In this document: piece by piece, positions 1 through 55,203 of the stretch | Layout of the letters: each line of letters starts with the position of its first letter | Numbering within the stretch: the stretch's first letter is position 1 | Source: Ruminococcus sp. | GTDB taxonomy: Bacteria; Bacillota; Clostridia; Oscillospirales; Ruminococcaceae | NCBI GenBank assembly: GCA_017620025.1 | Contig: JAFZRF010000029.1 | Location: 1 to 55,203, forward strand | Length of the DNA: 55,203 nt | Direction of reading: 5' to 3' | Program-made: the position numbers and the translations under genes | Notes under the pieces: generated by a model | What the model was told of the DNA's origin: nothing | Databases searched by the model: none | What the model saw: only the letters and a program-made list of their open reading frames with translations

Positions 1-18
1 ATTAGTAGTATTATTCAT
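1..18 (-). CDS. 5' end of an unknown gene running off the left edge
   Basis: On the minus strand an ATG at 18-16 is preceded by a strong AAGGAG Shine-Dalgarno (24-29) with 5-nt spacing. Only six codons (MNNTTN) lie inside the window, so nothing can be said about function. It diverges from the regulator/integrase pair on the plus strand and would belong to the same integrative element. Confidence 0.5.
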
Positions 19-78
19 GTGGTCTCCTTCCGATTATATATCTATCTCTAATCGTGTGAAAAAATCTCAGGGTGCCTC

Positions 79-107
79 TTGACATCTCTCTGCGATTCTG
101 ATATAAT
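79..107 (+). promoter_or_regulatory. Consensus sigma-A promoter of the regulator/integrase unit
   Basis: TTGACA (79-84), 17-nt spacer, TATAAT (102-107): a perfect vegetative promoter. It lies 84 nt upstream of the HTH regulator start at 192. The 19-191 gap holds no gene. The long leader may carry operator sites for the regulator, but no clear palindrome is visible. Confidence 0.75.
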
Positions 108-191
108 TGTACCATACGCTTCCAGACATTTCAATTGTCTTAATTCAAATAGTACAGTAACAATTTATTCATAATTAGCGGAGGGACAACA

Positions 192-965
192 ATGAAAACG
201 ATAGATCAGGAAAAAACAAGAGAGAAGATTGTTGCTCTGCGTACCGAACGGGGATTATCGCAGAATCAGCTTGCAGAAGCCCTTGGTGCTTCACGTACAC
301 ACTATAATGGCATCGAACACGGCAAAGCTACTATTACCAACAGCTACATCAATATGCTTGCTGAGTTCTATGATGTGCCTGCTGAGAATATAGCTGTCTA
401 TGCCGACAGCTATGACGAGGAGTATTATGAAGCCTTGCAGAAGTTCAATCACCTAATGGGTGACAGCTTCGACAGCCTGAAATCTCAGGCTGTACTGCTC
501 GATACTGCCACATTTGTCGGTAAACGTAACCAGAATGTATTGTCAACGGTACTTGCTAACCTCGGCTACACATTGGAGATCAAGGCTTCCCGTGATGTCT
601 GGAGCGATTACTTTATTCTTTCTCAGACAGACGAGGGTCAGCCTGTGTACGATATGCCCCCTGAGCTGTTGCAGCTCTTTTCTGAAGGATATGTTATCGC
701 TTTGAAAAAGGCAGGGAAGACCATGTGCTATATGTCCATAAGCGAGTATCTGCAATTCGAGAACTACCTTATCATGACCGTCAAAGGCTTTACATCGTCA
801 ATTATCAGCGATTTCAAGAAGTTCACCGTCAATAAGGACGAGGAAAAAGAAGAACCGATGCCCCTTGATGAACTGAAAACACAAATCAACCGCATTTCCG
901 AGATCATTGACACCTGCCGTGAGGCGGTAAGGCTGAAGGAGGAGAAGCAGAATGAAGTTAGCTAA
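192..965 (+). CDS. XRE-family HTH regulator of the integrative element
   Basis: A 257-aa protein. Residues about 13-66 form a Cro/C1-type helix-turn-helix (LRTERGLSQNQLAEALGASR, then an IEHGKATI recognition region). The remaining ~190 residues match no family I recognise and end in a charged, probably helical tail. The start is fixed by GGAGGG at 180-185. The stop overlaps the integrase start by 14 nt, so the two are translationally coupled and share the promoter at 79-107. The position suggests it controls excision or integrase expression, by analogy with element-borne regulators. It could instead act in immunity to a second copy of the element. Confidence 0.8.
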   Translation: MKTIDQEKTREKIVALRTERGLSQNQLAEALGASRTHYNGIEHGKATITNSYINMLAEFYDVPAENIAVYADSYDEEYYEALQKFNHLMGDSFDSLKSQAVLLDTATFVGKRNQNVLSTVLANLGYTLEIKASRDVWSDYFILSQTDEGQPVYDMPPELLQLFSEGYVIALKKAGKTMCYMSISEYLQFENYLIMTVKGFTSSIISDFKKFTVNKDEEKEEPMPLDELKTQINRISEIIDTCREAVRLKEEKQNEVS

Positions 966-2001
966 CGGCGTCGGAACGGTTTATAAGCTGTCAGGCAACA
1001 GGCGTAATCCTTACATCGTTCGTAAGACTGTTGGCTGGGACATTGACACCGAGACAGGCAAACGGAAACAGCAGTATATCACAATCGGCTATGCTCCCAC
1101 CAGGGCGAAGGGGCTTGAAATGCTCATGGAGTACAACAAGAACCCTTATGACATCGAAGCTTCCAAAATCACTTTTGCAGAAGTCTTTGAAAAGTGGTCA
1201 ACTGAGAAGTTCCCAACTATCTCCGACAGCAACGCTAAAGGCTATAAAGCATCCTATAATACTTGTGAAATCCTGCACGACAGGATATTCAAGGAGCTAA
1301 AGCTGACGGATTTGCAAGGTGTTGTGGACAACTGCGGAAAGAACTATCCAACGCTCCGTAAGCTGAAAGTATTACTCAATCAGATGTATGAGTATGCTAT
1401 GAAGTACGAGATATGCACGAAAGACTACTCTGAATATGTGGATATACTCAAATTCAAGGACAAGAATCCTAACAAGACAGATCGTTCTCCTTTCAGCAAG
1501 GAAGAAATAGATGCTCTGTGGGTGCAGGAAAACAACATCTATGCTCAGATCGTGTTGATGCTGATATACAGCGGAGTGCGTGTGTCCGAGCTGCTTGACC
1601 TGAAACGAGAGAACGTCAACATCGAGGAGCATTGTTTCAAGGTTGTTGAAAGTAAAACAGAAAGCGGCATCCGTGTTGTTCCGATACATGACAGGACTTA
1701 TCCGTTCTTCAGGAAATGGTATGAGGACGGCAATGAGTATCTGCTCCACACTCCCGACGGCAAGCAGTTCATTTACCGTAATTACTACGATTCCTACTGG
1801 ACACCTGTTATGGAGCTGATCGGCAGCACTCACAAGCCACATGATACCCGTCACACTTGCATCTCCATGATGACAGAGAAAGAGGTATCGCCTACGCTGA
1901 TAAAGAAGATCGTCGGTCACTCAGGTGCTATGTCACTGACTGAAAAGGTGTATACACACGTTAATGTGCAGGAGTTGTTGGAGGCTATAAATAGAATATA
2001 G
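952..2001 (+). CDS. int: Tyrosine recombinase / integrase
   Basis: A 349-aa phage/ICE-type integrase. The N-terminus (about 1-60) resembles an arm-site-binding domain and residues about 70-165 are the SAM-like core-binding domain. The catalytic domain keeps every key residue: Arg210 (SGVRVSELL), His297 and Arg300 (HDTRH), His323 (VGHSG) and nucleophile Tyr334 (KVYTHV). It is therefore probably active. It would catalyse site-specific insertion and excision between attachment sites. The gene points towards the rpsI end of the element, and the candidate arm sites at 4169-4199 lie about 2.2 kb downstream. Phage versus ICE origin cannot be decided from this window. Confidence 0.93.
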   Translation: MKLANGVGTVYKLSGNRRNPYIVRKTVGWDIDTETGKRKQQYITIGYAPTRAKGLEMLMEYNKNPYDIEASKITFAEVFEKWSTEKFPTISDSNAKGYKASYNTCEILHDRIFKELKLTDLQGVVDNCGKNYPTLRKLKVLLNQMYEYAMKYEICTKDYSEYVDILKFKDKNPNKTDRSPFSKEEIDALWVQENNIYAQIVLMLIYSGVRVSELLDLKRENVNIEEHCFKVVESKTESGIRVVPIHDRTYPFFRKWYEDGNEYLLHTPDGKQFIYRNYYDSYWTPVMELIGSTHKPHDTRHTCISMMTEKEVSPTLIKKIVGHSGAMSLTEKVYTHVNVQELLEAINRI

Positions 2002-2010
2002 ATACAAAAA

Positions 2011-2052
2011 ATAACCACTGAGAGAAGTGATCTATCAGCGGTTATGTTATTT
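2011..2052. terminator. Bidirectional terminator between converging genes
   Basis: An 11-bp stem (2011-2021 with 2035-2045, one mismatch) is flanked by A-rich sequence on the left and T-rich sequence on the right. It lies between the integrase stop (2001) and the stop of the minus-strand nuclease gene (2065), so it can serve both units. Confidence 0.65.
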
Positions 2053-2064
2053 TATATGTAATTG

Positions 2065-2712
2065 TTAAGCTTTGAACTTCCGAATAAAGTCTCTAAGTTC
2101 TAATTCTGTAAGCATATACACATCTTTAAAATAATAGCCTTTGTATTGTTCAAATCCGGGAGGTGTATAATGCTTACCCACTGATTCTGCAGCCTGAATA
2201 TTGAGTTGATAGTGTGTATTTTTTGTTTGACTTCCAACTATTACATAATTAATATTTTCTCTTGCAAATTTTGTGATATCTCCAGAAAACAAAGATGTGA
2301 TATTTTCTCCCGATATAGAATACAAGAAAAAAACATACCAAATACTTTCTATCATTTTTTTCCTAATAGATTTTCTTGCTTTTGAATTATTCTTGATATC
2401 GCAGTTTTTAAATTCTAAAAAAAACCACTCATTTTGGCTGTTAATGCATATTGCATCAACACCAGATAAAGGCTCAAAGATAATTTTAGGTAATAGAAAA
2501 TGTTTTCTGTATTTTGTTATGTCATCTAATTTGATTACGTCCAGATTAACAGGGGCTGTTGAAGGATACACATAATAACTATTATCGTTATCAAATGACG
2601 CATCTTGCATATTTGATATAATACTTGCCCCGTTCATATGACTACCGACACACGTATTAATTACATCTTTAAGCTTAACGAAATGAGCATTAGTTATATT
2701 CTTATGTTTCAT
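2065..2712 (-). CDS. PD-(D/E)XK-like nuclease partner of the ATPase (candidate defence effector)
   Basis: About 215 aa. I do not recognise the family by name. The segment GVDAICINSQNEWFFLEFKN has the shape of a PD-(D/E)XK core: Asp86, then Glu100-x-Lys102 at the end of the next hydrophobic strand. A basic stretch follows (KNNSKARKSIRKKM). This suggests a metal-dependent nuclease fold; it could also be a catalytically dead relative. The frame extends to 2739, but the ATG at 2712 has GGAG 10 nt upstream. It overlaps the ATPase stop by 11 nt, so the two are translationally coupled. Base composition is AT-rich compared with neighbouring housekeeping genes, a sign of transfer with the element. Confidence 0.6.
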   Translation of the reverse strand: MKHKNITNAHFVKLKDVINTCVGSHMNGASIISNMQDASFDNDNSYYVYPSTAPVNLDVIKLDDITKYRKHFLLPKIIFEPLSGVDAICINSQNEWFFLEFKNCDIKNNSKARKSIRKKMIESIWYVFFLYSISGENITSLFSGDITKFARENINYVIVGSQTKNTHYQLNIQAAESVGKHYTPPGFEQYKGYYFKDVYMLTELELRDFIRKFKA

Positions 2713-3970
2713 CCTCGTCATGCTCCATATCGTATTCAAATTCTAAATTAGCTAATTTCACAGAACCAGCCGATAAATTCTGTTTCAATTCATCAGGATT
2801 GTTCCCGTAAGATTTCATTATAAAGCCTTTTTCTGTTTTTACGGGTATATAATAATTACCTTTGTTAGAGATTCCAAGCGTTCTCATGAAGAAATCTAAC
2901 GATTCAAGGAATTGAAAACTATGAGTAACTAAGAGGATAGTAAGATCAAATTGTATTTGAAGCATTACTATTAGCTCTGCATAATATATTTGCCATTCAG
3001 AATGAAGATGTATTTCGGGTTCGTCAAGAATAAGAACATCCTTCTTTTTCAGTACGCCTGTCTCAAGCATTCTTTCAATTAAAGCGAAAGATTTTAGACC
3101 AGCTGAAATATTCCTGAAATCAACAGAAACTCCATTTTCAGAATAGTAATATCTACCATGGTCTATTACAGTTTCTCCACTATATGCCTTTTTGATTATT
3201 CCCCTTACAGCTTTAAGTTCTTTTTTATTTTGTACTGATTCAAGAATGTTTGACATAGAATCCGCATTAATATCAGCTTGAGCTCTCATAATTGCATAGA
3301 CAGCGCTTCTATCCATTGGATTCATGGATTTTAACACATTCATACGATCTGGATTATTAAGCCAGTCAAGGACAAATGGATTATTAATATAATATGCAGA
3401 GTGTTCTATTGGTTCGTCAAGTTCGCATTTACAAAATTGTTTATATATTTTTATTGTATTTGTAAAGTTTTGGATTTCACCAGATATAGAACAATGGCTG
3501 GAATTTGAAGAATAAGCATTCTTTATTTGCCCATTCATAACATTGAAAATATATCTGGATACATATTCGTTTAAGATATCAATTTCAGAAGCGTTTAAAG
3601 AATTAACAAGCGATTCGAGTTGATCTTTAGTCAACTTTACTGAATAGAAAGATTCTAAATAGTCTTTAACTTCATCTAATGAAAAGCGTTCATAATGTTC
3701 AGAAATATATTCCATAGCATTGTCGGGATCAAAGCTTTTTATAGCTAAATCCGCAGAATGATAAATATAGTTTCTTACTGCTGATCTAAGTTTACTGTAC
3801 TTTTGTGCATCTATTTTACTTTTATAATCATTTAAACCATTAAAAAATGAAAATACTGCTTTTCCAACTGTACTTTTTCCTGTATCATTATCACCACATA
3901 TGACAGTGATGCCGTCAAGTTTGATATCAGCCTCGGCAATTTTTCCGAAATTCTTAATCTTAAAAATCAT
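2702..3970 (-). CDS. ABC/OLD-like (AAA_15/AAA_21 type) ATPase, candidate defence ATPase
   Basis: About 422 aa. Walker A is GDNDTGKST near residue 27. A signature-like ISAGLKSFALIERML lies near residue 290. Walker B is LILDEPEIHLHSEW, followed by a switch histidine in VTHSFQFLE. The middle is a helical insertion. No TOPRIM domain follows, so it is the stand-alone ATPase of an OLD/RecF-like family, a class common in two-gene anti-phage systems (Septu, PARIS, AbiL types). The frame starts at 3997, but the ATG at 3970 has GGAG at 8-nt spacing and starts directly with the ATPase fold. It heads a two-gene operon with the overlapping nuclease-like gene. Function in defence is inferred from architecture and location. 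Confidence 0.75.
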   Translation of the reverse strand: MIFKIKNFGKIAEADIKLDGITVICGDNDTGKSTVGKAVFSFFNGLNDYKSKIDAQKYSKLRSAVRNYIYHSADLAIKSFDPDNAMEYISEHYERFSLDEVKDYLESFYSVKLTKDQLESLVNSLNASEIDILNEYVSRYIFNVMNGQIKNAYSSNSSHCSISGEIQNFTNTIKIYKQFCKCELDEPIEHSAYYINNPFVLDWLNNPDRMNVLKSMNPMDRSAVYAIMRAQADINADSMSNILESVQNKKELKAVRGIIKKAYSGETVIDHGRYYYSENGVSVDFRNISAGLKSFALIERMLETGVLKKKDVLILDEPEIHLHSEWQIYYAELIVMLQIQFDLTILLVTHSFQFLESLDFFMRTLGISNKGNYYIPVKTEKGFIMKSYGNNPDELKQNLSAGSVKLANLEFEYDMEHDEDET

Positions 3971-4010
3971 AAACTTCACTCCAATCATCACGGTCAACTT
4001 CTGCTATTAT

Positions 4011-4039
4011 ATTTTACTCTATATTTTTCAGCGTGTCAA
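4011..4039 (-). promoter_or_regulatory. Promoter of the ATPase/nuclease operon
   Basis: On the minus strand TTGACA (4039-4034) is followed after 17 nt by TAAAAT (4016-4011). It sits about 40 nt upstream of the ATPase start at 3970. Confidence 0.65.
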
Positions 4040-4132
4040 TACAATCCGATGAATTATACTATAAATATTATGTGTCGCTTTAGTCTAATTATGCAAAATC
4101 ATAATAAAAGCAGAACCATTATATTATCAAAT

Positions 4133-4161
4133 AAGGCATTTACCGCAAGGGCAAATGCCTT
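4133..4161. terminator. Hairpin near the element end, probable terminator
   Basis: A 9-bp stem AAGGCATTT (4133-4141) / AAATGCCTT (4153-4161) can be extended by CC/GG around a GCAA tetraloop, with T-rich sequence on its right. It could end transcription leaving rpsI leftwards or a unit reading right. Direction is not settled by the sequence. Confidence 0.45.
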
Positions 4162-4168
4162 AATTTTA

Positions 4169-4199
4169 GTTAGTTACCCGTTAGTTACGTGTTAGTTAC
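4169..4199. repeat. Three direct repeats with 11-bp period, candidate integrase arm sites
   Basis: The 9-mer GTTAGTTAC occurs at 4169-4177, 4180-4188 and 4191-4199, spaced exactly 11 bp, about one helical turn. It lies 90 bp from the 3' end of rpsI and inside the integrase-bearing element. Phased short repeats next to an attachment core are typical of tyrosine-integrase or accessory-protein binding sites. Assignment is by position and pattern only. The rest of 3998-4287 holds the hairpin at 4133 and the ATPase promoter, and no gene. Confidence 0.55.
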
Positions 4200-4287
4200 C
4201 GTCCGAAATTCACCATATCTCAGATAAACCCAAACCGAACAAAACAGCGTAAATACGTGATTTTGAACACTCCCAGCAGGGATAAAA

Positions 4288-4689
4288 TTATCTCTTTGAG
4301 AACTGAGGAGCACGACGTGCAGCCTTGAGGCCGTACTTCTTTCTCTCCTTCATTCTGGGGTCACGAGTGAGGAATCCGGCCTTCTTGAGAGTGGGACGGA
4401 GCTCAGCATCGAACTCGAGAAGAGCTCTGGAGATACCGTGTCTGATAGCGCCAGCCTGACCTGTTACGCCGCCGCCTGCAACTGTGCAGACAACATCGAA
4501 CTTATCTGTATTCTCTGTAAGAGCGAGGGGCTGACGAACGATCAGCTTGAGTGTCTCAAGACCGAAATAATCGTCGATGCCTCTGCCGTTGATTGTAACA
4601 TTACCGGAACCGGGATAGATTCTTACACGAGCAACGGAGTGCTTTCTTCTACCTGTTCCATAGTAGTATTTTGTCTTTGATTCGTACAT
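4288..4689 (-). CDS. rpsI: 30S ribosomal protein S9
   Basis: A 133-aa protein typical of bacterial S9 (uS9): N-terminal [15 protein letters not shown], and the basic C-terminal tail ending APQFSKR that reaches towards the P-site tRNA. A GTG nine bases upstream (4698) is in frame, but it directly abuts the AGGAGG at 4699-4704. The ATG at 4689, 8 nt from the Shine-Dalgarno, is the better start. It lies 17 nt downstream of rplM in the usual L13-S9 operon. Its 3' end is the boundary of the AT-rich integrative element, and the conserved tail-coding sequence is a likely integration core. Confidence 0.97.
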
Positions 4690-4706
4690 TTTGGGCACCT
4701 CCTTGA

Positions 4707-5135
4707 TTAAAGCTCGTAAGCAACAGGCTTCTGAGCAGCCTGCTTGTGGTCTGCGTCCTTGTAGGTTCTCAGTCTCTTGAGCTGTGCTCTGCCGAGTGTG
4801 TTGTTGGGAAGCATACCGTTTACAGCGATCATCATAGCTCTGTCAGCCTGATTAGCCATCATATCCTTGTAGGAGATGGACTTGAGTCCGCCGATCCAGC
4901 CTGTGTGCCAGTAGTACTTCTTCTGCTCGAGCTTTCTTCCTGTGAGGATAGCCTGAGCGCAATTGATGATGATTACATGGTCGCCGCAGTCTACGTTAGG
5001 TGTGTAGGTAGGCTTGTGCTTGCCTCTGAGAATGTGAGCTGCCTTAGCTGCTACACGGCCGAGAGGCTGGCCTGCTGCGTCGAGGATATACCATGTACGT
5101 GTTACTTCAGCCGGTTTAGCCAGTGTTGTTGACAT
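4707..5135 (-). CDS. rplM: 50S ribosomal protein L13
   Basis: A 142-aa L13 (uL13), recognised by [19 protein letters not shown], the [18 protein letters not shown] segment, the WHTGW...GGLKSISY region and [19 protein letters not shown]13 is an early 50S assembly protein. The open frame extends to 5225, but the ATG at 5135 has AAGGAGG (5144-5150) at 8-nt spacing and begins at the conserved N-terminus. It is first gene of the rplM-rpsI operon, with a perfect promoter at 5217-5245 and a structured leader. Confidence 0.97.
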
Positions 5136-5210
5136 AATAAGTTCCTCCTTGTGAGATGTATGTTCAGAGCCGGTTTTTCCTGCCCTGTGCGCACTTTCTG
5201 CGCAGTGACA
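5136..5210 (-). ncRNA. Structured leader of the L13-S9 operon (L13-leader type)
   Basis: About 75 nt separate the predicted transcription start from the rplM ATG. It contains a TGCGCA-GAAAG-TGCGCA hairpin (5188-5204) and ends in the Shine-Dalgarno. Position and size fit the autoregulatory L13 leader known upstream of rplM in Firmicutes. I did not fold it against the family model, so class membership is inferred. Confidence 0.45.
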
Positions 5211-5216
5211 GATATT

Positions 5217-5245
5217 ATTATACACGATAGGCGGAGGGTTGTCAA
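5217..5245 (-). promoter_or_regulatory. Perfect consensus promoter of rplM-rpsI
   Basis: On the minus strand: TTGACA (5245-5240), 17-nt spacer, TATAAT (5222-5217). A full-consensus promoter is expected for a strongly transcribed ribosomal protein operon. Confidence 0.85.
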
Positions 5246-5433
5246 TAGGTTTTCCGGATTTTTTTCAATCTATATCCTGTTTTCTCTTTGATTCTCTCTG
5301 TTTTTCTCGTTTTCTCTCCGGTTCTCTTGTTTCGTTCCGGGTTTCCGGTGCTGAAATTGCGGGAGGTATCTGCGGGATTTTTATGCAAAAAAACGGTAGA
5401 TCGTGGGTGCTTGCGCTTATGCCCCACCCCCTG

Positions 5434-5513
5434 CCCACTCCCCGGCGGGGAGGGGGCAAAAGAAGAGGGGGCTGTGCCCCCTCGAACCTGCTGTTATTTT
5501 TGGGCTTCGCCCC
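5434..5513. repeat. GC-rich chain of short hairpins
   Basis: Three hairpins follow each other: CTCCCCGGCGGGGAG (5438-5452), GAGGGGGC/GCCCCCTC (5465-5472 with 5476-5483), and GGGC-TTC-GCCC (5502-5511). It sits in the 5246-5783 gap, which holds no gene. The modular style recalls the large repeat family described below, but the sequence differs. Confidence 0.5.
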
Positions 5514-5609
5514 TGCTGCTTATCGGTCTGCCGGTCATCTGTGCCATTCAATTTTACGTCTTATACATAGGTGTCCGATACTACACAGGATATCTGAATC
5601 CATATGTAT

Positions 5610-5757
5610 TGTAGGGGCTGCCTTTGGCAGCCCGTATCTCCCTCAATGATTCATTACAAAGCGGACCGCCAAAGGCGGTCCCTACAACTGCTGTTCTTCC
5701 AGTGACGAGCACACACTGTACACCCCTACATTTCAAATAATCGCTGCAGGCGATACC
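5610..5757. repeat. Short intergenic repeat, family B copy 1
   Basis: A hairpin TGTAGGG.GCTGCC-TTT-GGCAGC (from 5610) and a second, GGACCGCC-AAA-GGCGGTCC (from 5663), are bounded by inverted TGTAGGG / CCCTACA ends (5610 and 5680-5686). A tail TTCAAATAATCGCTGCAGG then CGATACC runs to 5757. Related sequence occurs at 8643-8698 and 44931-44981, so this is a dispersed repeat. The element abuts the 3' end of the gene at 5784. Confidence 0.6.
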
Positions 5758-5783
5758 ATTAATTCCTAATTCCGAATTCCGAA

Positions 5784-6233
5784 TTAATCCTGTGTTTCCG
5801 CTCTGACAAAGAACAGCCCCTCCGCACGGGCAAGGTCGGCGACGAGTTTTTTCAGTCTCTCGTCCGGGGCGCAGAGTTCGGCGTACAGGTCGCCGCGGTT
5901 TATCACAAGCATTGAATCGTGCTCCGGGAGTATGATGTGCAGATACCCTGTCCCCTCTCCGGTGCTGTAACACCTGCCGACCATATCCGCAAGCAGCTCT
6001 GCCGGCGGGTTGATCTCTGTTCCCTCTTCAGACACAGCCGTCATATCGCAGTAGCAATACAGCTTCAGCACGATGTTCCTTATCTTCCGGCCAAAGTCCG
6101 CCATATCTTCACGCAGTATCCTCTCGGCGCCGAAATACCTGCCGTCCGCCTTCTCCGGCACTCTCTCCGGAAAGATATCTATAAGGTAGCGCTCCCTTCC
6201 GAGCAGCTCCTCTGCCTTTGCTTCACAGTCCAT
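5784..6233 (-). CDS. Small conserved-type hypothetical protein
   Basis: A 149-aa soluble, acidic protein with no signal peptide or membrane segment and no motif I recognise. It contains two cysteines in LKLYCYCDMT and a short hydrophobic strand pattern (YLHIILPEHDSMLVIN). The start is supported by GGAGG with 7-nt spacing to the ATG at 6233. It lies downstream of the lipoprotein gene at 6312, but a terminator (6252-6291) lies between, so it may be transcribed by readthrough or from an unrecognised promoter. Function unknown. Confidence 0.6.
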   Translation of the reverse strand: MDCEAKAEELLGRERYLIDIFPERVPEKADGRYFGAERILREDMADFGRKIRNIVLKLYCYCDMTAVSEEGTEINPPAELLADMVGRCYSTGEGTGYLHIILPEHDSMLVINRGDLYAELCAPDERLKKLVADLARAEGLFFVRAETQD

Positions 6234-6251
6234 ACTGCTTCCTCCTTTGTG

Positions 6252-6291
6252 AAAAAGCCGCAGCTCCGGTACATCCGGTATGCTGCGGCTT
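6252..6291 (-). terminator. Rho-independent terminator after the 6312 lipoprotein
   Basis: Stem AAGCCGCAG (6255-6263) / CTGCGGCTT (6283-6291) encloses a nested CCGG/CCGG pairing and is followed on the minus strand by a run of T (A run 6252-6256). Confidence 0.75.
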
Positions 6292-6311
6292 CTGTAGCTT
6301 ATTTATCCGGC

Positions 6312-7112
6312 TCAGCCGATCATTTCCTCAAACTGCGAGTAATCATATCCAACGCCGCTGCCGTCCTTGTTGGTGGGCTCCTCCAGCTCGTATACGCCGT
6401 CGGGATAGCGTATCTTCCATGTGGTGGAAGAACCGTAAAACTCAGTGAACTCGAGCCATGCGACACCCTTCTCCTTCATGGTGTCTACGAAGCTCTCGTT
6501 CTCTGCATAGGTGATCTCGCCGGTGTTCCTCGTCTCCTCGAGTCCGTTTGCGCCGATGGCATACCATGAGATGCTTGCCGAGCCGCTGCCGCCGCCCTTG
6601 ACAAGTGCGAATTCGCCGGTTGCCGTATCTGACGCAAAGTAGCAGCGTACTGCAGGCTCATCCTCGGCAACGACCTTGACCTTGTCGTCTGCGTAGGTAT
6701 ATACTGCGAGCTGCTTGTCGTCGATCATGGTACCGTATGTCATTATAAGCTCCGGTACGTTGTCCTTGTCGATATCGAACAGCGTAAAGGAGATATCAAC
6801 ATAATCGTAGGGGTTGTATATGGTGTTGCCCTTGTCATCCTTGGCATAGAGCGCAGCGATCTCCTCCTTGCTCTTTCCTTCCTCGTCCTTCTTGCGTATC
6901 TCCTCTGCAACGATAATGATACGGTCCTGTACGACGCCCTCATAGGCATTTCTTACATCGTCTCTCAGCTGTGCCGATTCCCATGTCCATGAAGAATCCG
7001 AGGGTGCAAGGCCCGGCTTCTCAGGCTCCTGTGATGCCAGTTCAGGCTTATCAACGCTCTGGCATCCCGTAAGAAGCGCTGCTGCAAGAACAACTGCTGC
7101 TATCTTTTTCAT
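6312..7112 (-). CDS. Lipoprotein of unknown function, coupled to miaB
   Basis: 266 aa with a clear lipoprotein signal: MKKIAAVVLAAALLTGC, lipobox LTGC, mature Cys17. The exported part is acidic, with a FTLFDIDKDNVPELIMTYG segment resembling calcium-binding or VCBS/FG-GAP-like loops seen in other clostridial lipoproteins. The start overlaps the miaB stop by 4 nt (ATGA, 7109-7112), so translation is coupled. A terminator follows. Role unknown; the link to miaB is probably one of transcription only. Confidence 0.75.
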   Translation of the reverse strand: MKKIAAVVLAAALLTGCQSVDKPELASQEPEKPGLAPSDSSWTWESAQLRDDVRNAYEGVVQDRIIIVAEEIRKKDEEGKSKEEIAALYAKDDKGNTIYNPYDYVDISFTLFDIDKDNVPELIMTYGTMIDDKQLAVYTYADDKVKVVAEDEPAVRCYFASDTATGEFALVKGGGSGSASISWYAIGANGLEETRNTGEITYAENESFVDTMKEKGVAWLEFTEFYGSSTTWKIRYPDGVYELEEPTNKDGSGVGYDYSQFEEMIG

Positions 7113-8485
7113 ATTAATTCCTCCGTTATCTCTCCGGTCACAGCCCAGTTCATAGAGCCTGTGATCCTGACATTCACGAACTGACCGATAAGGCTTTCGT
7201 CGCCCGGGAATTCCACGATTATCATTTCGTTGCTCTTTCCGGTCAGATATCCTGTACGTTTCTTTGCGGCGCCGTCGGCGAGCACTCTCAGGGTGCGTCC
7301 CACGAACCGTTTATAGTTTTCTGTTGAGACCTCACGCTGCACCTCCAGCAGGCGGCGCATACGCTGTCCCTTTTCCTCCTCGCTCACTGCGTCCTCCGTT
7401 TCCGCTGCCTTTGTTCCGGAGCGTCTGGAGTATATGAACGAGTATATATTGTCGTACTTCACCAGTCTCACAGCATTGAGAGTCTCTTCAAACTCCTCCG
7501 CAGTCTCGTTCGGGAAGCCGACTATAAGATCGGTGGTAAGCGAGAAATCAGGATCCCTGCTGCGTATGGCATTTACGGTCTCCATGTATTTCTCAAAGGT
7601 GTAGCGGCGGTTCATTCTCCTGAGCACCTCGCTGCTGCCGCTCTGCAGGGGCAGATGCAGATGCTTTGCGACCTTGTCACAGTCGAATATGGCATCTATC
7701 AGCTCCGGTGAGGCGTCCTTCGGATGCGATGACATGAAGCGGATTATGAAATCGCCGGATATGTCATTCAGCGCCCTCAGCAGCTGCGGAAATGTCGTGC
7801 CGCCCGGAGTATCGTTGCCATAGGAATTGACGTTCTGACCGAGGAGCATTATCTCCTTGTAGCCCTGCTGCACAAGGCCCTTCACCTCGGCGATTATATC
7901 CTCCGGCTTTCTGCTTCTCTCACGGCCTCTTACATAGGGGACTATGCAGTAGGTGCAGAAGTTGTTGCAGCCGAACATTATCGGCACGCTTGCCTTGAAG
8001 CTGCTCTCACGCACCTGCTCGACGGCCTCGGAGAAATCGTCATATTCTGTAATATCCTCGCCGTAGCCCTTTCCCTTGAGAGCGCCGAGAAGGAGCTCCG
8101 GAAGAGCGCTTATGGCGGAGGTTCCGAGCACGATATCCACCTGCGGATAGGAGCGCTTTATCTTCTCTGCGATGTGGGACTGCGCCGTCATGCATCCGGC
8201 AATACCGATGATAAGATCCGGCTTCTGTTCCTTGAGCTTCTTCATGCTGCCCACGATGCCGAATACCCTGTCCTCGGCGGATTCCCTTACAGCGCAGGTA
8301 TTGAGTATGATAAGATCAGCAAGGTTCTCGTCCTCTGTGAAGCCGTAGCCGGCTCTTTTCAGCACGCCCTTTATCTTCTCTCCGTCCGAGACATTGAGCT
8401 GACAGCCGAAGCTGCGGACGTATGCGAGTCTGCCGCTGCCGATGACAGAAGCTATCTCGCTGATGAATCGCTCGTTATCCTTCAA
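7109..8485 (-). CDS. miaB: tRNA-2-methylthio-N6-dimethylallyladenosine synthase
   Basis: 458-aa methylthiotransferase converting i6A37 to ms2i6A37 in tRNAs reading UNN codons. The N-terminal UPF0004 domain shows its three cluster cysteines (RSFGCQLN, LNTCAVRE, IAGCMT). The radical SAM domain has the CxxxCxxC cluster in MFGCNNFCTYCIVPYVRGRE. A C-terminal TRAM domain (about 390-458) binds tRNA. Length and motif order are normal for MiaB. The start is TTG at 8485, supported by GGAGGG (8491-8496) with 5-nt spacing. It is first gene of a two-gene unit with the lipoprotein at 6312. Confidence 0.95.
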   Translation of the reverse strand: MKDNERFISEIASVIGSGRLAYVRSFGCQLNVSDGEKIKGVLKRAGYGFTEDENLADLIILNTCAVRESAEDRVFGIVGSMKKLKEQKPDLIIGIAGCMTAQSHIAEKIKRSYPQVDIVLGTSAISALPELLLGALKGKGYGEDITEYDDFSEAVEQVRESSFKASVPIMFGCNNFCTYCIVPYVRGRERSRKPEDIIAEVKGLVQQGYKEIMLLGQNVNSYGNDTPGGTTFPQLLRALNDISGDFIIRFMSSHPKDASPELIDAIFDCDKVAKHLHLPLQSGSSEVLRRMNRRYTFEKYMETVNAIRSRDPDFSLTTDLIVGFPNETAEEFEETLNAVRLVKYDNIYSFIYSRRSGTKAAETEDAVSEEEKGQRMRRLLEVQREVSTENYKRFVGRTLRVLADGAAKKRTGYLTGKSNEMIIVEFPGDESLIGQFVNVRITGSMNWAVTGEITEELI

Positions 8486-8519
8486 GGTTACCCTCCGTTC
8501 GTTATATACTTACTGCTTA

Positions 8520-8548
8520 ATTATACCACATTTCACAGAGCGTTGCAA
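8520..8548 (-). promoter_or_regulatory. miaB promoter
   Basis: Minus strand TTGCAA (8548-8543), 17-nt spacer, TATAAT (8525-8520), about 35 nt upstream of the TTG start. Confidence 0.75.
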
Positions 8549-8642
8549 GAGTTTCGTAATAAATGCGGGATTATCGTATTATTCAGTACGGGATTCTAAA
8601 GGGGCTGCGGCCTTTTGGTACTAATACAGTACCCATGACCAA

Positions 8643-8698
8643 GCGGACGGCCGTCTGCCGCTCCTGCATTATTCAAATCAATCGCCGCAGACGATACC
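8643..8698 (+). repeat. Short intergenic repeat, family B copy 2
   Basis: Hairpin GCGGACGGCCGTCTGCCGC (8643-8661), then TTATTCAAATCAATCGCCG, then a CGATACC tail ending at 8698. It matches the layout and tail of the copies at 5610 and 44931. Just before it, 8588-8607 carries a truncated piece of the large repeat family A (GGGATTCTAAAGGGGCTGCG). Confidence 0.6.
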
Positions 8699-8773
8699 GT
8701 TTCTATTCTCTATTCACTGTTTTCGTTCTATTCTTCAATTCATCAGTTCCTATACTTGTATCATCGCCTGTCA

Positions 8774-8947
8774 AAGGGGACGCCTTCACTTGCAAGGCGT
8801 CCCCTCTTCCAAAACAGTCCCCCGGACTGTTTTGGAATTCACCCCTTGCGAAGCGCCCTGCGGAAAAATGCGGGACTCCGTCCCACACCCTGCCAGAGGC
8901 GCTGCCTCTGGACTCCGCTAAAGGGACACAGTCCCTTTAGAATCCCA
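8774..8947 (+). repeat. Multi-hairpin repeat, family A copy 1
   Basis: 174 bp made of consecutive hairpins: GGGGACGCCTT/AAGGCGTCCCC (loop of 7), CCAAAACAGTCC/GGACTGTTTTGG (loop CCC), a GGGAC/GTCCC stem, CCAGAGGC/GCCTCTGG, and CTAAAGGGAC/GTCCCTTTAG, ending AATCCCA. Three other full copies lie at 32371, 44723 and 54946. It sits between miaB and proS in non-coding DNA. Confidence 0.9.
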
Positions 8948-8956
8948 TTTTCAGGC

Positions 8957-8988
8957 AAAAAAGCCGCCAGGATTTTCTCCTGACGGCT
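8957..8988 (-). terminator. proS terminator
   Basis: Stem AGCCGTCAGGA / TCCTGGCGGCT on the minus strand (8978-8988 with 8962-8972) is followed by a T run (A run 8957-8962), directly after the proS stop. Confidence 0.9.
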
Positions 8989-8997
8989 TTACGTTCA

Positions 8998-10440
8998 TTA
9001 ATATGCGTTGCCCCAGCAGACCATGTGCTTTGCGGGCTTTCCGCAGCATACACACTTGTCTGAGAGATTCTTCTGTAAAGTCGGGATGCAGCGTGAGCCG
9101 ACACCTGTCTGCTCCTTGACTGAATCCTCGCAGGCCTCGTCGCCGCACCACATAGCCATGATGAAGCCGTCGCCGTTCTTTGCAAGAGTATCCTTGATCT
9201 CGTCGATGGAAGTACACTCGTATGTTCTCTTCTGCTGGTTCTCGAGAGCCTTTGCGTACATACCGTCATGTACACGCTTCAGAGCCTCCTGTACTGCCTC
9301 CTCGAGCTTGTCGAGTGATACAACGGTCTTCTCGCTGTCGTGACGTGTTACGATAACACACTGGTTATCCTCGATATCACGGGGACCGATCTCAACTCTT
9401 ACCGGTACGCCCTTCATCTCATACTCAGCGAACTTCCAGCCGGGTGAATTCTCGCTGTCGTCGAGCTTCACACGGAGGCCTGCTGCTGCAAGACGGTCTC
9501 TCAACTCGGAAGCCTTCTCAAGAACGCCCTCCTTGTGCTGTGCAACAGGAACGATAACTGTCTGTATGGGTGCTACGGCAGGCGGAAGAACGAGTCCGTT
9601 GTTGTCGCCGTGAGTCATGATTACAGCGCCGATGAGACGTGTTGTAACGCCCCAGCTTGTCTGGTGGGGGAATACTCTCTTGTTGTCCTTGTCGGTATAC
9701 TCTATATCGAATGCCTTAGCGAAGCCGTCGCCGAAGTAGTGTGAAGTACCGGCCTGAAGAGCCTTGCCGTCATGCATGAGCGCCTCGATGGCGTATGTAG
9801 CTACAGCGCCTGCGAACTTGTCGCTCTCGGTCTTTCTTCCGGTGATAACAGGCATAGCAAGAGACTCCTCACAGAAGGTCTTGTATACCTGGAGCATACG
9901 CTCTGTCTCCTCGATAGCCTCCTCAGCTGTTGCGTGGATAGTATGGCCCTCCTGCCAGAGGAACTCTCTTGAACGGAGGAAGGGACGTGTTGTCTTCTCC
10001 CAGCGTACAACGCTTACCCACTGGTTGTAGAGCTTGGGAAGATCACGGTAGGAGTGTACTATATTTGCATAGTGCTCACAGAAAAGAGTCTCGGAGGTAG
10101 GTCTTACGCAGAGTCTCTCCTCGAGCTTGTCATTTCCGCCGTGAGTTACCCATGCAACCTCAGGAGCAAAGCCCTCAACGTGATCCTTTTCCTTCTCGAG
10201 AAGGCTCTCGGGGATGAACATAGGCATACATACATTCTCATGTCCTGTAGCCTTGAACATACCGTCGAGTATGCGCTGGATATTCTCCCAGATAGCGTAG
10301 CCGTAAGGTCTTATTACCATACAGCCCTTTACGCTTGTGTACTCAACGAGCTCAGCCTTCTTGCATATATCGGTATACCACTGCGCAAAATCCTCGTCCA
10401 TCGAGGTTATGGCAGTTACCATCTTCTTGTCCTTAGCCAT
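8998..10440 (-). CDS. proS: Prolyl-tRNA synthetase, eukaryote/archaeal-like type
   Basis: 480 aa, class II synthetase charging tRNA-Pro. The short form without the bacterial editing insertion is the ProRS type common in Clostridia and shared with archaea and eukaryotes. Visible motifs: [15 protein letters not shown] (motif 1 region), [20 protein letters not shown] (motif 2), [20 protein letters not shown] (motif 3 region). An anticodon-binding domain spans about 285-400. A C-terminal zinc-type region (CVCCGK...CWGNAY) ends in the characteristic Tyr. Transcribed alone from the promoter at 10483-10511 with a terminator at 8957. No room exists for a T-box leader. Confidence 0.96.
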
Positions 10441-10482
10441 TTTGATTCCTCTTTTCTATGGGATAAAGTGTTCAATACACCT

Positions 10483-10511
10483 ATTATACCAGTTAGAACG
10501 GCAAATGTCAA
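10483..10511 (-). promoter_or_regulatory. Perfect consensus promoter of proS
   Basis: Minus strand TTGACA (10511-10506), 17 nt, TATAAT (10488-10483), with the transcript starting about 35 nt before the proS ATG. Confidence 0.85.
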
Positions 10512-10536
10512 CTGTTATACACTCCCGCCCGCTCAG

Positions 10537-10562
10537 AAAAAAGGGACGCCCGCAGGCGTCCC
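10537..10562 (-). terminator. Terminator after the 10571 lipoprotein gene
   Basis: GGGACGCC/GGCGTCCC stem (10543-10550 with 10555-10562), tetraloop, T6 run on the minus strand (10537-10542). Confidence 0.9.
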
Positions 10563-10570
10563 TTGATCGC

Positions 10571-11299
10571 TTATATAAGATATGGCTTTCCGTCGATGGT
10601 ATACATCAGCATCGGAAGGTACTGTGACTCGGAGTCAACTGAGAAGATCGCATTTCTGAACGACTTCTGCTCCTCGCTGCCCGGAAGTGTATAGGTTGCC
10701 TCGATATACATATATCTCATGCTTTCCTTCTCCACCTTGTTCTCAGCGAAGTTCTCATCCTCCTCAAGCTCGTTGAGCATGGTGTTTACGTCTGCGAATG
10801 CCTGACCGGATTCCGTACCTGTATCCTGATCCTTGAAGCAGTTCTCGATATACACCTTAGTGAACTCATAGCCCTCACCGAGTATGCTGTTGTAGTTGTC
10901 GTGAAGCCCCTTGAAATACGCCTTGGGATCATCAGTCTTCGTCATCTCGCAGTAGTAGTTCATTACCGCAGGATAGAAGACTCCTTCCACCGGTGCAGAA
11001 TCGCCTGTGCCGATAGCGTAGAGGAAGTTCGATACCATTGTAGCCTCCTCCTCTGTGAAGAAGCGCTTGTCGTACTCTATCGGGATATGCAGACCGTTGT
11101 CATCCGTAGGCGTAAGAGTTGCAACAGTCGAGCCGTAGGGCATATCGTCCTCCTGTACAGCCTGACCCGGAGTAGGCGAGCCTACCATATTTCCCGATAC
11201 CTGCTCCTCGCTTGTTTTTCCTGTGCTGCATGAAGCAAGTACGGCAGTCATTGATAAGGCTGCTATAAATGCCGCAGAACGTCTTATAAGTTCTTTCAT
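10571..11299 (-). CDS. Lipoprotein of unknown function
   Basis: 242 aa starting MKELIRRSAAFIAALSMTAV, with lipobox LASC. The open frame reaches back to 11401, but only the ATG at 11299 has a Shine-Dalgarno (GGGAGGGA) and puts the signal peptide at the N-terminus. The exported domain is mostly alpha+beta (FTEEEATMVSNFLYAIGTGD...) and ends at GKPYLI. It resembles the protein at 11401 in length and order of segments, so the two may be distant paralogues with an NTF2-like fold; that is a guess. Last gene of a lipoprotein cluster, followed by a strong terminator. Confidence 0.75.
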   Translation of the reverse strand: MKELIRRSAAFIAALSMTAVLASCSTGKTSEEQVSGNMVGSPTPGQAVQEDDMPYGSTVATLTPTDDNGLHIPIEYDKRFFTEEEATMVSNFLYAIGTGDSAPVEGVFYPAVMNYYCEMTKTDDPKAYFKGLHDNYNSILGEGYEFTKVYIENCFKDQDTGTESGQAFADVNTMLNELEEDENFAENKVEKESMRYMYIEATYTLPGSEEQKSFRNAIFSVDSESQYLPMLMYTIDGKPYLI

Positions 11300-11400
11300 C
11301 GTGGTTCCCTCCCTGACCGCTCTGCGGTCACCGGCCCGCCGCAGGGTCTCTCCCCCTTCCGGCAGGCAGATATTTATAATTTCTTTATCACTCTGCTTCA

Positions 11401-12072
11401 TCAGCAGAATGCATAATACTGTCCGTCCTTCTCGGCAACAACTATTCCCATTCCTTTATCTGTATTCTTGAAGAACAGCTGGTCGGTGGTATCCGTCTCA
11501 TTCATTACCATGATATAGAGCTGCACGCAGTACAGGTTATCTGCCTCTTCCTTTACCTTCTCACCGAAGTCATCGCCGCATATCGGAGAAAGCTGCGAGA
11601 AGAACTCATCGCTGAAATCCTCCTCCGGAACGTCCGCCTTGATACGGGTGAGCCTGTAGCTTCCGCCCATCTCTACCTGAAGGGTGTCGCAGCGCTGTTC
11701 AAATGAAGTCGTGAGGTCATAGTCGAATTCCTTCGGGAGATATTCATCCATAGCCTCAACATAGGCCGGCCATATACAGCTGCGGTATGTATCATAATCC
11801 CTGTCGGCATAGGTACCGAACAGCTTCTCAAAATAGAGCATAAGCGATGTGGGATAGGTCTCCTCGTCGTAGTAGAGCTTCACTCCGCCGGCGCTGCATC
11901 TGTAGCTGCCGAGGCTGTACTCGGGATCGTCCTCTGCGGGCTCCACCAGATCTCCTGCGCCGTCCTCATGGATAACGACGGACGAAGTATCCGCTTTCGT
12001 GCTGCTGCATCCGAATAAACCTGCGCAGCAGAGCGCCGCTGTAAGTGCTGCCGCCAGTCTTCTGTATTTCAT
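11401..12072 (-). CDS. Lipoprotein of unknown function
   Basis: 223 aa. The signal peptide MKYRRLAAALTAALCCAGLFGC has lipobox LFGC. The start has AGGAGG with 5-nt spacing. The mature part has a middle helical region (TYADRDYDTYRSCIWPAYVE) and a C-terminal strand-rich region ending DGQYYAFC, whose layout is like the next gene. The gap to the upstream LRR lipoprotein is 15 nt, so they are co-transcribed. No catalytic motif is visible. Confidence 0.75.
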   Translation of the reverse strand: MKYRRLAAALTAALCCAGLFGCSSTKADTSSVVIHEDGAGDLVEPAEDDPEYSLGSYRCSAGGVKLYYDEETYPTSLMLYFEKLFGTYADRDYDTYRSCIWPAYVEAMDEYLPKEFDYDLTTSFEQRCDTLQVEMGGSYRLTRIKADVPEEDFSDEFFSQLSPICGDDFGEKVKEEADNLYCVQLYIMVMNETDTTDQLFFKNTDKGMGIVVAEKDGQYYAFC

Positions 12073-12087
12073 AGCATCCTCCTGTTA

Positions 12088-12792
12088 TTATACAAAGGAA
12101 TAATTCACGCCGCTGCTCTGCGCCCACTGTGCGATCTCGGAGCCCTCTGTCACGTAAAGAGTGAGGTCCGGAAGATCCTCAAGGCCCCAGTTCTCATACT
12201 TCACGGTGCTGCTGCCTATCGTAAGGCTCGTCATAGCCTCGCAGGCTGTGAAGGCCTCCTCATGGATGTAGGCTACACCTGCCGGTACATTCAGCTCCTG
12301 AAGGCTCGTGCAGGCTGCAAACGCACCTCTGTCAAGTGTCGTAAGGCTCTCCGGCAACACGATGCTGACGAGTGAAGAGCAGTCGCTGAAGCAGAACTCG
12401 CCGATAGCCGTTACCGTGTCCGGTATCGTTACCGACTTCAGATCCCACTTGGCTTCAAAGGCATAGTAGCCCAGCTCTGTGACCGGTGCTCCGCCGAGCT
12501 CGGAAGGTATCACTACCTCCTCCGCATTGCCGGAATACTTGGTTACCACAGCTCCGCCGTTTATTATCTCGAACTCGAAATCCGCTGCCTCTTCGATCTC
12601 ACGCTCACGCTCCGTAGGCTTCTCCGCAAGGGTATTTCCCTCCGGATCGATTATGGGCGGAGCCTCTGTAACAGCGGCTTCCGTAGGTGTTTCCGACGGA
12701 GTCCCGGAGGGCTGATCCTCCGGCTGCTTTCCGCAGCCGGCCGATAAACAGACAGCTATCAGTGCTGCTGCGGCAAATACACGTTTTTTCAT
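12088..12792 (-). CDS. Lipoprotein with BspA-type leucine-rich repeats
   Basis: 234 aa. Signal peptide MKKRVFAAAALIAVCLSAGC with lipobox LSAGC, a Pro/Thr-rich linker, then about four LRR_5 (BspA-like) repeats: AFEAKWDLKSVTIPDTVTAI, CFSDCSSLVSIVLPESLTTL, AFAACTSLQELNVPAGVAYI, AFTACEAMTSLTIGSSTVKY. Such repeats usually mediate surface protein binding. Two ATGs are possible; the inner one (12792) gives a normal signal peptide and about 11 nt to GGAG. First of three adjacent lipoprotein genes downstream of typA. Confidence 0.8.
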   Translation of the reverse strand: MKKRVFAAAALIAVCLSAGCGKQPEDQPSGTPSETPTEAAVTEAPPIIDPEGNTLAEKPTEREREIEEAADFEFEIINGGAVVTKYSGNAEEVVIPSELGGAPVTELGYYAFEAKWDLKSVTIPDTVTAIGEFCFSDCSSLVSIVLPESLTTLDRGAFAACTSLQELNVPAGVAYIHEEAFTACEAMTSLTIGSSTVKYENWGLEDLPDLTLYVTEGSEIAQWAQSSGVNYSFV

Positions 12793-12858
12793 TATAATCA
12801 TATCTCCATTATCTGCAAGCTGTATGATGGGTATGTGAACGACAGACGAAATATCGCT

Positions 12859-14679
12859 TTATGACTTTGCTCTGTTCTTTGCACGCTGAGTATTGCTGAG
12901 CTCCCTCTTGCGGATTCTCAGAGACTCAGGAGTTACCTCAAGGAGCTCATCGTCTGCAAGGAACTCAAGGCAGTCCTCAAGGCTGAGGATGCGGTGCGGA
13001 ACAAGACGGAGAGCATCGTCGCTTCCGCTTGCACGGGTATTTGTGAGGTGCTTTCTCTTGCATACGTTTACAACGAGGTCATCGGTCTTGGGTGAAGCAC
13101 CTACTACCATTCCCTCGTATACGGGAGTGCCTGCGGGGATGAAGAGCTGTCCTCTCTCCTGTGCGTTGTAGAGACCGTATGTTACAGCCTCGCCGGTCTC
13201 GAAGGAAACGAGTGAGCCTGTGCTTCTGCGGTCGATATCTCCCTTGTAGGGCTCATAGCCGTCAAATACATGGCTCATGATGCCCTCGCCTCTGGTATCG
13301 GTAAGGAACTCACTCTTGTAGCCGAAGAGGCCTCTTGAAGGAACCTTGAACTCGATACGCATACGGCTGCCCTGCGGATGCATTGCAACGAGCTCGCCCT
13401 TGCGGGTGCCCATCTTCTCCATTACGGAGCCTACGCAGTCCTCGGGTACGTCGATAACAAGTCTCTCGATAGGCTCGAGCTTTCTGCCGTCCTCGCCTGT
13501 CTTGTAGAGTACACGGGGAGTTGATACGGAGAGCTCATAGCCCTCACGGCGCATATTCTCGATGAGGATGGAAAGATGCATCTCACCGCGTCCTGCAACA
13601 CGGAAGGAATCTGTGGAGTCTGTCTCCTCAACACGGAGAGAAACGTCCTTGAGGAGCTCACGGAAGAGTCTCTCACGGAGCTGACGGGAGGTCACGAACT
13701 TGCCCTCCTTGCCTGCGAACGGGCTGTCGTTTACTGAGAATGTCATCTCGACTGTAGGCTCGCTGATCTTTACGAAGGGCAGCGGCTCGGGGGCTTCTGT
13801 AGAACAGATAGTATCTCCGATGGTGATGTTCTCGATACCGGAAATCCATACAATATCGCCTACCTTTGCCTCCTGTACGGGAACACGGTTGAGTCCCTGT
13901 ATCTGGAGAAGGCTTACTATCTTGGCGTTGTAGTTCTTCTTGCTTCCGGTGTAATCACAGACAGTTACCTGCTGGTTCACCTTGATGTCGCCTCTTACGA
14001 TCCTTCCGATACCGATACGGCCTACGTACTCGTTGTAGTCGATGGAGGATATCAGCATCTGGAGGGGCTGTGTCTCATCACCCTTCGGGGGCTCGATGTA
14101 GTTGATGATGGTATCAAAGAGGGGCTTGAGGTCTGTGCCTGCCTCATACTGGCTGAGCGAAGCCGTTCCGCTTCTTCCTGAGCAGAAGAGAAGCGGACTC
14201 TCGAGCTGCTCCTCGCTTGCATCGAGATCGAGCAGGAGCTCGAGCACCTCGTCGCCGATCTCGTCAAGACGTGCATCGGGACGGTCGATCTTGTTTACTA
14301 CGATGATTATCTTATGGCCCATTTCAAGGGCCTTGGAAAGTACGAAACGTGTCTGCGGCATAGGACCCTCAGCTGCGTCAACGAGGAGAAGTACGCCGTC
14401 TACCATCTCAAGGACTCTCTCTACCTCGCCGCCGAAGTCAGCATGGCCGGGGGTGTCGATGATGTTGATCTTTGTGCCGTTGTACATAACGGAAGTGTTC
14501 TTCGCAAGGATCGTGATGCCTCTCTCACGCTCGAGGTCGTTGGAGTCCATGACTCTCTCGGCTACAGCCTGATTCTCACGGAATACGCCGCCCTGCTTGA
14601 GCATCTCGTCAACGAGGGTGGTCTTGCCGTGGTCAACGTGGGCGATGATGGCAATGTTCCTTAAATCTTCTCTTATCAT
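12859..14679 (-). CDS. typA: Ribosome-associated GTPase TypA/BipA
   Basis: 606 aa, an EF-G-like translational GTPase acting in ribosome assembly and stress adaptation. G1 is AHVDHGKTT (about 13-21), switch I is RGITILAKN, G3 is DTPGHADF and G4 is NKIDRPDA. Domains II, III and V follow, with the BipA-specific C-terminal domain (LYNAQERGQLFIPAGTPVYE; CKRKHLTNTRASGSDDA). Full length. The Shine-Dalgarno AGGAGG precedes the ATG at 14679. It lies 66 nt upstream of the lipoprotein cluster, which may be partly co-transcribed. Confidence 0.96.
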   Translation of the reverse strand: MIREDLRNIAIIAHVDHGKTTLVDEMLKQGGVFRENQAVAERVMDSNDLERERGITILAKNTSVMYNGTKINIIDTPGHADFGGEVERVLEMVDGVLLLVDAAEGPMPQTRFVLSKALEMGHKIIIVVNKIDRPDARLDEIGDEVLELLLDLDASEEQLESPLLFCSGRSGTASLSQYEAGTDLKPLFDTIINYIEPPKGDETQPLQMLISSIDYNEYVGRIGIGRIVRGDIKVNQQVTVCDYTGSKKNYNAKIVSLLQIQGLNRVPVQEAKVGDIVWISGIENITIGDTICSTEAPEPLPFVKISEPTVEMTFSVNDSPFAGKEGKFVTSRQLRERLFRELLKDVSLRVEETDSTDSFRVAGRGEMHLSILIENMRREGYELSVSTPRVLYKTGEDGRKLEPIERLVIDVPEDCVGSVMEKMGTRKGELVAMHPQGSRMRIEFKVPSRGLFGYKSEFLTDTRGEGIMSHVFDGYEPYKGDIDRRSTGSLVSFETGEAVTYGLYNAQERGQLFIPAGTPVYEGMVVGASPKTDDLVVNVCKRKHLTNTRASGSDDALRLVPHRILSLEDCLEFLADDELLEVTPESLRIRKRELSNTQRAKNRAKS

Positions 14680-14715
14680 AATTATCCTCCTGTTTCAAGG
14701 CCGGTATCCTCCGGC

Positions 14716-15360
14716 TCATATCATCATTCTTAATCTTTCTGTCAGCGCATCCGAATTCATGAAGCTTTTCGGTATGCGGAGCGTACCTGTGTAGTTTACC
14801 ACAAAAAAGTGCTTCGTGTCAAGTCTTCTGAGCTTCGCCCGTACACGATACTCCTTTTTTGTCTCCTTTATATCATGGACCTCCTCGATGACCGTGCCGC
14901 AGTATTTCACCACGTCAGTTCTCTGAAGGAATTCATCCACCTTGGAACAGGTGTCGATCTTCTTCATATTCGAGGCTATCCTTCCCCAGTTATGATGCTC
15001 ACGGCCGAACGTGACGCTGAACTCTGCACCGAAAAGAGTATTGTTGGTGCAGGCTCGGACTATATCTTCCATAACGACGGCCGAATTGATGTCGTCATCG
15101 AAGAGATAGGCGAGAAAATAGCGGTCTGCGGCCTTCTGTGAGCGGTATATATTCACGAAGCAGAGAACTGCCAGCGCTCCGGACGCAATTGCCAGGAGCT
15201 TTGCGGTAAGGCTGTCATCCAAAGCGGCAAACCCCGCCGCCATAACAGCAAAGAAGAAAAGCACCACTGTGAGTATCGTCCATTTCGTAAATGCTCCGGG
15301 CTTTTTCGTCATCAGCTGTCCGGACAGGTTATCTGCGTCGTCCATTCTGCAAATCGTCAT
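14716..15360 (-). CDS. Membrane protein of unknown function
   Basis: 214 aa with two adjacent transmembrane segments (about 26-47 and 52-70) and a C-terminal soluble domain of about 140 residues. GGAGG lies 7 nt from the ATG. It lies 36 nt upstream of typA and 36 nt downstream of the YcxB-like gene, which has the same layout (paired N-terminal membrane segments, then a cytosolic domain). I do not recognise the family. Confidence 0.65.
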   Translation of the reverse strand: MTICRMDDADNLSGQLMTKKPGAFTKWTILTVVLFFFAVMAAGFAALDDSLTAKLLAIASGALAVLCFVNIYRSQKAADRYFLAYLFDDDINSAVVMEDIVRACTNNTLFGAEFSVTFGREHHNWGRIASNMKKIDTCSKVDEFLQRTDVVKYCGTVIEEVHDIKETKKEYRVRAKLRRLDTKHFFVVNYTGTLRIPKSFMNSDALTERLRMMI

Positions 15361-15396
15361 TGTATCACCTCCCGGTGTACATATATAATAAGCGGC

Positions 15397-15924
15397 TTAT
15401 TTTACTTTGTACTTCTTTCCCATGCTCCTGCGGAGTATTCCGCGGAGCTCCTCGGGTGTACCCTCGGTTATATCAGTCTTGGCTATCGTATAGGCAGAGC
15501 CGCTCCTGGGTGAGAGCAGGAAATACTCCTTTGTCTCAATGACCTTGTCGAGCTTGTTGTAGCTCAGAGCGATATTCTCGCTGAACCCGTTTCCGTTCTG
15601 CACGCAGGTAAAGCCTTCCTCCCCGAATTCGTAATATATCTGGGTATCGCCGAACTTCTTGTGATACTTATTGAATGCGGACAAAGGCAGTATCACGTTC
15701 CTGAGCAGTATCAGGAATACAAGCCCGGCTATCAGGAAAAAGAGGTACTTGGCATAGTCCTCCGGCATCTCCGTGCCGGTAAGAAAAGAAAGCACAGGAA
15801 TACCGAGTATCAGGATCATCGAGGTGCTCCATATCACAAGTGTTATACCGAAAGTCACGTTATTGTATGTTTTCGGCAGCTGAAAAAAGCCCTTCCGGGT
15901 GTAGACAACTTCGGCCTTTACCAT
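15397..15924 (-). CDS. YcxB-like membrane protein
   Basis: 175 aa. Two transmembrane segments (about 24-46 and 62-82) are followed by a beta-rich domain with the pattern IYYEFGEEGFTC...LSYNKLDKVIETKEYFLLSP, typical of the YcxB-like C-terminal domain found in many Firmicutes. The molecular role is not known. A clear AGGAGG precedes the ATG. It lies upstream of the second membrane protein gene and typA on the same strand. Confidence 0.7.
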   Translation of the reverse strand: MVKAEVVYTRKGFFQLPKTYNNVTFGITLVIWSTSMILILGIPVLSFLTGTEMPEDYAKYLFFLIAGLVFLILLRNVILPLSAFNKYHKKFGDTQIYYEFGEEGFTCVQNGNGFSENIALSYNKLDKVIETKEYFLLSPRSGSAYTIAKTDITEGTPEELRGILRRSMGKKYKVK

Positions 15925-15993
15925 AGTAACCTCCTATACATTTCTGCACAAATGCAGCGTATTTCCGTGCATATCCTCTTTTTTTCCAGGCAT

Positions 15994-16020
15994 AAAAAAG
16001 CCCTTGCCGTTCCGGCAAGG
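15994..16020 (-). terminator. Terminator after the 16056 gene
   Basis: CCTTGCCG/CGGCAAGG stem (16002-16009 with 16013-16020), TTC loop, T6 run on the minus strand. Confidence 0.85.
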
Positions 16021-16055
16021 TACTTTTTTATAAATGCTTTTACTTCTGAAAGAGA

Positions 16056-16382
16056 TTACTCTGCGTTTGCAGAATCTTCCTTCTCTTCCTTAGCAGCTGC
16101 AGCAGGTGCAGCGGGCTTTGCAGCAAAAACGGGAGACTCAAGTGATGCAGGTGTCTTGTTGCCCATCTTGATGTCATATACATTCTCAGAGATCTCACAT
16201 GTTACGAGAAGAGCTGCGAATGTAAGAGCGTAGGAAACAATGCTCCTTGTAAGGCTGAACAGCTCAGAGAAGAAGTTGCTGTGATAGCGGATCATGCTGA
16301 TAAGAGAGCTGACTGCAGCAAGAGCAACAACCACAATAAAGAGAATCTTTACGCCGTTCTTGATCGTTTTTGTCCAGTACAT
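16056..16382 (-). CDS. Small membrane protein with Ala/Pro-rich tail
   Basis: 108 aa. Two hydrophobic segments (about 10-30 and 45-65) precede a low-complexity tail rich in Ala, Pro, Lys and Glu (AKPAAPAAAAKEEKEDSANAE). GGAGG sits 9 nt from the ATG. It follows the AIM24-family gene by 44 nt on the same strand and is closed by its own terminator. No family recognised. Confidence 0.7.
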   Translation of the reverse strand: MYWTKTIKNGVKILFIVVVALAAVSSLISMIRYHSNFFSELFSLTRSIVSYALTFAALLVTCEISENVYDIKMGNKTPASLESPVFAAKPAAPAAAAKEEKEDSANAE

Positions 16383-16426
16383 AAACCTATACCTCCATAT
16401 AAAATATATTGCTACCCGAGCTGTGC

Positions 16427-17230
16427 TCAGGGTTTAGCCTGTAAGTTGCTCACCGCAGACATTACCGGTGAGGTAGGAGCAACGGGGCTCATCAGAACCT
16501 TTCCGGTGCCTCTGTATACATTTACAAGACCCTCTCCGCTGACTGCCGAACCGAGGAGTGATCTGGTGGACTTCTCAACGGTGAAATCGAGGTTTGCAGA
16601 CCAGCATACGGCCATATTTCCGTCTATCTTGAGGGTATCGTTATTGAGCTCGATCTCGATGAGCTCCTCGTAGGGTACAACGCTCTCAAGCGCAACTACG
16701 CCGTTTCCCTTGAGAACGAGATTGAAGAGTCCTTCGCCGCCGAGAACGGCAGAGGATACATTCTTCCTTGATACAACGCTGTGCTGTACAGTGCCCTCGG
16801 AAGCGAGGAACATACCGTCCTCCACAGCAATGCCTGCACCCCATTCAGCGACATTCTGGAGAATGATATACTTGTATGTAGGCTCGAGAGTAAGGATGCC
16901 GACACCGTTATACTCCGGCTTGATAGCTGATTCCTTTGTAACAGCGCCCTTGAACATCTTGCCCATGAGGTCACCCACGCCCTTTACGTTGGTGGAAGCC
17001 TCCACGCTGCCTGCCATCCACTGCATAGCTCCGGCCTGTACGGTAACACTGTTGCTGCCGTCAAGGTTTACGACGAGCTGTCTGCGGCGGACGCTCATAT
17101 GTGCCATAAAGAACTGTGTCTGTGCGTTGTACGGTGAGACACTCTTGTCGACTGCGTATTCAAGTACCCCGAATGAACCGAGTCTGCTGACAAATGAGCG
17201 GTTGTCGTTTGTGATGTTTCTGATATTCAT
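16427..17230 (-). CDS. AIM24/TIGR00266-family protein
   Basis: 267 aa, an all-beta protein of the AIM24 family (tryptophan RNA-binding attenuator-like fold). Typical segments are MQWMAGSVEAST, GEGLFNLVLKGNGVVALES and GLVNVYRGTGKVLMSP. The bacterial role is unknown; mitochondrial AIM24 organises inner membrane complexes. The open frame reaches 17293, but the ATG at 17230 has GGGAGG at 9-nt spacing and begins the conserved fold. A perfect promoter lies just upstream. It pairs with the small membrane protein downstream, which could be its partner (inference). Confidence 0.85.
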   Translation of the reverse strand: MNIRNITNDNRSFVSRLGSFGVLEYAVDKSVSPYNAQTQFFMAHMSVRRRQLVVNLDGSNSVTVQAGAMQWMAGSVEASTNVKGVGDLMGKMFKGAVTKESAIKPEYNGVGILTLEPTYKYIILQNVAEWGAGIAVEDGMFLASEGTVQHSVVSRKNVSSAVLGGEGLFNLVLKGNGVVALESVVPYEELIEIELNNDTLKIDGNMAVCWSANLDFTVEKSTRSLLGSAVSGEGLVNVYRGTGKVLMSPVAPTSPVMSAVSNLQAKP

Positions 17231-17264
17231 GATAGTATGCCTCCCTATGACAATTAATAAAATA

Positions 17265-17293
17265 ATTATAGCATAGCAGCAGTGCCTTGTCAA
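17265..17293 (-). promoter_or_regulatory. Perfect consensus promoter of the AIM24 gene
   Basis: Minus strand TTGACA (17293-17288), 17 nt, TATAAT (17270-17265). Confidence 0.85.
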
Positions 17294-17335
17294 TATACAT
17301 CACATAACAGCGGGAAATTTTTTTCAGAAATACAA

Positions 17336-17363
17336 AGAAAAAAGACTGCTCTGCAGCAGTCTT
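17336..17363 (-). terminator. Terminator of the tRNA operon
   Basis: AAGACTGCT/AGCAGTCTT stem (17342-17350 with 17355-17363) with a T run on the minus strand, directly after tRNA-Tyr. Confidence 0.85.
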
Positions 17364-17368
17364 CTTTC

Positions 17369-17454
17369 TGGTGGGAGAGGGTGGATTCGGACCACCGAAG
17401 CTGAAAAGCAACAGATTTACAGTCTGCCCCCTTTGGCCACTCGGGAACTCTCCC
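17369..17454 (-). tRNA. tRNA-Tyr (GTA)
   Basis: 86 nt including encoded CCA. Acceptor GGGAGAG/CTCTCCC; anticodon loop CTGTAAA gives GTA; the long variable arm (GCTTTTCAGCTTCGGT region) is typical of bacterial tRNA-Tyr. Third gene of the Pro-Thr-Tyr operon. Confidence 0.97.
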
Positions 17455-17484
17455 ATATTCTATTTTCTGCCGTTAAGCATAAAA

Positions 17485-17560
17485 TGGAGCTGGTGGACGG
17501 ACTCGAACCCCCGACCTGCTGATTACAAATCAGCTGCTCTACCAACTGAGCTACACCAGC
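17485..17560 (-). tRNA. tRNA-Thr (TGT)
   Basis: 76 nt with CCA. Acceptor GCTGGTG/CACCAGC; anticodon stem GCTGA/TCAGC, loop TTTGTAA giving TGT; T-loop GTTCGAGTC. Second gene of the operon. Confidence 0.97.
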
Positions 17561-17646
17561 TTAACTGACTTAGATATTATATCACAAACCCGAAGGCTTG
17601 TCAAGAGGTTTTTCTGAAAAATTTTCAGAAGCTTTCTGATGGGATA

Positions 17647-17723
17647 TGGTCGAGGCGACAGGACTCGAACCTGCGGCATCTTGGTCCCAAACCAAGCACT
17701 CTACCAAACTGAGTTACGCCTCG
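17647..17723 (-). tRNA. tRNA-Pro (TGG)
   Basis: 77 nt with CCA. Acceptor CGAGGCG/CGCCTCG; anticodon stem CTTGG/CCAAG, loop TTTGGGA giving TGG. First gene of the operon. Confidence 0.97.
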
Positions 17724-17782
17724 GATGATCTCTCAGGGACTCACTGACGCTAACCCTTGCCGCTGTTTCAGACAGCTTTTAT

Positions 17783-17811
17783 ATTATATCAAAGACAGCC
17801 CTGAAAGTCAA
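17783..17811 (-). promoter_or_regulatory. Promoter of the tRNA-Pro/Thr/Tyr operon
   Basis: Minus strand TTGACT (17811-17806), 17 nt, TATAAT (17788-17783), about 50 nt upstream of the mature tRNA-Pro 5' end. Confidence 0.8.
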
Positions 17812-17964
17812 GCACCGGAATGCAGTTTTGTAACAATGCACAATTATACAGCCGGCCAGCTGTTGATACTGTGCAGAGAGCTGCCGGAGCGCTGTGATCA
17901 CAGGTTTAAGCAGAACGATACTTCTTCAGGTGCTCATACTGAAAGGCCCGCATCCGCAGGCCTT

Positions 17965-18717
17965 TCACTCATCTGTATAAAGCATTGTGACGACAGTCAC
18001 GTTATCCCGTCCGCCTCTTCTGAGAGCCTCATTTGCAAGCAGCTTCGTGCGCTTCATCAGGCTCTTCGGCATCTCGAGTATATCCTGCATATCGAGCGCT
18101 GATACGTAATCGCTCAGTCCGTCCGTGCAGAGTATGAATATATCCCCCGGCAGCACGCTTCCGTGTATCCATTCAACGTCTATCTGCGGGTCGGCAGAAA
18201 GGCTTCCGAACACCGGGAGTATGATATTCCTGTGTACATGGTTCCTGCGCTCCTCGGCGGTTATCGTGCCTTCCTTGTACAGGAGCTGAACAAAGGTCTG
18301 GTCCCTCGTTATCTGTTTGATATGATGCTCACGGTAGCGGTAGAGTCTTGAATCTCCGCAGTTGAAAGCAAGCATCTGACCGTGACGGTCAATTGCAAGC
18401 CCGCAGAGAGTCGCCTGCATATTCCGGTACTGCGGATAGGTCTCGCTGTATGCGGCAAGCTCACGGTGTATACGGTACAGCGAAAGCTTCATATCCTGCT
18501 TGCGGTAGCTTTCGATGCCGCTGAGCTTCTCAAGACACATACGTGAGGCTATCTCGCCGGAGTTTTCCCCGGAAACGCCGTCTGACACAGCTGCCATGAA
18601 CGGTGCATACAGCTCCTTCTCGAAGATACCGTCCTCGCAGACAGTCTTCCCGATGAGCATTGCGTCCTCGTTGTGGGGCATTATCCCCTTATCGGTTATA
18701 CCGCAGCAATAGAACAT
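17965..18717 (-). CDS. PP2C-type serine/threonine phosphatase
   Basis: 250 aa, PPM/PP2C fold. Metal-binding motifs are in place: HNEDAM near residue 16, AVSDGVSGENSGE near 44, FNCGDSRLYRYR, LCTDGLSDYV and GGRDNVTVV. Such enzymes reverse Ser/Thr kinase signalling at the cell envelope; no partner kinase is in the window. The start overlaps the tatD stop by one base (TGATG), so translation is coupled. The frame ends in a stem (17941-17966) without a T tract, so the 3' end of the transcript is unclear. Third gene of the LCP-like/tatD/PP2C operon. Confidence 0.93.
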   Translation of the reverse strand: MFYCCGITDKGIMPHNEDAMLIGKTVCEDGIFEKELYAPFMAAVSDGVSGENSGEIASRMCLEKLSGIESYRKQDMKLSLYRIHRELAAYSETYPQYRNMQATLCGLAIDRHGQMLAFNCGDSRLYRYREHHIKQITRDQTFVQLLYKEGTITAEERRNHVHRNIILPVFGSLSADPQIDVEWIHGSVLPGDIFILCTDGLSDYVSALDMQDILEMPKSLMKRTKLLANEALRRGGRDNVTVVTMLYTDE

Positions 18718-19523
18718 CAGAGCTTCTCCTCATGGTTATTCTCCGCACCGGACTTCTCCTCTATACCGTAGAAGCGCATTCCGTTCCGGCAGGTCATATC
18801 GAGCAGCGCCTGCGTGTCCATGCCCCGGAGCTCCGCTGCTCTTGCGGCGGTATGGGCTATCATGGAGCTGTCACAGCGTCTTCCCCGGTAGGGCTCCGGT
18901 GCCATATACGGGCAGTCCGTCTCGAGCAGCAGCCTGTCGTCCGGCACCTCCGCAAGAGCCTTCAGCGCTTTCTTTGCGTTCCTGAAGGTGATGACTCCCG
19001 TAAAGCCGATGTACATACCGAGCTTTATGACCTCCTTCGCTATCTCTGCCGAGTAGCTGAAGCAGTGCATGACGCCCTCCGGACGGTACTCCCTGAGTAT
19101 CCTCATGGTATCCTCCGCTGCGTCACGGCTGTGTATGATGACCGGGAGGCTCAGCTCCTTCGCCAGCTCAAGCTGGTCGCAGAAGAGCTTTATCTGCTTT
19201 TCACGGTCATAGCCTTCATAGTGGTAATCGAGCCCGATCTCGCCTATGGCACGGACGTCGGGTGAACTGAGAGCGAGCTTTCTGAGCTCGCTGACGCAGC
19301 CCTCCTCCGCATCTGAAGCGTATTCTGGATGGAATCCGGCGGTAGTGTAGATCCAGTCATATTCTCCGGCAAGCCTGATATTGTTCTCAGTGTCCTTTAC
19401 AGAACAGGAGACGAGCACAGCACAGCGGACGCCCTTTCCGGGAAGCCCGGCAAGCACCTCCGCCCTGTCGTCGTCAAAGGCCCGGTCGCCGTAATGACTG
19501 TGGGTATCGAATATATTTCTCAA
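18717..19523 (-). CDS. tatD: TatD-family metal-dependent deoxyribonuclease
   Basis: 268 aa, amidohydrolase-fold TatD. Metal ligands: DTHSH at the start, GEIGLDYH, VIIHSRDA, VMHCFS, and LLETDCPYMAPEPYRG near the end. The family is reported to have 3'-5' exonuclease or Mg-dependent DNase activity. It overlaps the LCP-like gene by 4 nt (ATGA) and the PP2C gene by 1 nt, making a tight operon. A TatD-associated radical SAM gene is encoded 3.3 kb away at 22807 on the other strand. Confidence 0.95.
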   Translation of the reverse strand: MRNIFDTHSHYGDRAFDDDRAEVLAGLPGKGVRCAVLVSCSVKDTENNIRLAGEYDWIYTTAGFHPEYASDAEEGCVSELRKLALSSPDVRAIGEIGLDYHYEGYDREKQIKLFCDQLELAKELSLPVIIHSRDAAEDTMRILREYRPEGVMHCFSYSAEIAKEVIKLGMYIGFTGVITFRNAKKALKALAEVPDDRLLLETDCPYMAPEPYRGRRCDSSMIAHTAARAAELRGMDTQALLDMTCRNGMRFYGIEEKSGAENNHEEKL

Positions 19524-20419
19524 TTTGCTGCCTCTGTTGTTTCCTCAGCGAAGTACTCTTTCTTGATAGAGTCGATGTCTGACTGGCTCGGAACAAAGTC
19601 ATCATAGGATACCTGTCCGTCAAGGATGCGGTATGTTGAGAATGCGCTTCCTCTTGTGAACATATTCTTTATGGCTTCCTTCCTGTTCCTGTAGTCAACA
19701 GAGGTGATGTTGGAATCGGTGGTCATATTGATTATGGAAGTGAAGTTGTTGTCAAGGTTGGATGCGAAGCGCTCACCGTTGGTCTGGTTGATCATATCCG
19801 AAATGAGCGAGCTTGCAACGTACGCTCTCTGCACCTCGCCGTCCGGGAACAGTGAATAGGTAACGAATCTCTCGATCTGTTCGGAGTTGAGGTACTGGTC
19901 TGTACCGTCGTTGTTGAATCCGGCGATCTCAACGTTTACGTAGTAGGATACGCCGCCGAGCACGTCACAGATCTTGATGAGCATCTCAGGGCTTACCTTC
20001 ATATACCTGTCAACGGTTATGCCGAACAGCGACTCTGTGAATTTCGCTGCTGCAGCTGCTCCGGCTCTGTCGTACTGGCTCTTGATGTTCTGCTGCTGTC
20101 CGTCAACTACTGTTACCGTATTTGTCGGGATGCCTATGAAGAGAAGGCTCTTCTCAACAGGTCTCGAACGCATGAGCACGAAGGTGGAGGAGCACTTTTT
20201 ATCCGGCTCATCGAGCACGAAGAGTATTGTGTGGTTGTCCTCAGCCGTGGTGGTACCTACAGCTCTCGGTGTCGGAGGCTTGAGCTCTCCGCCCCTGCCG
20301 AGGCCGAAATACTTGAACAGTCCGAATGCGATGCCGCCTATGATAAGAAGTCCGACGAATACTGTGATCAGAAAGGGAACGGCTATACTGCCGGCTTTCC
20401 TCTTCTTTTTCCTTGCCAT
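19520..20419 (-). CDS. LCP (LytR-CpsA-Psr)-like membrane protein with degenerate active site
   Basis: 299 aa. A basic N-terminus, one transmembrane segment (about 11-34), then an extracellular domain that follows the LCP pattern: HTILFVLDEPDKKCSSTFVL, KSLLFIGIPTNTVT, FTESLFGITVDRYMKVSPEM, and an LNSEQIERFVTYSLFPDGEV segment. LCP enzymes attach wall polymers to peptidoglycan. Here the usual IPRDT motif reads IPTNT and the later Arg-rich RxxRQ motif is absent (VQRAYVASS). It probably lacks transferase activity or uses other residues. First gene of the operon with tatD and the phosphatase; AAAGGAGA precedes the ATG. Confidence 0.75.
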   Translation of the reverse strand: MARKKKRKAGSIAVPFLITVFVGLLIIGGIAFGLFKYFGLGRGGELKPPTPRAVGTTTAEDNHTILFVLDEPDKKCSSTFVLMRSRPVEKSLLFIGIPTNTVTVVDGQQQNIKSQYDRAGAAAAAKFTESLFGITVDRYMKVSPEMLIKICDVLGGVSYYVNVEIAGFNNDGTDQYLNSEQIERFVTYSLFPDGEVQRAYVASSLISDMINQTNGERFASNLDNNFTSIINMTTDSNITSVDYRNRKEAIKNMFTRGSAFSTYRILDGQVSYDDFVPSQSDIDSIKKEYFAEETTEAAN

Positions 20420-20541
20420 TGCTAAAATTCTCCTTTCGGCTTTCTGCCTTTTCCCCGGATAAACAGCTTGTATATTTCCGGGTACGTATGAACTTATAAT
20501 ATACGCCGGCGGGTGAATAACTCAATCCCTCCCCCGGCAGA

Positions 20542-20652
20542 TGTTGAAAAGTATCATGCGAAAAACCGTTATTAACAAAGTTTTCAACATTATCAACATC
20601 ATCTGAATGTGAATTCCATGTTTAAACACGGTATTCAACAATCTGTTGAAAA
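20542..20652. repeat. Cluster of five TTWTCAACA-type 9-mers
   Basis: TGTTGAAAA (20542-20550), TTTTCAACA (20581-20589), TTATCAACA (20590-20598), TATTCAACA (20632-20640) and TGTTGAAAA (20644-20652). All fit TTWTCAACA (one with TATTCAACA), in both orientations, including an inverted pair with 3-bp spacing at 20632-20652. They fill most of the 20420-20768 gap, upstream of the LCP-like operon. They look like operators of an unknown regulator, or weak DnaA-box-like sites. Confidence 0.6.
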
Positions 20653-20706
20653 GAAAAAGCGTTCTCATCGTCACATCTCTGACAATGAAAAAGATCCGTT
20701 CAGGTA

Positions 20707-20734
20707 TTGCAAAATCCTGCGGTTGTGATATAAT
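20707..20734 (+). promoter_or_regulatory. Orphan plus-strand promoter
   Basis: TTGCAA (20707-20712), 16 nt, TATAAT (20729-20734). No plus-strand gene follows; the transcript would run antisense into the 3' end of the SLOG gene at 20769. May drive a small or antisense RNA. Confidence 0.45.
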
Positions 20735-20768
20735 ATAAGTATTCCGGAAAAATCCGGAGTTATCACTA

Positions 20769-21458
20769 TCAGAACGGATATTCAAACATATTTTCCGGAT
20801 ATACCGCATCAAGATCCATTTCTGCGGGATCTCCTCCGGCTCTTTCAAGAGCTCTGTGAACATCTGCGCAGCTGAAGCTGACGATGCGTTTTCCGCAGCG
20901 CTGAGCATAGCTCACGGTCTGACCGGTGCCGGAATGACGAGTCTCCGGATTCAGGAACGCTATGACGGCGGATGAATGATCCACCATGAAATAGTTCCTG
21001 TCACGGTAGAGCGAGGGCGAGGTATGTGCCCCCGGTGTGCGTGAGAAGACCGCTGCCGGATCCTGGTTCACTATCAGGAGATGATCCGCGTTCCGCTCGA
21101 TAATGCCGAGCAGGCGTTTGCTCCGCTCCGTGAAGAAGTCTGCGTGCCTGAGATAGGGCACGACACCGACGAGCTTCACCGGTGCGCCGTCGATACGGCG
21201 TTTTATCACGTATTCCGCTGCCCAGAGATCTGTGCCCGAGGCAAGTCCGCTGAAGAAATATTCATATCCCGCCTCCGCTGCCATATCTATGCAGCGGCAG
21301 AGAAAGCGTTTTACTCCGGCGCAGGCAGCTTCCATACTGCCTTCATAGGGAATGACGCCGTTCTCACGGTGGCCTGTGATGCAGACCGAGCGGCTGATAT
21401 CTGCTGCAAAAACCTCGGCGGGGAGCAGAGGCTCTCCCGAAATGCGTGAATAGAGCAT
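20769..21458 (-). CDS. YpsA/DUF1273-like SLOG-family protein
   Basis: 229 aa. CITGHREN near the N-terminus and FFSGLASGTDLWAAEYVIKR are hallmark segments of the YpsA (DUF1273) branch of the SLOG/DprA-like Rossmann superfamily, thought to bind nucleotide-derived ligands. The later DHSSAVIAFLNPETRHSGTG part matches the family's phosphate-binding end. The frame runs back to 21527, but the ATG at 21458 has GGAGGTGG at 5-nt spacing. Monocistronic, with a promoter at 21499-21527. Bacillus YpsA affects cell division; the role here is unknown. Confidence 0.75.
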   Translation of the reverse strand: MLYSRISGEPLLPAEVFAADISRSVCITGHRENGVIPYEGSMEAACAGVKRFLCRCIDMAAEAGYEYFFSGLASGTDLWAAEYVIKRRIDGAPVKLVGVVPYLRHADFFTERSKRLLGIIERNADHLLIVNQDPAAVFSRTPGAHTSPSLYRDRNYFMVDHSSAVIAFLNPETRHSGTGQTVSYAQRCGKRIVSFSCADVHRALERAGGDPAEMDLDAVYPENMFEYPF

Positions 21459-21498
21459 GATCCACCTCCGGTCCGGACATAATATGCTGATTATTCCT

Positions 21499-21527
21499 AT
21501 TATAACATAGGCTCCGACATATTTCAA
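21499..21527 (-). promoter_or_regulatory. Promoter of the SLOG gene
   Basis: Minus strand TTGAAA (21527-21522), 17 nt, TATAAT (21504-21499). Confidence 0.7.
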
Positions 21528-21654
21528 GGAGTATTTGTAAACTGTTACTATTTCTTAATAAACCCCGCAATTAATGGTATTCCCGCAAATCCGGCGTATA
21601 TCCCGCTTTTCGGGGCGGTATGATACGTCTGCATAAAGAAAGGACATGATAACA

Positions 21655-22791
21655 ATGAAGCCGTATCTCAAAAGGGCATGGGCAGAGGTAAACCTGTCAC
21701 AGCTGAGAAAGAACGTTGAAGTGATAAGGAGCCTCAATTCTCCGGGTACGGAGATAATGGCGGTCGTAAAGGCAGATGCCTACGGCCACGGCGACGAGCA
21801 CGTTGTACGCTGTCTTGCAGAGCAGTGCGGCATACGCTTCTTTGCCGTATCCAATCTCGACGAGGCTATAGCAGTACGCAGCTTCGCTCCCGATGCCGAT
21901 ATCCTCATCCTCGGTTACACTCCTCCCGAGTACGCCCACGAGATAGCGATGTACAATATAATACAGGGTGTCGTATCGACGGAGTATGCAGAGGCTCTCG
22001 CAGCCAATACTCCCGACCCGATCCGCTGCCATATCAAGATAGATACAGGTATGGGCAGAATAGGTCTCAAGCACGATACTCCGGCAGCCTGCGCCGCAGA
22101 GATAGAAGGCATCACAAAGATAGAAAAGCTCTCCGTTGAGGGCATATATACACACTTCGCCGTTGCCGACAGCGACGATCCTGACAACATCAGCTACACT
22201 GACAGGCAGGAGCAGTTCATACTCGACACCTACGACGAGCTTGTAAAGCTCGGTATAAAGCTCCGTCACCTCCACTTCATGAACAGCGCCGCCACCTGCT
22301 ACCGCAACAACTCCCGCAGCACGCTCAGCCGTGCCGGAATCATACTCTACGGTCTCCACCCCGATATCAGCCTTGATATACCGGAAGGCCTTGAACCGCT
22401 CATGGAGCTGAAGGCAGTTATCTCCCACGTCAAGAACGTAAAGCCAGGCGACTGCATCAGCTACGGCAGGACCTTCACCGCAGACCGTGAGATGCGTATA
22501 GCAACAGTCACTATCGGCTACGCCGACGGCTATTCGAGACTGCTCTCCGGCAAGGGTGAGATACTTGTGCACGGAGTACGCTGTCCCATAGTCGGAAGGG
22601 TATGCATGGATCAGCTGATGATGGACGTATCAGGTGTGCCGGAGGCGAAGTCCGGCGACATCGTCACTCTCATCGGCCGTGACGGCGATGATATCATAAC
22701 CGCCGACGAGCTTGCCTCGGTATACGGCACCATAGGCTATGAGGTAGTATGCGGCATATCCAAGAGAGTGCCGAGGATATACATAGACTGA
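21655..22791 (+). CDS. alr: Alanine racemase
   Basis: 378 aa, fold type III PLP enzyme making D-Ala for peptidoglycan. The PLP lysine is in AVVKADAYGHG (about residue 38). The catalytic tyrosine is in TIGYADGYSR, and the C-terminal domain motif VGRVCMDQLMMDV is present. Length is normal. An in-frame ATG lies at 21646, but it is one base from AAAGGA; the ATG at 21655 has the better spacing. It is followed after 15 nt by the radical SAM gene in the same operon. Confidence 0.96.
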   Translation: MKPYLKRAWAEVNLSQLRKNVEVIRSLNSPGTEIMAVVKADAYGHGDEHVVRCLAEQCGIRFFAVSNLDEAIAVRSFAPDADILILGYTPPEYAHEIAMYNIIQGVVSTEYAEALAANTPDPIRCHIKIDTGMGRIGLKHDTPAACAAEIEGITKIEKLSVEGIYTHFAVADSDDPDNISYTDRQEQFILDTYDELVKLGIKLRHLHFMNSAATCYRNNSRSTLSRAGIILYGLHPDISLDIPEGLEPLMELKAVISHVKNVKPGDCISYGRTFTADREMRIATVTIGYADGYSRLLSGKGEILVHGVRCPIVGRVCMDQLMMDVSGVPEAKSGDIVTLIGRDGDDIITADELASVYGTIGYEVVCGISKRVPRIYID

Positions 22792-22806
22792 ATCCGGAGG
22801 GATGAT

Positions 22807-23421
22807 ATGAAAAAAGCAATGACCATATCCTACGAGGTAGGAAACAACTTATATATAAACCTCACGAACAGATGCCCCTGCGCCTGCACCTTCTGCATCC
22901 GCAACAACGCCGACGGCGCTTACGGCTCCGATCCGCTGTGGCTCGAGCATGAGCCTTCCATGGAGGAGATAAAGGCAGATCTCGGCAGGAGGGATATAGC
23001 TTCCTATGACGAGATAGTATTCTGCGGCTACGGCGAGCCTACAGAGAGACTCGATGTGCTTGTTGAGACAGCTGAATACCTCCGCAGCATGGAAGGCTGT
23101 CCGGAGCTCCGCATCAATACAAACGGTCTCGGCGACCTTGTGAACGGCCGCTCCGTTGCAGAGGATCTATGCAGCGTGCTCGATACCGTATCGGTAAGCC
23201 TCAACGCCGGAACAAAGGACGAGTATATGAAGGTGACACGTCCGAAGTTCAAAGAGGCATGGGAGGCAATGCAGAAATTCACCGCCGACTGCGTAAAGAC
23301 CGGCAAGGCAAAGGTGATGATGTCCGTCGTCGATGTTATCCCCGAGGAGCAGATAGAGGCTTCACGCAAGGTGTGCGAGAGCCTCGGAGCAACACTCAGG
23401 GTGCGCACTTATGATGAGTGA
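22807..23421 (+). CDS. TatD-associated radical SAM protein
   Basis: 204 aa, minimal radical SAM protein. The CxxxCxxC cluster motif is CPCACTFC in YINLTNRCPCACTFCIRNN near residue 24. A glycine-rich SAM motif is present in FCGYGEPTER. Size and the YINLTNRC start fit the TatD-linked radical SAM family (TatD_link_rSAM), often next to or fused to TatD; here tatD is 3.3 kb upstream. Substrate unknown. GGAGG precedes the ATG. Second gene after alr, closed by a strong terminator. Confidence 0.85.
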   Translation: MKKAMTISYEVGNNLYINLTNRCPCACTFCIRNNADGAYGSDPLWLEHEPSMEEIKADLGRRDIASYDEIVFCGYGEPTERLDVLVETAEYLRSMEGCPELRINTNGLGDLVNGRSVAEDLCSVLDTVSVSLNAGTKDEYMKVTRPKFKEAWEAMQKFTADCVKTGKAKVMMSVVDVIPEEQIEASRKVCESLGATLRVRTYDE

Positions 23422-23442
23422 TACTATATAATAAGTATATAT

Positions 23443-23473
23443 AAGCGGGCGAATGTTGTTCGTCCGCTTTAAT
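23443..23473 (+). terminator. Terminator of alr/radical SAM operon
   Basis: AAGCGGGCGAA/TTCGTCCGCTT stem (23443-23453 with 23459-23469, one G-U), loop TGTTG, then TTTAAT. Confidence 0.85.
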
Positions 23474-23497
23474 CTGCCAAAAGCACATTTTTGCTCA

Positions 23498-23537
23498 GTC
23501 TGGGATTCTAAAGGGGCAGCCCTTTAGAATCCCAGAC
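23498..23537. repeat. 18-bp perfect inverted repeat, minimal form of family A end
   Basis: Arms 23498-23515 and 23520-23537 (GTCTGGGATTCTAAAGGG and its exact complement) surround a 4-nt GCAG loop. The arm is the terminal motif of the multi-hairpin repeat (CTAAAGGG...AATCCCA) in inverted duplicate. It sits between two terminators of converging genes. Confidence 0.8.
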
Positions 23538-23554
23538 CGCCTGATAAACAAACC

Positions 23555-23583
23555 GACCCCGCAGTATCATCACCTGCGGGGTC
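23555..23583 (-). terminator. Terminator of the Na/Pi transporter gene
   Basis: GACCCCGCAG/CTGCGGGGTC stem (23555-23564 with 23574-23583), then GGTTTGTTTATC on the minus strand. Confidence 0.8.
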
Positions 23584-23592
23584 TCTTCATTA

Positions 23593-25407
23593 TTATTTAT
23601 TGCTGTCAACCACTCCGAGCTTCAGGAAGTAGCTTTCTGAATATGCACGGTATTCGTTGCGGAAGGTCTCGTCGTTCTCCTTGACATCATGGAGATAAGC
23701 ATGGATGTTCGTCTTCTCGTCTGTCTCGATAAGACATCCGGCGATGTTGGAGCAGTGATCGGATATACGCTCCAGGTTTGTAAGGATATCCTGGAAGATG
23801 TATCCGAGCTCAACTGTACACTCGTCGTTCTGCAGTCTGCGGATATGGCGGTTCTTGAGCTCTGTGCTGAGGTTGTCAACGACTTCCTCGAGAGGCTCTA
23901 CCTTGTGTGCAAGTGTAAGGTTATTCAGCACGTAGGAATCAAAGGCCTTGTTGATATTCTCGGTTATGGCCTCGGATATTACCGTTATCTCCTTCACGCA
24001 TTCCGGCGAGAAGGATATGCCCTTTTCATACATCTCCTGCGCACTCTCGATAAGGTTTACGGCGTGGTCTGAGATACGCTCAAAGTTGCCTACGCAGTGC
24101 ATCATCTTGGATACGCTTCGGCTGTCTGCGCCGGTAACGCTGCTCTTTGCGAGCTTTACAAGATAGCCGTTGATCTTGTCCTCGTATTCGTCGATGATGT
24201 CTTCCTTCTCTATGACGTCTGCTGCAACCTTCTCGTCGTACTTGCTGACAAGCAGGCCGAGTGCGCTGACGATAGTCTCACGGGTGATATCTGCCATTTC
24301 TATCGTAGCTGTACGGCAGGCCGCTACCGCTACGGAGGGAGTCTTCAGAAGTCTTATGTCAAGACCCGTAACTGTACGCTTCTCCTCCTCGGGCTCGCCC
24401 TTTCCGTCCGGAACGACGATCCTTGCCAGCCATACGAGCTGCCTGGTGAAGGGAAGGAACATTACTGTTGTTGCGATATTGAATATGGTGTGCATTGCGG
24501 ATATTCCGATAAGTCCGACAGGCTTGTCCATGAAGCCCATGATTCCGGTCTTCTGGAGTATTACGATTATCGGGAGCAGTACCATTGTTCCTATGATCTT
24601 GATGATGATATGGATCCATGCAACTCTCTTTGCGTCCTTTGATACGCCGAAGGTGGAGAGAAGCGCGGTAACGCAGGTACCGATATTGCAGCCCATGATG
24701 ATCGGGAGAGCCATGCCGTAGGTAAGTCCGCCGCCTGTGGAGAAAGCCATGAGGATAGCGATGGAACCTGCTGAGCTCTGGATGATGCCTGTGAAGGCTG
24801 CGCCGACGAGTACGCCGAGTATCGGGTTCTCAAATGCTGTGAGAAGTCTGCGGAAATCCTCTGATGCGGTAAGAGGTGCAACTGAGTCCTTCATAAGGGT
24901 CATGCCGGTCATAAGCACGGCAAATCCGACGAGGATGCGTCCGATATCCTTCTTCTTGTTCTTCTTGCAGGCCATTATCATGATGATACCCACAAGAGCT
25001 ATCAGCGGTGAGAAGGCCTCGGGATCAAGGCATTTCAGCAGGAAGCCGGCTGCGCCGCTCTCCGCAGAGCCGTTGACCTCTCCGAGACAGAGAATCCATG
25101 CGGTAAAGGTTGTGCCGATATTGGATCCGAAGCAGACTGCGATAGTCTCCTCAAGCTGCATCAGGCCGGAGTTAACGAATCCGACCAGCATTACCGTCAT
25201 GGCGGATGATGACTGGATAGCGATGGTCACTACCATTCCGAGGAGGATGCTCATGATCTTTGTGGAGGTCATTTTTTTCAGTGCGACCTCGAGCTTACCT
25301 CCGGTGAGCTTTTCAAGCCCCGTGGACATTACGTTCATTCCGTAAAGGAAGAAGGCAAGTCCGCCGAGCATCGTAAAGATGTTAAAGATCGAAAATTCTT
25401 CGTTCAT
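23593..25407 (-). CDS. Na/Pi-cotransporter family protein with PhoU-like domain
   Basis: 604 aa. About nine transmembrane segments in the first 320 residues carry the two inverted family repeats with QSSS-type motifs (TIAIQSSSAMTVMLVGFVNS and TGIIQSSAGSIAILMAFS) and GSNIGTTFTAW / GCNIGTCVTALL. The C-terminal ~220 residues are helical PhoU-like repeats (MMHCVGNFERISDHAVNLIE, ILTNLERISDHCSNIAG), likely regulatory. This is the NptA/YjbB group that moves phosphate across the membrane with sodium. Single-gene unit with its own promoter and terminator. AAGGAG lies 9 nt from the ATG. Confidence 0.93.
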   Translation of the reverse strand: MNEEFSIFNIFTMLGGLAFFLYGMNVMSTGLEKLTGGKLEVALKKMTSTKIMSILLGMVVTIAIQSSSAMTVMLVGFVNSGLMQLEETIAVCFGSNIGTTFTAWILCLGEVNGSAESGAAGFLLKCLDPEAFSPLIALVGIIMIMACKKNKKKDIGRILVGFAVLMTGMTLMKDSVAPLTASEDFRRLLTAFENPILGVLVGAAFTGIIQSSAGSIAILMAFSTGGGLTYGMALPIIMGCNIGTCVTALLSTFGVSKDAKRVAWIHIIIKIIGTMVLLPIIVILQKTGIMGFMDKPVGLIGISAMHTIFNIATTVMFLPFTRQLVWLARIVVPDGKGEPEEEKRTVTGLDIRLLKTPSVAVAACRTATIEMADITRETIVSALGLLVSKYDEKVAADVIEKEDIIDEYEDKINGYLVKLAKSSVTGADSRSVSKMMHCVGNFERISDHAVNLIESAQEMYEKGISFSPECVKEITVISEAITENINKAFDSYVLNNLTLAHKVEPLEEVVDNLSTELKNRHIRRLQNDECTVELGYIFQDILTNLERISDHCSNIAGCLIETDEKTNIHAYLHDVKENDETFRNEYRAYSESYFLKLGVVDSNK

Positions 25408-25457
25408 ACCTATGAACTCCTTCTTACTTATTATATATATTCTTTTCCTACGATTAA

Positions 25458-25485
25458 ATTATAACACCGGCAGGGAAATAGTCAA
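25458..25485 (-). promoter_or_regulatory. Promoter of the Na/Pi transporter
   Basis: Minus strand TTGACT (25485-25480), 16 nt, TATAAT (25463-25458). Confidence 0.7.
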
Positions 25486-25565
25486 GGGGAAGAAGCGTAA
25501 TTTTACGTGGATTTAACATTTGACCTATTGTACACATTTTTTGTAAAGAACAAAAACCAAAAATA

Positions 25566-25736
25566 AAGTGTACCAGAGAAGTGTACCACAGGCTTTCTCT
25601 GAGGCACACTTGTATATATGGCAATTTGCTGCAAGAAAAAGCATTATTATCCTGATTTCATGACCATATTATTAATAAACCTGGTAAATTCGTGTCGGAA
25701 AGTGTTCCTGAGGGCTTTGTTAAATGTGGTACACTT
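25566..25736. repeat. AAGTGTACC repeats and an imperfect hairpin in a long gene-free stretch
   Basis: AAGTGTACC occurs at 25566-25574 and 25579-25587, and inverted (GGTACACTT) at 25728-25736. The first also pairs with TTCTCTGAGGCACACTT about 25 nt downstream, giving a bulged hairpin (about 25566-25612). The 25408-26216 gap otherwise has no convincing gene; a 63-codon frame at 25618 lacks a ribosome-binding site. A further AT-rich 11-bp stem (about 25848-25874) precedes the ncRNA promoter. Confidence 0.4.
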
Positions 25737-25891
25737 TCGTCCCGCTTTACAGACAGGCGATTTTTTGCATTTCATTACCAATTGTGAACTTTATATTAAT
25801 TTATCCTGATATATAGCCATCTTGCATTTATAGAACAGAGTGATTTTTGGTGATATATATTATCTATATATCGCCGATAAAAAATATATAT

Positions 25892-25920
25892 TTGATTTTT
25901 TGGCACACATATGGTACAAT
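25892..25920 (+). promoter_or_regulatory. Promoter of the candidate ncRNA
   Basis: TTGATT (25892-25897), 17 nt, TACAAT (25915-25920). Predicted start near 25927. Confidence 0.6.
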
Positions 25921-25926
25921 AATATC

Positions 25927-26070
25927 AGCAAAGGGGAACAGCGGAGAGCGGAAGCCACGAAATGCCCCTTTGAAATAAGATAGTTTCATTTCTTTAATAT
26001 ATGATTTTTTCAATTTTCATCCTTTATAAAAGAGCAGGAAGCCCTTAACACCCGGGCTTCCTGTTCTTTT
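25927..26070 (+). ncRNA. Candidate structured small RNA of unknown class
   Basis: An isolated unit of about 145 nt. The predicted 5' end immediately enters a closed hairpin: CAAAGGGG (25929-25936) pairs perfectly with CCCCTTTG (25965-25972) around a 28-nt purine-rich internal region (AACAGCGGAGAGCGGAAGCC, then ACGAAATG). An AU-rich linker follows, then a 17-bp terminator stem (26028-26044 with 26054-26070, one G-U) ending in TTCTTTTAT. No open reading frame with a ribosome-binding site is inside. It does not match SRP RNA, 6S, tmRNA or a riboswitch I can recall, and no gene follows on the same transcript. Confidence 0.5.
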
Positions 26071-26158
26071 ATGCGCTATTTTATTTTTACGGCGGCACAC
26101 ACCTGTTCCGCACCCAGGTGTGCCGCAAAGTTAAAACAAAAAAATATCTGTTCAAGTA

Positions 26159-26187
26159 TTGACTTTTGTATCCGGGAGTGATATAAT
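26159..26187 (+). promoter_or_regulatory. Promoter of tRNA-Gln
   Basis: TTGACT (26159-26164), 17 nt, TATAAT (26182-26187), 30 nt before the mature tRNA. Confidence 0.8.
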
Positions 26188-26216
26188 AATAAAGCTGAAT
26201 CGTTCAGTACATATAT

Positions 26217-26292
26217 TGGGGTGTCGCCAAGCGGTAAGGCAACGGACTCTGACTCCGTCATTTCGAGGGTTCAAATCCTTCCACCCCAACCA
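26217..26292 (+). tRNA. tRNA-Gln (CTG)
   Basis: 76 nt with encoded CCA. Acceptor TGGGGTG/CACCCCA (U at position 1, as in bacterial tRNA-Gln); anticodon stem ACGGA/TCCGT, loop CTCTGAC giving CTG; T-loop GTTCAAATC. Confidence 0.95.
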
Positions 26293-26297
26293 GAAAC

Positions 26298-26319
26298 GCC
26301 CGTCACTGATGTGACGGGC
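26298..26319 (+). terminator. Hairpin after tRNA-Gln, probable terminator
   Basis: GCCCGTCAC (26298-26306), TGAT loop, GTGACGGGC (26311-26319), then TCAATTTA. The T tract is weak. Confidence 0.6.
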
Positions 26320-26326
26320 TCAATTT

Positions 26327-26407
26327 ATAATGAATAGTGAATAATGTATAAATCATAATATTGCTGTCAGGGCGTTTCTGTATTATTCGTTATTCACTAT
26401 TCATTAT
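26327..26407. repeat. AT-rich 18-bp perfect inverted repeat
   Basis: ATAATGAATAGTGAATAA (26327-26344) is exactly complementary to 26390-26407, with 45 bp between. Similar TATTCACTATT strings occur near 8705 and 44991-45016 beside family B repeats. It lies directly upstream of the four-helix-bundle gene. Confidence 0.65.
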
Positions 26408-26437
26408 TCTTTATTCATTAAAAACGAGGAGATTTGT

Positions 26438-26803
26438 ATGTATCAGAGCAATCCTCTGCTTGATAAATCATTAAAATTCGCCGCAAGAATAGTCAAGCTA
26501 TATCAATATCTCGTTAAAGAGAAAAAAGAGTCAATAATCTCTAAACAAATATTAAGGTGTGGAACGTCTATCGGAGCTAACGCCAATGAAGCTGCTTACG
26601 GCATAAGTCAGGCAGATTTTATAGCAAAGCTGCAAATATCACTGAAAGAAACTGCTGAGACTGAATACTGGCTCAGGCTGCTCATACTTACGGATTACAT
26701 AGAAAAGTCTCACGGTGATTCAATGCTCGAAGATTGCCTTGAAATAAAGAAGATCCTTATCGCTTCCCTGAAAACAGCCAAAGAAAACAATAAACGTATA
26801 TAA
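26438..26803 (+). CDS. Four-helix-bundle protein (S23/IVS family)
   Basis: 121 aa. KQILRCGTSIGANANEAAYG and FIAKLQISLKETAETEYWLR are diagnostic of the four-helix-bundle family first seen in 23S rRNA intervening sequences and related to Avd of diversity-generating retroelements. GAGGAG precedes the ATG. Stand-alone members are common in accessory DNA; their function is unclear. No reverse transcriptase or variable repeat is nearby, so a DGR is not supported. Its own terminator follows. Confidence 0.85.
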   Translation: MYQSNPLLDKSLKFAARIVKLYQYLVKEKKESIISKQILRCGTSIGANANEAAYGISQADFIAKLQISLKETAETEYWLRLLILTDYIEKSHGDSMLEDCLEIKKILIASLKTAKENNKRI

Positions 26804-26807
26804 GATA

Positions 26808-26839
26808 CAACAGGCAGCCATTACGGCTGCCTGTTTTTT
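26808..26839 (+). terminator. Terminator of the four-helix-bundle gene
   Basis: CAGGCAGCC/GGCTGCCTG stem (26811-26819 with 26825-26833), then GTTTTTTC on the plus strand. It also closes the converging minus-strand operon region. Confidence 0.9.
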
Positions 26840-28794
26840 CAGCTTTGCTGCTTGTATCTTGCCATGAGGGACATAAGATCGTATTTGCACATCTCCGGCT
26901 TTGTCTCCATCAGCTTTTCCTGTGTCACAAGGCACGGGTTGCGGCGGAAGCGGTCGCTCCTCTCGCCCGCCCTCCAGCCGATAGATGCCATATAGCAGCA
27001 CCAGCGGCGGTGTTCGAGCGAGGCGAGGCTGTATGCGAAGCTGTCCTTCTTCATCAGCCCGAGCAGCTCCTCCTCCGAGCCCCTCATGCGCCATGCCGTA
27101 CCGGTATACCGCATAAGCCTGCCCTCCTTGCCGATAAGCTCCTCGAGCTTTGCGGACAGATCTGCTCCGCTCTCCTCAGCAAGCTTCGGTATGATATCGT
27201 TCTTGACCTCGTCGTGATAGGCTGCTGCCTTGCTCGATGAACGGCGGAAGAGTCTCAGCCTGTTCCACTCCTGCTCCGGATCCTTGTCGGAATTATCCGT
27301 ATTTCCGGTCTCGTCGGCTGTGAGGAGGGATATATTCTCGTAGATATGGTTGTACTGCTTGGCACTCAGGTCTATCGTGCGGTCGATTATCATATCGAGC
27401 GTGATGACTACGCTTCTGTCGTCGATCAGTCTTACGTCTGAGAGCACGTCATTCTCTGATGTGATATAGCCCGCAAGTCTTCTGTCGGTATCCATTCGCA
27501 TAAGTATCGGTGCCTTGAGCGAACGCTCGGCAAAGTACTCCTCCAGCTGAACGGCGCAGTTTACCGCAAGGTCGATATTGCTCAGCGCTATGACAGCATA
27601 GGTGTAGGGCTCTGTATCGAGCTGGCTGCGAATCATGTCATAGAAGCCCATGTGTGCGATATCGAGTTCATAGAAGTTTATCTCAAGAAGACCGTCCGCC
27701 GCACTGCTCTTCATGACAGCCTTATTGTCTGTGATATCGAAGGTATCACGGCTGAAACGGTTGAGGAACACCGACTTTTTCGACTTGATGCTGCTGTCGA
27801 TAACGTCTATTATGATACGGTTCTGCTCATGCACTACTCCGAGATTCATGGCCTGTATCACGGCTTCCTGACCGAGCTGTCCGAAGCCGGCCACAAGGAG
27901 ATGCACTGTCCAGTCCTTCAGCGGGGTGTCAGTACCCTTGTATATTGTATGCAGCGGGTAGTCGGAATACATCTTATGTATCTGCATCTCGGGAAGTCCC
28001 ATAAGCTCAAGGTCGTAGAAGGCATCCGTACCGGCTGCGCTGTTGTAATAGCCGGCGATAAGCCTTCCGATACCCTCGTCCTCACAGCGGCAGGATACCT
28101 TTGCGCCCTCTGCAAGGCGTATCCTCTCCTCGGAGTCGTTCTCGTTGAGACGGAAGAGCTGCAGCAGGGAGAAATTACGTATCGAGGAGTTCTCGAACAG
28201 GATTATATTCGTCGCCTGAGTTATATGCGTCTTTGAAAGCAGGGATTCAAGCTCCTGTGCTGGGGCCTTGAGCACATCGGCGGTATGTATCACATAGCCC
28301 GATTTATTGAGGCTGTATATTTCCTCCTGTGACATCGCCTCTGAGGTGACGATATGCACGCATACCTCCTTCGGATCGGCAGTATCGTTCCTGAGCATGG
28401 AGCGGACATCGCTGTTGAAGCCGAATACCACCACATGACGGCAGTTCTTGTTCCTGCGGAAGAAGATGATGAAGCGCAGTATCCTCTCGAGGAATTTGTA
28501 TATAAAGGAGAGGGTGCAGTACGGCGCTGTGAATACGGCTATACAGTAGGCATAGCCGATGCTTCTGCTGATAAATGACGGCTCGTCCTTTATGAATGCA
28601 ACGGTATCCTTTATAGTTACCGAGGCCTTGAATCCGAATGCGTTGATACTGTTCTGAAGAACGAGCAGCAGCTTGAAGAATGGCTCATAGTTCTTGTAAT
28701 AATTGATACCCTGTGCCGTTGCGATAAGAAAGGAAAAGACGGCAAGCAGGAATATCAGCCGGGTGGTTTTGCTCCGGCTGTTTTTATTTTTCAT
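26839..28794 (-). CDS. Membrane protein with two RCK/TrkA-N-like domains and a RyR-like C-terminus
   Basis: 651 aa. Two N-terminal hydrophobic segments (about 10-30 and 78-102) precede a basic linker. A first Rossmann-like domain starts HVVVFGFNSDVRSML (about 119) and a second starts VHLLVAGFGQLGQEAVIQA (about 295; GFGQLG nucleotide loop). The layout resembles two-helix-pore channels with tandem RCK domains, though no K+ selectivity filter (TVGYG) is present. The last ~70 residues hold SLEHRRWCCYMASIGWRAGE, the core of prokaryotic RyR domains (EHxRW...GW). The start is 13 nt after the TIR gene stop, with AGGAGGAGG. It is the second gene of that operon, so it likely works with the TIR protein as channel, sensor or regulator (inference). 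Confidence 0.7.
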   Translation of the reverse strand: MKNKNSRSKTTRLIFLLAVFSFLIATAQGINYYKNYEPFFKLLLVLQNSINAFGFKASVTIKDTVAFIKDEPSFISRSIGYAYCIAVFTAPYCTLSFIYKFLERILRFIIFFRRNKNCRHVVVFGFNSDVRSMLRNDTADPKEVCVHIVTSEAMSQEEIYSLNKSGYVIHTADVLKAPAQELESLLSKTHITQATNIILFENSSIRNFSLLQLFRLNENDSEERIRLAEGAKVSCRCEDEGIGRLIAGYYNSAAGTDAFYDLELMGLPEMQIHKMYSDYPLHTIYKGTDTPLKDWTVHLLVAGFGQLGQEAVIQAMNLGVVHEQNRIIIDVIDSSIKSKKSVFLNRFSRDTFDITDNKAVMKSSAADGLLEINFYELDIAHMGFYDMIRSQLDTEPYTYAVIALSNIDLAVNCAVQLEEYFAERSLKAPILMRMDTDRRLAGYITSENDVLSDVRLIDDRSVVITLDMIIDRTIDLSAKQYNHIYENISLLTADETGNTDNSDKDPEQEWNRLRLFRRSSSKAAAYHDEVKNDIIPKLAEESGADLSAKLEELIGKEGRLMRYTGTAWRMRGSEEELLGLMKKDSFAYSLASLEHRRWCCYMASIGWRAGERSDRFRRNPCLVTQEKLMETKPEMCKYDLMSLMARYKQQS

Positions 28795-28807
28795 CTGCCT
28801 CCTCCTT

Positions 28808-31800
28808 TCAGCCCTCGCCGAGCGCCCGGAGATATTCCCATGCGGTGCTGATCAGCTGCTTTGTGGTATATATCGGGAATACACCGGCCTTGCCGAAAAC
28901 TCTGTCATTGATGAACACCTTATCTCCATGAGCCGGTGCAGCTGCGAAATCATCTATCCTGTAGCGGACTGCAAATCTCTCAGTATCGAGCAGCCATGCC
29001 TGATCGCTGTCCCATACGACGTAGATATGCGTCCCGTCAGAGGAGGGCTTTGTCTCGAGGCGTGCGGCATTTGTGCTGTCGTAGCTGCGGATGCTGTTCT
29101 TGTCTTCGCTGCTGAAATCAAGGCGGCAGCTTCGATCAGTCATGCCCTTTTCGTTCATTTCATATATGCAGGAATCACGGCAGAGAACTGCGAAGGTATC
29201 CGCTGTGACAGGAGCAACTGATACCGGCTCCTGGCCCATACCGCTGAGAGATACCTCTACAGTGCGCTTTCCGGTGGCTGCATCGAAGAAGGATACGGTG
29301 TTGTTGCTGAAGAATACTCCCACGGTATCACTGTCCTGCCAGAAGATACGCCTTACGGCAAGTCCGAGGTCGCCGGAGAAATCGCAGTCAATACTTACAG
29401 TACTGCTGTCTGCAAAGGAGTATATCTCAAGGTACTGGAACTCCTCGTTTGCCGATTCGGCAAGCACAGCTGCTCTGTCGCCTGATACTGCGTACTTTGC
29501 ATCAACTATCTTCCTGTCAGGGGTTATTGCATCCTCTGCCTTCTGCTCCCATACACCGAAGCTGCCGTCGGCAGAAACACGCACCAGATTGCGCTCGCTG
29601 TCGGCAAGGAAGTAAACGCTGTCCCCTTCCGGGATGAACTTCATATCGGAGCGGACGACTGCGGGAACGCCCTCAACATTCTTAACGCTGCCGTCAGAGG
29701 GATCAACTATGTACGTCATATCCTGTGTACTTATGCCGCCGTCTCCGTTCGGCTCCTTGGCATTGACTATCAGCTTGCCGCTTTCTGTAAAGGCCGCAGC
29801 GTTTATGCTGTAGTCTTCAAGAGCCTTTATCTCGGTAAGCTCTCCGCCGGCGGTGCTGTAGATGAAGAAATGACGGGTTACCTTTACATCATTGCTATAC
29901 TTTCCGTCCGGATAGTAGCTTGCATACACAGCTGCAAGTGAACCGTCATCGGTTACTGCCGGGATGCTGTTTACATACATATACTCTCCGGCATCTATGG
30001 CGGTGAACATCGGGTTTTCCTCGGTGTACTGGATGTATGCGGTATTGGAATAATCGCCGGAGGTCACATACTTTCCGCGGCTGTAGCTGCAAAGCGATAC
30101 TGCGGTATCTATGGTCTGTACCCTCATGGCATCGTTGTCAGTGGCATTTCCTGTGACATAGGCGGCTACAGGGAGAACGTATTCCCTGCCGCCTGCGTCC
30201 GTTATCATAACGACGCCGTTGCGGCCGTAGGATGAATCGATGATATCGGCATCAAGAGCGATGGTCCTGAGCTCCTTGCCTGTCTCGTAGTCGATGAAGG
30301 AGATATGCCTGTTCGTCAGCGCCACAAGGATGTCATGCTCCTGCCTGCATTCAGCCGCCGGGAAATGGAACACCCTGCCGTTGTTGAAATAGTTTACCGG
30401 CAGCGTAAGGCTCCATTTCTCCGCCTTGAGCCCGTTTTCACAGCGGGTGAATGTTGATGTGAGGTCGAAGGCGGATACTTCGTTCGATATCACAATCGGC
30501 TCATCGCCGATAAACTGCATATACACATTGTGTATGGATCTTTCCTCGGCAAAGACAGCCGGAACGCTGCCCGCAGATACGAGCGCATTATCCTTTATCT
30601 CAAAGGCCTGCGCCTCATTCTTTTCGTCGTTGTAGGTATAAAGGATGCCGTCCCTGTAGTCATAGAAATCGATATCCAGCAGGATGCCGAAGGATGTATC
30701 GGAGAGATCTGATATGACAGCCTTTGCCGTCTGCGCTCCTGTCTCGCGGTCAATGATATCGAGGTAATGGTTCTTTCCCTGTATCTCGCTGCCGCCGGGC
30801 AGTACGGTCTTGTCCTGATACAGGCGGAGAATGGATTTCTCGCCGAATATTATATCATTGCATAAGTAGGCATCTTCCGGAAGGACGCTTTTCCATCTGA
30901 TACTGCCTGTTGCACCGTCAAGCCGCCATACCGTGCTGTCGGAGTTGTATATGTACACATCACCGCCGGTCCCGGGCTCGTCAGCATCTACGTCATGCAC
31001 GTAGTTGGTATGCACAACATTGAACACAGAGCTGTCTTCATACCGGGTGCTTCCCGGATCTCCCGCCTTGTCAAAGTAGGTGCCCGTCTTGTCGGGGCTG
31101 ACATCGAATACCGCAGTGAGTTCATTTGCACTGCCGTTCTTCTCCGATGCGAATTCCTCATCGGAGGCTGTTATCTTCTTTAAAAGGCCGCCCGTCACTG
31201 CGTCCCAGAAGTATACACCGGTCGCATCCTGTGATACGACGGTCACTCCGCCGCCCATGAAGGAAAGCTGCTCAACGGAGCATTCGTGCTTGAGGGCAAG
31301 GCGGGGAACGAGCTGCTGATGACGGTACATACCGAGCTCACGGGAGAGAGCGTACTCCGCCTCAGGTATTACAGGCTTCTCCTCCTGTGCGGGGAGCGCC
31401 TCTACTGCCTTCTGTATCGCAGGGATAAGGCTGTTTTCACTGAACAGGTTCTCCGATTCCACGGCAAGATGTCCGGCATTCTCAACAAGGAGGTCGGTGT
31501 TCTTCTTCTCGATCTGCTCGTTCTGAGCTATGATCTGGGTATTCTGCTCCTTGATCTGGTCGTTCTGCTCCTGTATGCGGACGTTCTTCCCGTTGATCGT
31601 GACTGCGGAGGCTATGCTTATAACGGAGATAAGGGAGAGTATACCCGTAACTCCGCCGAATATCCTTCTTCTGCGTGCGGCCTCACGGCGCTTCTCACGC
31701 TGGAAGAGGTCGTTGAAATCGCAGCCGAGAAGAGGTGCAGCTATACGGAGATACTCGGTGTTTAGCTTCTTCATCGACTCCTTGAGACTGTCCGCCGTGA

Positions 31801-32248
31801 TATTGGCGGCAAGGGGCTCGACGTCCATTCTCACCTTAACCTCGTTGCCGTTCTCGTCTGTCGTGGTAACTTCGGTATAGGTAAGCTCCTCCGGAAAGGA
31901 TTCCTGCGGCAGACCGCTTACGAGGAGGGTAATGATGTTCTCGTTGGTGTTGCCGTGCAGCTCACGGAAACGGTTGAGCTCCTGCAGGCACCACTTGGAC
32001 TCCTTATATTTCGGCGAGCATATAACGATGAGGAATTCCGAGGTCTCGACAGCATTCCTGATATTCTCGCTGAGGTCGCTGCTCGACTGGAGCTCTGAAA
32101 CATCACGGAATATGCGCCAGTTCTCCTTTGTCTTGCCGAGGCTCTTCGGCGGCTTGTAGGCTTCGAGCAGCTTCTGAAGCTTCTCGGCGGCCTGCATATC
32201 GGGCTCAAGGTGGCGGTAGCTTATAAACGCCTTGTATTTGTACTCCAT
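28808..32248 (-). CDS. Transmembrane TIR-domain protein with extracellular beta-propeller
   Basis: 1146 aa. Residues 1-150 are a TIR domain: YKAFISYRHLEPD (box 1), WRIFRDVSELQSSSDLSENI, LIVICSPKYKESKWCLQELN. Glu61 or a neighbour is the candidate NADase glutamate, not proven. One transmembrane segment lies at about 196-217. A coiled coil of repeated QNxQI units spans about 222-255. Then about 850 residues of strand-rich WD40/PQQ-like repeats end the protein. With the TIR in the cytosol, the propeller would be outside, like a Toll receptor with a propeller sensor. AAGGAG precedes the ATG. First gene of a two-gene operon with the RCK/RyR protein. Function in phage or envelope-stress sensing is inference. 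Confidence 0.8.
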   Translation of the reverse strand: MEYKYKAFISYRHLEPDMQAAEKLQKLLEAYKPPKSLGKTKENWRIFRDVSELQSSSDLSENIRNAVETSEFLIVICSPKYKESKWCLQELNRFRELHGNTNENIITLLVSGLPQESFPEELTYTEVTTTDENGNEVKVRMDVEPLAANITADSLKESMKKLNTEYLRIAAPLLGCDFNDLFQREKRREAARRRRIFGGVTGILSLISVISIASAVTINGKNVRIQEQNDQIKEQNTQIIAQNEQIEKKNTDLLVENAGHLAVESENLFSENSLIPAIQKAVEALPAQEEKPVIPEAEYALSRELGMYRHQQLVPRLALKHECSVEQLSFMGGGVTVVSQDATGVYFWDAVTGGLLKKITASDEEFASEKNGSANELTAVFDVSPDKTGTYFDKAGDPGSTRYEDSSVFNVVHTNYVHDVDADEPGTGGDVYIYNSDSTVWRLDGATGSIRWKSVLPEDAYLCNDIIFGEKSILRLYQDKTVLPGGSEIQGKNHYLDIIDRETGAQTAKAVISDLSDTSFGILLDIDFYDYRDGILYTYNDEKNEAQAFEIKDNALVSAGSVPAVFAEERSIHNVYMQFIGDEPIVISNEVSAFDLTSTFTRCENGLKAEKWSLTLPVNYFNNGRVFHFPAAECRQEHDILVALTNRHISFIDYETGKELRTIALDADIIDSSYGRNGVVMITDAGGREYVLPVAAYVTGNATDNDAMRVQTIDTAVSLCSYSRGKYVTSGDYSNTAYIQYTEENPMFTAIDAGEYMYVNSIPAVTDDGSLAAVYASYYPDGKYSNDVKVTRHFFIYSTAGGELTEIKALEDYSINAAAFTESGKLIVNAKEPNGDGGISTQDMTYIVDPSDGSVKNVEGVPAVVRSDMKFIPEGDSVYFLADSERNLVRVSADGSFGVWEQKAEDAITPDRKIVDAKYAVSGDRAAVLAESANEEFQYLEIYSFADSSTVSIDCDFSGDLGLAVRRIFWQDSDTVGVFFSNNTVSFFDAATGKRTVEVSLSGMGQEPVSVAPVTADTFAVLCRDSCIYEMNEKGMTDRSCRLDFSSEDKNSIRSYDSTNAARLETKPSSDGTHIYVVWDSDQAWLLDTERFAVRYRIDDFAAAPAHGDKVFINDRVFGKAGVFPIYTTKQLISTAWEYLRALGEG

Positions 32249-32287
32249 TTTTCTCTCCTTGATGATCGGGTATTGTATACAAAAAAC

Positions 32288-32316
32288 ATTTTATCATACT
32301 CTGTGACAAAATGCAA
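32288..32316 (-). promoter_or_regulatory. Promoter of the TIR operon
   Basis: Minus strand TTGCAT (32316-32311), 17 nt, TAAAAT (32293-32288), about 40 nt upstream of the ATG at 32248. Confidence 0.55.
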
Positions 32317-32370
32317 GAGCCCGGAGCTTAATGGATGATCCCGACCGCTCCGGTACATTTTCACTCAATC

Positions 32371-32542
32371 TGGGATTCTAAAGGGGCTGCGCCCCTTTAG
32401 CGGAGTCCAGAGGCAGCGCCTCTGGTGGGGTGTGGGGCAACGCCCCGCATTTTCCGCAGGGCGCTTCGCAAGGGGTGAATTCCAAAACAGTCCGGGGGAC
32501 TGTTTTGGAAGAGGGGACGCCTTGCAAGTGAAGGCGTCCCCT
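32371..32542 (-). repeat. Multi-hairpin repeat, family A copy 2 (inverted)
   Basis: 172 bp, reverse orientation relative to copies 1, 3 and 4, with all five hairpin modules. The terminal module is CTAAAGGGGC/GCCCCTTTAG and the middle stem GGGGC/GCCCC. It fills most of the 32249-32599 gap upstream of the TIR operon. Confidence 0.9.
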
Positions 32543-32564
32543 GATTCAACTATGGTTTACTGAC

Positions 32565-32593
32565 AGAAACGGGCGGATGAGAACATCCGCCCG
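32565..32593 (-). terminator. Terminator of the ECF/anti-sigma operon
   Basis: CGGGCGGATG/CATCCGCCCG stem (32570-32579 with 32584-32593), AGAA loop, followed by TTTCTGTC on the minus strand. Confidence 0.75.
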
Positions 32594-32599
32594 CATATA

Positions 32600-35089
32600 T
32601 CAATTCAATTGTTCTGTCATAGTATCGATGACTGTAACTCCGTCCTGTTCATAGACATTTATTGCCTTAGGCTTATAGGTGCCGTTCTTTATTGACTCCA
32701 TATATGCCATGGCCTCCTGCGGATTTGTGACGCCTTGGTGTCCGTGCATTTCACTTTCATAGATATAGCCCAGCTTTCCGTTGTCTCCGATAGCTGAGAT
32801 CAGCTTTGTATCACGGAAATCATAGCCGACAGGAATCAATATCACGTTCTTTTCTGTTGAGACAGTCGTATCATCAGCTTCGGCGCCTTCCTCAACGGTA
32901 AACGGTATGATGTGCTGCTCACTTCGGGTCCGGCTGTCATTCTCATACACGTACTTTACTAACATGTAGTTACCGGGCTCAAGGTCGCCGAATATCCAGT
33001 ACCATGTAACATCAAGGCTGAGCCTGCTGCCCACGGGTATATCATACGTATCAGCCGGGAATATTATCTTGTCGCTTCCCGTCATCGCCTCCCAGCCGTC
33101 CTCGGTCTGCCGCTCTATCCAGTAATCGCCGCGGGTAATTACATCCGCTTCCGAGCCGCTGCTGTCACGGAATACCGTAAGCCTTGCACCCCTCGGCGTC
33201 ACATTGGTTATCGCCATAGAGACGCCGTATTTGTCGCTTTCCTCAGCGGGAACGATATCTGTTTCAGATGTATCTTCCGGAGCATATCTTATCTCAAACG
33301 GCAGATAATAATCCTTCTCGTCATAGATGCTCGGAGCTCTGTAGTCCGTTACCGTCTTTACGATCCTGTATTTTCCGGGCGTGAGCTCTCCGTAGCGGTT
33401 TTCCCAGTCCAGCGTCATTACAACAGGCTCGCCCTCAGTCGGGATGAATATGCTGTCATCGGAGAATATTGAACTGCCTTTCGATATAAGTATTTTCCAG
33501 CCGTCATCTGTCAGCTGCTCTATATGAAAGCCCATGCCTGTCTGGGGAGTACCCTTCAGGTTTCCGTCACTGCTGCGGGTTATCGTCAGCTCTGCTCTCT
33601 TCGGAGTCACCTTGTTCAGTTCCATGCCTATGCCCCAGTCGGTGTCGTTTTCGGCTGTTGTCTCATCGAGTTCAGCGGAAAGTCCCATTATAGCCCTGAG
33701 GTCGTTCATATCGTAGAAGTTGAAGGACTTTGCGCCGGAGTTGCTGTCGACCACACGCTGTATATAGATGTTGTCGCACTTGTAGAGCATACCGTACTCG
33801 AATCCGACGCTGCTGACGTCTCTGATGCGATCGGAGTTTTCGTTGTCACGCACAAAGAAAGCGTATTCTTTGCCGACGATCGGCACCTCGCCGCTCTCCA
33901 CTATCTCATGATAGTATATGTTGTCTATCTCTTCCTCGGTCATTGCCAGTCCGCTGCCGTACTTGCCGCCGGTCATATAAAGCTGATCGCCCATACGGTC
34001 ACGCAGGGAAACGAAACCGCCGGCCGTTTCTATATTAACAGTATCTCCGGGAGCATATCTTCCCGCCGTATCTCCGGTCACGGTCACTTTGATGCTCGTA
34101 AAGGGAGAGGCGTCGGAGGGTCCATCCTCCTGTACCCAAGCCGTTGCCCCGTAGGATACCTCCTCGACCTTTCCGGTTATAAGGTCATCCGCATGCTTGG
34201 CGTTTTCATTGATGTCATGGATATCGTATGCGTAGTCATACTGGGCATAGCTTTCTTTGATGTTCTTTCCCTTAAGCACGGACGGAACAGAAGCCTGCTC
34301 AAATATCGTCTCCGGCACCGGCTCGTTGTTCTTCCATACGCTCTCAGCGTTAAGGTCCTCCATCTTGCACCATATAAGATGTCCCTGCAGAGCGTCAGCA
34401 GGCTCTTTCGGATTAGCGAGACCTCTGACAAGAGCAGTTACATCCTCAGACACACTGTAATTCGTTATGCTGCCGTCTTTTTCGTAACTGACCGTTCCGC
34501 CGCAGAACGCAAGGCTGAATCTCTGACCGTTGTTGTCAACGTATACAAACGTCCTCTCGCCGTCAGGCATCTGCGAATCCTCCGGAAGCTCATCCCACCA
34601 GGAGGAGTTGAATGCCTCCGCAAGCTCCGGTGCGGTAGCGTCGCTGAACGTATCGTAAACATAGGGCGCATAGGCAGTTGACATAAAGCGCACCCTGCCG
34701 CCGGAGATATCCCCGAAAGGTGCGGCAGACGACTTTTCTTCATCTGACGTGTATGCCGTCCCATCTGTTGCGGCTGTCGGGTCGACTATGCTGCCGCCTC
34801 TGAAGCCCTTCAGCAGCACTCCGCCGGTACATACTCCGGCAATAAGGACAAATGCCGAAGCGATTGCAAGTGCGCTCCGCCATACAGGTCTGCGGTAGGT
34901 CTCAACTCCGGTAACAACATTTGCGTTGTCCGTTCTGGTGATACCGCCGCCGGCTGTGCGCTTCTCACACTTCTCGAACAGCCTGTCCCTGTCCTTTTCC
35001 GATACCGGGCAGGGCAGCGCAGACAGTCTTTTTATCGTTTCCTCATCGGCGTTCTCGAGCGCCCTGAGATCTATATCTTCCTTTTTCAT
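32600..35089 (-). CDS. Large membrane anti-sigma-like protein with Ig-like repeats
   Basis: 829 aa. A cytosolic N-terminus of ~90 residues (LRALENADEETIKRLSALPC, like Firmicute anti-sigma N-termini), one transmembrane segment (about 92-115, SALAIASAFVLIAGVCTGGV) and a ~700-residue extracellular part. The latter contains two homologous ~120-residue Ig-like units, about 485-605 (MELNKVTPKRAELTITRSSD) and 620-740 (MAITNVTPRGARLTVFRDSS), each ending in a strand after ELTPGKYRIVK / DLEPGNYMLVK. It lies 12 nt downstream of the ECF sigma gene, with AGGAGG. It probably holds the sigma factor at the membrane and releases it on an outside signal (inference). Confidence 0.75.
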   Translation of the reverse strand: MKKEDIDLRALENADEETIKRLSALPCPVSEKDRDRLFEKCEKRTAGGGITRTDNANVVTGVETYRRPVWRSALAIASAFVLIAGVCTGGVLLKGFRGGSIVDPTAATDGTAYTSDEEKSSAAPFGDISGGRVRFMSTAYAPYVYDTFSDATAPELAEAFNSSWWDELPEDSQMPDGERTFVYVDNNGQRFSLAFCGGTVSYEKDGSITNYSVSEDVTALVRGLANPKEPADALQGHLIWCKMEDLNAESVWKNNEPVPETIFEQASVPSVLKGKNIKESYAQYDYAYDIHDINENAKHADDLITGKVEEVSYGATAWVQEDGPSDASPFTSIKVTVTGDTAGRYAPGDTVNIETAGGFVSLRDRMGDQLYMTGGKYGSGLAMTEEEIDNIYYHEIVESGEVPIVGKEYAFFVRDNENSDRIRDVSSVGFEYGMLYKCDNIYIQRVVDSNSGAKSFNFYDMNDLRAIMGLSAELDETTAENDTDWGIGMELNKVTPKRAELTITRSSDGNLKGTPQTGMGFHIEQLTDDGWKILISKGSSIFSDDSIFIPTEGEPVVMTLDWENRYGELTPGKYRIVKTVTDYRAPSIYDEKDYYLPFEIRYAPEDTSETDIVPAEESDKYGVSMAITNVTPRGARLTVFRDSSGSEADVITRGDYWIERQTEDGWEAMTGSDKIIFPADTYDIPVGSRLSLDVTWYWIFGDLEPGNYMLVKYVYENDSRTRSEQHIIPFTVEEGAEADDTTVSTEKNVILIPVGYDFRDTKLISAIGDNGKLGYIYESEMHGHQGVTNPQEAMAYMESIKNGTYKPKAINVYEQDGVTVIDTMTEQLN

Positions 35090-35101
35090 GGATAGCCCTC
35101 C

Positions 35102-35674
35102 TTACAATGATATACCGGCTTTTTTCAGTATATCGCCAAGCTTCTTGACCGCTCTTCCGCTCCGCACACGGACATTCTCCGGAGTCAGCGAAACAGCTCC
35201 GGCGATCTCCTTTGCAGACCGGCCGTAATAGTATTTCATAAGGATTATGGTGGAATCGGGCTCGCCGAGCGCTGCGATGCTGTCAAGTATGATCCGCCTG
35301 AGCTCCTTGCCCTCCACCTCGTTCTCGGTATCGGCAGCGGGATCACTGACTTTGCAGGCTTCATCCTCGAGCGGCACTGTCTCCGCTCCGGCTGAGTTTT
35401 TCCTGTAGCGTGCGGACGCCATGCGCCTTGCAACCACGCCTATGAATCCGGAGATATCACCGTCCGGCGCCTTGCTGTAGTCGTAGCAGCGGTAGAACTC
35501 CGCAAACACATCGCAGACGCATTCCTCGATATCCTCACGGCTCGCACAGCTTCGCAGTCTGTTGAAGACTATGGTATATACATAGTTGAAGTATTCGTCA
35601 AATACCGCCCTGTGAGCCTCCCTTGAAGAGGCCTGCGACCTTCTGTGGTATTCCTCATTCGTCATTTTCCTCAC
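35102..35674 (-). CDS. ECF-type RNA polymerase sigma factor
   Basis: 190 aa, sigma-70 family with regions 2 and 4 only. Region 2 is about 22-90 (VFDEYFNYVYTIVFNRLRSC, EECVCDVFAEFYRCYDY). Region 4 is about 130-185 (LDSIAALGEPDSTIILMKYY, then SAKEIAGAVSLTPENVRVRS as the helix-turn-helix). The start is uncertain: GTG at 35674 or ATG at 35665 three codons later, both close to purine-rich sites. It is cotranscribed with the anti-sigma-like gene. Which promoters it reads cannot be told. Confidence 0.9.
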   Translation of the reverse strand: MRKMTNEEYHRRSQASSREAHRAVFDEYFNYVYTIVFNRLRSCASREDIEECVCDVFAEFYRCYDYSKAPDGDISGFIGVVARRMASARYRKNSAGAETVPLEDEACKVSDPAADTENEVEGKELRRIILDSIAALGEPDSTIILMKYYYGRSAKEIAGAVSLTPENVRVRSGRAVKKLGDILKKAGISL

Positions 35675-35816
35675 CGCCTTTGTTTAAGATGCTATCCGGT
35701 ACAGCTCCTGTTATATCTATTGTAACAGAGAATGAAAAACGTAACACATCTGCTGATTTTTTTATGTTTTCATTATATCATAAGGAAGAGCAGCTGGCAA
35801 ATGCTCCTTGCAATAC

Positions 35817-35845
35817 TTGACAACTTCCCTGTATAATGATATCAT
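35817..35845 (+). promoter_or_regulatory. Promoter of the 35889 gene
   Basis: TTGACA (35817-35822), 17 nt, TATCAT (35840-35845), about 40 nt upstream of the ATG. Confidence 0.65.
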
Positions 35846-35888
35846 TAAAAGGTATTACAGCGGTCAGTGACCGGTCACGGAGGAAAGT

Positions 35889-37622
35889 ATGAAAAACAGA
35901 ACAAAAGCGGTCCCGGGAGAAAAAGCACCCGAACGTTTACTGAGAACAGTCATAGCAGTTTTGATGATGTTCTTGATGGGCATACTTGTTATATACAGTC
36001 TTTTGCAGACTACGGATATGACGGTCACTGTATCTGACAGTCATGGATTCGGCTCATCTGAAATAAGGTATGAAAACTTTATATTCAACTGTGACAGCAT
36101 TATCATTAATCTTATATCTCTTGCAGCAGGCACCATGCTTTGCTTTATCGCAATACCGAGAATGAAGAAGCTGTCTTACGGAAAGAAACAACTTTTTCTT
36201 GTTCTGTGGATCATGGTCATAGGCTGTATATGGGTGCATTCGGCGCAGAGCAAGCCGTCATATGATTCACTTTATGTTTCTGAAGCAGGTTATAAGTTCG
36301 CACATGACAACTATGAAGTCCTGACTGTAAAAGAAGCATCATATTTCCAGTACTATCCCTATCAGCTCGGTATTTGCTTCCTGTATGAGATAATTTTCCG
36401 CATCTTCGGCCTTTTCAGCAATAAAGAAACTTATCTGCCGATCGAATACGTCAACGTAGCCATGCTCGCTGTATCAGAAATGCTTATTGCAGCCATAAAC
36501 CGACGGATATTCCGTGACCGCCGTGTTACCGACCTCACCTTTCTGCTGCTGATGTTCTGTGTACCTCCGATACTGATTTCAAACTTCACATACGGCATAA
36601 TCCCAGGCCTTATGTTTGCACTTATCGCAGTATACAGTCTTATACGCTATTTCGAGAGCAATGCTCTCCAATGGCTCCTTTTCACATTCCTGCCCGCTGC
36701 CGTTGCAGTCATGCTCAAGGCAAACTGCATCATCTTCGTTGTGGCTATAGCTGCGGTAGTCATCGCCAGAATGCCGGAACGTAAAAAATACCTCATGGAT
36801 ATCCTGCTGGTCATCACTGTTTTTGTAACTTCCCTGTTCATTCAGCACGGAGTATGCTTTATGTACTATGAGCGCGCAGGCATTCTTCCAAATGATTCTG
36901 TTCCGTTCAGTTCATACATAGCTATGGGGCTCAGCGATAATCCCGCCGGTCCCGGCTGGAACAATCAAAAATACACATTCATTCTCTTTATGGAAAACGG
37001 CAATAATGAAACAGAATCAAAAGCCGCTCTTTCCGAAATTATCCATAAACGTATAGGCTATTTCGCACGTCATCCCTATTACACAAGGAATTTCTTCACA
37101 AGAAAGTTCCTCTCTCAGTGGAACGATACAACATACGAAGGCATCTGGAACAGTCAGGTCCGGCCTACATATCGTGAACGTGGTGCTCTTGCCGAATGGG
37201 TATGCGGACCGGGTGAATACCCTATGAAGAGATATATGGACAAATATGCTCAGATCGTATTCGCAGCCGTGCTTGCAGGAGTTGTCTCCTCCTTCAGAAG
37301 GAAGCGTCTCCTTGAACTCTTCTTCCCGCTCGTCATACTCGGCGGAATGCTCTTCCATCTAATCAGCGAGGCCAAATCCCAGTATGCCTTACCTTATTTC
37401 ATAATGATGTCAGGATATGCCGCATTCGGTATGTGCTGCCTTTATGACTGCGCACGCAAAAAGCTCTCCGGAAGGCAATGGGCAGACAAGCTCTTCCTCT
37501 TCGGTACTCCCGCAGCTGAACCTGTACCGGAGCGTATAGCTGCCGCTCCCGCACCGCTGCCGGCTCCTGAAAAAGAAAAGAAGGAAAAGGTAAAGAAAGC
37601 TGAGACCAAAAAGAAAAAATAA
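35889..37622 (+). CDS. Multi-pass membrane glycosyltransferase-like protein
   Basis: 577 aa with about 11-12 transmembrane segments. After the first segment there is a short acidic extracellular stretch (SHGFGSSEIRYENF), as in polyprenyl-phosphate-sugar transferases of the GT39/GT83 (PMT/ArnT-like) fold. A large loop lies before the last segments (HKRIGYFARHPYYTRNFFTR KFLSQW region). The C-terminal tail is Ala/Pro then Lys-rich (KEKKEKVKKAETKKKK), probably cytosolic. Likely role: moving a sugar from a lipid carrier onto a wall polymer or protein; substrate unknown. GGAGG precedes the ATG. Single gene with its own promoter and terminator. Confidence 0.7.
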   Translation: MKNRTKAVPGEKAPERLLRTVIAVLMMFLMGILVIYSLLQTTDMTVTVSDSHGFGSSEIRYENFIFNCDSIIINLISLAAGTMLCFIAIPRMKKLSYGKKQLFLVLWIMVIGCIWVHSAQSKPSYDSLYVSEAGYKFAHDNYEVLTVKEASYFQYYPYQLGICFLYEIIFRIFGLFSNKETYLPIEYVNVAMLAVSEMLIAAINRRIFRDRRVTDLTFLLLMFCVPPILISNFTYGIIPGLMFALIAVYSLIRYFESNALQWLLFTFLPAAVAVMLKANCIIFVVAIAAVVIARMPERKKYLMDILLVITVFVTSLFIQHGVCFMYYERAGILPNDSVPFSSYIAMGLSDNPAGPGWNNQKYTFILFMENGNNETESKAALSEIIHKRIGYFARHPYYTRNFFTRKFLSQWNDTTYEGIWNSQVRPTYRERGALAEWVCGPGEYPMKRYMDKYAQIVFAAVLAGVVSSFRRKRLLELFFPLVILGGMLFHLISEAKSQYALPYFIMMSGYAAFGMCCLYDCARKKLSGRQWADKLFLFGTPAAEPVPERIAAAPAPLPAPEKEKKEKVKKAETKKKK

Positions 37623-37634
37623 CATCTGATCGTT

Positions 37635-37663
37635 GCGGGCGCACTGTGTGCGCCCGCTTTTAT
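37635..37663 (+). terminator. Terminator of the 35889 gene
   Basis: GCGGGCGCAC/GTGCGCCCGC stem (37635-37644 with 37648-37657), TGT loop, then TTTTATG. Confidence 0.85.
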
Positions 37664-37756
37664 GCGTTTTTATACTGTCAGGGATACCTTCGGCGGTCCT
37701 GATCTTTACATAACAATCCACCCCATCCTGCAACCACATACGTCACACGATAAGTT

Positions 37757-37865
37757 TTTAATGTTTGTCGTTAAATAATTATCGTGTATTTCGCACAGAT
37801 GAGACAGTATTCTTCTATGCCGTTTATATGCAAACATACAATATTTAATGTTTATCGTTAAATAA
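37757..37865. repeat. Two near-identical 22-bp repeats, candidate operators
   Basis: 37757-37778 and 37844-37865 differ at one base. Each has TTTAA...TTAAA inverted ends around TGTTTRTCG. The second ends 3 bp before the -35 of the promoter at 37869. The next genes encode a membrane protein and a small HTH regulator, so these are probable autoregulatory sites. The rest of the 37664-37989 gap holds no gene. Confidence 0.65.
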
Positions 37866-37868
37866 CTA

Positions 37869-37897
37869 TTGACTTTCGTAAAAAGCTGTGGTATTAT
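37869..37897 (+). promoter_or_regulatory. Promoter of the DUF2975-like/HTH operon
   Basis: TTGACT (37869-37874), 17 nt, TATTAT (37892-37897). Confidence 0.65.
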
Positions 37898-37989
37898 ATA
37901 ATCACCGGAAGGGAACATGAACGAAAAGCTCCCGGAGGTCAGATCTGAAAGAATAAAAACCTTATGAATAATATTAAAGGAGAATGGTT

Positions 37990-38673
37990 ATGAAAAACGC
38001 AAACATCAGAAAGATCAACACACTGGGAACAGTATCATACATCATTTCGATACTCGTTATCATCGTACTCATCGCCGGCATCGTCGGTACTGTCATCGCC
38101 GGATTCGCTGCTCTCGGCCTGTCAGACAATGCTCTCAACGTTAACGGCAAGGTCACAGCCGAGATCGACGTAGACGAGTCAAACCTCAACCCCCTCGGCA
38201 GATTCCTCGTTGAGTCAGGTCATGTTGAGATCGTAAATCTCGAGCCTGCCGATATCAAGATAAACAACTTCGGATTCAAGATGCACTGGAACGTAACAGA
38301 GGAAAAGACCGGCGAGAATACCAAGACATACATGGTTGACGGTGCTATGGACGAATTCAACGGCGCAACAGTAAAGTATGCCATCTGCACAGGCTGCTTC
38401 TTTACAGCTGCCGTACTCGCTCTGATCCTTGTAGCTGCCTTCTTCGGAAAGAACCTTTCCAGGAAGCTCTCAAAGTGCGAGTCCCCCTTCCATGAGGAAG
38501 TTATCAGAGCTATGAAGTACTTCGCATACTCCCTCATCCCCTTCGGCATCGCTTCACTCACAGCTAACGGAATAGGCATCATCGGCGTACTTGCAGTACT
38601 CGTTGTATTCCTCTTCGTATTCACATTCAGCTACGGTGCAGAGCTTCAGAAGGAAGCTGACGAGACACTCTGA
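37990..38673 (+). CDS. DUF2975-like membrane protein
   Basis: 227 aa with four likely transmembrane segments (about 14-38, 130-155, 170-190, 198-218) and an extracellular domain between the first two (about 45-125). This matches the DUF2975 pattern of proteins encoded next to a YozG-type regulator. The ATG at 37990 is 7 nt from AAAGGAG; an earlier ATG (37984) is too close. Such pairs are often linked to bacteriocin immunity or envelope sensing, but no function is established. It lies 11 nt upstream of the HTH gene. Confidence 0.7.
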   Translation: MKNANIRKINTLGTVSYIISILVIIVLIAGIVGTVIAGFAALGLSDNALNVNGKVTAEIDVDESNLNPLGRFLVESGHVEIVNLEPADIKINNFGFKMHWNVTEEKTGENTKTYMVDGAMDEFNGATVKYAICTGCFFTAAVLALILVAAFFGKNLSRKLSKCESPFHEEVIRAMKYFAYSLIPFGIASLTANGIGIIGVLAVLVVFLFVFTFSYGAELQKEADETL

Positions 38674-38684
38674 GGAGGTGCGCT

Positions 38685-38915
38685 ATGGCAATCATTCTAA
38701 GACTTGACCGTGTAATGGCGGACAGGAAAATAAGCCTCAACGAGCTCAGCGACAGGGTAGGCGTGAGCAACGTCAACCTCTCAAAGCTCAAGACAGGCAA
38801 GGTAAGCGCTATCCGCTTCTCAACGCTTGACGCTATATGCCATGCGCTGAAATGTCAGCCCGGCGATATCCTCGAATATGAGGATACCGGCGAGATGCCT
38901 GAGATACAGGAATAA
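38685..38915 (+). CDS. YozG-like small XRE-family regulator
   Basis: 76 aa, almost all one HTH domain: MAIILRLDRVMADRKISLNE, LSDRVGVSNVNLSKLKTGKV, then ATYPICAL-length core FSTLDAICHALKCQPGDILE. This is the compact type that partners DUF2975 proteins. GGAGG precedes the ATG. It probably binds the 22-bp repeats at 37757 and 37844 to control its own operon (inference). Confidence 0.85.
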   Translation: MAIILRLDRVMADRKISLNELSDRVGVSNVNLSKLKTGKVSAIRFSTLDAICHALKCQPGDILEYEDTGEMPEIQE

Positions 38916-38922
38916 CACAGAC

Positions 38923-38947
38923 TCCGCCCCCGTTCAACGGGGGCGGA
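38923..38947 (+). other. GC-rich intercistronic hairpin
   Basis: TCCGCCCCCG/CGGGGGCGGA (38923-38932 with 38938-38947) lies between the HTH stop and the Shine-Dalgarno of the next gene. No T tract, so more likely an RNA stability or partial attenuation element than a true terminator. Confidence 0.5.
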
Positions 38948-38968
38948 AAACTTCACGGAGGAACTAAA

Positions 38969-39360
38969 ATGAAAAAAGCACTTAAAATAACAGGAAAGAT
39001 ATTCTTAGGACTGCTGATACTGATAGCGGTATTCCTGATAGTCATGACGGTATACAATCAGATAATGCTGAAAAAAGAGGATAAGCTGCTGGAGAGCTAC
39101 CCCGGCGAGCGTGTCGAGGTCGACGGTCACAAGCTGAACGTTTACGTCGAGGGCGAGGGAGAGCAGACGCTGGTGTTCCTGCCGCCCTCTGCGGACACCT
39201 CTCCCGTGTTCACCTTCAAGCCGCTGTATACACAGCTGAGTGATGAATACAGATGTGCGGTGGTGGAGCGCTTCGGCTACGGCATGAGCGACGTCATCGA
39301 CGATGACCGTGACTTTGAGACTATACTCTAAAAGGACGGAGAGCCTCAATTGAAGAGAAT
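38969..39360 (+). pseudogene. N-terminal fragment of an alpha/beta hydrolase
   Basis: The first ~120 codons match the start of the intact paralogue at 41073: MKKALKITGKIFLGLLILIA membrane anchor, GHKLNVYVEGEGEQTLVF, VVERFGYGMSDV. A TAA at 39329-39331 ends the frame where the paralogue has an Arg codon. Weak similarity continues for about 27 bp past the stop (compare RQDREALEKAG). The catalytic serine and histidine are missing, so it cannot be an active hydrolase. The matching C-terminal half lies at 40464-41060, beyond a three-gene cassette. Confidence 0.75.
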
Positions 39361-39449
39361 ATCTCGTTGATAAAAATATCAATGTGTATGCCACTCAGAC
39401 TGCCGTATCTCAGCGTACTGAGCATCGTACACGATACGAGTGGAGATAA
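39354..39449 (+). pseudogene. Remnant 3' end of an unrecognised gene
   Basis: A 31-codon stop-free stretch (ending RTRYEWR, stop 39447-39449) without a start. Together with the terminator downstream (39541-39578) it looks like the tail of a gene that came in with the cassette. Origin not recognised; it may also be chance. Confidence 0.25.
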
Positions 39450-39540
39450 ACACAAAAAAGAGCTTGCTATTAGGACAGTAGCGGTATAGAAGTTTTCACG
39501 AAAACATTGTAAGCTGGATACAGCAGGCTACAAATTGTAA

Positions 39541-39578
39541 GGACAGACACTCTTTTGGAGAGTGTCTGTCCTTTTTTT
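39541..39578 (+). terminator. Strong terminator upstream of the cassette
   Basis: GGACAGACACTC/GAGTGTCTGTCC stem (39541-39552 with 39560-39571) followed by T7. It shields the cassette promoter from upstream readthrough. The 39361-39611 stretch otherwise holds only the remnant at 39354. Confidence 0.9.
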
Positions 39579-39611
39579 GAGAAAAAGTTTTTGAAAATAT
39601 GTAAAACGCAC

Positions 39612-39662
39612 TTGACATTTGATGTAAAGTGTGCTATACTATTATTGTAAAGTTAACTTTAC
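39612..39662 (+). promoter_or_regulatory. Cassette promoter with 16-bp palindromic operator
   Basis: TTGACA (39612-39617), 17 nt, TATACT (39635-39640). From 39647 to 39662 runs the perfect palindrome GTAAAGTTAACTTTAC, right at the transcription start, with a TGTAAAGT half-site inside the spacer. This is the expected layout for repression by the HTH protein encoded just downstream. Confidence 0.75.
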
Positions 39663-39684
39663 CTCGTTTGGGAGGTCGATAGAA

Positions 39685-39903
39685 TTGAAAAATAAGATCC
39701 AAGAGCTTCGCAAAGCAAGGAAAGTCACGCAGCAAGAACTTGCTGATGCACTGAGCGTGACTCGGCAGACTATTATCTCATTGGAAAATGGGAAATATAA
39801 TGCTTCACTTACTCTCGCTCACAAAGCAGCACAGTTTTTTGATATGACAATTGAGGAACTGTTCATTTTTGAGGGCGAGGAAAATCTGAAAGGAAAATCA
39901 TAA
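39685..39903 (+). CDS. Small XRE-family HTH regulator
   Basis: 72 aa, all HTH: KNKIQELRKARKVTQQELAD then SVTRQTIISLENGKYNASLT, the compact type used by many autoregulated Firmicute pairs. The start is TTG at 39685, 9 nt from GGGAGG; no ATG is available in frame at this position. Its stop overlaps the next start by one base (TAATG). It likely represses its own operon through the palindrome at 39647 (inference). Confidence 0.85.
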   Translation: MKNKIQELRKARKVTQQELADALSVTRQTIISLENGKYNASLTLAHKAAQFFDMTIEELFIFEGEENLKGKS

Positions 39904-40334
39904 TGGAGAAATTCAGAAAAAAGGTCGAAAAGCGTTTTAAGGTCGATACAACAGTTTGCCTGTGCAGTCTTGCATTGTATTTTGCACTATTATTTGTGAC
40001 AAAAGGAGCAAATGTCTTCGCACAGAGTATTTCAATGGGAGTTTTTATCGGAATGGAATTGGTTGCGGTATATAACCTTGCTGCAGCGTACACAGCTTTG
40101 CATAATGAAGAAAAGCTGAAAGAGATGTACATAAACGAAACCGATGAACGTAACATTGCCATTGGAAAAGAAACATCGCAAAAAGGTTCGACCATATCAA
40201 TGGTCGGTATAGCTATGGCTGCTATTACGGCGAGCTTTTTCGATGAAAAGATATGCATTACCTTGTGTGCGGCATTGCTTTTCAGTGCATTGGTAACGAT
40301 CGTCGTGAATTTGTATTATAAAAGAAAAATGTGA
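39903..40334 (+). CDS. DUF2178-like membrane protein
   Basis: 143 aa. Two pairs of transmembrane segments (about 17-35/40-60 and 95-115/118-138) flank a cytosolic loop with NETDERNIAIGKETSQKG, resembling the DERxxxI motif of DUF2178-like and SdpI-neighbour proteins. The partner of the HTH regulator. Role unknown; immunity to a peptide or antibiotic is one possibility. Confidence 0.7.
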   Translation: MEKFRKKVEKRFKVDTTVCLCSLALYFALLFVTKGANVFAQSISMGVFIGMELVAVYNLAAAYTALHNEEKLKEMYINETDERNIAIGKETSQKGSTISMVGIAMAAITASFFDEKICITLCAALLFSALVTIVVNLYYKRKM

Positions 40335-40346
40335 GGGTGAGAAAAT

Positions 40347-40445
40347 ATGACAGAGTTTTTTTTAGCTGCTTTTCCGTGGATAGGCATTGCTATCGCATTG
40401 GCAGTTTTCGGGAGTTTCGATGATAAAAACGAAAAGGATAATTAG
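40347..40445 (+). CDS. 32-aa small membrane protein
   Basis: MTEFFLAAFPWIGIAIALAV then FGSFDDKNEKDN. One hydrophobic helix plus a charged cytosolic tail. GAGGGTGAG lies 12-20 nt upstream. It is the third gene of the HTH/membrane cassette, 12 nt after the second. Its TAG stop is in frame with the hydrolase C-terminal fragment that follows. The regular composition argues for a real small protein. Confidence 0.6.
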   Translation: MTEFFLAAFPWIGIAIALAVFGSFDDKNEKDN

Positions 40446-40463
40446 TTTCTGTTATGCATAGTC

Positions 40464-41060
40464 AAGCAGGACAGAGAAGCCCTGCAAAAGTCGGGCGTTG
40501 AAGCGCCGTATATCCTCTGCCCCTACTCGATGTCGGGCATCGAGGCGCTGACATGGGCGCAGATGTACCCCGAAGATGTGGCGGGCATAGTAGGAATAGA
40601 CATGGCTTTCCCTGAGTCATACGATGATATGAACACCGATGTGAGCGGCGAAGTAAGACTCATATCGGCTGTCAAAGCCACAGGTCTTATCAGACTGTTC
40701 GTCGGCGACAATATGTTCCCCGATACCGACTCCCCCGAGGACATAGCGCTGGAAAGAACGCTGGTCTGCCGCAACTTCCTCAACAAGTGCCACAAGAGCG
40801 AGGCGGAAAACATCAAGGCGAGCGTCAAGAGGATAACCGACGGCGAAAAGCCCGACGTTCCGATGTTTCTGTACCTCACCAACGGCGAGGGTACGGGCGT
40901 GAGCGAGGAAGAGTGGCAGGGCTTTGAAAAAAGCTATACCGAGGGCATGGCGAATGTTCAGTCGGAAAGCTTTGACTGCGGTCACAGTGAGATAATCCAA
41001 AAGGAGCATGACAGCCTCGTGAATGGCATAAGAGAGTTCATCAGCGGGCTCGGCAAGTAA
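40464..41060 (+). pseudogene. C-terminal fragment of an alpha/beta hydrolase
   Basis: From KQDREALQKSG the frame matches residues ~120-317 of the intact paralogue at 41073: PYSMSGIEALTWAQMYPEDV (nucleophile region; the serine motif reads YSMSG), GIDMAFPESY, and SFDCGHSEIIQ (catalytic His). It has no N-terminal anchor and no ribosome-binding site; an internal ATG at 40530 is unlikely to be used. It pairs with the N-terminal fragment at 38969. Confidence 0.75.
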
Positions 41061-41072
41061 GGAGAATACATC

Positions 41073-42026
41073 ATGAAAAAAGCACTGAAAATAGTCGGAA
41101 AGGTATTACTCGGACTTCTGATCCTGTTAGTGGTATTTCTGATCGTGATGACGTTCATCAATCAGATACTGCTGAAAAAGAACAAAGCCTTGTACGAAAC
41201 ACCTCTCGGACAGCTTGTAGAGGTGGACGGCCACAACATGAGCATCTACACCGAGGGTGAGGGCGACCACACCATAGTTTTCATGTCGGGCTGGGGAACT
41301 CCCTCTCCGATACTGGATTTCAAGGTGCTTTACAGCAGGCTTTCCGACGATAACAGAATAGTCGTTGTCGAGAAATTCGGCTACGGCTTCAGCGATATGG
41401 TTGACGGCGAGCGTGATATGGATACCATTCTCCGTCAGGACAGAGAGGCACTTGAAAAGGCAGGCATAAACGGTCCCTTCGTACTCTGTGCTCATTCCTT
41501 CTCGGGCTATGAGGCTACCCTCTGGGCGCAGAAGTATCCCGACGAGGTCGAGGCTATAGTCGGTCTTGATATGTGTACGCCCAACTGTGAAAGCACAGAA
41601 ACACTTAAAAGCAATGACAAACTCCTCGGTCTTGCCAAGTTTGTGAACCGATCCGGTAAATATACGGGACTTTTAAGGCTTGCAAACTTCGATATGTCAG
41701 GCACGCTGACAGATGATGAAAAAAGGATATTTACCGAGATAGCCTGTCACACGACTGCAAATGACACGATCATGAATGAGGGCGATCTTGATACCGAGCT
41801 TGCCATGATAGACGAGCTGAACGCTTCTCCTCTTCCCACAGTACCCATGATACTGTATGCTTCTGCCGATTACAGCGGACAGGAGCTCTGGGTGAGCGGT
41901 ATGCAGGCGATGGCTGACGCTTCGACAAATGGTAAGGTTATAAAGCTCGACTGCGGTCACTACGTACACGATTTTGAGTATGAAAGGATAAGCAGTGATA
42001 TAAAAACGCTCTTAGGGGAACTTTAA
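41073..42026 (+). CDS. Membrane-anchored alpha/beta hydrolase
   Basis: 317 aa. A transmembrane anchor (about 8-30) and then a complete hydrolase fold: GEGDHTIVFMSGWGTPSP (oxyanion region), VVEKFGYGFSDM, nucleophile motif CAHSFSGYEATLWA (Ser in HSFSG), and catalytic His in LDCGHYVHDF. Substrate unknown; small-molecule esterase or lactonase is likely. GGAG precedes the ATG, 12 nt after the fragment above. It is the surviving member of a tandem family. A terminator follows. Confidence 0.85.
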   Translation: MKKALKIVGKVLLGLLILLVVFLIVMTFINQILLKKNKALYETPLGQLVEVDGHNMSIYTEGEGDHTIVFMSGWGTPSPILDFKVLYSRLSDDNRIVVVEKFGYGFSDMVDGERDMDTILRQDREALEKAGINGPFVLCAHSFSGYEATLWAQKYPDEVEAIVGLDMCTPNCESTETLKSNDKLLGLAKFVNRSGKYTGLLRLANFDMSGTLTDDEKRIFTEIACHTTANDTIMNEGDLDTELAMIDELNASPLPTVPMILYASADYSGQELWVSGMQAMADASTNGKVIKLDCGHYVHDFEYERISSDIKTLLGEL

Positions 42027-42062
42027 AAGAGAGCGTCAGGGAATACATGATATAGTAATATA

Positions 42063-42090
42063 AAGCGGGCGCATTCCGGTGCGCCTGCTT
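42063..42090 (+). terminator. Terminator of the hydrolase gene
   Basis: AAGCGGGCGCA/TGCGCCTGCTT stem (42063-42073 with 42080-42090, one G-U), then AAGTTTTCC. A second small CCGGA/TCCGG-T6 hairpin lies at 42172-42191. Confidence 0.7.
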
Positions 42091-42203
42091 AAGTTTTCCG
42101 GCAATTCCGCCGACAAAAAGACTTCTTGTTCCGCAATCGCTTCCCGCAACTTGTACAAATCGGGAAAAGTGCCGGAAATCTCCGGTTTTTTGGCGTGATT
42201 GTA

Positions 42204-42232
42204 TTGACTTTTTGGCGGATTACGTGTAGAAT
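42204..42232 (+). promoter_or_regulatory. Promoter of the MBOAT/SGNH operon
   Basis: TTGACT (42204-42209), 17 nt, TAGAAT (42227-42232), 60 nt upstream of the ATG. Confidence 0.65.
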
Positions 42233-42292
42233 AGTATATGCGGCAGTCTGCGCCGCTCACATGATCCACATATAAAAGAAAGGTCATATCAA

Positions 42293-43729
42293 ATGGTTTT
42301 CAGCAGTCTGAATTTCATATTCATATTTCTACCGGTCTTTTTGATCTTCTACGGATTCATTCCGCAGTTATTTCCTATAAAGGGCTTCGACCCGCCGAAG
42401 CTCCAGTATAAGAACTTCGTCCTCCTGCTGGGCAGTATGGTTTTCTACGCCTTCGGACTGACGGAGCATCCGGCGCTGTATATCAGCCTTTTTATCCTGA
42501 CGATACTGTTCAACTTCATCATCGGCAACTTCATCGGCCATTTCCGGCAATCGGCAAAGCTATGGCTGATACTCGGAATAGTATTCAACTTCTGGTGGCT
42601 GATATTCTTCAAATACACCGGCTTCATTTTCACGAACCTCAATCACATCGGCTTCTCGCTTACGGTAAAGGATCTCATAGCGCCCCTCGGCATCAGCTTC
42701 GTGACCTTCCAGAACGTCTCCTATCTCGTTGACGTTTACCGCAAGGAGACAGAGCCCGAGGAGAGCTTCATCAACTACGGCGTTTACATCAGTATGTTCC
42801 CGCAGCTCAGCAACGGCCCTATCGTAAGATACAAGGATGTTGCGGAAGACCTCGTCAACGAGCGCAGGCATACTCCTTCAAAGATAGAGAACGGACTCAA
42901 GACCTTTACCATAGGTCTCGGATACAAGGTGATACTTGCAGATCAGATAGGTCTGCTCTGGAGAGATATAAACGGCATAGGCTTCAAGAGCATTTCCACA
43001 GGACTTGCCTGGCTCGGCATCATAGCCTACTCCTTCCAGCTCTACTTCGATTTCTGCGGATACTCCCTCATGGCAATGGGCCTCGGCGAGCTGTTCGGAT
43101 TCAAGATACCGGAGAACTTCCGCCACCCCTATGCAGCGACCTCCATGTCTGATTTCTGGAGACGCTGGCATATCACTCTCGGCTCATGGTTCCGTGAGTA
43201 TATCTACATCCCGCTCGGCGGAAACCGTCAGGGCAGCGGCAAGACCGTGCGCAACTTCCTTATCGTATGGCTCTTCACGGGTATATGGCACGGCGCAAGC
43301 TGGAACTTCGTCTTCTGGGGACTGGCGCTCTTCGGGCTGATCATGCTCGAACGCTTCTACATCGGAGATTTCCTCAAGGAGCACCGCATCGCCGCACACC
43401 TGTACATGGCACTCGTTATACCGCTCACATGGCTGCTGTTCGCAGTTACGGACATGAAGCAGATCGGCATATACATCATGCGACTGATACCCTTCGTCAA
43501 GGCCAGCGGCATCGTACATGAAGGGGATTGCGCAGAGAAATGGGCAGTATACTGGAAATACTTCATCGGCTGCTTCGTGTTCTGCACTCCCATTCCGGAG
43601 AAGATCTACAAGAAGATCAAGAACTCACCGGTCACACCTGTTATACTCCTTGCAGTATTCTGGTTTTCGGTATATATCATGTACAAAAGAGGCGGCAATG
43701 TCGATCCGTTCCTGTATGACCGCTTCTGA
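42293..43729 (+). CDS. MBOAT-family O-acyltransferase (AlgI/DltB-like)
   Basis: 478 aa with about 10-12 membrane segments. MBOAT hallmarks: FFKYTGFI, PLGISFVTFQNVSYLVDVYR, YFDFCGYSLMAMG, MSDFWRRWHITLGSWFREYI, and the catalytic-histidine motif GIWHGASWNFVFWG. Such enzymes carry acetyl or acyl groups across the membrane onto wall or exopolysaccharide acceptors. It is followed by an SGNH protein, as in alginate/wall O-acetylation pairs. AAAGG precedes the ATG. Confidence 0.93.
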   Translation: MVFSSLNFIFIFLPVFLIFYGFIPQLFPIKGFDPPKLQYKNFVLLLGSMVFYAFGLTEHPALYISLFILTILFNFIIGNFIGHFRQSAKLWLILGIVFNFWWLIFFKYTGFIFTNLNHIGFSLTVKDLIAPLGISFVTFQNVSYLVDVYRKETEPEESFINYGVYISMFPQLSNGPIVRYKDVAEDLVNERRHTPSKIENGLKTFTIGLGYKVILADQIGLLWRDINGIGFKSISTGLAWLGIIAYSFQLYFDFCGYSLMAMGLGELFGFKIPENFRHPYAATSMSDFWRRWHITLGSWFREYIYIPLGGNRQGSGKTVRNFLIVWLFTGIWHGASWNFVFWGLALFGLIMLERFYIGDFLKEHRIAAHLYMALVIPLTWLLFAVTDMKQIGIYIMRLIPFVKASGIVHEGDCAEKWAVYWKYFIGCFVFCTPIPEKIYKKIKNSPVTPVILLAVFWFSVYIMYKRGGNVDPFLYDRF

Positions 43730-43766
43730 TAACAGAATTACAGAACTTTAGGAAAGTGAGATAGCA

Positions 43767-44660
43767 ATGAGCAATTTCAAAAGATCGCTTTATACATTTC
43801 TTCTGGTCTTCACCTGTCTGTTCGCCTCGCCGTTCATCTGGTGGCAGATATGGAAGACAGGCAAGGAGCAGAAACCGAGCAAGACTCCTGATCCGCCGGC
43901 AGTCGGCGCTCAGGCAAAGTCCGGCAATTCCTCTCAGTCAGAGCCTGAGAAGGATACTGCCGAAAAGCCGACCGGGGCTGACGGCAGCGAGACGCCGACA
44001 TCTGCGGACGGCACTCAGCCCGGAACAGCTGCCGCTCCTACTGAGGCAGCAGCAGTTTCCACCGAGCCCTACAACGGATTCATACTCGCAGATTCCTCCT
44101 ACTTCGACGACGCACTCTTCATAGGCGATTCGAGAACGGTAGGACTCAGGGATTACGGCACGCTCAAGAACGCAGACTACTTCTGCAGCGTAGGTCTCTC
44201 AGCCACAGGCATTACGAAGAACAACGAGGCTGTTGACGGAGTTACCTTCGATACCAAGATCGACGGAAAGCACTACGGAAAGGTGTATATCATGCTCGGC
44301 ATCAACGAGGTCGGCAACGATCTCGAGGGCGTTATCACCTACTACCGCGCGATTGTCGAGAAGGTAAAGGCTCATCAGCCGGATGCAATAGTCTATGTAT
44401 GTGCGAACCTCAGGGTATCGCAGTCGGCAGAGACCAGCGTCATCAGCAACACCTCAATCAACACACTCAACAGCATGATATCACAGCTTGCCGATAACAA
44501 GAAGGTATTCTATATTGATATCAACGCCCTGTTCGATGACGGCACGGGTTACCTCACAGAAGCCTACACCTTCGACGGCGTACACCCACTTGCAGAGCAT
44601 TACCCCGACTGGTGCGACTGGCTCTGTTCAAAGGCTATTCCATATTACGCTGCAAACTGA
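43767..44660 (+). CDS. Membrane-anchored SGNH/GDSL hydrolase-like protein
   Basis: 297 aa. An N-terminal transmembrane anchor (about 8-26), a Pro/Thr/Ser-rich linker of ~75 residues, then an SGNH domain: block I LFIGDSRTVGL (nucleophile Ser), IMLGINEVGND (block III), and FDGVHPLAEHY (block V His). It is the likely partner of the upstream MBOAT protein, taking the acyl group and placing it on the outer polymer. 37 nt after the MBOAT gene; a strong terminator follows. Confidence 0.9.
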   Translation: MSNFKRSLYTFLLVFTCLFASPFIWWQIWKTGKEQKPSKTPDPPAVGAQAKSGNSSQSEPEKDTAEKPTGADGSETPTSADGTQPGTAAAPTEAAAVSTEPYNGFILADSSYFDDALFIGDSRTVGLRDYGTLKNADYFCSVGLSATGITKNNEAVDGVTFDTKIDGKHYGKVYIMLGINEVGNDLEGVITYYRAIVEKVKAHQPDAIVYVCANLRVSQSAETSVISNTSINTLNSMISQLADNKKVFYIDINALFDDGTGYLTEAYTFDGVHPLAEHYPDWCDWLCSKAIPYYAAN

Positions 44661-44670
44661 ATATTTACAA

Positions 44671-44705
44671 AACAGCCGTGAAAGATATCACGGCTGTTGT
44701 TTTTC
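44671..44705 (+). terminator. Terminator of the MBOAT/SGNH operon
   Basis: AACAGCCGTGA/TCACGGCTGTT stem (44671-44681 with 44688-44698), then GTTTTTC. Confidence 0.9.
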
Positions 44706-44722
44706 ATAACCCATACTTATAT

Positions 44723-44895
44723 AAGGGGACGCCTTCACTTGCAAGGCGTCCCCTCTCCCCAAACAGTCCCCCGGACTGTTTGGGGATTCACCCCTTGCGA
44801 AGCGCCCTGCGGATAAATGCGGGACTCCGTCCCGCACCCTGCCAGAGGCGCTGCCTCTGGACTCCGCTAAAGGGACCAGCCCCTTTAGAATCCCG
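44723..44895 (+). repeat. Multi-hairpin repeat, family A copy 3
   Basis: 173 bp with the same module order. Relative to copy 1, module 2 reads CCCCAAACAGTCC/GGACTGTTTGGGG, with two paired changes on both arms. The last module (GGGAC/GCCCC) is partly unpaired. Lies in the 44661-45033 gene-free stretch. Confidence 0.9.
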
Positions 44896-44930
44896 AACTG
44901 AATGACATTGTACTTTATAACCCGCAAAAA

Positions 44931-44981
44931 ACAAGGACGGCCAACGGCCGTCCCTACAATAATCATCGCCGTAGGCGATAC
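44931..44981 (+). repeat. Short intergenic repeat, family B copy 3
   Basis: GGACGGCC-AAC-GGCCGTCC (44935-44953), then CTACA, then a CGCCGTAGGCGATACC tail ending at 44981, followed by TATTCACTATT-type AT-rich sequence. Same layout as the copies at 5610 and 8643. Confidence 0.65.
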
Positions 44982-45033
44982 CTTAATTATTCACTATTAT
45001 TTATTCACTATTCACTTAGTGAGTGCACAGCAC

Positions 45034-45813
45034 TCACGCTCCGGTAAAGACAACGTTCTGCCCGTTCGCAAAGTCGATATACAGCACGTTCTTCAGATCG
45101 TATTCCTCAAAGACGTCCTTCGGGCCCTTGCGGGTAGAGATATTGGGGTGTGTTCCCGAACTGAAATGTACATTTCCGATCGCAATGGCATTGAGAAGAG
45201 ACTTTGCCTGTGCGGCGCTCCTTCTTTCAAGGCAGGCAACAGTGATGCAGATATTGCAGCTGTCGCTCTCTGTTATTTCCTTTATCTTCGGAATGGCGAG
45301 GAAATCCTTGTCTTTATAGGAAGACATATCCTCGGTGGTAACTATAGCAACTTTGAAGCGTACACCGGTTCCCGAAGAGACAAGCTTGCTGAGCGAATCT
45401 ATATCTGACTCGAGCATAGGCAGCGGACAGCTCTTCTTGATGTATTTTGAAGCATCGAAGGGCAGAGAATCTATGACCTCGCCTGCGATAGCGTCCGAAT
45501 GCACGTTGTCATACAGGGTATGACTCAGGTCGTTATACTGCACCTTGTAGGTCTTTCCGTCAAGCTTTATCCTGCCGGTGAGGGCTCCTGCGGAAAACGA
45601 GGTCTGGAACGCTCCGTCCGTATATCCGTCTACAGAGCTTCTCATTCCCCTTATCTCCACATCGTCACCGTAGGCATCCCTGACCGCCTGCTCAAAGGCA
45701 GGTCCGTACTTTTCCATTTTTTCTTCGGCCTTCTTCCTTGCATCGCTGTATCCGCATGAAGCGAGCGAAAGTACACACAGAGCGGCTAATACTGATGATA
45801 TGATCCTTTTCAT
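45034..45813 (-). CDS. Lipoprotein of unknown function
   Basis: 259 aa. Signal peptide MKRIISSVLAALCVLSLASC with lipobox LASC. The exported domain is mixed alpha/beta with no recognised motif; segments FKVAIVTTEDMSSYKDKDFL and DSCNICITVACLERRSAAQA stand out. The frame extends to 45864, but the ATG at 45813 places the signal peptide at the N-terminus. The stop lies inside a GTGAGTGC/GCACTCAC hairpin (45019-45037), which may form the transcript end. Confidence 0.75.
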   Translation of the reverse strand: MKRIISSVLAALCVLSLASCGYSDARKKAEEKMEKYGPAFEQAVRDAYGDDVEIRGMRSSVDGYTDGAFQTSFSAGALTGRIKLDGKTYKVQYNDLSHTLYDNVHSDAIAGEVIDSLPFDASKYIKKSCPLPMLESDIDSLSKLVSSGTGVRFKVAIVTTEDMSSYKDKDFLAIPKIKEITESDSCNICITVACLERRSAAQAKSLLNAIAIGNVHFSSGTHPNISTRKGPKDVFEEYDLKNVLYIDFANGQNVVFTGA

Positions 45814-45905
45814 CCTTACACCCCCGTACTGCCTGTGCAGCGCCGTCACACCACAGGGCAGCAATCAGCTGATACGGAAAGGGCTCCCGCAGGAGTCCTT
45901 TATAT

Positions 45906-46238
45906 TTATGTGATATCAATGCACGATACAGTATACTCTGTATCAGGGTCTATACAGGAAATATCAGGCGCAATATGCCTGTCGAAGTATTCCGGGTAAT
46001 ACTCACTGAGGAAGCTAATAAGACCGGAGCCTCTGAACTTTATGTCGCAGTTGTACTCCCACTGGATATCAGCGGATACTGCGTGCTTTAACGCTCCTGC
46101 CTTAGCAAGCCCGTAAAGGTGTCTGACAGCTTCAAGTCCCGCATCGAGATTCTTTTCCGGTATTCCCTCACCGTTTATAACTATATAACGCTGGAGTCCT
46201 ACGTCTTCCATATCGTCCAAGTATTCGTTCTTATCCAT
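45906..46238 (-). CDS. Small hypothetical protein
   Basis: 110 aa, acidic, cytosolic, no recognised motif. AAAGGGGG lies 9 nt from the ATG at 46238. It lies 92 nt upstream of the lipoprotein gene on the same strand and downstream of the hairpin repeats at 46275-46427. Function unknown. Confidence 0.6.
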   Translation of the reverse strand: MDKNEYLDDMEDVGLQRYIVINGEGIPEKNLDAGLEAVRHLYGLAKAGALKHAVSADIQWEYNCDIKFRGSGLISFLSEYYPEYFDRHIAPDISCIDPDTEYTVSCIDIT

Positions 46239-46274
46239 GGCTGTTATCCCCCTTTGTGATTATAGCAGAAGAAT

Positions 46275-46427
46275 ATATAATGAATGTTCATATATTCATT
46301 ATATCATATAAGCGAAGCGTTATGATATAATCGCCCGATATGCAGGGAGCAGATCTCTGATCTGCGGATCTGCAAGGGCTTTCAGATCATTTATAATGAA
46401 TGCTCCTGCATTCATTATATCATATCA
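46275..46427. repeat. Two copies of an AT-rich hairpin
   Basis: ATATAATGAAT/ATTCATTATAT (46275-46285 with 46294-46304) and TATAATGAATGC/GCATTCATTATA (46392-46403 with 46408-46419), each followed by a ATCATAT string. Between them lies GCAGATC-TCT-GATCTGC (about 46351-46367). They may form a small mobile or regulatory element between ispE and the 45906 gene. Confidence 0.55.
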
Positions 46428-46434
46428 ATTCACA

Positions 46435-47331
46435 TCAGTCAATAATTATGAAAGATTTTCCGACAGTTTCGCAGACCTCTGCCCAGTAACCCCATGAGCG
46501 GAGCTTCTCTGCGCATATCTCAGCCTCTTCCCCGCTCTCAAAGAGCCCGAAGACTGCCGAGCCGCTGCCGGTCATAGTCGCACTGAGTGCGCCCTTGTTC
46601 AGCATAGCCGACTCCAGCTTATCGACCTCTTCAAGCTGAATCGCCTGCCCGAAGAGATTGCCGAAATACTTCCATGCATCGTCCGGAGCCTCTCCGAGCG
46701 CCCTGACGAGCCCCTTTGTATCGGGATGCTGCGGGTTTTCAAGGGCATCTATCCTGCGGTAGGCCTCGCCGGTGGATACGCCCTCGCTGCCCTTTGCAAT
46801 GACGAGTATCCTGCCGGAGTAATCCGGTGCGGGCACTATCTTCTCGCCTATGCCGCTGACGTATGCCGTACCGCCCGCAAAGAAGAACGGTACGTCTGCG
46901 CCGAGACGTGCGCCGAGAGCGGCCTTCTCCTCCCCGGTCAGCTCATGGCCGGTGAGTACGGAGAGGCAGTATATCACAGCCGCTGCATCGGTGCTTCCGC
47001 CGCCCATGCCGGCCTGTGATGGTATGCCCTTCTTTATGTGTATGCGGCACTCTCCCGTAAGCGAGTTATCCTCCATGAATATCCTTGCCGCCTTGTATGC
47101 GATATTTCTCTCGTCGCAGGGTATCGGGTCGGCGGAGGCAAACTGCTCCGGCACCTCGCAGGAAACGCTAATCGACATTTCCTCCGCCGGTGTGAAGTCC
47201 ACTGTCACCTCGTCGTATATCCCGACTGTCTGGAAAACGCTCTCGATAGCGTGATAGCCGTTGTCAAGAATTCCGGTAACGTCGAGAGTAAGGTTTATCT
47301 TAGCCGATGTCCTGACCCTGAGCTCAGCCAT
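46435..47331 (-). CDS. ispE: 4-diphosphocytidyl-2-C-methyl-D-erythritol kinase
   Basis: 298 aa, GHMP kinase of the MEP isoprenoid pathway, phosphorylating CDP-ME. Motifs: AKINLTLDVTGILDNGYHAI (motif 1), KKGIPSQAGMGGGSTDAAAV (ATP-binding glycine loop), and the C-terminal MTGSGSAVFGLF (motif 3). The frame starts at 47355, but GGAGG lies 9 nt before the ATG at 47331. Its start overlaps the aminotransferase stop by 8 nt, so translation is coupled. Last gene of the PHP/Lrp/aminotransferase/ispE operon. Confidence 0.95.
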   Translation of the reverse strand: MAELRVRTSAKINLTLDVTGILDNGYHAIESVFQTVGIYDEVTVDFTPAEEMSISVSCEVPEQFASADPIPCDERNIAYKAARIFMEDNSLTGECRIHIKKGIPSQAGMGGGSTDAAAVIYCLSVLTGHELTGEEKAALGARLGADVPFFFAGGTAYVSGIGEKIVPAPDYSGRILVIAKGSEGVSTGEAYRRIDALENPQHPDTKGLVRALGEAPDDAWKYFGNLFGQAIQLEEVDKLESAMLNKGALSATMTGSGSAVFGLFESGEEAEICAEKLRSWGYWAEVCETVGKSFIIID

Positions 47332-48508
47332 TCTTCTCAGCCTCCAGCTTGTCAAGGAACTTCTCTATCCTGTGCATAGCCTCCATGAGGTGCTTGAGGG
47401 AATAGGCGTAGGATATACGGATATATCCCTCTCCGGAGCTTCCGAATGCGCTTCCGGGAACCGCTGCAACTCTCTCCTCGTAGAGAAGGCGCTCACAGAA
47501 TTCCTCGCTCGTAAGGCCTGTGCTGATTATGCTCGGGAACACGTAGAATGCGCCCTCCGGGTTGAAGCAGGTAAGGCCGAGGCGGTTGAACTCGCTGACA
47601 AGATATCTGCGGCGGGCGTTATACTCGTCCGTCATCTTCGCTATCTCCGAATCGCAGGAGGTAAGAGCCTCTACTGCGGCGTTCTGGCTTATGTACGGGC
47701 TGCACATGATGCCGTACTGGTGTATCTTGGCTATCTGTGTGATTATCGGTGCGGGAGCTGTTACGTAGCCCAGTCTCCAGCCTGTCATGGCGTATGCCTT
47801 GGAGAAGCCGTTTACGTAGATAGTCCTCTCACGCATACCCTCCAGCTCGATTATGGAAAAATGCTTCCTGCCGTAGGTCAGCTCGGAGTATATCTCATCG
47901 GTGAGGACTATGATATCCGTTCCCCTGAGAAGCTCTGCTATGGGCTCGAGATCCTCCTTCGTCATGATGGCGCCGGTCGGATTGTTCGGGAACGGGAGTA
48001 TAAGTATCTTTGTGCGGTCGGTGATCTTGTCCTTAAAGTCATCGACTGTCAGCTTGAAGTTATTTTCTATTTTTGTAGGCACGGATACCGGCACTCCGCC
48101 TGCCAGCTCGACAAGAGGAGCATAGCATACGAAGCAGGGCTCAACAACGAGCACCTCATCGCCGGGATCAAGAAGGCCTCTGAGAGCGAGGTCTATAGCC
48201 TCCGAGCCGCCGACGGTGACTATTATCTCCTTGTCGGGATCATAGCTCACGCCGTGCTTGCTCTCTATGCGCTCCGAAATAGCCTTGCGGAGCGGTGCAA
48301 CGCCCTTGTTCGGGCCGTAGATTATCTGCTTGCGCTCAAGCACCTTTATAGCTGCCTTGCGTATCACCCAGGGAGTAGGGAAATCGGGCTCTCCTACGCC
48401 GAGACTGATAACGTCCTCCATAGTGCCTGCGATGTCGAAGAACTTACGGATACCGGAAGGCTTTATATCCTGTATCTTCTTCGAGAGCACCTTACTGTAG
48501 TCTATCAC
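47324..48508 (-). CDS. PLP-dependent aminotransferase (class I/II)
   Basis: 394 aa, fold type I. SLGVGEPDFPTPW near 36, YGPNKGVAPLRKAISERIES, FPNNPTGAIM, DEIYSELTYG, and the PLP lysine in VNGFSKAYAMTGWRLGY (about 235), then SPYISQNAAVEAL. It fits the aspartate/aromatic aminotransferase group found next to AsnC/Lrp regulators; the exact substrate is not visible. Start GTG at 48508, two bases after the Lrp stop. Confidence 0.92.
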   Translation of the reverse strand: MIDYSKVLSKKIQDIKPSGIRKFFDIAGTMEDVISLGVGEPDFPTPWVIRKAAIKVLERKQIIYGPNKGVAPLRKAISERIESKHGVSYDPDKEIIVTVGGSEAIDLALRGLLDPGDEVLVVEPCFVCYAPLVELAGGVPVSVPTKIENNFKLTVDDFKDKITDRTKILILPFPNNPTGAIMTKEDLEPIAELLRGTDIIVLTDEIYSELTYGRKHFSIIELEGMRERTIYVNGFSKAYAMTGWRLGYVTAPAPIITQIAKIHQYGIMCSPYISQNAAVEALTSCDSEIAKMTDEYNARRRYLVSEFNRLGLTCFNPEGAFYVFPSIISTGLTSEEFCERLLYEERVAAVPGSAFGSSGEGYIRISYAYSLKHLMEAMHRIEKFLDKLEAEKNG

Positions 48509-48510
48509 GT

Positions 48511-48996
48511 TTAACCGAGTCCCCTTTCATCCGGCTCTTCCTTGTCGATGAAGATACCCTTTTCCTTGTACTTTTTCAGGATGAAGTGGGTCGCCGTGGA
48601 GAGTACGCCGTCCATGGTGGCAAGTCTCTCAGACACGAAAAGTGCGATATCCTTGAGGTTGGTGCCCTTTACCTCGACAGCAAGGTCGTAGGAACCGGAC
48701 ATGAGAGTAACGCTCTCCACCTCGTCATACATCATTATCGTCTTTGCGATGTCATCGAAGCCGCAGTCTCTCTGTGGAGTTACCTTGAGCTCGATCGTCG
48801 CATATACCAGTGACTTGTCATAGAGCTCCTCATCGATGATTACGCTGTAGCCCTTGATGATGCCCTCTTCCTCGAGCTTTCTTATCTCTTCCGCAGCCTC
48901 TTCGGCTGTTATTCCCAGCACTTCGCCGAGCTCTGTATCGGAGATACGGGCGTTCTGCTGGAGTATGCTGATTATGGCGTGCTTCTTGTCAGTCAT
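48511..48996 (-). CDS. AsnC/Lrp-family transcriptional regulator
   Basis: 161 aa. An N-terminal winged HTH (SILQQNARISDTELGEVLGI, about 8-50) and a C-terminal RAM/ACT-like ligand domain (about 65-140, with TLMSGSYDLAVEVKG). The ATG at 48996 has AAAGGA at 9 nt; an earlier ATG at 49014 lacks one. The amino-acid-responsive regulator is placed next to an aminotransferase it may control. Confidence 0.92.
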   Translation of the reverse strand: MTDKKHAIISILQQNARISDTELGEVLGITAEEAAEEIRKLEEEGIIKGYSVIIDEELYDKSLVYATIELKVTPQRDCGFDDIAKTIMMYDEVESVTLMSGSYDLAVEVKGTNLKDIALFVSERLATMDGVLSTATHFILKKYKEKGIFIDKEEPDERGLG

Positions 48997-49032
48997 GGTA
49001 TCATATCCTTTCATTTCTCTGCCGTGCAGCAG

Positions 49033-49881
49033 TTAATCTATATCAATGAATACAGGCTTGCGCTCACGGAAGTAACAAAGCCTTGTGAAGCCGGCCTCTC
49101 TTGCTATATCTGCGGCCTCCTCCGTATTCTTTGCGATGTCTTCAACGGTATGTGAATCGGAGCCTATGGAGAGCACCTCTCCGCCGAGCTCACGGAACAG
49201 CTTTACGTATTTCAGGTTCGGGAAGGTCTCACCGAAGCCCTGACGCAGTCCGGAGGTATTTATCTCTATGCCCTTGCCGTTCTGTGCGAGTATGCGGAAG
49301 CTGTCGGCAATGATATCGTCAAACCGGCTTATATCCGCCTCGATGCCGTTCCTCTGCTTCATATAGCGGAGGCAGTAGGTCAGGTGTCCGAGGACGTCAA
49401 AGCAGTCCATGCGGCACATCTCGTTCACCTCAAGGAAGTATCTCTCAAGGAGGTCATAGATGCCATCCATAGTCATGCGCTCATAGTCGATCCAGTAGAA
49501 ATCCTTCTCCTTGCGGATGCGGTGTACCGAGCCGACTATCATATCAAGGCGCTTGTCGTCCGTCATCATCTTCGCAACGGCGGGTTCGCTCTGAGGCTGA
49601 CCCATCTCGATGCCGCAGAGAATATTCAATCTTCCGGCATACTTCTCCTTCAGCGCTGTTACGGCCTCAAGTGAGGAATAGAAGCATTTGCGGTAATCGA
49701 AATAATCTATAGTATCCTTGTCCTTGTAATGCCCCTCCGAGTACCAGGCATCGCATTCACAGTGATCGGTGACAGCCCAGGCCGCAAGCCCGAGATCCGC
49801 CGCTCTTTCAGCACAGGCGATGATATCCGCCTCAGAGTCCATTGAATACTGAGTATGTGTATGGCAGTCTATCATGTTCAT
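49033..49881 (-). CDS. PHP-family histidinol-phosphatase-like protein
   Basis: 282 aa. PHP metal motifs: DCHTHTQYSMDS at the start, WAVTDHCECD, LCGIEMGQ, MIVGSVHRI, DVLGHLTYC, and SIGSDSHTVEDI. Similar to HisK-type histidinol phosphate phosphatase, though several PHP phosphatases share this set. GGAGGG precedes the ATG. First gene of the four-gene operon with the Lrp regulator, aminotransferase and ispE. Confidence 0.88.
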   Translation of the reverse strand: MNMIDCHTHTQYSMDSEADIIACAERAADLGLAAWAVTDHCECDAWYSEGHYKDKDTIDYFDYRKCFYSSLEAVTALKEKYAGRLNILCGIEMGQPQSEPAVAKMMTDDKRLDMIVGSVHRIRKEKDFYWIDYERMTMDGIYDLLERYFLEVNEMCRMDCFDVLGHLTYCLRYMKQRNGIEADISRFDDIIADSFRILAQNGKGIEINTSGLRQGFGETFPNLKYVKLFRELGGEVLSIGSDSHTVEDIAKNTEEAADIAREAGFTRLCYFRERKPVFIDID

Positions 49882-50010
49882 TTTGTTCCCTCCAGTATCT
49901 TGTATTTATCTTCTTTTAAGATATCGTTGGTGTATAAGATTAATTATAACATATAGCAGTGGAAAAATAAAGAGGATTCTATAATTTTATTATTTAATCA
50001 TTAAAAACAG

Positions 50011-50039
50011 TGGAATCCATTCCATGAATATGATATAAT
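50011..50039 (+). promoter_or_regulatory. Candidate promoter with palindrome of the ACT/PFL operon
   Basis: TATAAT at 50034-50039; the -35 region is the left half of the palindrome TGGAATCCATTCCA (50011-50024) at 17-nt spacing. A poor -35 overlapped by a palindrome suggests an activator- or repressor-controlled promoter. Confidence 0.5.
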
Positions 50040-50094
50040 GTATATCAGTAAGTCCGGTATTTCCGGATACATAAAATCAACGGAGGTAATCAAT

Positions 50095-50364
50095 ATGAGA
50101 GCAGTAGTTACTGTTATAGGCAAGGACAACGTGGGCATTCTCCACAAGGTCAGCGGTATCTGTGCTGATATGGGAGCAAACGTCATCGAGGTGACTCAGA
50201 GCGTTCTCCAGGATATGTTCGCAATGATAATGCTGGTAGACATCACCGGTATGGAAAAGGACTTCTCCGAAATGGTTGACCGCATGACTGAGCTCGGCGA
50301 AAAGCTCGGCCTTTCTATACACACCATGCACGAGGATATCTTCAACTCCATGCACACTATCTGA
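50095..50364 (+). CDS. ACT-domain protein (UPF0237/GcvR-like)
   Basis: 89 aa, a single ACT domain: MRAVVTVIGKDNVGILHKVS, then ADMGANVIEVTQSVLQDMFA. GGAGG lies 8 nt before the ATG. This small ACT protein is nearly always encoded beside the PFL-like protein that follows here 30 nt downstream; it probably senses an amino acid or related ligand for it. Confidence 0.92.
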   Translation: MRAVVTVIGKDNVGILHKVSGICADMGANVIEVTQSVLQDMFAMIMLVDITGMEKDFSEMVDRMTELGEKLGLSIHTMHEDIFNSMHTI

Positions 50365-50394
50365 GACAGCCGGTCTCTATGAAAGGAAATAGCA

Positions 50395-51753
50395 ATGCTT
50401 AACGTATATAATATACTTGAGACTATAAGGATGATACAGGACGAGTGCCTCGATATAAGAACAACAACTATGGGCATCTCCCTCCTCGACTGTATCGATA
50501 CCGATATACACAAGGCCTGCGACAAGGTATACGAGAAGATCGTTACCCGCGCAGAGAGACTCGTTCCCGTCGGAGAGCAGATAGAGAAGGAATACGGCAT
50601 ACCGATAATCAACAAGCGTATCTCCGTTACTCCTATCGCCATGCTGGCAGCAGCCTGCCCCGGACAGGACCCTGTGGAATTCGCAAAGACTCTCCAGAGA
50701 GCTGCCGATACCTGCGGCGTAAACTTCATAGGCGGATACTCCGCTCTGGTACACAAGGGCTTCTCCTCAGGCGATGAGGCACTTATCCGCTCCATACCGG
50801 AGGCTCTTGCCGTAACCAACAACATCTGCTCCTCTGTAAATATCGGCTCCACCAAGAGCGGTATCAACATGGACGCTGTAAAGCTCATGGGACAGATAGT
50901 CAAGGAGACTGCCGAGAGGACTGCCGACCGTGACTGCATCGGTGCTGCAAAGCTCGTTGTATTCTGCAACGCCGTTGAGGACAACCCCTTCATGGCGGGT
51001 GCATTCCACGGCCCGGGCGAGCCCGACTGTGAGATACACGTCGGCGTATCAGGCCCCGGAGTTGTACGCTCCGCCCTGACCAAGTACCCCGATGCTTCCA
51101 TAAACGAGCTTGCGGACATCATCAAGAAGACCGCATTCAAGATAACACGTATGGGTCAGCTCGTAGGCGCAAGAGCTTCTGAGCTGCTGGGCGTGCCCTT
51201 CGGTATCGTTGACCTCTCACTCGCCCCCACTCCAGCCATCGGAGACAGCGTTGCCCATATCCTTGAGGAAATGGGACTTGAGATGTGCGGAACCCACGGT
51301 ACAACAGCCTGCCTTGCCATGCTCAACGACGCAGTCAAGAAGGGCGGCGTAATGGCTTCCTCTACCGTAGGCGGACTCTCCGGCGCATTCATTCCCGTAT
51401 CAGAGGATGCCGGCATGATAGACGCTGCCGTTGCAGGCGTGCTCAGCCTTGAAAAGCTCGAGGCCATGACTGCCGTATGCTCGGTAGGACTTGATATGAT
51501 AGTAGTTCCCGGAGACATCACTCCCGAGACTATTTCCGCTATAATCGCAGACGAGGCTGCGATCGGCATGGTCAATACCAAGACCACTGCTGTCCGCCTC
51601 ATCCCTGCTATCGGCAAGAAGGAGGGCGAGACCCTCGAATTCGGCGGACTTCTCGGAAGCGGCCCTGTTATGCCGATACGTCAGCAGTCTGCTGCCAAGT
51701 TCATAAACAGAGGCGGACGCATACCCGCCCCGATGCACAGTCTGAAGAACTGA
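50395..51753 (+). CDS. PFL/DUF711 (UPF0210) family protein
   Basis: 452 aa. Segments such as [52 protein letters not shown] and [15 protein letters not shown] mark the DUF711/UPF0210 family, distantly related to pyruvate-formate lyase. Biochemistry is unknown. AAAGGA precedes the ATG. It forms an operon with the ACT protein and the two genes after it. Confidence 0.93.
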
Positions 51754-51775
51754 TTCCCCGAAAAGGAGAAGCCGT

Positions 51776-52762
51776 ATGACACCGGAAAGCCTTGCCGCTG
51801 TTTTCGGGATAAAGGCCGATACCGTCACAGAGCTGAATACAGGGCATATCAACCGCACCTGCCTTATCACGTCAGACAGCGGAAGATACATCCTGCAATC
51901 GCTCAATCCGGCGGTGTTCACCTCTCCCGGCACGGTAGAACGCAACCTGAGCGAGGTCATACGCTGCATGAGCAGCGCAGGGGACATAAGCGTCCCGGAA
52001 TACCTCAGCGCACCGGAGGGAGGGCTCTTTCTCCGCTCCGACGGCGCTGCATGGCGTATGTACCGCTATGCCGACGGAGGAATATCCGCAAAGGAGACTC
52101 TCTTCTGCGCCGGATATTCCTGCGGCGCTTTCATGCGTACCCTCGGCAGCGGAAAACCGGAGCTGACTTCTGCCATAGACGGCTTCCACGATATATCGCA
52201 TCACTTCCGCCAGCTTACGGACGCCTTCGGTGAGACGGAGACCTCCGCAGAGCACCGGGAGCTGCTCAGCTTCCTCACGGAGCAGTACGAAAGAGTATGC
52301 TCTGTGTTCAGCGGGCTGCCGCTGCGTCCCATACACGGCGATGCAAAGGGCGATAACTTCGTCCTTACCGGAGTTCCGGAGGACGGCACTGCCATAGACC
52401 TTGACAATGTGATGTACAGCTATGCCGCTGTAGATTACGGCGACCTTATACGCTCGCTCGCCGGCGCAGGTGATATCTCCGCCGCAGAGCAGCTCACAGA
52501 GGGCTTTGCTGCCGGACTTGACGGCGCTCTTTCCCCCGAGGAGGAGGATTCGCTCTATGACGGAGTTATCTACGTCACTGCCGAGCTTGCGATACGCTAC
52601 CTCACCGATCATCTCAGAGGTGCGGTGTTCTTCCGCAGCAAGACTCCGGAGCAGTGCCTTGAACGCACAAGACAGCTGTGTGTGCAGCTGAGGGCTTTTG
52701 AAGCCTGTGAAAATAAATTCCGCTCCATGACGGAGCGCTGTTTCAGAAAGGAGCAGATCTGA
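51776..52762 (+). CDS. APH/choline kinase-fold phosphotransferase (N-acetylhexosamine kinase-like)
   Basis: 328 aa. ELNTGHINRTCLI and RYILQSLNPAVFTSPGTVER near the N-terminus resemble N-acetylhexosamine 1-kinase (NahK). The catalytic loop is RPIHGDAKGDNFVL (HGDxxxxN) and the metal motif is AIDLDNVMYS. It likely phosphorylates an amino sugar or another small alcohol, but choline or amino-alcohol kinases share these motifs. AAAAGGAG precedes the ATG. The stop overlaps the next start by one base. Confidence 0.8.
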   Translation: MTPESLAAVFGIKADTVTELNTGHINRTCLITSDSGRYILQSLNPAVFTSPGTVERNLSEVIRCMSSAGDISVPEYLSAPEGGLFLRSDGAAWRMYRYADGGISAKETLFCAGYSCGAFMRTLGSGKPELTSAIDGFHDISHHFRQLTDAFGETETSAEHRELLSFLTEQYERVCSVFSGLPLRPIHGDAKGDNFVLTGVPEDGTAIDLDNVMYSYAAVDYGDLIRSLAGAGDISAAEQLTEGFAAGLDGALSPEEEDSLYDGVIYVTAELAIRYLTDHLRGAVFFRSKTPEQCLERTRQLCVQLRAFEACENKFRSMTERCFRKEQI

Positions 52763-53487
52763 TGTCACTTCTGCTGTTTCTTGCGCTGCTGCCCGCAGCA
52801 GTGCTTATGGTATACATATATCTCAAGGACAAGGTGGAGAAAGAGCCGATAAAGCTTCTTATGAGCCTTTTCTTCTTCGGAGGACTGACCATCGTCACAG
52901 CCTGTATAATCGAGCTGGTCCTCGCTATCCCCCTCAAGATGATATTCGACGAAGGAACATTCCCGTATATGCTGATCGAGAATTTCCTTATCGTGGCTCT
53001 TGCAGAGGAGCTCGGAAAATACGTCGTCCTCAAGAAAAAGACCTGGCACTCTCCGCAGTTCGACTACACCTTCGATGCTGTGGTCTACGCAGTTGCCGTA
53101 TCGCTTGGCTTTGCCGCCTTTGAGAATGTGGTATACGTACTCAGCGGCACAATAGGTACAGCTATTATGCGAGGCCTGCTCGCAGTTCCCGGCCATGCGA
53201 TCGACGGAGTATTCATGGGCTGCTACTACGGCATTGCCCGCAAATGCAGAGGCTTCGGCGATGAGGAGGGCGCAAAGAAGAACCTTATCAAGGCCGTTAT
53301 CATCCCTGTACTTACACACGGCTTCTACGACTTCTGCATAGATGTCACAAGCGTTTCAAGCATCTTCTTCCTTGTATTCCTTGCCTTTGAAGTTGCCATA
53401 ACATTCGTCGCCCTGAAGACAGTCAAAAAGCTCTCCAGTGAGGATGAAGCAGTTGACTACTACAATCCGGGTGATCCTCTTCAGTAA
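52762..53487 (+). CDS. PrsW-family intramembrane protease-like protein
   Basis: 241 aa with about 7-8 transmembrane segments. PrsW motifs in order: ALAEELGKYVVL (EExxK type), SLGFAAFENVVYV (FEN), AVPGHAIDGVFMG (H) and VLTHGFYDFCID (HxxxD). Family members cut anti-sigma factors within the membrane. The window has one ECF/anti-sigma pair at 32600-35674, which could be a target; there is no evidence beyond proximity. It overlaps the kinase gene (TGATG). Confidence 0.9.
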   Translation: MSLLLFLALLPAAVLMVYIYLKDKVEKEPIKLLMSLFFFGGLTIVTACIIELVLAIPLKMIFDEGTFPYMLIENFLIVALAEELGKYVVLKKKTWHSPQFDYTFDAVVYAVAVSLGFAAFENVVYVLSGTIGTAIMRGLLAVPGHAIDGVFMGCYYGIARKCRGFGDEEGAKKNLIKAVIIPVLTHGFYDFCIDVTSVSSIFFLVFLAFEVAITFVALKTVKKLSSEDEAVDYYNPGDPLQ

Positions 53488-53542
53488 TATATGATTAAAG
53501 CAAGCCCGTGGACGGTATGACAGATACTCATATAGAAGTTTT

Positions 53543-53589
53543 GCCCCTTAGTGTTCATTTCATAACACTAAGGGGCATTGTGTTTTTTT
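53543..53589 (+). terminator. Terminator of the ACT/PFL/kinase/PrsW operon
   Basis: 13-bp perfect stem GCCCCTTAGTGTT/AACACTAAGGGGC (53543-53555 with 53564-53576), then ATTGTGTTTTTTT. Confidence 0.9.
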
Positions 53590-53656
53590 CGGCGGCTGAT
53601 ATAATCCAGAATTTGAGGGTGCACAATGTGCCTGATCAATGCGAAGTCGGGAAACG

Positions 53657-54244
53657 TCATCCGAATGGATAATCGTGTCGAAATACGATCCAATAAATAT
53701 TTTCATATAAATTACTATAATCCCTGTGATACCCGTACAGTTTTTCCTTAACGGCATCGATTCCGATTCGTGCCAGCTCTGCTTGCTCAAAGCAAAGACA
53801 CTTGAAATACATTTCAAATGCTTCAATTCCTTGAAGTTGACTTATGTCAGACAGAATAGGATAGTCAAAAAGCATGATATATTCGTGCGGCTTGAATTTA
53901 GGGTCATACCGTAAAAAGAACTCTTGAAACTGCACTTGAAATGTATATAGCAGACATTTCACCCCATAATCTTCAAAGCACACGGACAGTTTGTTGTATG
54001 CTTCAAGCAGCGTTTTAGCCCGATCAACAACAAGGTCATAGCCAAGACGGTATGCTTGTTCCGCCGAAATATCATTCGGGACAGGCTTATTATCCGTTTT
54101 CAGATAATTGATACAGTAAACAACGGCATTCATCAGGTCGTTTACAGTATCAAATGTGACAGAAGAGCTGTCGTTTTGCGTGTACTGCTCTGAGAGCCTG
54201 CATACTATGGGAAAAAGCTCCTCCAATGAATATCTGCAATCCAT
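53657..54244 (-). CDS. DUF6179-like hypothetical protein
   Basis: 195 aa, helical, cytosolic. The region YTQNDSSSVTFDTVNDLMNA followed by VVYCINYLKTDN resembles from memory the DUF6179 family, but I cannot confirm this. GAGGAG precedes the ATG. It starts 3 nt after the next gene upstream, so the two form an operon. Composition is more AT-rich than its neighbours. Function unknown. Confidence 0.6.
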   Translation of the reverse strand: MDCRYSLEELFPIVCRLSEQYTQNDSSSVTFDTVNDLMNAVVYCINYLKTDNKPVPNDISAEQAYRLGYDLVVDRAKTLLEAYNKLSVCFEDYGVKCLLYTFQVQFQEFFLRYDPKFKPHEYIMLFDYPILSDISQLQGIEAFEMYFKCLCFEQAELARIGIDAVKEKLYGYHRDYSNLYENIYWIVFRHDYPFG

Positions 54245-54247
54245 CTA

Positions 54248-54769
54248 TTACTCCTCCAAGAGTTCCTGAAATGCTTCATAGAAAGTTGCTCTGTCCCAAT
54301 AGGAAACGATCTGCTCACCCTTGCCCTGGGACGCAATATAACCTCTGTAGCCTCTGCGGACAGCCTCTGCAAACAGTTCAAGAATCGTACCTTCCAACAA
54401 ATCGAAACTTCCGAAACAGCTTTCATCAAATTGTTCCCGCATGATTGTTAGAAGCTCATCATCGGACAATTCATCCTCGGTTTCATTTTTATAATGAAAG
54501 AAAATATCCTGTAATCTGATTATTGAGTCCCTGTAATCATTCTGTGAAATATAAGGTGAGTCGCAGAATGTTTCAATCAACTTTGGGAGAATGCTTTTGC
54601 CCAACTCAATTCTGCTTTCTTCAACAAAAGTATCCTTTCGTGCCGCAAGAATAGCCGATACATCTTCCTGAGATAATGATAGTCCGTATTTAGACGTTTT
54701 TTCGTTCATTGTAATAATGCTGTTTCTAATGCTCTCATTTGCCTTTTGTACAAACAGCACATAATCCAT
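54248..54769 (-). CDS. DUF6323-like hypothetical protein
   Basis: 173 aa, acidic and helical. The segments LSLSQEDVSAILAARKDTF, ELGKSILPKLIETFCDSPYI, FFHYKNETEDELSDDELLTI match the pattern I recall for DUF6323, usually beside DUF6179-like genes. GAGGAGGTG precedes the ATG and a perfect promoter lies upstream. Function unknown; family names are recalled, not searched. Confidence 0.6.
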   Translation of the reverse strand: MDYVLFVQKANESIRNSIITMNEKTSKYGLSLSQEDVSAILAARKDTFVEESRIELGKSILPKLIETFCDSPYISQNDYRDSIIRLQDIFFHYKNETEDELSDDELLTIMREQFDESCFGSFDLLEGTILELFAEAVRRGYRGYIASQGKGEQIVSYWDRATFYEAFQELLEE

Positions 54770-54807
54770 AACCGCACCTCCTCAAATTCCGATTTATTTT
54801 AGTAACA

Positions 54808-54836
54808 ATTATATCATGACATTGATGCACTGTCAA
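54808..54836 (-). promoter_or_regulatory. Perfect consensus promoter of the 54248/53657 operon
   Basis: Minus strand TTGACA (54836-54831), 17 nt, TATAAT (54813-54808). Confidence 0.85.
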
Positions 54837-54842
54837 TAGAAA

Positions 54843-54883
54843 CGCCATAGTATTTCTGACCGAGCATCAGAAATACTATGGCG
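54843..54883. other. 17-bp perfect inverted repeat upstream of the promoter
   Basis: CGCCATAGTATTTCTGA (54843-54859) is exactly complementary to 54867-54883 around a 7-nt loop. No T tract on either side. Located just beyond the -35 of the operon promoter, it may be an operator or a structural element. Confidence 0.6.
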
Positions 54884-54945
54884 AAATACTTCTATATCAG
54901 CGCAGCACTTAAAGTTCACGGGCTTCGTAATTTATGTGGCATTAT

Positions 54946-55117
54946 AAGGGGACGCCTTCACTTGCAAGGCGTCCCCTCTTCCAAAACAGTCCCCCGGACT
55001 GTTTTGGAATTCACCCCTTGCGAAGCGCCCTGCGGATATGCGGGGCGTTGCCCCTCACCCCACCAGAGGCGCTGCCTCTGGACTCCGCTAAAGGGGCGCA
55101 GCCCCTTTAGAATCCCA
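54946..55117 (+). repeat. Multi-hairpin repeat, family A copy 4
   Basis: 172 bp with all modules: GGGGACGCCTT/AAGGCGTCCCC, CCAAAACAGTCC/GGACTGTTTTGG, GGGGC/GCCCC, CCAGAGGC/GCCTCTGG, CTAAAGGGGC/GCCCCTTTAG, AATCCCA. Lies in the gene-free 54770-55149 stretch. Confidence 0.9.
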
Positions 55118-55149
55118 AACTGAGCGAATCCGTTGTTTGAAACAAAAGC

Positions 55150-55185
55150 AAAGCCCGTGAATTGTTCGCTCACGGGCTTTATTTT
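55150..55185 (-). terminator. Terminator at the right edge
   Basis: AAAGCCCGTGA/TCACGGGCTTT stem (55150-55160 with 55170-55180). T-rich sequence follows on both strands (TTTATTTTAC on plus, TTTGCTTTTG on minus), so it can act on either; it sits right after the minus-strand stop at 55184. Confidence 0.7.
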
Positions 55186-55203
55186 ACTTCTCTGTCAGCG
55201 CCG
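55184..55203 (-). CDS. 3' end of an unknown gene running off the right edge
   Basis: A minus-strand TAA (55186-55184) preceded by codons for ALTEK, directly followed by the terminator above. Only six codons are visible, so it rests mainly on the stop-terminator arrangement. Confidence 0.35.

Follow-up and report, generated by a model that had tools for sequence, protein, structure and literature searches.

The window analysed here, a stretch of 55,203 nucleotides from a Ruminococcus sp. contig, contains two adjacent genes that we interpret as a mobile signalling cassette. In this interpretation, for which we estimate a probability of about 0.55, a sensor would activate a TIR domain, and the resulting NAD-derived nucleotide would be read by an RyR domain that gates a membrane protein. 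The sequence-only reading had described a two-gene operon, encoding a TIR-propeller protein and an RCK/RyR membrane protein 13 nt apart. The spacing is correct, and ORFs, domain matches and models agree with this layout, which consists of the following features:

28808..32248, minus strand: gene 1, 1146 aa, TIR, transmembrane helix, coiled coil and double beta-propeller (ORF; TIR_2 above cut-off; AlphaFold2)
31862..32227, minus strand: TIR domain, aa 8-129, with the putative catalytic Glu90 in WCLQE (Pfam; alignment)
31595..31651, minus strand: transmembrane helix, aa 200-218, with REAARRRR just before it (hydropathy 2.17)
31439..31585, minus strand: coiled-coil stalk, aa 222-270 (modelled as a helix at 222-270; coiled coil judged by eye)
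30020..31321, minus strand: propeller 1, aa 310-743, BamB-like
28865..30016, minus strand: propeller 2, aa 745-1128, WD40-like
28795..28807, minus strand: intergenic gap of 13 nt containing the Shine-Dalgarno sequence of gene 2 (sequence)
26839..28794, minus strand: gene 2, 651 aa, membrane domain, RCK1, RCK2 and RyR (ORF; model; fold search)
28444..28773, minus strand: membrane domain, aa 8-117, with a conserved QNSINAFGF segment and APYCT, without K+ filter
27994..28443, minus strand: RCK1, aa 118-267
27382..27915, minus strand: RCK2, aa 294-471, with the nucleotide-binding-type motif GFGQLG
26854..27042, minus strand: RyR core, aa 585-647, with H595, W598, N619 and D639 (Pfam; alignment)
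26809..26835, minus strand: terminator-like hairpin 3' of gene 2 (hairpin scan); weak evidence by itself, because the region has 5 such sites and shuffled sequences have 4.9

The TIR domain of gene 1 matches TIR_2 in Pfam above the cut-off and also passes the ThsB_TIR model (26.6 bits, cut-off 21.2), but falls far below the curated cut-off of the NCBIfam Thoeris model ThcB4 (24.5 bits, cut-off 220). Residues W86, C87 and E90 are conserved in all 25 aligned sequences, and by analogy with the TIR literature we take Glu90 to be the catalytic glutamate. Because REAARRRR precedes the transmembrane helix, the N-terminus, and with it the TIR domain, is predicted to be inside the cell (positive-inside rule). 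The AlphaFold2 model of gene 1 has a mean pLDDT of 79.4, with low confidence around this helix. Elsewhere in the source genome, which is 76% complete, no TIR-TM paralogue was detected at E<=1e-5.

For gene 2 (mean pLDDT of the model 75.0), the two Rossmann-like domains that had been proposed turned out to be a tandem RCK. The nearest folds are the gating rings of GsuK and CASTOR/DMI1; the latter are the top Foldseek matches (E 3.4e-7), with a superposition of TM-score 0.34 (query) and 0.41 (target) at an rmsd of 9.3. A K+ selectivity filter between the helices is present in none of the 28 aligned proteins of the window family, and a pore is therefore only putative there. RyR is the sole match of gene 2 in Pfam (E=0.0077), with no SIR2, SLOG or SLATT; the NCBIfam and PADLOC searches returned no relevant family and no ThsA match. 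The C-terminal RyR domain that had been recognised in gene 2 holds at the level of the family, but not by profile score for the window protein itself, which reaches 16.9 against the gathering cut-off of 27.4 of PF02026. The relatives L071 (33.6) and L084 (28.2) are above this cut-off, as are channel-type relatives (30.5, 32.2 and 30.6). The proteins from Fusobacterium, G247 and L181 have no Pfam RyR match, and their assignment is therefore based on the alignment and the EHxRW motif.

The two genes are linked well beyond the window. In 27 of 29 related loci, a TIR gene is located directly upstream of the gene 2 relative, and the pair also occurs in another phylum, in Fusobacterium, at 21% identity. 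The linkage expected from the first reading of the sequence is thus conserved. Pairwise distances of gene 2 correlated with those of the propeller and the TIR domain (Spearman 0.94 and 0.73, 276 pairs) and with those of a control gene (0.61, 190 pairs). A search with the RCK-RyR profile alone recovered two further families. In the second, a TIR gene adjoins the RCK-RyR gene in 8 of 14 genomes, counting one case with the TIR gene one gene away, or in 7 of 13 without the seed; in the third it does so in 1 of 7 genomes, two of which are seeds. Control regions yielded no TIR match (22 regions, 393,536 bp); they were taken from the genus of the window, which differs from those of the second and third families, and were searched with a small custom TIR profile. 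Relative to this control, Fisher's p was 1e-4 for 8/14, 2.6e-4 for 7/13, and 5.7e-4 when the non-seed genomes of the two families were pooled (8/18). In L179, a TIR match covering residues 177-239 of a protein of 1243 aa was judged to fall outside the TIR core and discarded; in L208, the TIR and RyR genes are 3.4 kb apart and were excluded from the linked count. RCK-RyR proteins without an adjoining TIR gene are found in L024, L038, six of the 14 second-family genomes and six of the seven third-family genomes. While TIR and RyR remain constant, the sensors are exchanged between propeller, LRR, NB-ARC-TPR and MORN. In four loci of the second family (L174, L175, L176 and L180), the RyR domain is part of a channel with a K+ filter (TVGYG) and adjoins a TIR gene; Ion_trans_2 was above the cut-off in all three K+-filter RyR channels scanned.

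The cassette is apparently horizontally mobile. It is present in 28 of the 125 genomes of the genus. Flanks were common to 15 of 190 genome pairs for the cassette, whereas a control gene, taken as alanine racemase by eye, shared its flanks in all 190. This comparison covered 20 of 22 genomes, two being lost because the control gene was missed by the ORF filter, and the sharing is lowered somewhat by the smaller number of flank genes per cassette locus (mean 8.25 versus 13.3), some of these loci being on short contigs. A simpler flank test found sharing in 16 of 378 locus pairs. Genomes G1101 and G1097 are 91.6% identical in the cassette and 80.2% in the control gene, which judging by these sequences is likely to reflect one transfer event. 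The cassette had no match on phages, viral contigs or ordinary plasmids. The Fusobacterium pair lies on a record that was deposited as a plasmid but has the size of a chromosome. A dispersed upstream repeat, considered as a mobility signal, was dropped, since 148 of 149 loci had no exact match.

The neighbours are mostly ordinary chromosomal genes, and a clear defence island is not apparent. The flank scan took 119 of the 185 collected proteins; those left out include proteins of >700 aa and those of the loci L015, L019, L025 and the window. Among the matches listed (the first 25 of 71 PADLOC and the first 25 of 107 Pfam families), the defence-type models were mad3, mad8, AriA-like ATPases (up to 8 members), AbiQ, PDC-S04 and a viperin model. 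As these sit among mostly ordinary genes, defence-island context was set aside as evidence. Such surroundings, together with the RCK gating-ring folds, the predicted location of the propellers outside the cell and the BamB-like propeller 1, would also suit a housekeeping pathway for envelope or osmotic stress without a role in defence, in which the propeller reports the state of the wall or membrane and the RCK protein adjusts ion flux. However, the patchy distribution, varied chromosomal sites, likely transfer between G1101 and G1097 and sensor swapping fit conflict systems better, and we regard a housekeeping role as unlikely.

The RyR pocket bears on a second alternative, in which the RyR protein would be an off-switch that hydrolyses or sequesters the TIR product, similar to RyDEP and following a toxin-antitoxin logic. 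H595, W598 and D639 are kept in 28/28 proteins of the window family; H595 and D639 correspond to what we take to be the catalytic dyad of RyDEP (H75, D117), a glycosidase for 2'/3'cADPR (PMC13232231, partial text), when residues are mapped by motif and spacing, without an alignment to RyDEP itself. Mapped likewise, the position of the phosphate-contacting H100 is Asn619 in 28/28 window-family proteins and His in L071, L085, L086 and the channel-type relatives. But according to the same partial text, six of the eight phage homologues H1-H8 bound signals and none cleaved them. Furthermore, a soluble sponge or enzyme would need neither a tandem RCK nor a membrane domain, and RyR occurs on K+-filter channels adjoining TIR genes. 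An off-switch therefore appears improbable to us.

Many TIR domains are plain NADases. A TIR that kills by NAD+ depletion, with gene 2 as membrane scaffold or NAD+ sensor controlling it and no diffusible signal, could draw on this, on the GxGxxG motif retained in RCK2 and on the structures of GsuK in complex with NAD and in complex with ADP (PDB entry titles), but the strictly conserved additional RyR pocket and the link of TIR to RyR channels in other operons make it very unlikely.

The signalling cassette could work as follows. A single helix would hold gene 1 in the membrane, its TIR domain in the cytosol and its double propeller outside, where the latter may sense a threat or a disturbance of the envelope. 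The TIR domains would then cluster and, as in other TIR families, cleave NAD+ via the conserved glutamate, presumably yielding a nucleotide of the ADP-ribose type, for instance an isomer of cADPR. This nucleotide may bind the conserved RyR pocket of gene 2, and perhaps also the Rossmann site of RCK2. The RCK gating assembly would move and open or reorganise the membrane domain, so that the cell is depolarised or arrested; we infer this step from the GsuK/CASTOR-like predicted fold and the TIR-linked RyR domains on K+-filter channels. The most likely purpose would be abortive-infection-type defence. That TIR makes an NAD-derived signal which the RCK/RyR protein reads to gate the membrane had already been suggested: the K+-filter RyR relatives and the phage RyR proteins are in favour of it, while the missing K+ filter in the window family is not. 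The proposed direction of the signal is strengthened by the TIR-linked RyR-channel fusions and by the binding or cleavage of 2'cADPR/3'cADPR published for RyR-domain proteins of phages (PMC13232231, partial text).

More tentatively, the cassette may belong to a modular immune family, in which swappable sensors drive TIR and the nucleotide gates an RCK channel via RyR, and which would include a membrane-spanning, outward-sensing TIR receptor. As part of this idea, and just as tentatively, the family could be the equivalent, in prokaryotes, of the cADPR-ryanodine receptor axis. If so, an ion-channel effector class would be added to TIR signalling, gene 1 would represent a TIR receptor in bacteria whose sensor is predicted to be extracellular, and the cassette would act as an alarm converting an NAD-derived signal into a membrane change. 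The long-standing question of whether direct action of cADPR-type nucleotides on ryanodine-receptor domains gates a channel could then be put to a tractable test in bacteria, and operons combining K+ filter, RyR and TIR make nucleotide gating measurable by electrophysiology.

Burroughs et al. 2015 reportedly predicted bacterial RyR domains to be nucleotide sensors, within nucleotide-centric conflict systems. Among the papers listed by our literature search, we found no description of the TIR and RCK-RyR pair, although that work or Yirmiya et al. 2025, a preprint survey of TIR-based systems judging by reference-list entries, may contain it. The main text of PMC9503650, as available in part, mentions neither RyR nor TrkA nor RCK, and in the accessible part of PMC8195603 ryanodine appears only in the reference list.

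In comparison with known systems, the best reading of the sequences is a cassette that would work like Thoeris but without either of the two tested kinds of ThsA. Thoeris also comprises a type IV. Type III is named among the NCBIfam models and type VI in PMC13232231 (partial text), and gene 2, for which NCBIfam gave no relevant match, may differ from the effectors of types III, IV and VI. ThsA comes as SIR2-SLOG or TM-macro (PMC11204291, partial text). According to the same source, Thoeris with TM-macro-ThsA combines TIR protein(s) with a membrane protein carrying a sensor for ADP-ribose-type nucleotides, as does the cassette, whose sensor is RyR plus tandem RCK instead of macro and whose TIR is membrane-anchored with a double propeller. 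In Thoeris with SIR2-SLOG-ThsA, a partner protein reads the TIR-made nucleotide, as proposed here, but gene 2 has no SIR2 or SLOG match. TIR genes of firmicute phages likewise adjoin 2TM SLATT proteins, predicted to be membrane effectors regulated by ADPr derivatives (PMC9503650, partial text), whereas gene 2 carries tandem RCK and RyR without a Pfam SLATT match. RyDEP and the phage RyR anti-Thoeris proteins appear to share with gene 2 the PF02026 family and the H, W and D pocket positions; they are one glycosidase and otherwise sponges (PMC13232231, partial text), whereas gene 2 is bacterial, has RCK and membrane domains, and carries Asn at the H100 position of RyDEP. GsuK, a multi-ligand-gated K+ channel, has a tandem RCK like gene 2 (PDB 4gx0-4gx5). 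In contrast to GsuK, the window family is without a K+ filter, and gene 2 adds a C-terminal RyR domain and a TIR partner. Neither an RyR domain nor a TIR partner is known for the plant CASTOR/DMI1 channels.

Gene 2, which encodes the membrane domain-RCK1-RCK2-RyR protein of the window, was found at 29 loci in a scan of GTDB genomes, mostly of Ruminococcus flavefaciens and rumen relatives. Its pairing with gene 1, the TIR-TM-coiled coil-double propeller gene, is conserved: a TIR-propeller gene lies directly upstream of gene 2 in 27 of these loci. No TIR gene occurs near L024 (52% identity), and L031 is a contig-end fragment from the same genome as L026. The gene 2 copy of the draft L026 is broken and truncated where its contig ends. 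Two other drafts, L007 and L014, have a broken TIR reading frame beside an open gene 2. Within gene 1, the TIR domain and the linker are conserved, unlike the propellers (median identity to the window 83%, 88%, and 49%, respectively; RyR region of gene 2, 79%), and W86, C87, and E90 of the TIR domain are invariant (25/25 aligned). Distances of gene 2 correlate at 0.94 with those of the propellers and at 0.73 with those of the TIR domain (276 pairs).

The pairing extends beyond Ruminococcus. In Fusobacterium vincentii, the gene for a TIR-TM-WD40 protein of 1018 aa is separated by 3 nt from a downstream gene 2 counterpart of 608 aa (21% identity over 99% of gene 2, E=5e-12). A divergent gene 2 occurs in G1131 and G1134, two species of the window's genus, in tail-to-tail arrangement with a different TIR protein. 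In G1321, from another family, gene 2 is the leading gene, and a TIR protein (by Pfam) with MORN-like repeats (by eye) lies 3 nt downstream. The RCK-RyR profile alone matched 14 of 220 genomes of this second family. A TIR gene adjoins the match in eight of the 14 (in L176 one gene away), or in 7/13 without G1321, which was known before the search; the TIR call came from Pfam for L084, L169, L174, L180, and L181 and from our own profile for L175, L176, and L178. In a third family, seven of 63 genomes matched, two of them known beforehand, and one of the seven has an adjacent TIR gene (own profile). No TIR match was found in 22 control regions (393,536 bp). Against these 0/22 controls, which come from the window's genus, in another family, Fisher's p was 1e-4 for 8/14 and 2.6e-4 for 7/13, and for both families together 5.2e-4 (9/21) or, without previously known genomes, 5.7e-4 (8/18).

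The sensors on the linked TIR proteins differ: a double propeller (window), PQQ plus WD40 (L180), WD40 (Fusobacterium), leucine-rich repeats (L169), MORN_2 repeats (L174), and NB-ARC plus TPR in the following protein:

L181, 4827-9063: TIR-NB-ARC-TPR protein of NLR-like architecture, overlapping the RCK-RyR-type gene

The putative catalytic glutamate is retained in 12 of 13 aligned TIR domains, the exception being a lysine in one of the two L176 TIRs. A K+ filter (TVGYG) is present on the RyR-type EHxRW protein of L174, L175, L176, and L180, and the three scanned exceed both the Ion_trans_2 (L174 45.7, L176 54.8, L180 51.5 bits) and RyR cut-offs; L177 has a channel of the same kind and no TIR gene nearby. 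Since none of 28 members of the window family carries this filter, its pore, if any, would be of another kind.

Pfam RyR scores 16.9 bits on gene 2 (cut-off 27.4). A search against PDB matched an RyR1 chimera (phmmer, E=5.9e-6), a value that sums two tandem copies, each weak when scored singly against the family profile (E about 0.2). Relatives in two other genomes exceed the cut-off (L071 33.6, L084 28.2), as do channel-type relatives (30.5, 32.2, and 30.6). Pfam RyR finds no match in the proteins of Fusobacterium, G247, and L181, which were assigned by alignment and the EHxRW motif. E594, H595, W598, N619, and D639 are invariant in gene 2 (28/28 aligned relatives), and the putative pocket is conserved. 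By motif and spacing, not alignment, H595, W598, and D639 correspond to H75, W78, and D117 of RyDEP, a phage RyR-domain glycosidase for 2'cADPR/3'cADPR (PMC13232231), and N619 takes the place of its H100; histidine occupies the N619 position in L071, L085, L086, and the channel-type relatives.

We infer that the propeller acts as a threat sensor outside the membrane and that clustered TIRs would then turn NAD+ into an ADP-ribose-type nucleotide. This nucleotide may be bound by RyR, possibly together with RCK2, whereupon the membrane domain of gene 2 would open or reorganise; an RCK gating-ring fold is predicted for gene 2. Alternatively, RyR of gene 2 could be an off-switch destroying the TIR signal; conservation of the putative dyad H595/D639 is the reason for retaining this as the main biochemical rival. 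Among eight further phage homologues, six bound the signals and none cleaved them (PMC13232231).

In the window's genus, gene 2 occurs in 28 of 125 genomes (18/68 of good quality; divergent G1131 and G1134 included); it is rare outside this genus: 4/297 genomes in the family (window and distant G247 included), 2/11 in another genus, 4/295 in the order (wider profile, window included), and 1/391 in the class and 1/398 in the phylum, the single genome being the window itself. Its chromosomal site changes. Flanking genes up to 8 kb from the cassette (gene 1 plus gene 2) were common to 15 of 190 genome pairs (20 genomes), compared to 190/190 around a control gene taken for alanine racemase; the lower number of flank genes at cassette loci (8.25 vs 13.3) explains part, hardly all, of this. 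Between G1101 and G1097 the cassette protein is 91.6% identical and the control gene 80.2%, suggesting transfer; the correlation between cassette protein and control gene across all 190 pairs is 0.61. None of the phage records, viral contigs, and ordinary plasmids searched contains the cassette. L039 (NZ_CP084075.1), a 2.1-Mb Fusobacterium vincentii record, was deposited as a plasmid and is chromosome-like in size. Cassette neighbours are mostly ordinary genes, and some match defence models. Features noted in the window are:

26438-26803: gene for a 23S rRNA intervening-sequence protein, convergent with gene 2
32381-32540: GC-rich repeat between cassette and upstream gene (extent by eye)
32600-35674: sigma factor and 829-aa Big_14 protein, upstream of the cassette
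55042-55061: second copy of the repeat core, near the window end

The exact repeat core is missing from the other fetched loci except L040, from the same genome. The L027 cassette likewise comes after a related sigma-factor gene and a protein of 833 aa.

RCK-RyR genes also occur in other settings:

L085, 1542-11348, and L202, 1294-16122: RCK-RyR gene as part of a larger gene set
L204, 6548-6829; L205, 9291-9572; L208, 886-1173: small proteins of RyR type (93-95 aa) that immediately follow RCK-RyR genes
L024, 3564-9326: RCK-RyR gene with no TIR gene nearby, lying upstream of genes resembling, by eye, cdaA and its regulator, that is, c-di-AMP synthesis

The larger sets include a 1930- or 1958-aa protein and one resembling, by eye, CASTOR-type 2TM-RCK channels; L202 also has two TIR genes (own profile).

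Neither NCBIfam nor PADLOC gave a relevant match to gene 2, and no description of a TIR plus RCK-RyR pair was found in the literature searched; a 2025 TIR-survey preprint and a 2015 conflict-systems paper may hold one. The cassette resembles Thoeris with a TM-macro effector, in which a TIR is likewise combined with a nucleotide-sensing membrane protein (PMC11204291). The cassette lacks both kinds of ThsA named there and, in a comparison limited to those two, is therefore not filed as Thoeris. A second parallel is provided by phage gene pairs of a TIR and a 2TM SLATT protein, for which an action on membrane permeability is predicted (PMC9503650).
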